Below are positions 1-40,008 of a stretch of 40,008 bases of DNA, piece by piece. The notes below the pieces were generated by a model that did not search any database, was not told where the DNA came from, and was given only the letters and a program-made list of their open reading frames with translations. Positions within the stretch are counted from its first letter, which is position 1, and every line of letters starts with the position of its first letter. The translations under genes and the position numbers were made by a program. Source of the DNA: Gemmatimonadota bacterium (GTDB lineage Bacteria > Gemmatimonadota > Gemmatimonadetes > Gemmatimonadales > GWC2-71-9); contig QHUJ01000145.1 in the NCBI GenBank assembly GCA_003221895.1, forward strand, positions 1 through 40,008. The letters run 5' to 3'.

Positions 1-1
1 T

Positions 2-2164
2 GTCTGGGATGTGATGGACGGCGACGCGCAGGACCGGCTCCGCAGCCGGATTGGCCTCATCGACTGGCGACGCATGTTGTTCGAGTTCCCGCCGCTGCCG
101 TTGCCGAACGTCGCGTTCCGGAACCGCGGCGACCTCACTTTTGAGGATGCCAGCAAGCGCTGGCATTTCGACATCGGCGATGACATTTCGCACGGGATGG
201 CGTTGGCCGATCTGGACGGCGACGGCGATCTCGATGTCGTGATCAACCGATTGGACCGCCCCGCAGCCGTGCTGCGGAACGATGCGACCCGCCCGCGGAT
301 CGCGGTGCGCTTGCGCGGGGCGGCGCCGAACACCGCCGGATTCGGCAGTCGTATCACCGTCCGGGGCGGAGCGGTGCCGCTGCAGGAGCGCGAGATGGTC
401 TGCGGCGGGCTCTATCTCTCGAGCTCAGACGCCAGCCTTACGTTCGCGACGGGATCGGCCACACACGTACGTATCATCGTCGATTGGCGGGATGGCCGGC
501 GAACGGTGATCGACAGTGCGACGCCGAATCGCGAATACGAGATCATCGAGGGCCAGTCTTCGGTCAACCCGGACCACCCACCGCGCATACCGCAGGCCCT
601 GTTCGAGGACGTATCCGCCGAGCTCGGCGGTCACGCGCACGTCGACCCGTACTTCGACGATTACGCGCGCCAGCCACTGCTGCCGAACTCCTTCGCCCAG
701 CTCGGACCCGGCGTCGCGTGGGAGGATGTAGACGGCGATGGGCGCGAGGATCTGTTCGTCGGAGCAGGGCGCACAGGAAGCCTGGCGTACTTCCACAACG
801 TGGGCGGCCGGCTGCGACGCGCCGCCACGCGTTTTCCACCAGCAGCAGGCGACTTGACCACGGTGCTGGGTTGGCCGGATGGGCATGGCGGGCGCCAAAT
901 ACTCGCCGGTGTGGCGGCGTATGAAGCGACAACGGGGCGACAGGCGCGCGAGACACCAAGCGTCATCGGCTACTCACCGAGCACCGGCGTGATGACACCA
1001 CTGGTTGGCGGCGACACCGCGAGTGTTGGGCCGCTGGCGCTGGCCGACTATGACGGCGACGGCGATCTCGATCTGTTCGTGGGCGCGAGGGTCTATCCCG
1101 CCGGCTATCCGCTCTCGCCGTCCTCGCGCATGTACCGCAACGACGGGGGCCGGCTCACGCTCGATTCCGTAAACACCCCGCTGTTCTCGAAGCTGGGGAT
1201 GGTGTCGGCCGCGGTGTTTTCGGATATCGACGGCGACGGCGACCCGGACCTGCTGGTTGCCGTCGAATGGGGCGCGATCCGTGTCTTTCGCAACGATGGC
1301 GGACGATTCACGCCCGTCGGGTACCCCGGTTTGTCCGAGTGGTACGGCCGCTGGAACGGCCTCGCCACCGGCGATCTCGACGGCGACGGCCGGCCCGATA
1401 TCGTGGCGACTGGCTGGGGCCGCAACACCGATTATCACCCGACCCCGAATGACCCGTTGCTCTTGTACGTCGGCTTCTTCGCTGGCGGCGGTCGACCGGA
1501 TTTCCTCCTGGCGCAGAACGATCCACGAGTCCACGGCGTCGCCCCGCTCACGCCGTTCGACCGCCTCAGCGACGCCCGCCCGCTCCCGGCCGAGGCGCAG
1601 CTGGCGCCCGCGTTCTACGCCGGTATCGCCGATTTCGACGGTGACGGCAAAGAAGATCTTTTTCTGACGCAAAACTTCTTCGCGACCGACCTCGCCACGG
1701 CGCGCTATGACGCGGGCCGCGGTCTGTTGCTGTTGGGCGACGGAAGAGGCGGCTTCGAGCCGGTTTCCGGTCAGCGCTCCGGCATCCTGGTATACGGCGA
1801 GCAGCGCGGCGCGGCCTATGCGGATTTTGACGGGGATGGGCGGCTCGACCTGGCGGTCGGCGAAAACGGCGCGCCCACGCGCCTGTTTCACAACATCGGC
1901 GCGACACCAGGGTTGCGTGTGCGCATCGTAGGACCACCCGCAAATCCATCGGGGATCGGGACCCAGCTGCGACTGCGTTTCGGGAACGAGGCAGGCCCGC
2001 TACGCGAGGTACAGGCCGGGTCCGGTTACTGGTCCCAGAACGGCGCCGTGCAGGTCCTGGGTGGCGCCGATCGCGCTACCGCGTTATGGGTCCGCTGGCC
2101 CGGTGGACGCGAGGAAGTCGTGCCGCACCGCGCGGGGCAGCGCGAGATAACCATACACCCCTAA
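2..2164 (+). CDS. FG-GAP/VCBS repeat protein with ASPIC/UnbV domains (CRTAC-like), 5' end outside window
   Basis: Probably a secreted or surface beta-propeller protein; its substrate is not evident. The reading frame is open from base 2, and the GTG at 11 or ATG at 14 falls inside a DVMDGDAQDR stretch that reads as the middle of a protein, so the N-terminus lies outside the window. At least seven FG-GAP calcium-binding motifs of the type D-x-D-G-D-G-x-x-D are visible (for example ADLDGDGDLDVV, ADYDGDGDLDLFVG, ADFDGDGKEDLFL, ADFDGDGRLDLAVG). Two ASPIC/UnbV-like segments flank the propeller: one near residues 100-180 (GFGSRITVRGG) and one at the C-terminus (GIGTQLRLRFG to WVRWPGG). Such proteins are often found beside SusC/SusD pairs in Bacteroidota and Gemmatimonadota, and here the gene converges on one. 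A hairpin follows its stop codon. Confidence 0.85.
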   Translation, partial: VWDVMDGDAQDRLRSRIGLIDWRRMLFEFPPLPLPNVAFRNRGDLTFEDASKRWHFDIGDDISHGMALADLDGDGDLDVVINRLDRPAAVLRNDATRPRIAVRLRGAAPNTAGFGSRITVRGGAVPLQEREMVCGGLYLSSSDASLTFATGSATHVRIIVDWRDGRRTVIDSATPNREYEIIEGQSSVNPDHPPRIPQALFEDVSAELGGHAHVDPYFDDYARQPLLPNSFAQLGPGVAWEDVDGDGREDLFVGAGRTGSLAYFHNVGGRLRRAATRFPPAAGDLTTVLGWPDGHGGRQILAGVAAYEATTGRQARETPSVIGYSPSTGVMTPLVGGDTASVGPLALADYDGDGDLDLFVGARVYPAGYPLSPSSRMYRNDGGRLTLDSVNTPLFSKLGMVSAAVFSDIDGDGDPDLLVAVEWGAIRVFRNDGGRFTPVGYPGLSEWYGRWNGLATGDLDGDGRPDIVATGWGRNTDYHPTPNDPLLLYVGFFAGGGRPDFLLAQNDPRVHGVAPLTPFDRLSDARPLPAEAQLAPAFYAGIADFDGDGKEDLFLTQNFFATDLATARYDAGRGLLLLGDGRGGFEPVSGQRSGILVYGEQRGAAYADFDGDGRLDLAVGENGAPTRLFHNIGATPGLRVRIVGPPANPSGIGTQLRLRFGNEAGPLREVQAGSGYWSQNGAVQVLGGADRATALWVRWPGGREEVVPHRAGQREITIHP

Positions 2165-2167
2165 AGA

Positions 2168-2195
2168 GGAAGGGCGGGATTGCTCCCGCCCTTCT
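2168..2195. terminator. Bidirectional intrinsic-terminator-like hairpin
   Basis: GAAGGGCGGGA (2169-2179) and TCCCGCCCTTC (2184-2194) form an 11-bp perfect stem with a TTGC loop, between two convergent stop codons (2164 on plus, 2215 on minus). The flanks are short A- and T-rich stretches, not long U tracts, so termination could work in both directions but efficiency is uncertain. Confidence 0.75.
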
Positions 2196-2214
2196 TATGA
2201 CACCGTGCGGATCG

Positions 2215-3996
2215 CTAACGATGCAGGCGGCCGAACGCCCGCTGCAGCTGCAGGTAATCGTTGAAGATCTCTCCGGCCGACCGGACGCGCGCGCTGCCAC
2301 CAGTCGATGCGACCATGTCCGGGTGACCCGGCCCGCCGAACGTATAAATCTCCTTCAGGAGCACGTCCAGCTCTTTGGCCGGCACGGGCATCTGGCGCGG
2401 TGTGTTCACGATCAAGCCATCCGTGTACTGCGGCCTGCCGCCGGCTGCCGCCGCATTGTAGCCCGAGCGGCGCCGGTTGAAGAATGGGTCGGTGCCTTGA
2501 CCCATGAACTCGATCTCCTGCTCGTATTGCAGGGCCTTCAGCAGCGAGTCTGTACCCTCGACACCGGTGAGCGCGGACAATCCACCGCGGCCCACGCGAC
2601 TGTTGTTGATCTTCGCTGCCGCGAGCGCGACGTCTCCGCCACTCCGGATGAGACCTTCAGCCCACAACAGGTCATTCATTTGTCTCGTGTACAGCGGATC
2701 CTGGCCCGAACCGTCGCACGGCGCCGCCAATGGACACGCGGGAGAGCCATTCGGCAGTCGCTCGCCGGTGGCCGCCAGATGGTTGTAGCGGATGTGCTGC
2801 AGGTTGCTCTGATGATACTGGCCGCGCGCCGGTGGGAAGATCGCGACCCCGGAACAGGCGAAATCGGTTCCCGCGTTGGCGGTCGCGGCTTTCGTCGCGT
2901 ACCCATTGAAGTTGTCCGACGGGCCCCACGAGCCATCTCCGACCCGCTTGTCCGCAGAGATTGTCGGGCACGGATTGCCGCCGGGCACCGGCCACGGATC
3001 CTGATGGTTCGTGGTGACCAGCGCGGCGACGCGCGTATCGACGCGCTCCGTCCCGATCGAATTCCCCCATGTCTTGATGCAGAAGTCCCCGCATTCGGCA
3101 GCATTGATGTCGACGTAGTACGACCAGTCGTATGGCGTCCCCGAGCTGACTCCCTGCGCTGCGTAGGTCGCGACGGTCGCCCAATCGGCAGCCGTGTTCT
3201 CGGCCCCATTGCGCGGCCAGAGCGCAATGAGCTCGGCCTGCATCGTCCGAATCAGCTGCTGCATTTGAACATTCGTGTACGTCCGGCCTTGCGTGAGGCC
3301 GAACCAGTTGTCGCCCGTGTTCCAACCCCCCACGCCCGCAAGCGTGTAGGATTCATTCAACTTGGTCAGGGCGAAATCCCGCATCTGCGTGCGGTTCGAG
3401 AACGACAACGCGCGCGGATTGCTGAGATCGGTGGTTTCGTCCACGGCAAACCCCGAGTCGTACAGCATGGCGATGCCGGCGATCGCCATGCCTTGGAGCA
3501 TTTTCGCGACAGCCTTGTTCCGCGTGGTGAGCGTGCTGTCGGTCTTGCAATCGTCGTCGAAGCACGTGCCGCCGGCGATGCCGCGCAGCACGTCGGTCGA
3601 TGAGGACAGCACGGTGTGGTACCCATACCACGCGGCCTCGACCGTCGGACCGCCGGCGGCTTCCGGCGCCGTCGAGGCATTCGTCCAGCCGCAGCGTATC
3701 GGGCAATCTGCTCCCACGGAGCTGTAGAAACGGATCGCCGCGTTGTTCCACGAGGCTGTGTAGTTATTGGCCTGCGTATTCAACGGCAGGATGAAGTAAT
3801 TCTCGCGTGTCTCCGCCCAGGTCCGGATCGCGCCGCTCAGCAGCTGCTCGAGCCCGGCGGGGTCGCTGAATGCCCGCTTGGCGTCCGGCGCATTCGGATT
3901 CCCGACGTTCAGGTCACACGCTCCCATGGCGATGACGACCAGGAGGGCGGCCCACGATGACAACCGCGACATTGGAGTCTCCCGATAAAGGTTCAT
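2215..3996 (-). CDS. SusD/RagB-family outer-membrane lipoprotein (susD1)
   Basis: Surface nutrient-binding lipoprotein that caps the partner TonB-dependent transporter encoded just upstream (susC1); in this family it captures oligosaccharides or peptides, and the ligand cannot be told here. About 593 aa from this start. It has a hydrophobic signal segment ending in VIAMGAC, then DLNVGNPNAPD, the typical post-lipobox start of SusD homologues. An alpha-helical TPR-like N-terminal half and a C-terminal RagB/SusD region with MNDLLWAEGLIRSGG and EIEFMGQGTDPFFNRRRSG are recognisable. The ATG at 3996 has AAGGGGG 6-7 nt upstream and lies 11 nt beyond the susC1 stop; the ATG at 3972 with GGGAG is an equally good alternative. 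The gene ends at the shared hairpin with the FG-GAP gene. Several Cys residues (TCFDDDCKTD, ECGDFC) could form disulfides. Confidence 0.88.
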   Translation of the reverse strand: MNLYRETPMSRLSSWAALLVVIAMGACDLNVGNPNAPDAKRAFSDPAGLEQLLSGAIRTWAETRENYFILPLNTQANNYTASWNNAAIRFYSSVGADCPIRCGWTNASTAPEAAGGPTVEAAWYGYHTVLSSSTDVLRGIAGGTCFDDDCKTDSTLTTRNKAVAKMLQGMAIAGIAMLYDSGFAVDETTDLSNPRALSFSNRTQMRDFALTKLNESYTLAGVGGWNTGDNWFGLTQGRTYTNVQMQQLIRTMQAELIALWPRNGAENTAADWATVATYAAQGVSSGTPYDWSYYVDINAAECGDFCIKTWGNSIGTERVDTRVAALVTTNHQDPWPVPGGNPCPTISADKRVGDGSWGPSDNFNGYATKAATANAGTDFACSGVAIFPPARGQYHQSNLQHIRYNHLAATGERLPNGSPACPLAAPCDGSGQDPLYTRQMNDLLWAEGLIRSGGDVALAAAKINNSRVGRGGLSALTGVEGTDSLLKALQYEQEIEFMGQGTDPFFNRRRSGYNAAAAGGRPQYTDGLIVNTPRQMPVPAKELDVLLKEIYTFGGPGHPDMVASTGGSARVRSAGEIFNDYLQLQRAFGRLHR

Positions 3997-4007
3997 GGCG
4001 CGCCCCC

Positions 4008-7000
4008 TTAGAAGCCGAGCTCGATGCTGCCCGTGAACGTCCGGAACTGGGGATACTGGAACCAATCCATCCGCACCTGGAATGGATCACCCGCCAGTCC
4101 GGAGACTTCGGGATCGAGACCAGAGTAGTTCGTGACCGTAAAGAGGTTGCGGGCGATGAACGATATCCGCATCTCCCGAAGGTTGTGGAGGAAACCGATC
4201 CGCCGCAGCTGGTCCTGCGCGAGCGTATAACTGACCGCCAGCTCTTTCAGCTTGGCGTACGACCCTTTCTCGACGAAGAAGTCGTTGGCATCGAGGCCGT
4301 TGTAGAAGCCGACGCCGTAGTAGCCCAACGCCTTCTGCGGGCAGCTCGGCATCGGGTTTGAGACGACGCCACAGGTCGCGTCGTTCTTGGGCTTGCCGGC
4401 CTGATCCTGCACCCGGTCGCGCGTCGCTTGGAACGCCCACTGGCGCGTCCCGTTGTACAGATCGCCCCCGTAAGACCAATCGAGCAGCGCATTCACCGCG
4501 AGCCGGTGATAGTTGAAGTTCAAACCGAAGCTCAGGTTGAAGTCGGGATTCGCATTCCCGATCTGTACGACGTTATCGGTTATCGCGCAGCCGCTGGCGC
4601 CCTGCTTCTTGCAGTACACGTACTTGATGGCGCGCTCGTTCGGCGTCCCGTAGGTGCTCTTGCGAACCACGTAGCCGTCTTCGTTGATCATGACGCTGTC
4701 ACGGCTCCAGGTTTGCCCCGGACCGCTCAGTGCCGCCTTGGCGGGGTCGACATAGAGCTCGTCGATATTGCGGATCCAGTGGTTGCCGTAGAGGACGCCG
4801 AGGTCCCGGTTTTTCCCCAGAAAGAACGCCGCGGGCATTTGCCCGAAGGCGTAGAGCCGCTCCGGCAGATCCCACTGCGTGATCACTTGGCGCGTCCGGT
4901 CGCCCACGATGTTCAGCGTGAGACCAGTGCCCGGCTTGTTGATCAACCGCGCCGCGAATGTCAGCTCGTGCGTCTTCGATTGGAGTGCGCCCGCGTTCTG
5001 CCACTGACCCAGCCGGAAGCCGGTCACCGCCGGGAGGTCCACCAGCAGGATTTGATCCTTCGTATCCTTGCGGGCGTAGGTGTACTCGAGCGTGAAGCGT
5101 CCATGGCCGAAGTCGACGTTCGTTCCAGCTTCCAGCTCGGAAGCCTTGGCCGGTTTGAGGAACGGATTACCCAGCACCAGCTTGTCAAAACCCGTCGACG
5201 TGACGGCGAGGATTTCGTACTGGTTGTCGTAGCCCGGCCGCAACCCTGCCGTCCCGTACGAAGCGCGGAGCCGCCACTCGTCCACTCCGGGTATATGCAA
5301 GTCTTCGGTCACCCGCCACGCGCCAGACGCGCGGTAGTAGGTCGCCCAGCGGTTTTCCACGCCGAACAACGACGACCCGTCGCGCCGGATCAGCGCGTCG
5401 ATGGTGTACCGATCCTTGATGTCGAAGGTCGTCACGGCGAAGTAGTTGACATTCTTGATTACGGTATCGGCCGACTGCGGGGTCACGCTGCTCACGTCCA
5501 CGCCGCCGAATTCCGGCACGCCACCCACCCGGAACGAGCTGGCGGACGTCACCAGGCCACGATCGCGCTGGTACTCGTACAGCGTACCCAGCTTGGTCGT
5601 GTTGGAGATCGAGCCGCCCAGGCGCCGAATGCTGGTGAGCGTCAGGCCGGTATTGTACTGGTACCCATCCAGCGTGCGCTCATACAGCGACCCCGGATCA
5701 GGTGGTCCGCCTGATGACGTGTAGAAGGGACGAGGGAAGACGTCCTTATAGAGCGTCCCTTCCTGATCGTAGCCGAACGTCCCCTCGGCGGCCAGCCAGT
5801 CGAGCATGCGCCAGCGCAACTTCCCCGCGCCGGTGAATCGACTGCGGTCCTCTGTGATCTTGCGGTTGGCCAGCTCGTACATCGGGTTCGCGTCGTTCGC
5901 GACGTCGCCGCTCAACGGGACCTTCGCGACGTACGGCGAGCCGTCGGGATTGCAGCACGCGGTGATGTTCACGTCCGGCTGAACGAACATCAGCTGGTAG
6001 AACGGGGAGCCTGTCCCTTCGGAAGCACGTCCGTTGTCCGAGCTGCCGTAGAACGTGCTGAGCGAGACATCCACGTTCGAGTTGACCTGGTGGTCCAGGT
6101 TCAACCGCAGGTTGCGGCGCGTGTAGCCGCCGAGTCCGAAAATCACGCCCTGGTTGCGCGTGTTCTCGATCGACGCGTTGAAATTCGTCGGCCCGCGCCG
6201 CTGGCCCAGCGAGATGTATTCCGTCGCGAAGGGGCCCTGCCTGACCATCGCGTCCCAGTGGTCGTAATTGACGGTGAACGGGTTGTTCGCGATGCCGTCC
6301 GCCTTCGTGACCCGGCCGCCCTGCTTCGTCAGGCAGTAATTGTTGACGGGATCGACGGCAAATGTCGGATCGATCGACGCACAGTGGCCGGCACTCGACT
6401 CGATTTCCCACGCGTGGTGGTGTGAGAACTGCATGCGCGTCGGCATTTCACTGACGCCGCCTTCCGCTCGCATCGTGATCTGCAGCGCGCCTTCGGGCAT
6501 CGTGCTGCCGCGCTTGGTGAAGATCTGCACCACGCCATTGGCGCCGTTCGAGCCGTACATCGAGGACGCAGCCGCGCCCTTGATGATCTCGATGCGCTCC
6601 ACGTCCTCGGGCGCGATGTCGGCGACGCCGTAGCGCGAGATCACCCCATCGACGATGTACAGCGGATCCTGCCGGCCCGAGATGCTGGTGGCGCCGCGCA
6701 AGCGAAGTGCCGGTTCACTCCCCGGCGCGGCGGATTGCGGCACAAAGCGCACACCCGAGACTTTCCCCTGGATTCCCTCCAGCGCGTTGGCGCCAGGGAC
6801 CGCCTTCAGCTGGTCTTCATTGACGGTACCCACGGTGAAGCCGAGCTTGCGTCGATCGGTCGCGTCGGCCACACCGGTAACGACGACTTCCTCGAGCCGC
6901 AGCGGGTCGGATTCCAGAGAGAAATCCTGACTCTGCGCGCCGGGCGAAAGCGTGATCGTCGTTGATTGCGGCTTGTGGCCGATATAACGCGCCGTCAGCA

Positions 7001-7217
7001 CAACCTGCTGGTTGTGCACCGCCGCGGCCCCGATGGTGAGAGCGTAGGCCCCGTTCGCGTCGGTGACGGCGCCCAAGTTCGTGGACGCCACGATGACATT
7101 GGCGCCGCCAAGCGGCTCGCCAGTGCGGGCAGTGACGTGACCCTTGATGACGGCATCTTGAGCCGCGAGTGGCGTGACGATGAAGCAGGCAATTGCTGCC
7201 AACCCCAGAACGCGCAT
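4008..7217 (-). CDS. SusC/RagA-family TonB-dependent outer-membrane transporter (susC1)
   Basis: Outer-membrane beta-barrel that imports a ligand delivered by the SusD1 lipoprotein, powered by TonB-ExbBD. About 1069 aa, normal for SusC. Order: signal peptide (MRVLGLAAIACFIVTPLAAQ), CarboxypepD_reg domain (about residues 20-105, VIKGHVTARTGEPLGGANV), TonB-box-like region (LEEVVVTGV), plug (about 120-240, with DPLYIVDGVI and VERIEIIKGAAASSMYGSNGANGVVQI split across its end), then a long barrel ending in GSIELGF with a terminal Phe suitable for BAM recognition. Start chosen at the ATG at 7217 because AGAGG lies 7-8 nt upstream and the signal peptide begins there; the 38 codons further upstream are non-homologous. 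It is followed by susD1 after an 11-nt gap, so one transcript is expected. Transported substrate unknown. Confidence 0.93.
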   Translation of the reverse strand: MRVLGLAAIACFIVTPLAAQDAVIKGHVTARTGEPLGGANVIVASTNLGAVTDANGAYALTIGAAAVHNQQVVLTARYIGHKPQSTTITLSPGAQSQDFSLESDPLRLEEVVVTGVADATDRRKLGFTVGTVNEDQLKAVPGANALEGIQGKVSGVRFVPQSAAPGSEPALRLRGATSISGRQDPLYIVDGVISRYGVADIAPEDVERIEIIKGAAASSMYGSNGANGVVQIFTKRGSTMPEGALQITMRAEGGVSEMPTRMQFSHHHAWEIESSAGHCASIDPTFAVDPVNNYCLTKQGGRVTKADGIANNPFTVNYDHWDAMVRQGPFATEYISLGQRRGPTNFNASIENTRNQGVIFGLGGYTRRNLRLNLDHQVNSNVDVSLSTFYGSSDNGRASEGTGSPFYQLMFVQPDVNITACCNPDGSPYVAKVPLSGDVANDANPMYELANRKITEDRSRFTGAGKLRWRMLDWLAAEGTFGYDQEGTLYKDVFPRPFYTSSGGPPDPGSLYERTLDGYQYNTGLTLTSIRRLGGSISNTTKLGTLYEYQRDRGLVTSASSFRVGGVPEFGGVDVSSVTPQSADTVIKNVNYFAVTTFDIKDRYTIDALIRRDGSSLFGVENRWATYYRASGAWRVTEDLHIPGVDEWRLRASYGTAGLRPGYDNQYEILAVTSTGFDKLVLGNPFLKPAKASELEAGTNVDFGHGRFTLEYTYARKDTKDQILLVDLPAVTGFRLGQWQNAGALQSKTHELTFAARLINKPGTGLTLNIVGDRTRQVITQWDLPERLYAFGQMPAAFFLGKNRDLGVLYGNHWIRNIDELYVDPAKAALSGPGQTWSRDSVMINEDGYVVRKSTYGTPNERAIKYVYCKKQGASGCAITDNVVQIGNANPDFNLSFGLNFNYHRLAVNALLDWSYGGDLYNGTRQWAFQATRDRVQDQAGKPKNDATCGVVSNPMPSCPQKALGYYGVGFYNGLDANDFFVEKGSYAKLKELAVSYTLAQDQLRRIGFLHNLREMRISFIARNLFTVTNYSGLDPEVSGLAGDPFQVRMDWFQYPQFRTFTGSIELGF

Positions 7218-7270
7218 AAGCTGCCTCTTTTGTGGAGAGGAAGAACGGTAGGAACGGCCCTTCGCGGAGC

Positions 7271-7335
7271 GACGGCACTGCAACGTAACCGACCCCCTTG
7301 GTCCACGTCCGGTAGCCGGACGTGACGGCACTGCA
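7271..7335. promoter_or_regulatory. Inverted repeat flanked by 12-bp direct repeats in a divergent promoter region
   Basis: The 207-bp gap between susC1 (-) and the plug-only protein (+) holds a 12-bp direct repeat GACGGCACTGCA at 7271-7282 and 7324-7335. Between and partly overlapping the second copy is a perfect inverted repeat, arms CACGTCCGG (7304-7312) and CCGGACGTG (7316-7324) separated by TAG. The location suits an operator for one or both divergent genes. That role is inferred; no cognate regulator is visible nearby. Confidence 0.45.
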
Positions 7336-7424
7336 GACTTCGGGAGCTCAGCTGGGCCCGGGTACTAGCGCCACTGCTGCATTCTACCTTCTATTACGAA
7401 CCTCGCTAGAGGGTACGACCCGGA

Positions 7425-8171
7425 ATGATCGGCTCACGCCGGACCCACCTTGAAACAGTCCTTGCCGCAATCCTAGCTCTCGTCTTTCCGAGCGCCGCCG
7501 GGGCGCAGTCTCGGCTTCAGGGGCACGTGATCGACAGCGAGATGGGGAACTCGGTTGCCTCCGCCATCGTGCGCATGGGGCGGGATACCGCCGTCGCAGC
7601 AGCGGCAGACTCCCAGGGCTTCTTCCTCATTACTGGCCTACGGCGGGGAGAGATCACGATCGTGATCCGTGCCGTAGGCTATGAAGAAGGCGTCTTCAAG
7701 CTGTTCATGCCCGATTCCGGCGAGATCGTTCGCCAGTTCGCGCTCGACTTCAACGGCTACATGTTGCCCGCGGTCCAGGTGCTGGCGCGCGCCGAAGTAC
7801 TGCAGCCACGCTATATCGACTTCGAGCGCCGGCGCTTGCGCGGGCTCGGGGCCTACCTCCGCTGGGACGACATCAAGCAGAAGGGGTACAGCACCGTGGG
7901 CGACGCGCTCAGAACCGTGCGGGGGGTTCGGATCCAGTGCGATCAGGCGCGGTTCGAATGCTATGCGGTCATGGCGCGCTCACCCAACTGCCATCCAACG
8001 TGGTACATCGACGGCATCGAAGTGCATTCCTTCCAGGAGAACACGCCAATTCGGGACATCTACGGCATCGAGGTTTACCGGGGAACGGGAGAAATTCCGG
8101 CGGAGTTCGGTGGGTCCACAGCGGGCTGCGGCGTGATCGTGATGTGGACGAAGTCACGGCCTTATAGATGA
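7425..8171 (+). CDS. Carboxypeptidase-regulatory-like plus TonB-plug protein without a barrel
   Basis: 248 aa. A signal peptide (to SAAGAQ, about residue 28) is followed by a CarboxypepD_reg-type beta-sandwich (SRLQGHVIDSEMGNSVASAIV to the VGYEEG region, about 30-110) and then a TonB-receptor-plug-like segment (about 150-245: VGDALRTVRGVRI, CHPTWYIDGIEV, IYGIEVYRGTGEIPAEFGG, CGVIVMWTK). There is no beta-barrel: the protein stops where the barrel of a real receptor would begin. Proteins of this layout are common in Gemmatimonadota from general knowledge; function is unknown. Three Cys in the plug part (GVRIQCDQARFEC, CHPTW, AGCGV) could form disulfides in the periplasm. It is divergent from susC1 and may have arisen from a receptor N-terminus. 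The start ATG has a distant GAGGG and no close strong SD. Confidence 0.75.
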   Translation: MIGSRRTHLETVLAAILALVFPSAAGAQSRLQGHVIDSEMGNSVASAIVRMGRDTAVAAAADSQGFFLITGLRRGEITIVIRAVGYEEGVFKLFMPDSGEIVRQFALDFNGYMLPAVQVLARAEVLQPRYIDFERRRLRGLGAYLRWDDIKQKGYSTVGDALRTVRGVRIQCDQARFECYAVMARSPNCHPTWYIDGIEVHSFQENTPIRDIYGIEVYRGTGEIPAEFGGSTAGCGVIVMWTKSRPYR

Positions 8172-8195
8172 AGGAACGAACGAGGTCGTAGAGCC

Positions 8196-8564
8196 GTGAA
8201 GCACCTGCTCGCTGTGTTGACGGCGGCCACGCTGGCCTGCGGGTCACACCGCCACGCGCCCGCTCCAGCCGTCCCACAAGAGGGCTTCGCGATCGTCGTC
8301 ATCAATCATCACTGGCTGGATGTCACCGTGTACGTCGTTCACGACGGTCAGCGCACGCGTGTCGGCACAGTGACGGCCACGACGACGCAGGAGTTCGACC
8401 TGTCGACGCGGTTACTCGGCTCGAATCGTCAAGTGGCGTTGATCGGCGAAGCCGTGGGGAGCAAGGAGGGCATACGAACCGAGCTCGTGGCGGTACAGCC
8501 CGGCCAGTACATCGAATGGACGCTCGAAAACGCCTTGCGACGCTCGAGCGTGGCGGTGTACTAG
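8196..8564 (+). CDS. Small putative lipoprotein of unknown function
   Basis: 122 aa starting with GTG at 8196, GAGG about 10 nt upstream. The N-terminus MKHLLAVLTAATLACGS looks like a lipoprotein signal with Cys15 as the likely lipidated residue, although the -3 to -1 positions (T-L-A) are not a perfect lipobox. The remainder is beta-rich (IVVINHHWLDVTVYVV, TRVGTVTATTTQEFDL, QYIEWTLENAL) and resembles a small beta-sandwich; I do not recognise the family. It lies 24 nt after the plug-only protein and is probably co-transcribed with it. Its stop codon TAG shares the palindrome CTAG with the stop of the opposing gene. Confidence 0.65.
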   Translation: MKHLLAVLTAATLACGSHRHAPAPAVPQEGFAIVVINHHWLDVTVYVVHDGQRTRVGTVTATTTQEFDLSTRLLGSNRQVALIGEAVGSKEGIRTELVAVQPGQYIEWTLENALRRSSVAVY

Positions 8565-8995
8565 CGCGGTTTCCCTCCGCCACCCCCACCGCTGGACCCG
8601 TTGCCGGCGATCTTGAACGCCTGCACGGTCAGTATGAACGCCGCGACCGAGATCCCTCCAGCCAGCGTCGTTCGTCCCAGCGAAAAGCGCCGCTCCGCAA
8701 AGCCGTCCACCCACTGGCGTTGCAACACGACCCGCTCGCCTTTCCAGCTGAGCGAAGACCCGTGCCGCAAGTCGACGGCGTACACGGACATCCCGTACGC
8801 GGAATCGTCGGCGGACAGCAGGCGGCCGCGCACGCTCGCCACATCCGGGCCGAGGTAGCGCCACAGCCGCTCGGTGCCCGAGTCTGACAGCGCGGCGGAG
8901 ACATACATCTCGGTACTGGGGGTCTGTTCGAGGGGCCGATAGTAATAGCACCCGGCCATGAGCCAGGCGCCGAGCGCCAGACCAAGCAATCGCAT
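8561..8995 (-). CDS. Small putative lipoprotein with C-terminal hydrophobic segment and Gly-rich tail
   Basis: 144 aa from the ATG at 8995, with AAGGACG about 7 nt upstream; the upstream codons in the same frame run through a terminator hairpin and are not coding. The signal sequence MRLLGLALGAWLMAGC is followed by YYYRP, giving a lipoprotein-type cleavage at Cys16. The middle (VASVRGRLLSADDSAYGMSV, VVLQRQWVDGFAERRF) is unassigned; near the C-terminus a hydrophobic segment (TLAGGISVAAFILTVQAF) precedes a poly-Gly tail ending KPR. Function unknown. Confidence 0.65.
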   Translation of the reverse strand: MRLLGLALGAWLMAGCYYYRPLEQTPSTEMYVSAALSDSGTERLWRYLGPDVASVRGRLLSADDSAYGMSVYAVDLRHGSSLSWKGERVVLQRQWVDGFAERRFSLGRTTLAGGISVAAFILTVQAFKIAGNGSSGGGGGGKPR

Positions 8996-9022
8996 GCGGT
9001 ACGTCCTTGCGCAGAAAGTATT

Positions 9023-9052
9023 GGGGCGGTTCGCAATTGCACGAACCGCCCC
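9023..9052 (-). terminator. Intrinsic-terminator-like hairpin after susD2
   Basis: GGGGCGGTTCG (9023-9033) and CGAACCGCCCC (9042-9052) form an 11-bp perfect stem with an 8-nt loop, 33 nt beyond the susD2 stop. On the minus strand it is followed by AATACTTTCT, only weakly U-rich. It also shows that the in-frame extension of the downstream lipoprotein is non-coding. Confidence 0.7.
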
Positions 9053-9085
9053 ACGTGTCAACCTACCCGGGTTCAACGCACGCCG

Positions 9086-10477
9086 CTACGGACAGGCCGC
9101 CGGATCGTTTGCATTCCGGAAGCCGTTCGTGGCCAGCTGCGTCGACGGCTGCGGAATGTTCGGGTTGGCATTCTCCTCCGCCAGGCCGTAGAACAGCCGG
9201 CCTGGGATCTTGCTGCTGAATTCGGTCGTGGCGAACGGCACCAAGGCCGGCAGACAGGTTCTCCGGTAATCGTTGTACGTCTCGATGTTCTGGAAGAGCG
9301 CCACGTACTTCTCGGTCATGATCGAGTCGAGGAGTGCGGCGCCGGTGATCCCGGACAGCGCCGAGAGCGGCACCACCGCCCGGGCGTTGTTCAGATTGAT
9401 CAGCGCCCCGGGGTCGTCGCCCGTGGCATGCTTCGCCTCCGCGAGAATGAGCTGATTCTCGACGTAGGTCAGCAACGGCTGCCGGAACTGCGCCACGTGA
9501 CGCGTTCCACCGAGCGCTGACACCTGGGCGGCGGCAACCGGCGGCGGATTCACGTCCTGACCGCCATAACCGCTCACCGAATTCAGCGCGAAATACTGGG
9601 ACAACCGGGGATCGGAGCGTGCGACCATGATGTCCACGAGCCGCTTCCCGGCTACAACGTCCTGACCGAAGGTCGTTGCCGCGAATTGGACCCAGATGTT
9701 GCCTTCGCCCGTGCCTGTCCCGTGGTACGTCCTGAAATCACCGGTTGCATCGGGGATGCCGCCGTTCGCGGCCGTCAAGGCCGCCGTGTATGCGGCGGTG
9801 CCATTCGCCTCCGCCGTGTGGAGGAAGAAGCGCGCCTTCAGCGTACGCGCCGCGGCAATCCATCTCGCCGTATTGCCACCGTAGACCAGGTCGGCTCCGA
9901 GCGGTCCCGCCCCGGTCCCTGAACCGAGGTTGATGATTGCGGTATCCAGCAGGAGCTGGATGTCGCCGTACACCTGCAGCTGGGGATCGAGGGTTGGCTT
10001 GGCGACAGATCCCACCGCGTCACGGTAGGGAATGTCTCCCCACAGATCGGCGGCTGTGCCGACAACGAATGCTTCGTACACCTGCGCGATGCCCAGCCAA
10101 ATTCGATCGTTCGCCGCGCGCGCGTCGGTTTCGACTTTGCGAATGTCGATGAGCCCGCCGCCGGAGTAGATGCTGGTGAAATCGAACGACCAGCTGGCGT
10201 TGGTGACCGTGTACTCACCGTATTGCTCGACGAAACGCCCGCCAATTCCGGTGCACTGCTGCATCCACATGCAGGTGGTCAGCGGCAGCGTGCTCTCCTC
10301 CATCCCGAAGAATCCCGCCTGCACGGCCATGAAGCTCTGTTGCAGCGTAGCCGCGGACGGATGGTTCGGATCGTTCACGACGTTGGTGTCGGTCAGGAAA
10401 TTGCTGCACCCCATTGCGCCCCCGCTCAGGCCAACGGCGAGGGTCACGATGGCGACGCTACGGGTCGAGCGTTTCAT
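9086..10477 (-). CDS. SusD/RagB-like lipoprotein (susD2)
   Basis: 463 aa surface lipoprotein expected to partner susC2, whose stop lies 12 nt upstream. The signal sequence ends in GGAMGCSNFL with Cys24 as the likely lipidated residue, followed by TDTNVVNDPNHPS, typical of SusD-like proteins. Internal TPR-like helices carry motifs such as IAQVYEAFVVGTAADLWGDI and YVENQLILAEAKHATGD; the C-terminal part has EKYVALFQNIETYNDYRRT, matching the SusD-like family. The SD GGGAGG sits about 5 nt before the ATG. It is shorter than SusD1 and closer to the subgroup often annotated as SusD-like family 2. Substrate not determinable. Confidence 0.88.
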   Translation of the reverse strand: MKRSTRSVAIVTLAVGLSGGAMGCSNFLTDTNVVNDPNHPSAATLQQSFMAVQAGFFGMEESTLPLTTCMWMQQCTGIGGRFVEQYGEYTVTNASWSFDFTSIYSGGGLIDIRKVETDARAANDRIWLGIAQVYEAFVVGTAADLWGDIPYRDAVGSVAKPTLDPQLQVYGDIQLLLDTAIINLGSGTGAGPLGADLVYGGNTARWIAAARTLKARFFLHTAEANGTAAYTAALTAANGGIPDATGDFRTYHGTGTGEGNIWVQFAATTFGQDVVAGKRLVDIMVARSDPRLSQYFALNSVSGYGGQDVNPPPVAAAQVSALGGTRHVAQFRQPLLTYVENQLILAEAKHATGDDPGALINLNNARAVVPLSALSGITGAALLDSIMTEKYVALFQNIETYNDYRRTCLPALVPFATTEFSSKIPGRLFYGLAEENANPNIPQPSTQLATNGFRNANDPAACP

Positions 10478-10489
10478 GTCGGCCTCCCG

Positions 10490-13400
10490 TTACTTGTTGA
10501 GGGTGACGCCAATGATGAACGACCGCGACTGCGGCATGTTGAAGTAGTCTGCGCCGCGCGCATCGGTCGCCGCTCCGGTGAGATTGCTCTCCGGATCGTA
10601 GCCGGTGTACTTCGTCCACGTGACCAGGTTGCGCCCCGTGACCCGGACGTCGAAGCTCGAGATCCCCAGGACGCGGCCGACCCATTGCTGGTCGAACGTG
10701 TACGCCACGGTGATCTCGCGCAGCTTCACAAAGCCGGCGTCCTCCATGCAGGGCTCGTCGTTCGTGCCGGTGAATGGACACGGCGCCGAGCCGTCGCGAT
10801 ACCAGTTCTGTCCGATCGGCACCGCGGTACCGGCGCCCGGACCCACGACGGCTCCGTCAAACCAGCCACCACGGCCGAACGTCTTCAGGTTTCCCGTGCA
10901 CACATCGCTGGCATCGCAGGTAGCGCGCTGCTGGGTGTCACCATGCGTGCCGTAGCTCCACAGCGCGCCCTTGGTGCCGTTCCACATGTCGCCGCCATGC
11001 CGGATATCGAGCAGCCCGCTCACTTGCCACTTGTGGTAGCGAACCGCCGTGCTGAGGCTGCCGGACCAGCGCGGATTGGGATTCCCGACCACGCGCGGAT
11101 TCGGATCGTCGAGCGGGAAGCCGTTCGTGTCGATGTACATCGCTCCCTTCGGCGCACCGGTGCACGCCGCGGGATTCGGAATGACGGCTGCATCGCTGAC
11201 GCCACAACGGACAAATCCGTAGCCGTAGATCACACCGAGCTCCTGCCCCACGATCGCCACGTTGCCCAACGATCCCGCAAATGAACCGGGCAGGGTGTAG
11301 TACGTCACGCCCGCCAGACTCTTGACCACATTCCGATTGCGCGCCCACTGCACACCCAAATCCCAGCTGAACGCCGGCGTGCTGTAGGGGCGCATGTTCA
11401 GCGAGACTTCGTGACCCGAGTTCCGCAGCTTTGCGGCATTGCGCGGCTCGAATTGATATCCGGTCGAGGGCGGCAGCTGCAGCAGCAGGATCATGTCCTT
11501 TGTTGTCGCGTCGTAGTAGGTGTAATGCAGATCGACGCGGTCGCGCACCAGGCTCAAGTCGAAGCCGGTCTCGAACTCGTTCGTGCGCTCCGGCTTCAAT
11601 GTGGTGGCAGGTGACGTGTCACTGGTCGCCAATCCACCGAACCCTGCCTGTGTGGGCAGGAGGCCGGTTCCCTGCGCGATCCCCGACAGCAGGTTGGTCG
11701 AGAATACGCGCGACGTCAGATACGGACTGGGTTCGTTCCCCGCTGAGCCGTAGGCCACGCGCAGCTTGCCGAATTGCAGCCACGACGGCGGCGACATGGC
11801 CTTGGTGAATTCCCACGCCACGCTCGCTTTGGGAAACCAGCTGCGCTGATTCTCCAACCCGAACGTCGACGATCCATCGTTCCGCGCGGCAACCGTCAGG
11901 TGCAACTGGTCGTACCCGTCGAGTGTGCCCTGACCAAAGAACGAAAGATCATGAATGTTGGTCTCAGCATCGATCGGCGGATCACGCTTCGTCGTATTGC
12001 TGAGCTTGAGCGGCAGCGGCGCAATGAGATTCCGGCCCACGACGCCAACCTGGCGGAACTCACGGGAGTTCAGGTCGTTGCCCAGTGTGACGGTGCCACT
12101 GACGTTCTCGTTCATCCGGTAGCTGGCCGTGCCGCTGATCGTCTGGCTGACCTGATAGTTGACGAGCTTTCCTTCGATCACGCGCCCGCCGCCGTCGTCC
12201 TGCTTGCAGATGTCGGACGCGGAAATCGGACATCCCTGGAGGCGCTCGTCGCTCGAGTAATCGGCACCCAGGGTGTAGTTCAGCTTGAGCCACGTGTTGG
12301 CCAGATAATCGACGTTCACGTTCCCGAAGACCCGGCCGACGTCGGACGTGTTCTTCTGTTCGTATAGGATGTACAGCGGGTTGTCGAAACCCCGGTCTTC
12401 GATGAGGCTGTCGGGATGCTGCCGCCGGAACGAGCGGTGGAAGCCCGTCACCGGATCGAGATATGGGTTGTTATTGAAGTTGGGCGGCGTCCGCAGCAGC
12501 GCGAGCTCCAACCCGTTGACGTTGTTGCCGCGTTCGATGAACGCGCCACTCGTCGACGCGAACGCGAGGTTGCCACCCACACGCAGGTTGTCGCTAAGGC
12601 GGTGCGTGCCTTTGACGCGGACGGACGTCCGGTTGAACATGTCATTGGGACCGAGAAACATCCCGTTGTGATGGTTGTTCTCAGCCGAGAGATAGAACGT
12701 CGTCCGGTCGTTGCCGCCCGACACCGTCAGCGCGTTTTCGAACTGGTAACCGGTCTGGTAGCCCTCGTGCGAGTGGTCAAACACCGAATCCCCGACGACC
12801 AGCGCTGGACCCCAGCTGCGGCGGCAGATGCCCGCGCTCGGATTGTCGCAATCTCCCGGCGCGGGGGCGACGCCCCCGCTCCCTTGCCCGTATCCCGTCT
12901 CCAACGGGTAGTACCGGCTCGGCCGGTCGGTGGACGCCGTACTGCGGAGGGAGAAGCGCGTCGGCCCGGCATGCCCCGATTTCGTCGTGATGAGAATGAC
13001 GCCCTGCGCCGCGCGCGCTCCGTAAATCGCGCCCGCTGCGGCGCCCTTCAGGATCTCGACCGACTCGATGTCGTTCGGGTTGATGTCGACCGCGCGGTTC
13101 TGCTGCGTGGTCCCATCGGACGGACCCGAGACGTCCTGCACGTCCCACGATCCGGTCGACACGCTCGAATTGTCCACCGGTACGCCGTCAACCACGAACA
13201 GCGGCTGACTCGTGCCCGTCAGCGTGCGCGCGCCCCGAATCCGGATATAGGCGGACGCGCCCGGCTCACCGCCGGACGATGACACTTCGACGTTCGGGGC
13301 CTTGGCGGCGATGGCGTTCACCAAGTTTGCTTCTTGACTGCGCTGGATGGCATCCGCCGAGATGCTGTTACGCACGTTGCCGAGCTTTTCGGCTTCGGAC

Positions 13401-13780
13401 GTCGTGCCGGCCCCGGTGACGACGATCTCGCCGAGCTGCAGCGGATTGGGGGCGAGCGAGAAGTCGTGCTCGACGATGCCGGGCGCGAGCGTGATCTGCT
13501 GCGTGACCGGCTTGTAGCCGAGACGCCGCGCCAGGACGCTGAGGGTTTGTCCGACCGTGGCGCGCGCACCGGGAATGACAATCGCGTAGCGACCGTCGTC
13601 GCGCGTGGTGGCGCCGAGACCGAGTGAGGGAACGACCACTTCGGCGTCTCCAATGGGAGCGCCGGTCGCCGTGGTCACTTTCCCGCTGAGCGTGATGGGC
13701 TCCTGCGCCGCTGCTCGGCCGGGCAGCGCAGCAACCACACCTGTACTAAGGAAGAGGAGCGACAAAACGGAGAAACGCAT
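10490..13780 (-). CDS. SusC/RagA-family TonB-dependent transporter (susC2)
   Basis: 1096 aa TonB-dependent outer-membrane transporter. Signal peptide (MRFSVLSLLFLSTGVVAALP to AAAQ), CarboxypepD_reg domain (ITLSGKVTTATGAPIGDAEV, about 28-115), TonB-box-like LGEIVVTGAG, plug (about 125-270, with QPLFVVDGVPVDNSS, DIESVEILKGAAAGAIYGAR, GVILITTKSG) and barrel. The protein ends FIIGVTLNK, so the last residue is not aromatic, unlike SusC1. The ATG at 13780 is chosen because GGGAGG lies 5 nt upstream and the signal peptide starts there. Co-transcribed with susD2. It is clearly a divergent paralogue of SusC1, with a different barrel, so the two pairs probably take up different ligands. Confidence 0.93.
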   Translation of the reverse strand: MRFSVLSLLFLSTGVVAALPGRAAAQEPITLSGKVTTATGAPIGDAEVVVPSLGLGATTRDDGRYAIVIPGARATVGQTLSVLARRLGYKPVTQQITLAPGIVEHDFSLAPNPLQLGEIVVTGAGTTSEAEKLGNVRNSISADAIQRSQEANLVNAIAAKAPNVEVSSSGGEPGASAYIRIRGARTLTGTSQPLFVVDGVPVDNSSVSTGSWDVQDVSGPSDGTTQQNRAVDINPNDIESVEILKGAAAGAIYGARAAQGVILITTKSGHAGPTRFSLRSTASTDRPSRYYPLETGYGQGSGGVAPAPGDCDNPSAGICRRSWGPALVVGDSVFDHSHEGYQTGYQFENALTVSGGNDRTTFYLSAENNHHNGMFLGPNDMFNRTSVRVKGTHRLSDNLRVGGNLAFASTSGAFIERGNNVNGLELALLRTPPNFNNNPYLDPVTGFHRSFRRQHPDSLIEDRGFDNPLYILYEQKNTSDVGRVFGNVNVDYLANTWLKLNYTLGADYSSDERLQGCPISASDICKQDDGGGRVIEGKLVNYQVSQTISGTASYRMNENVSGTVTLGNDLNSREFRQVGVVGRNLIAPLPLKLSNTTKRDPPIDAETNIHDLSFFGQGTLDGYDQLHLTVAARNDGSSTFGLENQRSWFPKASVAWEFTKAMSPPSWLQFGKLRVAYGSAGNEPSPYLTSRVFSTNLLSGIAQGTGLLPTQAGFGGLATSDTSPATTLKPERTNEFETGFDLSLVRDRVDLHYTYYDATTKDMILLLQLPPSTGYQFEPRNAAKLRNSGHEVSLNMRPYSTPAFSWDLGVQWARNRNVVKSLAGVTYYTLPGSFAGSLGNVAIVGQELGVIYGYGFVRCGVSDAAVIPNPAACTGAPKGAMYIDTNGFPLDDPNPRVVGNPNPRWSGSLSTAVRYHKWQVSGLLDIRHGGDMWNGTKGALWSYGTHGDTQQRATCDASDVCTGNLKTFGRGGWFDGAVVGPGAGTAVPIGQNWYRDGSAPCPFTGTNDEPCMEDAGFVKLREITVAYTFDQQWVGRVLGISSFDVRVTGRNLVTWTKYTGYDPESNLTGAATDARGADYFNMPQSRSFIIGVTLNK

Positions 13781-13886
13781 GAGTCCTCCCAGGTGGACGG
13801 GGTGGAGCACCTGCGAACTGTCCGACGACTTTCGGATATAGCGCGGGGAGAAATGGACCGCTAGACGAGGCGTCTCAACTTGGCGC

Positions 13887-14252
13887 CTAGTGGGGCACGA
13901 CGACTCCTTCGAGGGTCACTGAGCGAGGCGCGATCACGCCGAACGTCAGTACGGTGATCATGAGGTCCGGCAAGCGGGTGCGAACCTTGACGCGCAGGTT
14001 TGCGATTCGGGCCCCCGTCCCCGCCTGGCCGGCCAGGATATCCTCGGCATTGGGTTGCGAGACGCCGGCGAGCCCCCACAGCAGGTAGACCGGGTGCTTG
14101 GTCACCTTGAATGGCGTACCCTGCGGTGGGGCCTGAGCCGATTCGGCCAGGGACGTGGGGACCCCCAGCTCGGTCGCGTCGATAGTCAGGGCGCAGCCAC
14201 ACACCGTGAGGGCCAGCCCCGCCAGGCCCGCGCGCGCAACAAGGTGAATCAG
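13887..14252 (-). CDS. Small putative lipoprotein, probable CTG start
   Basis: The only usual start codon in this frame is GTG at 14204, which gives 105 aa beginning MCGCALTID and cuts a hydrophobic leader in half. Reading upstream from the CTG at 14252 adds IHLVARAGLAGLALT, which completes a signal-peptide-like sequence ending at VCGC, and GGGAG lies 5 nt before that CTG. I therefore favour a CTG start (121 aa), by inference. The mature part (KVTKHPVYLLWGLAGVSQPN, RIANLRVKVRTRLPDLMITVLTFGVIAPRSVTLEGVV) is small, beta-rich and unrecognised. It precedes susC2 by 106 nt on the same strand. Confidence 0.55.
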   Translation of the reverse strand: MIHLVARAGLAGLALTVCGCALTIDATELGVPTSLAESAQAPPQGTPFKVTKHPVYLLWGLAGVSQPNAEDILAGQAGTGARIANLRVKVRTRLPDLMITVLTFGVIAPRSVTLEGVVVPH

Positions 14253-14273
14253 AGTATCTCCCGGGAAGACAAT

Positions 14274-14300
14274 GGGCGCGCCGCGTGATACGGCGCGCCC
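14274..14300 (-). terminator. Strong hairpin after beta-barrel gene 14318-14971
   Basis: GGGCGCGCCG (14274-14283) and CGGCGCGCCC (14291-14300) form a 10-bp perfect GC stem with a 7-nt loop, 17 nt downstream of the stop at 14318. No long U tract follows (ATTGTCTTCC on the minus strand), so it may be a terminator or a 3'-end stabilising hairpin. The next gene begins 22 nt further on. Confidence 0.6.
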
Positions 14301-14317
14301 AAAGCTACACCCACTCC

Positions 14318-14971
14318 TTACATACCGGGAGCGTTCAGAGCGAAATGGGCACCGATGCCGAAAACCCCGGCAGTCCTGCCGCTATCGCGCTTCTCTGAGT
14401 CATAGGCGACATGCACGCCGAACATGCCAAAGCCGACATTCGCTCCCAATACCCAGCCGATATTGGACTCCTTGGAGCCGCCCGAAGGGGTGTGCCAGCG
14501 GTTCGAGACCGACAGATAGGGCTCGATGGTGATCCCCGGGGTCGGCACGTTCACGCTGACTCCCGCACCCAGGAACAAGTTCGTCGTCTTGGGCACAGTG
14601 ACGCCACCGGTGGCGTACTCGCTCGCGGTACCCGCGCCAGCCTGGATGTTCAGCGCGACCGGCATGAGGCTCCCCCCAATCACGCGAAGCTGCCCGACGC
14701 CGGCCCACGTCGTGGTGCTGGAGCTGGCCCCCTCCGGCTTCCAACTGGAAAAGCCGGCGGTGAACGCGAGGTTGGTCAGGCCGAGCTCGCCGCGCGCTCC
14801 GTACGCGTTGCCCTTGCTGGCATCCGTATTGGGGAATCCGGCGTCGCCATCGATGGTCACGCCGGTCCCGCCTTTCGGATTGTTCCAGATCGGCATCCCC
14901 TGCCATTGCGCGGCTGCCGGGATTGTGAAGACCGTTCCGAGCAGCACCATGATCAGCGACGTCCGCTTCAT
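14318..14971 (-). CDS. Outer-membrane beta-barrel protein, paralogue of the next gene
   Basis: 217 aa with signal peptide MKRTSLIMVLLGTVFTIPAAAQ. The mature part alternates polar and hydrophobic residues with many Gly and aromatics (GARGELGLTNLAFTAGFSSW, VGQLRVIGGSLMPVALNIQAG, ITIEPYLSVSNRWH, FGMFGVHVAYDS), typical of a small 8- to 10-strand barrel. The mature N-terminus GMPIWNNP...FPN matches GMPSYNAP...FPN in the gene at 15078, so the two are paralogues. GGAGGATACGA precedes the ATG at 14971. A -35/-10-like pair lies at 15038-15066 and a hairpin at 14274, so it is probably a single-gene unit. Function unknown. Confidence 0.75.
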   Translation of the reverse strand: MKRTSLIMVLLGTVFTIPAAAQWQGMPIWNNPKGGTGVTIDGDAGFPNTDASKGNAYGARGELGLTNLAFTAGFSSWKPEGASSSTTTWAGVGQLRVIGGSLMPVALNIQAGAGTASEYATGGVTVPKTTNLFLGAGVSVNVPTPGITIEPYLSVSNRWHTPSGGSKESNIGWVLGANVGFGMFGVHVAYDSEKRDSGRTAGVFGIGAHFALNAPGM

Positions 14972-15037
14972 TCGTATCCTCCACCGACATAAGGAACCGG
15001 GGGGCCCGGCAGATCCGGTCCCGGCAAACCAGCGCTT

Positions 15038-15066
15038 ACGCTAGGAAATCAGTTTCGCGAAGTCAA
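15038..15066 (-). promoter_or_regulatory. Promoter-like -35/-10 for the beta-barrel gene at 14318
   Basis: On the minus strand TTGACT (15066-15061) and TAGCGT (15043-15038) are separated by 17 nt, about 65 nt upstream of the ATG. The -35 is 5/6 to consensus, the -10 weak (3/6). The stretch TTGACTTC...ATTTCC resembles the region upstream of the gene at 16532. Confidence 0.4.
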
Positions 15067-15077
15067 TCTGTGTCGAG

Positions 15078-15689
15078 CTAATGCAGCCACACGGCGCTAA
15101 TTGACACACCCTCCAGGTCGCCGAGTCCCGCGCTGATCCGCGCGTCGAACTTGGGTGACAGCCGGAAGTCGGCGCCGAGTCCCAGCGCGAAGAAGAAGTC
15201 TGAGGTCCCGTTCCCCGCGGTGAAGAAGCCGGTCGGCTGGACATAGGGGACGATGCTGATCTTCGAGCCTTTCGGATCCACGCGACGGCCCAACGAGAGC
15301 CCAACCGGAACGATGAGCGCGTTGGCCCCGCTCGCGAAGTGCCCGCCGATGCCGAGAACCAGGGCTCCATCGAGCGGAAAATCCTCGGTGTGCGTGACGA
15401 TGCGGCTCCGGCCCTCGGCACCGACCAGCAACTCGGCGTTGCCGGAACCGCCGGGATCGAACAGCCCGCCGCGAAAGCCCAGGTCGAACTTTCCGCTCGC
15501 CATCCGATAGACGCCCTCGATTGCGGTGCCGCCACCGTTCGGGAAACTCAGCGAGACGCCGATTTCGGAACGCGTGAACGCACGATACGGCGCGTTGTAG
15601 CTGGGCATTCCGGTCGCTTGTGCGGCGGCCGTGGTGACACAGCCGATGCTGGCCAACACCCACAAGGCCGCAGTGAGGTTCGGGCGCAT
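15078..15689 (-). CDS. Outer-membrane beta-barrel protein
   Basis: 203 aa from the ATG at 15689 (GGAGACCGGC upstream); signal peptide MRPNLTAALWVLASIGCVTTAAAQ. The in-frame extension further upstream crosses a 12-bp hairpin and is not coding. The mature protein is Gly-rich and beta-stranded (IGVSLSFPNGGGTAIEGVYR, KFDLGFRGGLFDPGG, LDGALVLGIGGHFASG, FFFALGLGADFRLSPKFDAR) and ends GVSISAVWLH. It shares the N-terminal GMPxxNxP pattern with the gene at 14318. Function unknown; structural class inferred from strand pattern and signal peptide. Confidence 0.72.
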   Translation of the reverse strand: MRPNLTAALWVLASIGCVTTAAAQATGMPSYNAPYRAFTRSEIGVSLSFPNGGGTAIEGVYRMASGKFDLGFRGGLFDPGGSGNAELLVGAEGRSRIVTHTEDFPLDGALVLGIGGHFASGANALIVPVGLSLGRRVDPKGSKISIVPYVQPTGFFTAGNGTSDFFFALGLGADFRLSPKFDARISAGLGDLEGVSISAVWLH

Positions 15690-15732
15690 GCCGGTCTCCG
15701 AAAACTGGTTGGCGAAGGGTACCCGACGAACA

Positions 15733-15764
15733 GCGCGGCGTTCCGATGTTCCGGAACGCCGCGC
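15733..15764 (-). terminator. Intrinsic-terminator-like hairpin after beta-barrel gene 15779
   Basis: GCGCGGCGTTCC (15733-15744) and GGAACGCCGCGC (15753-15764) form a 12-bp perfect stem with an 8-nt loop, 14 nt after the stop at 15779. On the minus strand it is followed by TGTTCGTC, so U-richness is poor. Confidence 0.65.
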
Positions 15765-15778
15765 CAATTTAGGAAGGT

Positions 15779-16357
15779 TTAGTGCCAGAGCGAAATGCCG
15801 ACGCGGCCGCCGATTGCGATGTAATCCGCAAGGCCAACCGCCGCCAGCTCATTGCTCTTCCCGACCCACTGGAAGCCGAGCTCGTAGCGCCAGGCGCCAC
15901 CTGTACCATACGGCTTCCGCCAGCCAACTCCGCCTTCGAGCTTGACGGCCGTACCGCTGGCCGTGCCGCTCGGGTCACCGAGCACGAGGCCGGCACCACC
16001 GCTGAAGAACATCCCGCGATGATGGCCGCCAGGCGAATTCGAGTACAGCATGTTGACTTGCGGCGTGAGGACGTATCTCGTCTGCCCGCCGACCGTGTTG
16101 AAGTTAAAGCTGAGCCGCGGCTCCCACATCATCTTACCGGAGCGCGGGACAAAACCGTAGCGCAGATCGACTGGCGTGATGATCGCGATGCCGCTGCTGG
16201 CACCGTTGGTACCCGGGCTGACATACGCGGCGTTAAGATCCACGCCGAATTCGTGAGTGGGAGCGGCCGCGGGGGCCGCGTGCCGCTGGGCCGTCGCCGC
16301 TACCGGAAGTGAAAGCGCCAGAGCGGCGAAAACCAACCCGCCGAAGAGCTTCTGCAT
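15779..16357 (-). CDS. Outer-membrane beta-barrel protein
   Basis: 192 aa; GGAGGATTGT before the ATG at 16357; signal peptide MQKLFGGLVFAALALSLPVAATAQ. The mature chain starts with a His/Ala/Pro linker (RHAAPAAAPTH), then beta strands (EFGVDLNAAYVSPG, MMWEPRLSFNFNTVGGQTRY, VLTPQVNMLYSNSPGGHHRG, WRYELGFQWVGKSNEL, IAIGGRVGISLWH). The closing strand ISLWH parallels AVWLH of its neighbour. It looks like a small OmpW/OmpA-like barrel without a recognisable periplasmic domain. It has its own promoter-like element (16393-16421) and hairpin. Confidence 0.72.
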   Translation of the reverse strand: MQKLFGGLVFAALALSLPVAATAQRHAAPAAAPTHEFGVDLNAAYVSPGTNGASSGIAIITPVDLRYGFVPRSGKMMWEPRLSFNFNTVGGQTRYVLTPQVNMLYSNSPGGHHRGMFFSGGAGLVLGDPSGTASGTAVKLEGGVGWRKPYGTGGAWRYELGFQWVGKSNELAAVGLADYIAIGGRVGISLWH

Positions 16358-16392
16358 ACAATCCTCCAGTTGGGGTGGTGAAAACCGCCACA

Positions 16393-16421
16393 TCGTTACG
16401 AACCACTTGATTTTCTGTCAA
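16393..16421 (-). promoter_or_regulatory. Promoter-like -35/-10 for the beta-barrel gene at 15779
   Basis: On the minus strand a consensus TTGACA (16421-16416) is followed after 17 nt by TAACGA (16398-16393), about 36 nt upstream of the ATG at 16357. Good -35, moderate -10. Confidence 0.5.
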
Positions 16422-16444
16422 GCATGACTTGTCTCGAGACACCA

Positions 16445-16476
16445 ATGGCCCGCCAGCTATAGGACTGACGGGCCAT
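16445..16476 (-). terminator. Hairpin after beta-barrel gene 16532
   Basis: ATGGCCCGCCAG (16445-16456) pairs with CTGACGGGCCAT (16465-16476) with a single mismatch and an 8-nt loop, 55 nt downstream of the stop at 16532. Terminator-like, without a clear U tract. Confidence 0.5.
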
Positions 16477-16531
16477 GGCTTACGCGCGATCCGGTGACGC
16501 GGCTCACAGGGAGCCGGGCTGGATGCGTGTG

Positions 16532-17089
16532 TTACTTCTTGCTGCCGCCGATCGGGAAGGTCAGACCGACGGTGATCGGCACCTGCGAGAAGTTGACGCT
16601 GCCGCCGCCGAAGTCGGCCTTGTGCGAGAGATAGCGCCCCTCGACGTACAGGTTCGCCGAGCTCATCGCGAACTGCAGGCCCAAGCCACCACCGAACCCC
16701 ACGGCACCCTTCGACTCGCTCTGACTGGACACCGTGACCTTCGTGTTGTTGTAACCGAGACCGCCGATGATGTACGGTCTGATGTTGCCCTTAGACTGGA
16801 ACGGGTACACCAGATTCAGCATACCGCCGAGCACCTTGGTGTTGCCATCAATACCGGCATCATGGCTCGTTTGTTCATACGAACCTTCGATCCGAAGACG
16901 CACCGGCGCCGTGCCGAGGCCGAAGCTGGCCCCGAGGTTACCGCCGAAGCCCATCTTATCGCCGGTGCCCCAATCACTCATGGGGTTTACGATGCTTGCG
17001 CCGACGTTGAGCCGGGTCTGTGCGGCTGCCGGCGTCGCGATTGCGACGAGGCCCGCCGCGGCGAGCACTGCCATGCTAATGCGCTTCAT
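16532..17089 (-). CDS. OmpA-like/opacity-type outer-membrane beta-barrel protein
   Basis: 185 aa; GGAGGCTGGAA before the ATG at 17089; signal peptide MKRISMAVLAAAGLVAIATPAAAQ. The mature part (TRLNVGASIVNPMSDWGTGD, GFGGNLGASFGLGTAPVRLR, LNLVYPFQSKGNIRPYIIGG, LGYNNTKVTV, AVGFGGGLGLQFAMSSANLY, VEGRYLSHKADFGG, VPITVGLTFPIGG) matches the small 8-strand outer-membrane beta-barrel superfamily, in particular the PYIIGGLGYN strand typical of OmpW/opacity-type proteins. No OmpA peptidoglycan-binding domain is present. The specific function is unknown. Confidence 0.8.
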   Translation of the reverse strand: MKRISMAVLAAAGLVAIATPAAAQTRLNVGASIVNPMSDWGTGDKMGFGGNLGASFGLGTAPVRLRIEGSYEQTSHDAGIDGNTKVLGGMLNLVYPFQSKGNIRPYIIGGLGYNNTKVTVSSQSESKGAVGFGGGLGLQFAMSSANLYVEGRYLSHKADFGGGSVNFSQVPITVGLTFPIGGSKK

Positions 17090-17227
17090 TTCCAGCCTCC
17101 TAGTAGGAAGAAGGTCGATCACCCCAGGGGAGAGGTGGCGATTCAAGGCTTAAAAAAGCCGCGGACTACTGTTGGAAATGGTGTTGCGGAAGTCAATAGC
17201 GTTGCGCAACTAATGGCGGGACAGAAG

Positions 17228-17481
17228 TCAAGAGTCTGCCGGAGTGGCACTCCCAGCTACGATTCGGACCACGTCTCGTGCGACTTGCAAGAACCCGCCT
17301 GCCACCTGGACTCGCTTGTCTCCCCCCGAGCCGCTGATTCTGACAATTCCCTTCCCCAGCAGGGTCATGAAGGCGGCGTGACGTGGGAGAATCCCTACGA
17401 GCCCGTCGTAGGCGGGCGCCACGACAGAGTCGGCCTCCCCCTCGAACACCGACCGCTCGGCCGAGATGAGGGACACCCGCA

Positions 17482-17482
<1 letters not shown>
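17228..17482 (-). CDS. atpC: ATP synthase F1 epsilon subunit, short form
   Basis: 84 aa, against about 130-140 aa for most bacterial epsilon subunits. It covers only the N-terminal beta-sandwich that sits on gamma and the c-ring (MRVSLISAERSVFEGEADSV, GLVGILPRHAAFMTLLGKG, VQVAGGFLQVARDVVRIV) and lacks the C-terminal helical hairpin. The start ATG shares one base with the atpD stop (TGATG), so translation is coupled. Short epsilon subunits are known from other phyla; without the helical hairpin the classical epsilon-inhibition of ATP hydrolysis is not expected. Confidence 0.92.
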
Positions 17483-18906
<1,424 letters not shown>

Positions 18907-19808
18907 CTATCCTTTGAGAGCCTCCGCCCCTCCCACGATCTCCGCCAATTCTTGAGTAATCTGAGCTTGCCTTGCACGATTGAACGTGCGCTGCAGGATC
19001 GTGAGCATGTCGCTGCCCGCATCGGTCGCGTTCTTCATCGCCGTGCGTCGCGCGCCATGCTCGGCGGCCGCGGTCTCGACGAGCGCGCGATAAAACTGAT
19101 TCGTCACGGACAACGGGAGCAGCTCCCGCAGAATCTCCTCGGCCGACGGCTGCAGGATGTAATTGACGGCCGCTTTTGAGGCTCGACCGCCCGACCGCCG
19201 CTGCGCGGGTGGCGTCACGGGCAGCACCCGCAGCGTCGTCGGCGGTGTGCTCACCGCGCTGTTGAACTTCGCGAACACGATGTCGACCGCGTCGAGACCG
19301 CCTTTGGCGAAGCGCTCCATCAGCGGGGTGGCGAGCTCGACCGCGTGCTCGAGCGTCGGCTTGTCACCAATGTCGACGCGCTGCGACGCGATGGTGCGCT
19401 TGGTGAATTTGAAGTAGCTCACGCCCTTCTTGCCGACGAGATGGAGCTCGGTGCGCGTGTCCTGCGCTTCCATCTCTTCCAGTCGCCGCCGGGCTTCGCG
19501 AATCAGATTGGAATTGAACGCACCGCAGAGACCGCGATTCGAAGTGATCAGCAGCAGGGCCGCGCGCCGCACGCCCGGCCCCCGCGCGGTCTTGCCTGGT
19601 TGCCGCAGCAGTGGAAAGCGCTCGGCGAGCTCCGGGGCGTACAGTTCCTCAATCACCTCGGCGAGCGCCTGCGCATAGGGACGCGCGCCAACGACGCGAT
19701 CCTGGGCGCGCTTCAGCTTGGACGTGGAGACGAGCTCCATCGTCTTCGTGATTTTGCGCGTGTTCTGAACCGAGCGGATGCGGCGGCGCAGCTCGCGGGG
19801 CTTCGCCA

Positions 19809-19809
<1 letters not shown>
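18907..19809 (-). CDS. atpG: ATP synthase F1 gamma subunit
   Basis: 300 aa rotor-shaft subunit. The start ATG at 19809 shares one base with the atpA stop (TAATG); the longer upstream frame is the atpA shadow. The N-terminal helix PRELRRRIRSVQNTRKITKT, with MELVSTSKLKRAQ following, and the C-terminal helix DAGSDMLTILQRTFNRARQA with QITQELAEIVGGAEAL form the coiled coil; the Rossmann-like core carries LLLITSNRGLCGAFNSNLI. Length is normal for the family. A basic, Gly-rich insertion near TPPAQRRSGGRASKAAVNYI lies in the globular part. Confidence 0.97.
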
Positions 19810-21341
<1,532 letters not shown>

Positions 21342-21359
21342 TGGAGTACCGTTTGGAGA

Positions 21360-21399
21360 TTGTGAAAAATATCACAAGGAACGACGATACGTAAGGCAA
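21360..21399 (-). promoter_or_regulatory. atpA promoter region with CRP-type palindrome
   Basis: Positions 21360-21377 hold a perfect 18-bp inverted repeat, TTGTGA-N6-TCACAA, whose core TGTGA-N6-TCACA equals the consensus half-sites of CRP/FNR-superfamily (CRP-type) regulators. On the minus strand a possible -35 TTGCCT (21399-21394) and, 17 nt on, TGTGAT (21376-21371) as a weak -10 would make the operator overlap the promoter, which favours repression. The palindrome is seen directly; the promoter assignment is weak. Confidence 0.55.
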
Positions 21400-21434
21400 C
21401 CCGCTAACCCCGAGTAGTAACCCGGGGTACCCGA

Positions 21435-21454
21435 AAACTCCGGGCTGCCGCCCG
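21435..21454 (-). terminator. Short intrinsic-terminator-like hairpin after the AraC-type regulator
   Basis: On the minus strand CGGGC-GGCA-GCCCG (21454-21441) is followed by GAGTTTTC, 8 nt past the stop of the regulator gene. The 5-bp stem is short, but the position before the atpA promoter fits a terminator. Confidence 0.45.
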
Positions 21455-21461
21455 CGGTCGG

Positions 21462-22286
21462 TTAGACACGCGACCGGGTCCTTCCTCTCAAGAATCGCGT
21501 CAGCACGCCTCGCGGTCCCAGCTCCCGTAACTCGAGCGGTGTCGCGCCCGCAACTCGCCGCGCCGCACCAGCCAGGTGGCTTGGCGACGCGTAGCCGAGG
21601 ATGCGAACGACAGCGCGCACGGTGTACCCCGGGTTTCCCAGCAAGTCCGCGGCGCAGGCGGCGCGGGCCAGATCGATGACGCGCTTCAAATTGGGGGCGC
21701 CCCCCGCCCCGAATTCTCGCGACAGGTGCTCGCGCGTCACACGGAGCGCCTGGGCTACATGCCCCGTTTTGGTCGGTACTCCGGCGCGCCGCAATACCTC
21801 GTCCCACGCGGCAAGCTGCAGCCGGTCGGTCAGCCGCAGCAGGCGCGGGGCGTCAGCCAGCGCCGCCCGGCGTGCCACCTGCGCGGTGCGAGCGGCGATC
21901 CACTCACCCGCCACCGCGTTGTCGACGCCCTCGACCAGAATCCCCGTAAAGCCGGCCTCACGACACGAGGCGAGCAAGGCGCCATCCTCGGGACGGACGG
22001 CGGAGAGTGCGTACATCGGAATGCGGGGGAACCGCGCCGGCAGCGTGAGTGCCTCGCCGTCGCAATGGCGGACATCGAGAACCACGGCGTCGACGAGCCG
22101 CTGGTCGAGCAGGCGCCTCACTTCCTGGATGCTGCGGCAGAGGCGCACGCTGCCCGCACCGCGCGGGTAGCCGCGCTTTATGGCGCTACGCGCTTCGCGC
22201 CGCGGATGAAATACCGGAACGACGGGATACGCGGCGACCGCCGCGCCCGCCTCGCCCGCCCCATTTCCGCCATTCGCCCGGCTCAT
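21462..22286 (-). CDS. AraC-type DNA-binding regulator with degenerate receiver-like N-terminus
   Basis: 274 aa. The start ATG overlaps the Nudix stop as ATGA (22283-22286); longer upstream frames are shadows of the Nudix gene. Residues about 20-130 resemble a response-regulator receiver: VDAVVLDV keeps an Asp (residue 71) at the phospho-acceptor position and YALSAV a Ser at the switch position, but the N-terminal acidic pair is missing (VVPVFHPRRE) and the usual Lys is not evident. The C-terminus carries an AraC-like double helix-turn-helix (HVAQALRVTREHLSREFG, TVRAVVRILGYASPSHLAGA) ending in ATPLELREL. It therefore probably binds DNA without classical phosphorylation. Target unknown; the atpA operator lies just downstream, but AraC proteins do not normally bind such palindromes. 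Confidence 0.75.
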   Translation of the reverse strand: MSRANGGNGAGEAGAAVAAYPVVPVFHPRREARSAIKRGYPRGAGSVRLCRSIQEVRRLLDQRLVDAVVLDVRHCDGEALTLPARFPRIPMYALSAVRPEDGALLASCREAGFTGILVEGVDNAVAGEWIAARTAQVARRAALADAPRLLRLTDRLQLAAWDEVLRRAGVPTKTGHVAQALRVTREHLSREFGAGGAPNLKRVIDLARAACAADLLGNPGYTVRAVVRILGYASPSHLAGAARRVAGATPLELRELGPRGVLTRFLRGRTRSRV

Positions 22287-22753
22287 GTCTGCACCAACGC
22301 CTGCTGCATCTCGCCCGCCTGCAGCAGGACGTCGCGCGCGTTGTCGTAGCTGACGTTTTGCCGCGCTTCCGCGAGCGGGTGCCACACGCAGGCCGTGATG
22401 CCTTCGGCTTCTTCCGGTACAGGCTCTCCGTGGCGGGACTCGAACAGGAAAAAGTGGCAAAACTTGTGGATGGTCTTGCCGCGAAACCGGAAGTACCAGT
22501 CGATTACCTTGATCGGTCCGTGCAGAATCAGTTCCTCGAGCCCCGTCTCCTCGCCCACCTCGCGCCGAGCCGCCTCCGCCGGTGGCTCGCCCGACTCCAG
22601 ATGCCCCTTGGGAAACCCCCAATTCTTGTACGAGTCCCGTATGAGAAGGAACCGCACTTGACCGTCCGGGCCGCGGCGGAACACGACCCCGCCGGCACTC
22701 GTCTCACGGTGGGCGCGGGGAGACTTGCGGCGCTTGGAGCGGCGGCGGGTCAT
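22283..22753 (-). CDS. Nudix hydrolase
   Basis: 156 aa from the ATG at 22753. The Nudix box is complete: GHLESGE followed by the core REVGEETGL (pattern G-x5-E-x7-R-E-x2-E-E-x-G), preceded by FPKGHLESG. It would hydrolyse a nucleoside-diphosphate-linked substrate in the cytoplasm; the substrate cannot be told, though the SAGGVVFRRGPDGQVRFLLI start and WGFPKGH resemble diadenosine polyphosphate/bis(5'-nucleosyl)-tetraphosphatase-like members. The N-terminus MTRRRSKRRKSPRAHRE is strongly basic. Upstream in-frame codons run into a heptamer-repeat hairpin, so I use the internal ATG. It overlaps the AraC-type gene by 4 nt and is probably translationally coupled to it. Confidence 0.9.
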   Translation of the reverse strand: MTRRRSKRRKSPRAHRETSAGGVVFRRGPDGQVRFLLIRDSYKNWGFPKGHLESGEPPAEAARREVGEETGLEELILHGPIKVIDWYFRFRGKTIHKFCHFFLFESRHGEPVPEEAEGITACVWHPLAEARQNVSYDNARDVLLQAGEMQQALVQT

Positions 22754-22759
22754 GAGAGC

Positions 22760-22864
22760 GCGGAACGCGGAACGAGGAACGCGGAACAGCAGGATGACCG
22801 CCGGTGGCATGTCCACGGCACGAGACCGGCCGTGAGGTTCCGAGTTCCGACTTCCGCGTTCCGC
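22760..22864. repeat. Heptamer-repeat hairpin, copy A
   Basis: The left arm 22760-22787 is four tandem 7-mers (GCGGAAC, GCGGAAC, GAGGAAC, GCGGAAC). The right arm 22837-22864 is four inverse 7-mers (GTTCCGA, GTTCCGA, CTTCCGC, GTTCCGC). They can fold into a long imperfect hairpin around a 49-nt loop. It lies between mlaD and the Nudix gene and may act as a terminator or mRNA 3'-end structure. Confidence 0.8.
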
Positions 22865-22873
22865 ATTGCTTCC

Positions 22874-23881
22874 CTAAAAGACGCTGAACGTGAAATACTT
22901 CCGCGGATTCGCCTGAATGTCGGAGAGCAGCTGGCGCAGCTGAATCATCGTGAGCGTCGTTTCACGGTATAGAGAGGAATCGGCGACCAGCAACCCCAGC
23001 GTGCCGTTGCGGTTCGCGATGCGCGATAGGACCGTGTCGGCATTCTGAAGCACGCGCACCAGACTCTCCTGATTGCGATTTGCCGCCGCCATCAACTGCC
23101 GAAAATCCTGTGACGCGCTGCGCAGGTCGGTGGATGTGGACGCGGTGTTATTGAGGATTGTGGCCAGCTGGCCCTGATTCGTCGCTGTATCCACCCGACC
23201 CAGCGTGGCGCGCAGGTCGGTCGCGGCGCGCGACAGCGCCTCCGACCCCGATTGCAGGTTGGAACCGACGTTGCCGATGACGTCGGCCTGTTCATTGGTC
23301 ACGCGCACGAGGCGGTCGGCCACCTGGCCGAAGTCGTGGATCGACCGCCGCAGGTCCATCACGGCCTGGGTATCGAACGCCGTCTGGACTCGGGCGGCGA
23401 CAGTGCCGATGTCGGTCGCGATGCGGCTGGCTTGGGCGGTGAGCTGCCCGATATCGGGCAGCGTGGCGCCCGGCCACTTCCCGCCCCCGACGGCCTCGGC
23501 CTCCGCAAGTGCCTGGCGAATATTGGGATCGGCAGGCGGCGGGTCGGCGGAGATCAGGGTGGCGGCCCACTCGCCGAACAGCGAGGCGGATGCGGCGATA
23601 ACGGCCGGCTTCGCCGGCAACCCGACACCGGAATAGATCTTGAGGTCCGCCTCGACCCAGTTGCCGGGGGCCAGGCGGATGGCTTCGACACGACCGACAC
23701 GCACGCCCCGCAGCACGACCGGGCTGCCTACGCCGAGGCCGCCCACGGTCCGGAAGCGCGACGTGAATACTGCTTCGGTGCGGCCGAGGTGTGCGCCGGA
23801 CAGCCAGAGCGCCCCGCCCACCACCAGCGCGAGCGCGGCGATAACCACAATGCCCACCGCGAACTCGTTTTCGCGCTTCAC
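22874..23881 (-). CDS. mlaD: MCE/MlaD-family lipid-transport substrate-binding protein
   Basis: 335 aa periplasmic, inner-membrane-anchored component of an Mla-type phospholipid transporter. It starts with GTG overlapping the mlaF stop (GTGA). One N-terminal transmembrane helix (EFAVGIVVIAALALVVGGAL), then the MCE domain (about 38-120: FRTVGGLGVGSPVVLRGVRV, VGRVEAIRL, IYSGVGLPAKPAVIAASASL), then a long helical region with Ala/Asn/Asp-rich heptads (about 140-330) that would extend across the periplasm. It is longer than E. coli MlaD (about 180 aa) and closer to the LetB/Mce1-type layout with a helical C-terminal extension. Last gene of mlaE-mlaF-mlaD. Confidence 0.9.
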   Translation of the reverse strand: MKRENEFAVGIVVIAALALVVGGALWLSGAHLGRTEAVFTSRFRTVGGLGVGSPVVLRGVRVGRVEAIRLAPGNWVEADLKIYSGVGLPAKPAVIAASASLFGEWAATLISADPPPADPNIRQALAEAEAVGGGKWPGATLPDIGQLTAQASRIATDIGTVAARVQTAFDTQAVMDLRRSIHDFGQVADRLVRVTNEQADVIGNVGSNLQSGSEALSRAATDLRATLGRVDTATNQGQLATILNNTASTSTDLRSASQDFRQLMAAANRNQESLVRVLQNADTVLSRIANRNGTLGLLVADSSLYRETTLTMIQLRQLLSDIQANPRKYFTFSVF

Positions 23882-24603
23882 TCGGCGCGTCCCTCGATAA
23901 ACTGGCGTACGACGGGATCGTCCGTCTGCTGAATCTCTTCGACCGTGCTGACCTGCCGCACCTTTCCTTCATAGAGCATGGCAATCCGGTCGCCCACCGT
24001 ATAGGCGCTCCGCATGTCGTGCGTGACGACGACACCCGTCACCCCCAGGTGCTCGCGCGTGCGGACCATGAGCCGGTCGATCACCGCGGATGTGACCGGA
24101 TCGAGGCCCGTGGTCGGCTCGTCATAGAGGATGTAGCGCGGGCGCAACGCGATGGCGCGCGCGATCCCGACGCGCTTCCGCATCCCGCCCGACAGCTCCG
24201 CGGGAAAGCGCTCGTCGGTCCCCGACAGATCCACCAGTGCCAATGCCTCATGCACGCGCGCTTCGATCTCCTCTTCGTCAAGGCGGCGGCGGCGCAGCCC
24301 CAGCGCCACGTTGTCCGCCACGGACAGCGAGTCGAACAGTGCCGCGAACTGAAACACGTAGCCGATGCTCTCCCGCACCAGCGTCAGACCAACAGGAGCC
24401 AGCGTGCTGACGGCCTGGCCGTCAACGATCACCTCGCCGGCATCGGGGTGCAACAGCCCAACGATGTGTTTCAGCGCCACGCTCTTACCGCTGCCCGAGT
24501 AGCCGATGATGACCATCGTCTCCCCGTCCCGGACCTGAAGCGAGAACCCCTCGAGCACGCGCTTGGCGCCGAACGCCTTGTACAGGTCCTGAAACTCGAT
24601 CAC
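23878..24603 (-). CDS. mlaF: ABC transporter ATPase of the Mla lipid-transport system
   Basis: 241 aa cytoplasmic ATPase energising MlaE. Walker A GYSGSGKS (34-41), Q-loop VFQFAALFDSLSV, signature LSGGMRKRVGIARAI (about 137), Walker B YILYDEP with TTGLDPVTS, and H-loop VVVTHDM. The SxTV/DSLSV region and GGMRKR signature are typical of the MlaF subgroup. It starts with GTG whose bases overlap the mlaE stop (GTGA), and its own stop overlaps mlaD in the same way, so three subunits are translationally coupled. Confidence 0.95.
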   Translation of the reverse strand: MIEFQDLYKAFGAKRVLEGFSLQVRDGETMVIIGYSGSGKSVALKHIVGLLHPDAGEVIVDGQAVSTLAPVGLTLVRESIGYVFQFAALFDSLSVADNVALGLRRRRLDEEEIEARVHEALALVDLSGTDERFPAELSGGMRKRVGIARAIALRPRYILYDEPTTGLDPVTSAVIDRLMVRTREHLGVTGVVVTHDMRSAYTVGDRIAMLYEGKVRQVSTVEEIQQTDDPVVRQFIEGRAE

Positions 24604-25370
24604 AACAACACCACGGCCCAGAACGCATCGAGCACCAGAATGAGAATGGCGGAGTACACGACGGCCCGCGTCGTGCTGCGGCCGACCCCTTCCGCACCAC
24701 CGCGGGTCGAGAGCCCCACGATGCAGCCGACGAGTGCGATCGTGAAGCCGAAGCTCGCGCTTTTCAGCAGACCGAACCAGACGTCCTTGAACAGATAGAA
24801 GAGCTTGAGGCCCTTGATGAAGTCGGGCGTCGACAGCGCGAGCAAGGCGAGGCTGGTGAGCCAGCCCGTGACGATGCCGACCGCGATCGAGAACGCCACG
24901 ATGACGGGGAACATGAACGTGGCGGCGACGACGCGAGGCACGACGAGATAGCTCTGCGGATCGTAGGCGAGCGTCTCCAGCGCGTCGACCTGCTCGGTGA
25001 CCTTCATGGTGCCGAGCTCGGCGGCCATGCTCGCGCCAACGCGGCCGGCCAACGCGAGGCCCGTCAGTACGGGGCCGAGCTCCAGCATCATCGTCTTGCC
25101 GACGAGCGTGCCGACGAAGTAGAGGGGGACCGCCCCGGTGAAGGTGTAGGAGGCCTGTAGGGCCAGCACGACACCGGTGAACGCGGCGATGAACAAGGCC
25201 ACCGGCAGCGAATCCACCCCGATGCGGCGCATCTGAACGATGACCAGGCGGCCCCAGGTGCCGACGTCGCGGAGTCCGCGGGCCATATCCCTGAGGAAGT
25301 AGCCAACACGGCCGACTTCCTCGATGGCGGAGATGGAGCGCCGCCCGATGGATTCGATCACGGAAAACAA
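24600..25370 (-). CDS. mlaE: MlaE-family ABC transporter permease
   Basis: 256 aa inner-membrane permease of a phospholipid transporter. Amphipathic N-terminal helix (VIESIGRRSISAIEEVGRVG), about five transmembrane helices (LPVALFIAAFTGVVLALQAS, MMLELGPVLTGLALAGRVGA, FMFPVIVAFSIAVGIVTGWL, ASFGFTIALVGCIVGLSTRG, YSAILILVLDAFWAVVLL) and the conserved EQVDALETLAYDP coupling loop. The first in-frame start is TTG at 25370; GTG at 25361 is an alternative and aligns as well with the family. The TTG lies inside the U-rich tail of the sigma-gene terminator and no SD is in place, which makes the initiation of this operon odd. Confidence 0.92.
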   Translation of the reverse strand: MFSVIESIGRRSISAIEEVGRVGYFLRDMARGLRDVGTWGRLVIVQMRRIGVDSLPVALFIAAFTGVVLALQASYTFTGAVPLYFVGTLVGKTMMLELGPVLTGLALAGRVGASMAAELGTMKVTEQVDALETLAYDPQSYLVVPRVVAATFMFPVIVAFSIAVGIVTGWLTSLALLALSTPDFIKGLKLFYLFKDVWFGLLKSASFGFTIALVGCIVGLSTRGGAEGVGRSTTRAVVYSAILILVLDAFWAVVLL

Positions 25371-25397
25371 AAGTGGCCAGGATTTCTCCTGGCCACT
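25361..25397 (-). terminator. Intrinsic terminator after the sigma-factor gene
   Basis: AGTGGCCAGGA (25372-25382) and TCCTGGCCACT (25387-25397) form an 11-bp perfect stem with a 4-nt loop. On the minus strand it is followed by TTTGTTTTCC, a good U-rich tail. It lies 17 nt after the sigma-factor stop and directly abuts the first possible mlaE start codon. Confidence 0.85.
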
Positions 25398-25414
25398 AGA
25401 GGCACCACGCGAGG

Positions 25415-26386
25415 TTAGGCCGCGAAACTGGCCAGTGCCTTGCCGACGTCTCCATCGCGCAGCCGCTTGAGCGCGCGGTCGCGCAGCTGGCGCACCCGCT
25501 CACGCGTGACGCCCAGCATGCCGCCGATTTCTTCCAGGGTGTGCTCCCGTCCGCCGTCCAGGCCGAAGTAGAGCCGCAGCACCTTGGCATCGCGCCGCTG
25601 CAGCGTGTTCAGCGCCTGCTCGATTTCGTCCGACAGGAAGCGATCCATCGCCTGATCTTCCGTGTCCGGCAGATCCTCCGCGATGAAGCGCTCGATCAGC
25701 GAGCGGTCGCCATCGGGATCGAGGGGCGCGTCCAGACGCACGTCGCCCGTGTTGAGGGCGGCGAGCGACTGCACGACCTCGAGCGACAGCTTGGTCGCGT
25801 CGGCGATCTCTTCCGGCGTCGGCTCGCGGCGCAGCGTCTGCCGCAGATACTCCGCCGTGCGGACGATGCGCGACAGATCGGCGGTGCGGTTGAGCGGCAC
25901 GCGGACGGTCCGGCCCTGACGCGCGAGCGCGGCGAGAATCGCCTGGCGGATCCACCACACGGCGTACGAAATGAACTTCACGCCCTGATCGGGATCGAAC
26001 TTCCGCGCGGCCGTGAGCAGACCGACGTTGCCCTCGCCGATGAGGTCGGTGAGGGGCAGGCCCCGGTTCTGGTATTTCTTCGCGACCGAGATCACGAAGC
26101 GCAGGTTGCGCTTCACCAGCTCCTGCATCGCCTCCTGATCACCCGCGCGAACCTTGCGGGCGAGCGCGATCTCCTCCTTCTGCGTGAGCAGCGGAGTCTT
26201 GGAGACCTCATGGAGATACTGGTCGAGGATGTCGCGCTCGTGCTCGTGCGCCCCGAGGCCGGTGAGCAGACCCCGGCGCCGGCCGCGACGCTTGGTCACC
26301 CGTCGTTCCGTCACGACGGGCGCCGCCTTCGCCTTGGCCTTCGGGGCCGGAGCCGCTGCTTTGGTCTTCTTACGAGTACGAGCCAT
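25415..26386 (-). CDS. RNA polymerase sigma-70 factor, RpoD/SigA family
   Basis: 323 aa. A Lys/Ala-rich basic tail (residues 1-50) is followed by region 1.2 (RDILDQYLHEVSKTPLLTQ), region 2 (VKRNLRFVISVAKKYQNRGL with DLIGEGNVGLLTAARKFDP and FISYAVWWIRQAI), region 3 (EPTPEEIADATKLSLEVVQS) and region 4 (LNTLQRRDAKVLRLYFGLDG with TLEEIGGMLGVTRERVRQLR). No region 1.1 or long non-conserved region is present. It could be a short primary sigma factor, as in Bacteroidota, or a group 2 paralogue; sequence alone does not decide. The ATG at 26386 has a weak SD (AGGG) and is preferred because upstream codons (MFHEHFCCAC) look non-coding. Divergent from the tRNA cluster. Confidence 0.93.
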   Translation of the reverse strand: MARTRKKTKAAAPAPKAKAKAAPVVTERRVTKRRGRRRGLLTGLGAHEHERDILDQYLHEVSKTPLLTQKEEIALARKVRAGDQEAMQELVKRNLRFVISVAKKYQNRGLPLTDLIGEGNVGLLTAARKFDPDQGVKFISYAVWWIRQAILAALARQGRTVRVPLNRTADLSRIVRTAEYLRQTLRREPTPEEIADATKLSLEVVQSLAALNTGDVRLDAPLDPDGDRSLIERFIAEDLPDTEDQAMDRFLSDEIEQALNTLQRRDAKVLRLYFGLDGGREHTLEEIGGMLGVTRERVRQLRDRALKRLRDGDVGKALASFAA

Positions 26387-26444
26387 TGGTCGCCCTATTT
26401 GGGTGCTCTGTAGTACGCAGGCGCAGCAAAAATGTTCATGAAAC

Positions 26445-26460
26445 AAGCGAGAATTCGCTT
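26445..26460. promoter_or_regulatory. Inverted repeat in the divergent sigma-factor/tRNA promoter region
   Basis: AAGCGA (26445-26450), GAAT, TCGCTT (26455-26460) is a perfect 6-bp inverted repeat whose right end overlaps the first two bases of the -35 of the tRNA promoter. It could be an operator; no cognate protein is evident. Confidence 0.35.
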
Positions 26461-26487
26461 GACACCGCCTGAACGCGCCGATAAGAT
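26459..26487 (+). promoter_or_regulatory. Promoter of the tRNA cluster
   Basis: TTGACA (26459-26464), a 17-nt spacer, then TAAGAT (26482-26487): perfect -35 and 4/6 -10. Transcription would start near 26494, about 46 nt before the first tRNA. The GC-rich sequence right after the -10 (GCCGTGTTCCCG) resembles discriminators of stringently controlled stable-RNA promoters, by inference. Confidence 0.75.
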
Positions 26488-26539
26488 GCCGTGTTCCCGT
26501 CGGGCGGCAATGGCCCCTTCAGGGGGCGCGGAATATAAG

Positions 26540-26612
26540 GGGGGCGTAGCTCAGTTGGGAGAGCGCGTGAATGGCATTCACGAGGTCAGGGGTTCGATCC
26601 CCCTCGCCTCCA
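26540..26612 (+). tRNA. tRNA-Ala (anticodon GGC)
   Basis: Full cloverleaf: acceptor GGGGGCG pairs with CGCCTCC (one G-U), D-arm AGCTCAGTTGGGAGAGC, anticodon stem CGTGA/TCACG with loop ATGGCAT (GGC), T-arm AGGGG TTCGATC CCCCT, discriminator A. CCA is not encoded. Reads codon GCC. Confidence 0.97.
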
Positions 26613-26678
26613 TGTCGTGAGGCGGGAACGCCTGGTCTAAGTCGTTATGGAACGGTTAGATTTGGGCGTCGGACAAGC

Positions 26679-26751
26679 GCGGGAATAGCTCAGTTGGTAG
26701 AGCACAACCTTGCCAAGGTTGGGGTCGCGGGTTCGAGTCCCGTTTCCCGCT
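26679..26751 (+). tRNA. tRNA-Gly (anticodon GCC)
   Basis: Acceptor GCGGGAA pairs with TTCCCGC; anticodon loop TTGCCAA gives GCC; T-arm GCGGG TTCGAGT CCCGT; discriminator T, usual for bacterial tRNA-Gly. CCA is not encoded. Reads GGC and GGU. Confidence 0.97.
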
Positions 26752-26780
26752 CTCCCAGAAGGAATAGCAGAGCACAGCGA

Positions 26781-26854
26781 CGCGGGGTGGAGCAGTCTGG
26801 TAGCTCGCCGGGCTCATAACCCGGAGGTCGTGGGTTCAAATCCCACCCCCGCTA
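26781..26854 (+). tRNA. Initiator tRNA-fMet (anticodon CAT)
   Basis: The anticodon stem CCGGG/CCCGG carries the three consecutive G-C pairs of initiator tRNAs, with loop CTCATAA. Acceptor CGCGGGG faces CCCCGCT, leaving the first position C1 opposite T72 unpaired, as required for formylation and initiation (many bacteria have C1-A72). T-arm GTGGG TTCAAAT CCCAC; discriminator A; no encoded CCA. Confidence 0.96.
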
Positions 26855-26862
26855 CTACGAAC

Positions 26863-26935
26863 GCGGAACGTGGAATGCGGAACGCGGAACTGGCTGGTCC
26901 TGGTTCACTTCTGCGTTCCAACTTCCGCGTTTCGC
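26863..26935. repeat. Heptamer-repeat hairpin, copy B
   Basis: The left arm 26863-26890 is GCGGAAC, GTGGAAT, GCGGAAC, GCGGAAC. The right arm 26908-26935 is CTTCTGC, GTTCCAA, CTTCCGC, GTTTCGC. Same architecture and almost the same 7-mer as the copy at 22760; it is wedged between tRNA-fMet and tRNA-Val. Confidence 0.8.
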
Positions 26936-26939
26936 GTTT

Positions 26940-27013
26940 GGGCGGTTAGCTCAGTTGGTTAGAGCGCCACGTTGACATCGTGGAGGTCACTAGTTCGAGT
27001 CTAGTACCGCCCA
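26940..27013 (+). tRNA. tRNA-Val (anticodon GAC)
   Basis: Acceptor GGGCGGT pairs with ACCGCCC; anticodon loop TTGACAT gives GAC; T-arm ACTAG TTCGAGT CTAGT; discriminator A; CCA is not encoded. Confidence 0.97.
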
Positions 27014-27017
27014 TTGC

Positions 27018-27091
27018 GCGCCCATAGCTCAACTGGATAGAGCGCTTGACTACGGATCAAGAGGCTGGGAGTTCGAGTCTTCCTGGGCGCA
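27018..27091 (+). tRNA. tRNA-Arg (anticodon ACG)
   Basis: Acceptor GCGCCCA pairs with TGGGCGC; anticodon loop CTACGGA gives ACG, expected to be edited to ICG by TadA and to read CGU/CGC/CGA; T-arm GGGAG TTCGAGT CTTCC with one G-U; discriminator A. Only 4 nt separate it from tRNA-Val. Confidence 0.97.
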
Positions 27092-27104
27092 TTCCACAAC
27101 ACGG

Positions 27105-27179
27105 CGGGGCGTAGCGCAGTCCGGTTAGCGCGCCTGGTTCGGGACCAGGAGGTCGGTGGTTCAAATCCACTCGCCCCGA
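27105..27179 (+). tRNA. tRNA-Pro (anticodon CGG)
   Basis: Acceptor CGGGGCG pairs with CGCCCCG; anticodon stem CCTGG/CCAGG with loop TTCGGGA gives CGG; T-arm GGTGG TTCAAAT CCACT; discriminator A; CCA is not encoded. Reads CCG. Confidence 0.96.
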
Positions 27180-27191
27180 CTACAGAATGAT

Positions 27192-27261
27192 CAATGTCCA
27201 ATGTCCAATGACCAATGACCAATGATCATTGGACACTGATCATTGGACATTGGACATTGAT
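27192..27261. repeat. Heptamer-repeat hairpin, copy C (different 7-mer)
   Basis: The left half is five 7-mers (CAATGTC twice, CAATGAC twice, CAATGAT; 27192-27226). The right half is five inverse 7-mers (CATTGGA, CACTGAT, CATTGGA twice, CATTGAT; 27227-27261), directly adjoining with almost no loop. Period and architecture match copies A and B but the unit sequence is AT-rich and unrelated. It lies between tRNA-Pro and tRNA-Arg. Confidence 0.85.
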
Positions 27262-27271
27262 TCTTTAGCAG

Positions 27272-27345
27272 GCGCCAGTAGCTCAGCTGGATAGAGCGTC
27301 GGCCTCCGGAGCCGAAGGTCCCGCGTTCGAATCGCGGCTGGCGCA
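27272..27345 (+). tRNA. tRNA-Arg (anticodon CCG)
   Basis: Acceptor GCGCCAG pairs with CTGGCGC; anticodon stem TCGGC/GCCGA with loop CTCCGGA gives CCG; T-arm CCGCG TTCGAAT CGCGG; discriminator A; no encoded CCA. Reads CGG. Last tRNA of the cluster. Confidence 0.97.
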
Positions 27346-27351
27346 TCAGAA

Positions 27352-27366
27352 TCAGCCCCCGGCTGA
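27352..27366. terminator. Short hairpin between the tRNA cluster and pheA
   Basis: TCAGCC (27352-27357) and GGCTGA (27361-27366) form a 6-bp stem with a CCC loop between the convergent tRNA-Arg and pheA ends. On the minus strand TTCTGATG follows. Possible weak bidirectional terminator. Confidence 0.4.
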
Positions 27367-27367
27367 G

Positions 27368-28186
27368 TCAACGCCCCGGGTACGCGCCGAGCACGCGTAG
27401 CACGGGAGCGAAGCGGCGCAGCTCGTTCAGCGCGTCGTCCGATTGCTCCCGGACGTCGCCGATCACATCGAGATAAAAGAGGTACTCCCAGGGGCGGCCC
27501 GGAATGGGCCGCGACTCGATCTTGCTGAGATTGAGGCCGCGCTCGGCAAACACGGTCAGCGCGCGATGCAGTGAGCCGGGCGTGTTCGGCAGGGTGAACA
27601 CGAGTGAGATTTTTGTCGCACCGTCGGTTCGAGCGGGCTCGCGCGCGATCACGAGGAAGCGCGTGTAGTTCTCGACATGATCCTCCAATCCTTCCGCCAG
27701 CACCTCTCCACCATACAACTCCGCGGCCAGCGCCGACGCGATCGCGGCATCCGCATTCGCGTGACCCTCGCCCGCGATGAGATTGCGCACGCTCCCCGCG
27801 GTATCGTACGACGGCACGGCGACGAGGTTGGGATGCGTCGCGAAGAACCGGCGGCACTGCGCCAGGGCGACGGGATGCGACGCCACCCGGCGCACCTCTG
27901 GTAGCTCGGTACCCGGCCGCGCGATCAGGCAGTGATGGATCCACACCTGCGTCTCGCCTACAACATGCAGTTGATGCGCGCTCAAGAGGTCGTAATTCTC
28001 GTGGACCGAGCCCGCGAGCGTGTTTTCGATCGGAACGATGCCGCGATGCGCTGCGCCTGATGCAACCGCCTGGAACAGCTCTTCGAACGTGGCGCACGGC
28101 ACGAGACGCAGCGATGGACCATGCGTCTCGAGCGCGGCCGTATGGCTGAAAGAGCCCGCCTCTCCCTGAATCGCTATAGCCGTCAT
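27368..28186 (-). CDS. pheA: Prephenate dehydratase
   Basis: 272 aa, monofunctional: converts prephenate to phenylpyruvate in phenylalanine synthesis. The periplasmic-binding-protein-like catalytic domain (1-180) starts [19 protein letters not shown] and carries [20 protein letters not shown] and the essential Thr-Arg-Phe (ENYTRFLVI). A C-terminal ACT domain (about 190-265, [20 protein letters not shown] then the ESRP motif in [19 protein letters not shown]) is the usual Phe feedback site. No chorismate mutase domain. The ATG at 28186 overlaps the ilvD stop as ATGA. Placement as the last gene of a branched-chain amino acid operon is unusual and puts Phe synthesis under the leader at 37.6 kb unless an internal promoter exists. 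Confidence 0.95.
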
Positions 28187-29865
28187 AGCGCCTGATCCGT
28201 CACGGCACCCTGGCTGCTGCTCGACACGAGGCGCGCGTATTTCGCGAGCACACCGGAGGTGTAGCGCGGGGCCGGCGCCTGCCACGCGGCGCGCCGCGCC
28301 GCGAGCTCGCCCTCGGCAACGTTGACGCGCAGCTCGCGGTGCGGGGCGTCGATCGTGATCGCATCACCTTCGCGTACCAGCGCGAGTGGGCCGCCGACCG
28401 CCGCCTCCGGTGCCACATGCCCCACCACGAGGCCGTGGGTGCCGCCGGAAAACCGTCCGTCGGTGATCAACCCGACGGAGTCACCCAGACCGGCGCCGAT
28501 GAGCGCCGCCGTCGGCGCCAGCATTTCACGCATCCCTGGTCCACCCTTGGGACCTTCATAGCGAATCACGATGACGTCGCCCGCGTGAATCTCGCCCGCC
28601 AGAATGGCGCCGAGACACGCTTCCTCCGAATCGAAGACGCGGGCGGGACCGGTGATTTCATGAGACCCGTGCCCGCTCACCTTGGCGACGGCGCCGTCGG
28701 GGGCGAGGTTGCCGCGCAGGATGACGATATGCCCCGACGGTGCGAGCGGTCGATCCCATGGATGGATCACGTCCTGATCGGGCGACGGGCGTGTGGATAC
28801 GTCTGCGAGCACGTCCGCGACTGTACGGCCCTCGATGGTTCGCGCGTCGCCGTGCAGCACACCGTTCGCAAGCAGGATGCTCATGACTTGTGGAATGCCA
28901 CCCGCGCGATGCAGGTCCGTCGTGACGTAGCGACCCGAGGGTTTGAGATCGCACAACACCGGCACGTGCTTGCGAATGGTTTCGAAATCATCGATCGCCA
29001 GCGGCACACCTGCCGCGCGAGCAATCGCGAGCAGATGCAGCACCGCGTTGGTGGATCCACCGATCGCCATCACGACGGCGATGGCGTTGTCGAATGCCTG
29101 GCGTGTGAGAATCTGGCGCGGCAGGCGCCGCGCGCGTACCGCGTCGAACAACACCGTGGCAGCGCGGGCAGCGCTGTCCGCCGTCTCCTGATCCTCGGCC
29201 GCCATGGTCGAGGAGCCCGGCAGGCTCATGCCCATCGCCTCGATGGCCGCAGACATCGTGTTGGCGGTGAACATCCCGCCGCACGAACCGGCACCAGGAC
29301 AGGCGCGGCGCTCGATCTCGAGCAGCTCGCTCTGCGGCATCCGTCCCGCGCCGGCCGCGCCCACCGCTTCGAACACGCTGACAACCGTGAGATCGCGCCC
29401 TCCGAAATGGCCTGGCTTGATCGTCCCGCCGTAGACGAAAATCGCGGGGATATCGAGGCGGGCGATGGCGATCAGCGCGCCCGGCATGTTCTTGTCGCAG
29501 CCGCCGATCGCGAGCAGGCCATCCATGCGTTGCGCGCCGCACGCCGTCTCGATCGAATCGGCGATCACCTCGCGGGACACCAGGGAGTAGCGCATCCCTT
29601 CGGTACCCATCGAAATGCCATCGCTGACCGTGATCGTCCCGAAGGTTTGCGGCATCGCGCCGGCGCCGCGCAGCGCCTGTTCGGCGCGCCGTGCCAGGCG
29701 GTCGAGGGCGGCGTTACACGGCGTGATGGTACTGTGAGCGCTGGCGATGCCGACGATCGGCTTCGCGAAGTCGGCGTCGCCGAACCCCACGGCGCGCAAC
29801 ATCGCGCGGTTCGGCGCGCGCTCGAGTCCCTGCGTGATCGCGCGGCTGCGGAAGTTGTCGCTCAA
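28183..29865 (-). CDS. ilvD: Dihydroxy-acid dehydratase
   Basis: 560 aa Fe-S dehydratase that forms 2-ketoisovalerate and 2-keto-3-methylvalerate. The cluster Cys are visible: Cys50 (TITPCNAAL), Cys123 (GGCDKNMPG) and Cys195 ([15 protein letters not shown]). The catalytic C-terminal half has SDGRFSGG-type [20 protein letters not shown]. It starts with TTG whose last bases overlap the leuB stop (TTGA), so initiation should depend on translation of leuB. Full length. Confidence 0.97.
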
Positions 29866-30947
29866 GACAGCCCCTCGAGCGCTTCGGCGAGCACCAGATC
29901 CACGATGCGGGTACCCATCTCGGTGGTGCCGATGCTCACTTCACCGGGACGCGCGAGATCCTGCGTGCGCGCGCCAGCGTAGAGCGCTGCCGCGATCGCG
30001 TCGTCGACGGCATCGGCCGCGTCGGGGAGGTTGAGCCCCTGCCGCAGGAGCATCGCCGCGGTGGCAATGGCGCCGATCGGATTCGCCACGCCGCGCCCTG
30101 CAAGCGGAGGCGCAGAGCCGTGGACCGGCTCGAACAAACCGGGTCCGGAGCCGAGCGAGGCCGATGGCAGCAAGCCGAGCGAGCCGGCGAGGACCGCCGC
30201 TTCGTCGCTGAGAATGTCGCCGAACATGTTTTCGGTCAGCACCACGTCGAGCGATGCCGGATCAGTAACCAGTCGCATGGCGGCCGTATCGACGTAGCAG
30301 TGCTCGAGCCGCACGTCGGGGTAATCGCCCGCGAGCTGCGTGACGGTTTCGCGCCACAGCTGCGAGACCTCGAGCACATTCGCCTTGTCTACGGACGTGA
30401 CGAGCCCCCTCCTGCCTCGAGCGGCCTCGAACGCCACGCGTGCGACGCGCTGGATCTCGGGCGCCGTGTACGTCAGCGTGTTGATCGCGCGCATCTCTTT
30501 GCGCCCGCGCGGCTCACCGTAGTAGAGACCACCGGTCAGCTCGCGCACGACCAGCAGATCGACGCCCTGCAGACGGTCGGCTTTCAGCGGCGAGCAGTTG
30601 CTCAGCGCGGGGTGGACGGCGACTGGCCGCAGATTCGCAAACACCCCCAGCAGCTTGCGCAGCGCCAGCAAGCCCGTTTCCGGACGCAGCGCGCGGGGCG
30701 CCGTGTCCAGTCTGGGATCACCCACGGCGCCAAGCAGCACCGCGTCGCTTTGAATGACGACGTCGCGCGTCGCCGGTGGCAGCGGATCGTTGGCCGCGGC
30801 GACGCCAGCTGCGCCGACCGGCAGCTCCGCGAACTCGAACCGGATCGCGAAGCGCTCACCCACCGCTTCGAGCACGCGCACCGCCTGGGCGATCACCTCA
30901 GGCCCGATGCCGTCGCCCGGCAGTACGGCAACGGAGAATGTCTTCAC
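29862..30947 (-). CDS. leuB: 3-isopropylmalate dehydrogenase
   Basis: 361 aa NAD-dependent enzyme of leucine synthesis. [20 protein letters not shown] start, substrate-binding [24 protein letters not shown], the [12 protein letters not shown] loop, [15 protein letters not shown], catalytic Asp region [20 protein letters not shown], and the NAD-binding [20 protein letters not shown]. The start is GTG, overlapping the leuD stop as GTGA. Confidence 0.97.
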
Positions 30948-31561
30948 GGCCTCACCCCCTGACCCCCTCTCCCTGCGGGAGAGGGGGAACCCATACCATG
31001 GGTCTGTTCGTAAGCCGCGATGCTCGCTTCCTCGAGCAGCGTGCGGCCGATTTCGTCCAGGCCGCGCAGCAACAGCTGGCGGCCGTAAGGATCGGCGCTG
31101 AACGCGACAGAAACGCCGCTGTCGTCCGACACCAGCTGTGTCTCCAGATCCACCACCAGCTCGTATGAGCCGCTCGCGGCATTGCGAATCAGCACCTCAA
31201 CGTCGGACGCCGGCAGGGATACGGGCAGCACGCCGTTGCGATAGCAGTTCGCCAGGAAAATGTCTGCGAACGACGGCGCGATGATCGCGCGGAACCCGTA
31301 CTGCGCGAGCGCCCACACCGCGTGCTCGCGCGAGGACCCGCAGCCGAAGTTCGGGCCGGTGACGAGAATCGTCGCGCCCTGTGCCGCGGGCCGGTTGAGC
31401 TCGAAATCGGGATTGGCGCGCCAGTCATAGAACAGGCTGGATCCAAAGCCCACGCGCTCGACGCCTTTCAGGAATTGCTTCGGGATGATCTGATCGGTGT
31501 CGACGTTGGCGCGCGGCAGCGCGACGACCTTCCCCCGATGGCGCACGAAGGGTGTCACCAT
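30944..31561 (-). CDS. leuD: 3-isopropylmalate dehydratase small subunit, with repeat-derived C-terminus
   Basis: 205 aa. Swivel domain of isopropylmalate isomerase; partners LeuC. Recognisable: [80 protein letters not shown]. The family normally ends shortly after AIAAYE (here [11 protein letters not shown]). The last residues [15 protein letters not shown] are encoded by an intergenic-type hairpin repeat (30949-30991), so the tail appears to be a read-in from an inserted repeat. The ATG at 31561 lies 7 bases inside leuC; its TGA overlaps the leuB GTG. Confidence 0.94.
30949..30991. repeat. Dispersed-type hairpin repeat inside the leuD 3' end
   Basis: CCCCCTCTCCC (30963-30973), TGC, GGGAGAGGGGG (30977-30987) is an 11-bp perfect inverted repeat preceded by CCTCACCCCCTGA. 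This resembles the CCTCACCCC...CCTCTCCC/GGGAGAGG hairpin repeats scattered between genes in many GC-rich bacteria. Here it is translated as the LeuD tail and ends 2 nt before the leuB start. Confidence 0.7.
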
Positions 31562-32949
31562 CCGCGCACGTCCACGAGGCGGCCCTCGATCGCGGCCGCT
31601 GCCGCCATCACGGGGCTCATCAGATGAGTGCGTCCGCCCCGCCCCTGACGGCCTTCGAAATTGCGGTTCGACGTCGCCGCACAGCGCTCCCCGGCGCCCA
31701 GGACATCGGCATTCATGCCGAGGCACATCGAGCAGCCGGCGTTGCGCCACTCGAAGCCCGCGTCGCGGAAGACGCGATCCAACCCTTCTTGCTCCGCTTG
31801 CGCCTTCACCCGCTGCGAGCCAGGCACGACCATCGCGCGCACGCGCGTCGAGACGTGCTTGCCACGAACGACATTGGCCGCCGCGCGCAGGTCTTCGATA
31901 CGGGCATTTGTACACGATCCGACGAAGACGCGATCGATGGGAATGCCTTCGAGCGGCGTCCCGGGCTTGAGGCCCATGTATTCGAGCGCGCGCGTCGCTG
32001 CCTCGCGCTCGTTTTCGGTTGGGAGTTTCGCAGGGTCGGGAACCCGGCCCGTGATATCCGCGACCATTCCGGGGGTCGTTCCCCAGGTGACCTGTGGCCC
32101 GATTCTCGACGCGTCGAGGATTACGTGCGTATCGTACGTCACGCCGGGATCCGAGCGAAACGTGCGCCAGCGCTCGACCGCGTTGCGCCAGGCCTCGCCC
32201 GCCGGGGCGCGGGGACGGCCCTTCAGATAGGCGAACGTCACGTCGTCGGGCGCGATCACGCCGGCCCGCGCTCCCGCTTCGATCGACATGTTGCACACGG
32301 TCATGCGCTCTTCCATCGAGAGCGCGCGGATCGCGTCGCCCGTGTACTCGATCACGTGTCCGGTCGCGCCCGCCGTTCCGATCTTCCCGATCAACGCGAG
32401 AATCAGGTCCTTTGCCGTCACGCCCGGCGCACGGCTGCCGGTGATCCGCGCCTCGAGATTGCGGGGCTTGGAGAGCACGAGGCACTGCGTCGCCAGCACG
32501 TGCTCGACCTCGCTCGTGCCGATGCCGAGCGCGAACGCGCCGAACGCGCCGTGCGTCGACGTGTGCGAGTCGCCGCACACGATCACCGTGCCGGGCTGGG
32601 TGGCGCCGAGCTCGGGGCCGATGACGTGGACGATCCCCTGCCCCGGCGACGTGAGACCGAACAGCTCGATGCCGAAATCCCGCGCGTTCGTGTCGAGCGC
32701 ATCCACTTGCCGCGCGGACACCGGGTCGGCGATGGGGACCGAGCGGTCGCTCGTCGGAACGTTGTGATCCACGGTCGCCAGCGTGCGTTCGGGCCGGCGG
32801 ACCTTGCGTCCCTCACGGCGCAGCCCCGCGAACGCCTGCGGCGATGTCACCTCGTGGACCAGGTGCAGATCGACGTAGAGCAGCGCCACGCCGTCCGCGA
32901 GCTCCTGGACGACGTGCGCGCTCCAGATCCGATCGAACAGCGTCTGCAT
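31555..32949 (-). CDS. leuC: 3-isopropylmalate dehydratase large subunit
   Basis: 464 aa aconitase-family subunit carrying the 4Fe-4S cluster; with LeuD isomerises 2- to 3-isopropylmalate. Cluster ligands Cys346 ([11 protein letters not shown]), Cys406 and Cys409 (CSMCLGMN) are present, as are [25 protein letters not shown] and the N-terminal [12 protein letters not shown]. Start at the ATG at 32949, sharing a base with the ilvC stop (TGATG); the GTG one codon earlier is an alternative. The 3' end overlaps leuD by 7 nt. Confidence 0.97.
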
Positions 32950-34031
32950 CACGCGCGCGCCGGCTCCCGCTCAGACGGTTGTGCGGGTTTTGGTCTGGTG
33001 CGACCCCCCCCCGCCTCCGACTGCGCCTTGCCTTCCTCGGTCCACGGCATCATGGCCCGCAGGCGCGCGCCGACCTGCTCGATCGGATGATCCTTGGCCG
33101 CGCGCCGAAGCTCGTTGAACCGGGGAGCACCCGCCCGGCATTCCGCGATCCACTCCTTGGCAAATGTGCCGTTGCGGATGTCAGCGAGCAGGCGCCGCAT
33201 CTCCTCGCGCACCGCCGGGCTGATCACCCGGGAGCCCCGCGTCAAATCGCCGTACTCGGCAGTATTGCTGATCGAATGACGCATGAACCCGAGGCCGCCG
33301 CGGTAGATCAGATCGACGATCAGCTTCAGCTCGTGGAGACACTCGAAGTACGCCATCTCCGGCGCATACCCGGCCTCGGTCAATGTCTCGAACCCGGCCT
33401 GAATCAACGCCGTGACGCCGCCGCACAGCACCGCCTGCTCGCCGAACAGATCCGTTTCGGTCTCTTCCGCGAAGGTCGTCGCAATCACGCCGGCGCGCGA
33501 GCAGCCAATTCCCGTGCCGTAGGCGAGCGCGTTGGCCAGCGCCTTGCCGCTCGCGTCTTGATGCACGGCGACGAGTCCAGGAACGCCACGGCCCGCCTGG
33601 TACTCGCTGCGGACGAGATGCCCTGGAGACTTCGGCGCGATCATCGAGACGTCGACGGCGGGTGGCGGCACGATTTCGCCGAAGTGGATGTTGAAGCCGT
33701 GGGCGAACATCAATGTCTTGCCCGCGCCGAGTGCGGGAGCGACGGCGGCGTCGTAGACCGCGCGCTGCTCCTGATCGGGCACGAGCATCATGATCACGTC
33801 GCCCGCCTTCGCGGCCTCGGCCACCGGCCGCACCTCGAGACCATCGGAGGCGGCCTGTTGCCACGAGGGGCCGTCCGGCCGCAACCCCACGATCACGCGG
33901 GCGCCGCTGTCGCGCAGGTTCTGCGCGTGGGCGTGGCCCTGACTCCCGTAGCCGATGATGGCGAAGACGCGGTCGCGCAGCCGCGCGCGGTCCGTGTCCG
34001 CCTCGTAGTACACGCGCACCGATGAGCTCAT
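32949..34031 (-). CDS. ilvC: Ketol-acid reductoisomerase, in frame with the upstream ACT domain
   Basis: 360 aa from the internal ATG at 34031, which has a perfect GGAGG 5 nt upstream. NADPH-binding Rossmann domain ([28 protein letters not shown]), [11 protein letters not shown], then the all-helical knotted domain with Mg ligands ([37 protein letters not shown]) and [14 protein letters not shown]. Class I (short) enzyme. The family usually ends soon after MMPW; here a tail [20 protein letters not shown] follows, part of it encoded by a run of nine G. There is no stop codon between the upstream ACT sequence and this gene, so a 446-aa IlvN-IlvC fusion (32949-34289) is possible as well as independent initiation. 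Confidence 0.95.
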
Positions 34032-34289
34032 GATGCCTCCGGATGGAGCGATGGATGTGGCGGTCGCCTGGCGAACGCCGACCACGTTCTGGATTTGCAG
34101 GACGAGGCTTTCAACCGTCGCGTCGTCCGCGTCGATCTCACACGACATCCGCCAGATCCCCGGCGGACCATTCGAATCGACGGCAAGAGCCCGGATGGGC
34201 AGATTGCGCCGCCGCAACACGCCGCAGGCGCGACCGAGCGTGAGCAGGTCGCTGGACAACAGCACGGTCACCGTGCGGGGAAGGTTCAT
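34032..34289 (-). CDS. ilvN: Acetolactate synthase regulatory (ACT) subunit sequence, no stop before ilvC
   Basis: 86 codons from the ATG at 34289 (ATGA overlap with ilvB) to the ilvC ATG, without a stop: the frame runs SIAPSGGI straight into [12 protein letters not shown] of IlvC. A single ACT domain ([72 protein letters not shown]) that matches IlvN/IlvM, the valine-sensing regulatory subunit; the length is like the short IlvM, without the C-terminal domain of typical IlvN (about 160 aa). The ilvC SD (GGAGG) is read here as part of Ser-Gly-Gly. Either an IlvN-IlvC fusion is made, or both a fusion and free IlvC. Confidence 0.85.
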
Positions 34290-35968
34290 ACCGGCGCCGC
34301 CTCGAGCGGCTCGGACAGCGAGCCGCCCGGTACGATCATCGGGAAGACGTTCGCCTCCTGCTCGATCACGAGCTCGACCAGCGCCGGGCCCGGTGCTTCG
34401 TTGGCCCGACGCAGGGCGTCGCTGACCTCGCTGGCCTGTTTGACGCGCCAGCCTGGAATGCCGTAGGCCTCGGCGAGCTTTACGTAGTCCGGACTCCAGA
34501 TCGGCGTGTTGGAATATCGGCCCCCGTGGAAGAACTGCTGCCACTGCCGCACCATGCCGAGGTAGCCGTTGTTGAAAATAGCGAGCTTCACGGTGAGCCC
34601 TTCCTGCACCATCGTGCCGATCTCGGCCATGTTCATCTGGAATCCGCCGTCCCCGGAGAGGGCCCATACCGATTCGCCGGGACGCGCCAGATGGACTCCC
34701 ATGGCCGCGGGCACGGCGAAGCCCATCGCGCCCAGACCACCGGACGTGATGTGCGTGTTTGGTCGCTGGAAGGGATAGCGCTGAGCGATCCACATCTGGT
34801 GTTGTCCTACATCCGAGACGATCGTGCAGCGCCCGCCGGTCACCTCGGCGAGAGTGGAAAGAATCAGGTCGGGCGACAATCCTCGGGCGAACGCTTCTTC
34901 GCCATGGCGCATGAGCGCGGCGATCTCCTGCCGCCAGCGGAGGCACTCCCGCGGCGCTACCTCGGTCAGCAGGCGCGCGATGATCGGGCGCGCGTCGCCC
35001 ACCAGGCCGACGGCGACGGGCACGTTGCGCCCGATCGACACCGGATCGATATCGATGTGGACGATTTTGGCGCGCGGCGCGAACGTGGCCGTGTTGCCCG
35101 TTACGCGATCATCGAACCGCATCCCCACGCCGATGATCAGATCGGCCACCTGGATGGCTTTGTTGACGTGCACTTCGCCGTGCATGCCCGGCATGCCGAG
35201 ATGTAGCTCGTGTGCCTGCGGGAACGCGCTGATGCCAAGCAGCGTCGTGATGACCGGGATGCCCGTGCGCTCGGCGAGCTGGCGAACCTCCGCGTAGGCG
35301 TTGCCCGCGATCACACCGTGTCCAATCATCAGCAGCGGCCGTTCCGCGGCGGCGATCAGTTGCGCGACGTCGCGCAGGGTCGCGGCGTCCGGGAGCTCGG
35401 GAGAGCGCGCGCCCTGCGCACTGCGGCGCGAGGGATGTGGCCGCGTTCGATACTCCGCCTTCTGATTCTGGACATCCTTGGGCACGTCGACGAGCACGGG
35501 ACCGGGGCGTCCCTCCATCGCGATGGCCATGGCGTCCCGTACGTCGTCCGCCAGGTCCTCCACATCGCGCACCAGCACGTTGTGCTTGGTCACCGGCATC
35601 GTCACTCCGACGACGTCGGTTTCCTGGAATGCGTCACGTCCCAGCATCGGCCGTCCGACCTGCCCCGTAATCGCCAGAACCGGAGAGCCGTCCATGTGCG
35701 CGGTGGCGAGCCCCGTCACGAGGTTGGTCGCGCCCGGTCCGGATGTCGCGACGCACACACCCACGCGATGGGAGGCCCGCGCATATCCGTCCGCCGCGTG
35801 GGCCGCCGCCTGCTCGTGGCGCACGAGAATGTGACGCAGACCTTGCTGGCCGTGGAGCGCATCGTAGAACGGCATGATGGCGCCGCCTGGATAGCCAAAC
35901 ATCACCTCGACGCCGGCATCGACCAGCGTGCGTCGCAGGATCTGCGCGCCCGTCAAGAGCTCAGCCAT
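34286..35968 (-). CDS. ilvB: Acetolactate synthase catalytic subunit
   Basis: 560 aa TPP/FAD enzyme that condenses pyruvate to acetolactate (or with 2-ketobutyrate to acetohydroxybutyrate). N-terminal PYR domain with [15 protein letters not shown] and catalytic Glu52 ([16 protein letters not shown]), central FAD-type domain, C-terminal PP domain with the Mg/TPP motif [15 protein letters not shown]...[13 protein letters not shown]. The start has GGAG about 9 nt upstream, 3 nt after the leuA stop; the stop overlaps the ilvN start (ATGA). Full length. Confidence 0.97.
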
Positions 35969-35971
35969 AGG

Positions 35972-37525
35972 CTACACTCCCCAGTAGTAGCTGCTGCTCA
36001 GGGCCGCGGTCTCGAGACCATCCGCGTGATCGATCTTGTTCAGCGCGTGGACCAGCGCGCGCGCTCCCGCTTCGACGATGTCGGTCGATGCCCCATGCCC
36101 GCTGAGCGACTTGCCGTCGATGCGCACCTGCAGTAGCACGCGTCCCAGACTATCGCGCCCGGGCGTTACCGACTGCACCGACAGATCGATGACTTCGATC
36201 GTGCGACCGGCGGCTTCGCCGACCGCCGCGAACGCCGCAGCGATCGGTCCGTTGCCGCTTGCCGTCGCAGTGCGCTCCCGGAATCCAGGACCGGCCATCC
36301 GCACCTCGGCGGACGCGGTCTCGGTGCCGCAGCTCACGCGCAGATAGGTGAGAGTGTAAACCTCGGGCGCGCGGTGGAACCCTTCGTGCAGCAGTGTGAG
36401 CAGATCTTCGTCGAGGATCTGGCGCTTGCGGTCGGCGAGAGCGGTGAACGCCTGGTACAGCTGCTCGAGGGTGCCGGCGTCGGGCTCATAGCCCAGCTCG
36501 CGGTACCGCCGCTCCAGCGCGTGGCGGCCGGAATGCTTGCCGAGCACGATGCTCGACCCGCCGGCGCCCACTGTTTCGGGCGAGATGATCTCGTAGGTGA
36601 GCACGTTCTGCAGCATGCCGTGCTGATGGATGCCCGCCTCGTGCGCGAACGCATTGCGCCCGACGATCGCCTTGTTGGGCTGCGGGAACACGCCGGTCTC
36701 GTGCGACAGCAGGCGGCTGGTGCGGACGATTTCCCGCGCATTCACGCCGCAGCGGAACGCGAGGACCTGTGGCCGGGTGCGCCCCGCCATCACGATTTCC
36801 TCGAGCGCCGCATTGCCGGCCCGTTCGCCGATGCCGTTGATCGTGCACTCGACCTGACCAGCACCGGCCTCGATCGCGGCGAGTGAATTGGCGACCGCGA
36901 GCCCGAGGTCGTCGTGGCAATGCGCGCTGAGCACCACCGTTTCGCTTTCCGGCACTCGCTCGCGGACTGTCCGGAACAGCGCCGCGTATTCCGCCGGCGT
37001 CGTGTAGCCGACGGTGTCGGGCAGGTTAATCGTGGTGGCGCCCTCGGCGACCGCGAGGGCGACGACTTGGCACAGGAAGTCGAGGTCACTGCGCGTCGCG
37101 TCCTCCGCCGAGAACTCGACGTCGGCGGTGTGAACGCGGGCGCGGCGCACCGCGCTGCGGACGCGCTCCAGGCACGTCGCGCGGTCGATGCGCAGCTTTG
37201 CCTCGAGGTGCAGGTCGGAAGTGGCGATGACGATGTGGATGCGCTTACGCTGCGCCGACTGCAGCGCTTCGGCGGCGAGGTCGATGTCGCGGTCGTGGCA
37301 GCGCGCCAGCGCGGCGATGACGGGGCGGCGGACGGCCTCACCGACTTGCTGCACCGCGAGCAGATCCCCTGGCGATGCGGCGGGGAAGCCGGCTTCGATG
37401 ACGTCCACCCCGAGCGCGTCGAGCTGACGGGCCAGTCGCAGCTTGGCTTCCGGAGACATCGCATTGCCGGGCGCCTGCTCGCCGTCGCGCAGCGTGGTAT
37501 CGAAGATGATCACATCCGGGGCCAT
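35972..37525 (-). CDS. leuA: 2-isopropylmalate synthase
   Basis: 517 aa first enzyme of leucine synthesis (2-ketoisovalerate plus acetyl-CoA). TIM-barrel with FDTTLRDGEQAPGNAMSP (catalytic Arg12-Asp13), metal ligands His202 and His204 (SAHCHDDLGLAVANS), NGIGERAGNAALEEIVMA, subdomains with HQHGMLQN and LGKHSGRHAL, then the C-terminal LeuA allosteric domain (about 390-517, ASGNGPIAAAF, GHGASTDIVEAGARALVHAL). Strong SD GGAGGAG 6-7 nt before the ATG, directly after the attenuator terminator. First structural gene of the operon. Confidence 0.97.
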   Translation of the reverse strand: MAPDVIIFDTTLRDGEQAPGNAMSPEAKLRLARQLDALGVDVIEAGFPAASPGDLLAVQQVGEAVRRPVIAALARCHDRDIDLAAEALQSAQRKRIHIVIATSDLHLEAKLRIDRATCLERVRSAVRRARVHTADVEFSAEDATRSDLDFLCQVVALAVAEGATTINLPDTVGYTTPAEYAALFRTVRERVPESETVVLSAHCHDDLGLAVANSLAAIEAGAGQVECTINGIGERAGNAALEEIVMAGRTRPQVLAFRCGVNAREIVRTSRLLSHETGVFPQPNKAIVGRNAFAHEAGIHQHGMLQNVLTYEIISPETVGAGGSSIVLGKHSGRHALERRYRELGYEPDAGTLEQLYQAFTALADRKRQILDEDLLTLLHEGFHRAPEVYTLTYLRVSCGTETASAEVRMAGPGFRERTATASGNGPIAAAFAAVGEAAGRTIEVIDLSVQSVTPGRDSLGRVLLQVRIDGKSLSGHGASTDIVEAGARALVHALNKIDHADGLETAALSSSYYWGV

Positions 37526-37549
37526 GGCTTTCTCCTCCGCCTCGCGGTT

Positions 37550-37584
37550 AAAAAAAAAGACCGCGAACCTGATTGGGTTCGCGG
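37550..37584 (-). terminator. Attenuator terminator upstream of leuA
   Basis: On the minus strand CCGCGAACC (37584-37576) and GGTTCGCGG (37569-37561) form a 9-bp perfect stem with a 6-nt loop. It is followed by a U-rich tail, including nine consecutive T at 37558-37550. It lies 24 nt before the leuA start and 32 nt after the leader-peptide stop. The 3' arm can alternatively pair with ACCGCG-type sequence just past the U tract (37543-37548 with 37560-37565). Confidence 0.9.
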
Positions 37585-37588
37585 CGCC

Positions 37589-37683
37589 GGTTCTGCTCGT
37601 CCTGCTGTCGAAGCTGCTACATCGTGTTCTCCGCGCGCGCCATGAACCCTCCCCCGAGCTGACTAAGGCTCAGGAGCAGAACC
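37589..37683 (-). promoter_or_regulatory. Leader RNA pairing elements of the leu attenuator
   Basis: The leucine-codon run contains GGTTCTGCTC (37683-37674). This is perfectly complementary over 10 bases to GAGCAGAACC (37598-37589), located after the leader stop and just ahead of the terminator stem. A ribosome stalled on the Leu codons would block this pairing, as in classical leader attenuation. Leader bases GGTT and CGCGG around 37634-37647 could also pair with the 5' arm of the terminator. Complementarity is seen; the switching is inferred. Confidence 0.65.
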
Positions 37684-37715
37684 AGGCACAGGAACAGCAG
37701 CGCGAACGAACTCAT
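37617..37715 (-). CDS. leuL: Leucine-rich leader peptide of the leu/ilv operon
   Basis: 32-codon ORF beginning MSSFALLFLCLVLLLSLSQL and ending ENTM before TAG. It contains 9 Leu (three in a row at 13-15), 3 Phe and 1 Val. It lies between a promoter-like element and an intrinsic terminator immediately upstream of leuA, the arrangement of transcription attenuation controlled by charged tRNA-Leu. Translation of the control codons would set RNA folding; the peptide itself is not expected to have a function. The ATG has no good SD, and the predicted transcription start is only a few bases upstream. The alternative, a small membrane peptide, is less likely given the terminator and RNA complementarity. 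Confidence 0.8.
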   Translation of the reverse strand: MSSFALLFLCLVLLLSLSQLGGGFMARAENTM

Positions 37716-37724
37716 GTTGATCCG

Positions 37725-37754
37725 GTAATCTCCGTGTTGGGCGGCGCCTGTCAA
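37725..37754 (-). promoter_or_regulatory. Promoter of the leu/ilv operon
   Basis: On the minus strand a consensus TTGACA (37754-37749) is followed after 18 nt by GATTAC (37730-37725, 3/6 match). Transcription would then start close to the leader ATG at 37715. The -35 is convincing, the -10 weak. Confidence 0.5.
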
Positions 37755-37773
37755 GACCACCGCAAAAACCCGG

Positions 37774-38430
37774 TCAGAAGGCGATTGCGAAGCCGACGCG
37801 ACCCAGGGACTGCTGGATCGGTGCCGAAATCGAGCCACTGCCGTCATCGGTCGTGCGCGAGACGCTCTGGAACTCGTAGTCTCCAGTGACGCGGAGCCGG
37901 CCGTGGAGGGCGTCGACCGTGAGCCCCAGGCCCAGGCGCACGGCTCCCAACGCAGAGATCGAGCCGCCCCCGGAGAACTTGGGTCCGAACATCAGGCCGC
38001 CGTCGAGCGCCATCCGCACCCCGGGACCGAGGAGATGCGACATCTGCGCGCCGGCCGTCACCGCCCCCATCGACTGCGCCTCGAACTCCGGGTCCGCCTT
38101 GCGATTCATGAACCCGAGCTCGGCGCTGAAGGGGCCGGAGATGTAGTACCGCAGCTGCACGTCCACTTCGCTCGCGTCGAAGTCGGTCGTCGCCGTACCC
38201 CCTTCGGGTTTGTACTTCACTTTCGACAGCCAGACGTCGGCGGAGAATTTCTTCCAGACTACAGACGCCTTCGCTCCCACGCCGCCGCCGCGGTAATGGA
38301 GATCGGACGTCGTCTCGCGATAGTCGCCGAACGCGACCTGGGGGCCGATGGAGAAATGCTGGGCTGCAAGGGGGTATGTCGGCACGAGGGCAAGCGCGGC
38401 TGCTGCGACCGCTATCGGGCCGGCTCTCAT
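37774..38430 (-). CDS. Outer-membrane beta-barrel protein
   Basis: 218 aa with signal peptide MRAGPIAVAAAALALVPTYP ending LAAQ. The mature protein shows alternating strands (HFSIGPQVAFGDYRETTSDL, GVGAKASVVWKKFSADVWLS, VDVQLRYYISGPFSAELGFM, RMALDGGLMFGPKFSGG, LRVTGDYEFQSVSR) and ends GRVGFAIAF with the terminal Phe of BAM substrates. Function unknown. The ATG at 38430 overlaps the stop of the TPR gene (ATGA), so it is the last gene of a three-gene unit. Confidence 0.75.
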   Translation of the reverse strand: MRAGPIAVAAAALALVPTYPLAAQHFSIGPQVAFGDYRETTSDLHYRGGGVGAKASVVWKKFSADVWLSKVKYKPEGGTATTDFDASEVDVQLRYYISGPFSAELGFMNRKADPEFEAQSMGAVTAGAQMSHLLGPGVRMALDGGLMFGPKFSGGGSISALGAVRLGLGLTVDALHGRLRVTGDYEFQSVSRTTDDGSGSISAPIQQSLGRVGFAIAF

Positions 38431-39464
38431 CGCCCACCTCCGGCCCGCGGCAACGGGACGACGCTCAGCGCCACCTGTTGGCGGCGCCGGGTGTTCTCCT
38501 GCGCAATCTCGGTATTCCGGCGGGCGATCTGCTCGCGCAACAGCTGGTTGTACAGGATGTTGCCGCGCGCGGGCTGCGGCGCCGGTTTCTTGAGCGTCAT
38601 GACGAAGCCGGCGGCCACGATCCCCAACCCGATGACGGTCCCTTCGCGTAACGATGGCGATCCGAGGTCGCCGTTCGACAGCGCGGACGTGCCGGCCAGT
38701 GCCACACCGGTGTAGACGAGCGCGAGGCCCATCGGACGCCAGCTTTTGGGCGGGACTTCAGTCTCGGGCAGATAGGTGTAGCCGGGCAGGCTCGTCAGAT
38801 GCGGCAGCGTATCGACGCTGCCGTGCGAGACGCGAATCGACTGCGAAGTGGAGAAGGTATTCTGCCCCACACTCGCCTCGACGACCACGTTGTAATTCCC
38901 TGGCGGTACCGGATCTCCACTGGGCAGGCGTGCGGGCCACCGGATATTGACCTGGCCATTGGCGACGGTCGAGTCGATCCGCATGCTGCTCAGCGGTCCT
39001 CCGCTGACCCGCGTGACCACGCGCGACGGCTGCGTGACGGTATAGCGAATCGGAACGTTGCCCTCGCCGCCGATGAACTGCACACTGTCCACGCGCAGCT
39101 GGCGGATCACAAGGATCTGCGTGAGCGCGACTTGAAACGCGCTGAGCGCCTTGGGCGATGTGCGATTGGGATCGAGGTCCCGCTCCGGCTCGATCAGGAC
39201 AACCTGCTTGAACGCATCCACCGCCTTGAGAATCGAGTCCATGCCGCTGTAGGTGAATCCCAACAGCTCGTAGGCGCGCGCGCGCTCGTAGCCGGTCAGC
39301 CGCTCGCGCAGCGACGCATGAGCGGAGCTGAGCGCTTGGCGGTAGTCGAGATTCTCGAACGACTGCTGCGCCCGACGCAGCGTGGCGTTCTGGATCGTTT
39401 GGGCGGAAAGGACGACTGGTAGAAAGAGCAGTACCGCAACGGGCAAGCAGGTCGGGCGTCGCAT
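38427..39464 (-). CDS. Exported TPR protein with Ig-like (FlgD-type) domain and membrane segments
   Basis: 345 aa. Signal peptide (MRRPTCLPVAVLLFLPVVLSAQ), then TPR-like helices (about 25-115: AQQSFENLDYRQALSSAHAS, ARAYELLGFTYSGMDSILKA, VDAFKQVVLIEPERDL), a beta-sandwich resembling FlgD/CARDB Ig-like modules (about 130-225: VPIRYTVTQPSRVVTRVSGG, VPPGNYNVVVEASVGQNTFS), two hydrophobic segments (GLALVYTGVALAG and GTVIGLGIVAAGFVMTL) and a Gln/Arg-rich C-terminal helix. Starts at the ATG at 39464 sharing a base with the upstream TGA (TGATG), or at the GTG one codon before. Role unknown; context with a PEGA protein and a barrel suggests an envelope complex. Confidence 0.65.
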   Translation of the reverse strand: MRRPTCLPVAVLLFLPVVLSAQTIQNATLRRAQQSFENLDYRQALSSAHASLRERLTGYERARAYELLGFTYSGMDSILKAVDAFKQVVLIEPERDLDPNRTSPKALSAFQVALTQILVIRQLRVDSVQFIGGEGNVPIRYTVTQPSRVVTRVSGGPLSSMRIDSTVANGQVNIRWPARLPSGDPVPPGNYNVVVEASVGQNTFSTSQSIRVSHGSVDTLPHLTSLPGYTYLPETEVPPKSWRPMGLALVYTGVALAGTSALSNGDLGSPSLREGTVIGLGIVAAGFVMTLKKPAPQPARGNILYNQLLREQIARRNTEIAQENTRRRQQVALSVVPLPRAGGGR

Positions 39465-40008
39465 CACTCCGGGCCTCCCCCCTCCTGGTCGAGCACGTAC
39501 GTCCGGCGGACGGTGCCATTCGCGGGTACGTCGATCGTCTCGATCTTCGTCTTGTAGCCGGCGCGCTCCACGCGAATCGTATGGCGCCCGGCGGATACCG
39601 GCTCCTCGATCACGGGGACGGAGCCCAGGTCGCGGCCATCAATGAACAGCATGCCCGGCGGATTGGAGTTCACCGAGACAAAGCCTTGGCGCACGGCGGT
39701 GACCGGCGCAGAGGGCGGCGCCGTCTGGCGCCTGCCCTCGCGGCCACGTTGGGGTTGAGGAACGGGCGGAGGAGGCTGCACGGAAACGCGAACGCTCTCG
39801 ACCGCCGTGGCGGCAGGCGGCGGCGCCGTAACCGCTGGACGCGCCGGTTTCCGCGCCAAGGCCAGGTACCCACTGACGCCGATCGCGACGACGACGAGCG
39901 CCCCGACAACCATGCCGACCCCGGAACGCTTCCGCTGGGCGACGGGGATCTTCATGCCGGCGCGCGGAATGGGCGTCGTCGGAGCGTCCGTGACCTCCGT
40001 GGGCGCAT
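39464..40008 (-). CDS. PEGA-domain membrane protein, probable C-terminus of a Ser/Thr protein kinase, 5' end outside window
   Basis: The frame stays open to the end of the window without a stop (upstream of the internal ATG at 39955 it reads EVTDAPTTPIPRAG), so the gene is very likely longer. Visible order: Thr/Pro-rich linker, one transmembrane helix (VGMVVGALVVVAIGVSGYLAL), Pro-rich stretch (PPPPVPQPQRGREGRRQTAP), and a C-terminal PEGA domain (FVSVNSNPPGMLFIDGRDLG, VPVIEEPVSAGRHTIRVERA, GYKTKIETIDVPANGTVRRT). Kinase domain - linker - TM - PEGA is a known layout of bacterial Ser/Thr kinases. The kinase part is not in the window, so this is an inference; a stand-alone PEGA membrane protein starting at 39955 (163 aa) is the alternative. 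Confidence 0.7.
   Translation of the reverse strand, partial: APTEVTDAPTTPIPRAGMKIPVAQRKRSGVGMVVGALVVVAIGVSGYLALARKPARPAVTAPPPAATAVESVRVSVQPPPPVPQPQRGREGRRQTAPPSAPVTAVRQGFVSVNSNPPGMLFIDGRDLGSVPVIEEPVSAGRHTIRVERAGYKTKIETIDVPANGTVRRTYVLDQEGGGPE

Follow-up and report, generated by a model that had tools for sequence, protein, structure and literature searches.

The logic of ribosome-mediated attenuation is textbook knowledge. Leader-peptide systems were reportedly proposed for some Bacteroidetes/Chlorobi and Thermotogales, too, in the 2004 survey of Vitreschak et al., and their spread to another phylum is therefore not shocking. According to a survey from 2010, such systems had until then been demonstrated in Proteobacteria and Actinobacteria alone; the survey itself added examples from Firmicutes [PMC2965389], and the ilv-leu attenuator of Staphylococcus aureus came after that survey [PMC5794164].

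The locus described here lies in a window of 40,008 nt (the whole stretch of DNA that was analysed) from a soil bacterium of the Gemmatimonadota. Like the leuL attenuator of Salmonella and Escherichia coli (RF00512), it has a Leu-codon leader, alternative 1:2, 2:3 and 3:4 pairings and an intrinsic terminator in front of leuA, and both use a rare Leu codon, CUA in the Salmonella leader [PMC1183508] and CTT here. It differs from leuL in that the ORF is near-leaderless, the antiterminator strand lies inside the ORF, and ilv genes and pheA belong to the same operon; the two appear to function alike, but there is no sequence or model match and the locus is not a member of RF00512 by model. The leuA LEU element and the ilvB leader peptides of Actinobacteria also place a leader rich in Leu, Ile or Val before leuA or ilvB, but the LEU element is a pseudoknot without a terminator [PMC1262725], whereas terminator and antiterminator are both present here. 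In S. aureus one peptide, there Leu/Ile-rich, and a terminator likewise control the whole ilv-leu operon, but this system is from a Firmicute, lies before ilvD, has another proposed antiterminator and is additionally controlled by CodY [PMC5794164]. The leaderless poly-Cys attenuators of mycobacteria, cited in PMC13236596, are leader ORFs lacking a 5′ UTR whose codons report amino-acid supply, as proposed here; they differ in responding to cysteine, and cys leaders have been reported without obvious terminators [PMC1262725]. Searches of Rfam at the gathering threshold and at E 10 returned nothing relevant, with no match to the RF00512 Leu leader or a T-box, and in the open-access literature there was no paper linking Gemmatimonadetes or Gemmatimonadota with attenuation. 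On this basis the attenuator is apparently new for its phylum, in agreement with the sequence-only reading, whose author model was aware of none.

The leader upstream of leuA (Table 1) combines an ORF rich in the product amino acid, an upstream promoter, an intrinsic terminator, a mutually exclusive antiterminator and suitably placed control codons, features by which an attenuator is recognised. These parts, their spacing, their conservation and, on predicted folding, their mutual exclusivity are evident from the sequence and from comparison between genomes. It is highly likely that a ribosome-mediated transcription attenuator controls the leuA-ilvB-ilvNC-leuC-leuD-leuB-ilvD-pheA operon, and the leader is very probably a functional leucine attenuator of the classical type.

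Table 1. Features of the attenuator and the operon downstream, with positions in the window.
Feature	Position	Strand	Basis or remark
-35 hexamer TTGACA	37749..37754	-	exact consensus
-10-like hexamer GAGATT	37727..37732	-	16-nt spacing, 3/6 match, weak in source species
Leader peptide ORF MSSFALLFLCLVLLLSLSQLGGGFMARAENTM*	37617..37715 (ATG 37715, TAG 37617)	-	32 codons, 9 Leu
Control codons CTG-CTC-CTG	37671..37679	-	last codon 24 nt before segment 2
Segment 1, 5′ arm of 1:2 hairpin, CTCCTGAGC	37668..37676	-	folding and covariation
3′ arm of 1:2 hairpin, GCTCGGGGG	37651..37659	-	folding and covariation
Segment 2, antiterminator 5′ strand, GGGTTCATGGCGC	37637..37649	-	comparison and folding
GAGCAGAACC, 10-base complement of 37674-37683	37589..37598	-	real in window
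Segment 3, GCGCCGCGAACCC	37575..37587	-	partner is segment 2 (antiterminator) or segment 4 (terminator)
Segment 4, terminator 3′ arm, GGTTCGCGGT	37560..37569	-	terminator scan and covariation
T9 tract of intrinsic terminator	37550..37558	-	read from sequence
leuA Shine-Dalgarno GGAGGAG	37532..37538	-	read from sequence
leuA, 2-isopropylmalate synthase	35972..37525	-	NF002086, 697.8 bits (cutoff 532)
ilvB, acetolactate synthase large subunit	34286..35968	-	TIGR00118
ilvN (ACT only)-ilvC in-frame fusion ORF, 446 aa	32949..34289	-	ACT weak (E 0.002); KARI_N, KARI_C strong
leuC	31555..32952	-	TIGR00170
leuD	30944..31558	-	TIGR00171
leuB	29862..30947	-	TIGR00169
ilvD	28183..29865	-	TIGR00110
pheA, prephenate dehydratase, last gene	27368..28186	-	PDT, ACT

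Gene names were checked with NCBIfam and Pfam. Nine genes had been counted from the sequence alone; there are eight ORFs, because ilvN is reduced to its ACT part and continues in frame into ilvC. The same stop-free run of an ACT-only ilvN into ilvC is found in 6/6 examined members of the genus (the window and loci L032 and L112-L115), with linkers of varying length, and other genera keep the two genes separate. A GGAGG precedes an internal ATG of the KARI part, so that the fusion and a free KARI could both be made. The order leuA-ilvB-ilvN-ilvC-leuC-leuD-leuB is kept in the family, ilvD is on the same strand in the window's genus and in genus g13, and the ilvD-pheA pair occurs only in the window's genus. 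Neighbouring genes of the operon overlap or abut and are therefore likely to form one transcript, and this layout suggests that pheA may also come under the control of leucine. Seven tRNA genes on the plus strand (26540-27345) converge on the pheA end.

When 295 genomes of the class were searched with LeuA, 85 had a close LeuA, and DNA of the leuA region was taken from 80 of them; named Gemmatimonadetes contigs were added to this set of relatives. A recurring order was seen before leuA, namely a -35 hexamer, 16-18 nt, a -10 hexamer, a Leu-rich ORF, a GC-rich segment, a spacer, a GC hairpin and a T run. In an automated pass, 51 leaders before leuA had the terminator; these are the clear cases and not an unbiased rate, as the input list was picked after reading the upstream regions. 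Genomes in which leuA lies inside another operon (e.g. leuC-leuD-leuA) have no leader element.

The consensus -35 hexamer named in the sequence-only reading is exact (37754-37749), and at least 5/6 bases of it are found at the matching place in 50/51 leaders. The GAGATT -10 hexamer is conserved across five aligned genomes of the window's genus; other genera have TAACCT, TAGCCT and similar forms, and a simple promoter scan lists no promoter here because GAGATT is weak. By consensus, a -35/-10 promoter lies 5′ of the leader in 50/51 leaders of the class, the start sites being predicted. The leader ATG is 11 nt past the -10 hexamer in the window and 11-12 nt across its genus, so that the 5′ UTR is very short and a Shine-Dalgarno sequence would not fit. 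An in-frame start codon for the leader lies only 4-10 nt past the -10 hexamer in 11/50 leaders and is ATG in 7 of them; these transcripts would carry no or almost no 5′ UTR; the others of the 50 have longer 5′ UTRs by their predicted starts.

The 32-codon ORF with nine Leu codons, including CTG-CTC-CTG, is exactly as first read on the minus strand. Among 200 dinucleotide shuffles for the window's leader, no leader-like ORF equalled its Leu count (p 0.005), and a Leu-rich ORF was found at p≤0.05 against such shuffles in 48/51 leaders, the best leader-like ORF of each having 5-15 Leu and the shuffles being given the same selection. When 50 leaders are lined up by segment 2, Leu occurs in 66-70% at codons -27/-24 (70% at -24, where the window carries CTG exactly) and in only 2% inside segment 2 (positions 0 to +6). 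Choosing ORFs for Leu could lift the level of Leu but not its position. Within the window's genus the leader ORFs have 30-32 codons and differ only by entire codons; the Leu block is mostly retained, with synonymous substitutions. CTT makes up 14.7% of leader Leu codons (30/204), against 1.1% in the leuA genes of the family (12/1135; p 1e-16).

Folding bears out the sequence-only reading's expectation of mutually exclusive structures: the 2:3 and 3:4 pairings exclude each other, and 2:3 is predicted to depend on a stalled ribosome. In the free fold the 1:2 hairpin extends into segment 2. To mimic a stalled ribosome, all RNA as far as 15 nt past the start of its A-site codon was removed, and the remainder, ending with segment 3, was folded. 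For the window, the predicted probability of 2:3 is 0.00 without a ribosome and 0.99 with one stalled on the Leu codons. The class mean is 0.41 without a ribosome, rises to about 0.9 when the stall lies between -40 and -18, and is about 0.1 once the stalled codon reaches segment 2. The finished leader without a ribosome forms the terminator at 0.94 (class mean), and the free leader of the window does so at 0.72. For the finished RNA of the window the terminator is still favoured at equilibrium despite a stalled ribosome (P 0.98); since equilibrium often reverts to the terminator with segment 4 present, the switch must be kinetic.

From this arrangement we infer ribosome stalling, kinetic capture of segment 3 and a response to leucine. 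RNA polymerase would start at the promoter (37754-37727), and a ribosome would load on the leader ORF almost at once. With ample Leu-tRNA it would cross the Leu run to the stop codon and mask part of segment 2, and with no ribosome segment 2 would be hidden by the 1:2 hairpin; in either case 3:4 would form and transcription would stop at T9. With scarce Leu-tRNA, the ribosome would stall at CTG-CTC-CTG and open 1:2, allowing segment 2 to capture segment 3 ahead of the synthesis of segment 4; 2:3 would then replace the terminator and the operon would be transcribed. Alternative structures alone do not name the sensor, and, as the sequence-only reading noted, the Leu run can pair with other segments too. 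Other candidates would be a T-box, a riboswitch, a protein or a translational pseudoknot of the actinobacterial LEU type. Such a sensor is nonetheless quite unlikely, as there is no Rfam match at any useful score, the Leu codons stand at the spacing needed by a stalled ribosome, and a terminator is present, unlike in the actinobacterial LEU element [PMC1262725].

The antiterminator, at a fixed spacing, was missed in the sequence-only reading and completes the mechanism. Segment 2 pairs with segment 3 in 51/51 leaders, starting 48-74 nt before the terminator, and the sequences vary by clade with complementarity retained. Much of the window's family has the pair GGGTCxGCGGCGC/GCGCCGCGGACCC; the corresponding pairs are GGATCGCGGCG/CGCCGCGGATCC in L035 and L124, GAGAGGGC or GAGAAGGC with GCCCTCTC or GCCTTCTC in families f5, f7 and f8, GGGCCTGCC/GGCGGCGGGCCC in L149 and GCTGGGGGCG/CGCCCCCGGT in L170. 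The complementarity that had been reported instead, between 37683-37674 and 37598-37589, is an exact 10-base match in the window (GGTTCTGCTC/GAGCAGAACC) but not the conserved antiterminator. It is very improbable as the working one, because it would sequester the Leu codons, shares no bases with the terminator arm and is only partial in other species of the genus.

Shuffles of 170 nt per genome picked scattered pairing in the window and gave way to compact windows, partner swaps and controls with upstream blocks; against shuffles, 2:3 reached p≤0.01 in just 10/51 single genomes, which often fail because the DNA is GC-rich. The segment 2 zone outdoes at least 95% of equal-sized upstream blocks in 42/50 genomes (-25.6 versus -16.2 kcal/mol). 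Own 2:3 partners gave -27.0 and -22.9, against -19.3 and -13.5 for partners swapped across clades, a cost of 8-9 kcal/mol. None of 10,000 within-clade permutations reached the observed 2:3 mean, a figure inflated by relatedness. By alignment columns within the family, helices 3:4 and 1:2 covary beyond 500/500 shuffles. Helix 2:3 is kept in 86% of cells within the family, but its column covariation there is not above shuffles (88/500); two partners constrain segment 3, and this part of the alignment is imperfect.

The terminator stem and nine U before the leuA Shine-Dalgarno sequence had also been read correctly; the stem (37585-37560) has 10 pairs counting a closing G-U, followed by C and then nine T. 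A scan of 1.5 kb on both strands shows no other terminator-like site, and shuffles yield 0.9, so that the terminator by itself is not beyond chance, but its conservation before leuA is. The leader fold, too, surpasses shuffles only moderately (z -2.1), and so the argument relies on comparison. This comparison also bears on whether the hairpin merely ends the upstream gene (37774-38430), with a separate, unregulated leuA promoter. That ORF does end at 37774, 20 nt ahead of the -35 hexamer, but the promoter and leader sit between it and the hairpin, T9 is only 24 nt from the leuA ATG (37525), and across genomes the element tracks leuA and not the upstream gene, as its upstream neighbours are unrelated (a tRNA gene in L112 and L115, different genes at other loci), all of which makes this reading highly unlikely.

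The leuL-type attenuator proposed from the sequence alone stood or fell with conservation in relatives, and it is supported: ORF, Leu codons and terminator are all kept upstream of leuA in the family and the class, also in genomes fetched later from a search of the phylum. Promoter motif, Leu leader, 2:3 and terminator were found in eight such new leaders, from 5/5 new genomes of the family (L255, L256, L258, L259 and L260; L257 repeats L034) and three members of the order (L266, L268 and L272). No such leader was found before leuA in five genomes of the sister class or at four further f2 loci, and 55 control leuA loci of other phyla gave one convincing and one possible case (L050 and L111). 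These two, from Calditerrivibrio and a member of the Planctomycetota respectively, have a Leu-rich short ORF and a terminator before leuA and may be independent attenuators. An extra small ORF lies between attenuator and leuA in L172, L190, L177 and L191, mostly from the second family of the order.

A covariance model, R1, recovered 20 leaders at leuA within the family and barely reached other families because their sequences differ; its weak matches before hisG, a cysteine synthase gene and an ATP-grasp gene led to His and Cys leaders. In 27/30 loci of the class (L222-L251), hisG is preceded by a short ORF that has four or more His, mostly as runs, and a T run often lies downstream of this ORF. 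In the window's own genome (L252, G000:C167) the leader before hisG is MYTPVHHRHHHGHSVHGG*, with its ATG 7 nt past a TATATC -10 hexamer and a strong GC hairpin downstream that has only a poor T run. The layout of the Leu attenuator thus appears to be widespread in the class and to be used for histidine as well. Short Cys-containing leaders with terminators were seen in L217, L218 and L212, before the cysteine synthase gene (CSC) and the ATP-grasp gene (CYCCRMMM), and are possible cysteine attenuators. Chorismate-binding genes (trpE/pabB type) of the window's own genome showed no leader by eye. That the Leu ORF instead encodes a functional small Leu-rich membrane peptide, its level merely tuned by the terminator, can be set aside as most improbable: within the genus the peptide does resemble a single hydrophobic helix, but it has no Pfam match, only Leu content and position relative to segment 2 persist across clades, the C-terminal half of the ORF encodes the antiterminator strand, and hisG leaders of the same layout have His runs instead.

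With the leader read as an attenuator, the known range of leader-peptide attenuation would gain a phylum. The balance tips slightly towards attenuation with little or no 5′ UTR being general in this class, for leu, his and probably cys, and towards the leader in the window's genus governing all branched-chain and phenylalanine synthesis. About 60 examples, in which sequence changes and layout stays fixed, may be useful for building an Rfam family and for annotating small ORFs that have been missed, as well as for asking how translation proceeds with almost no 5′ UTR.
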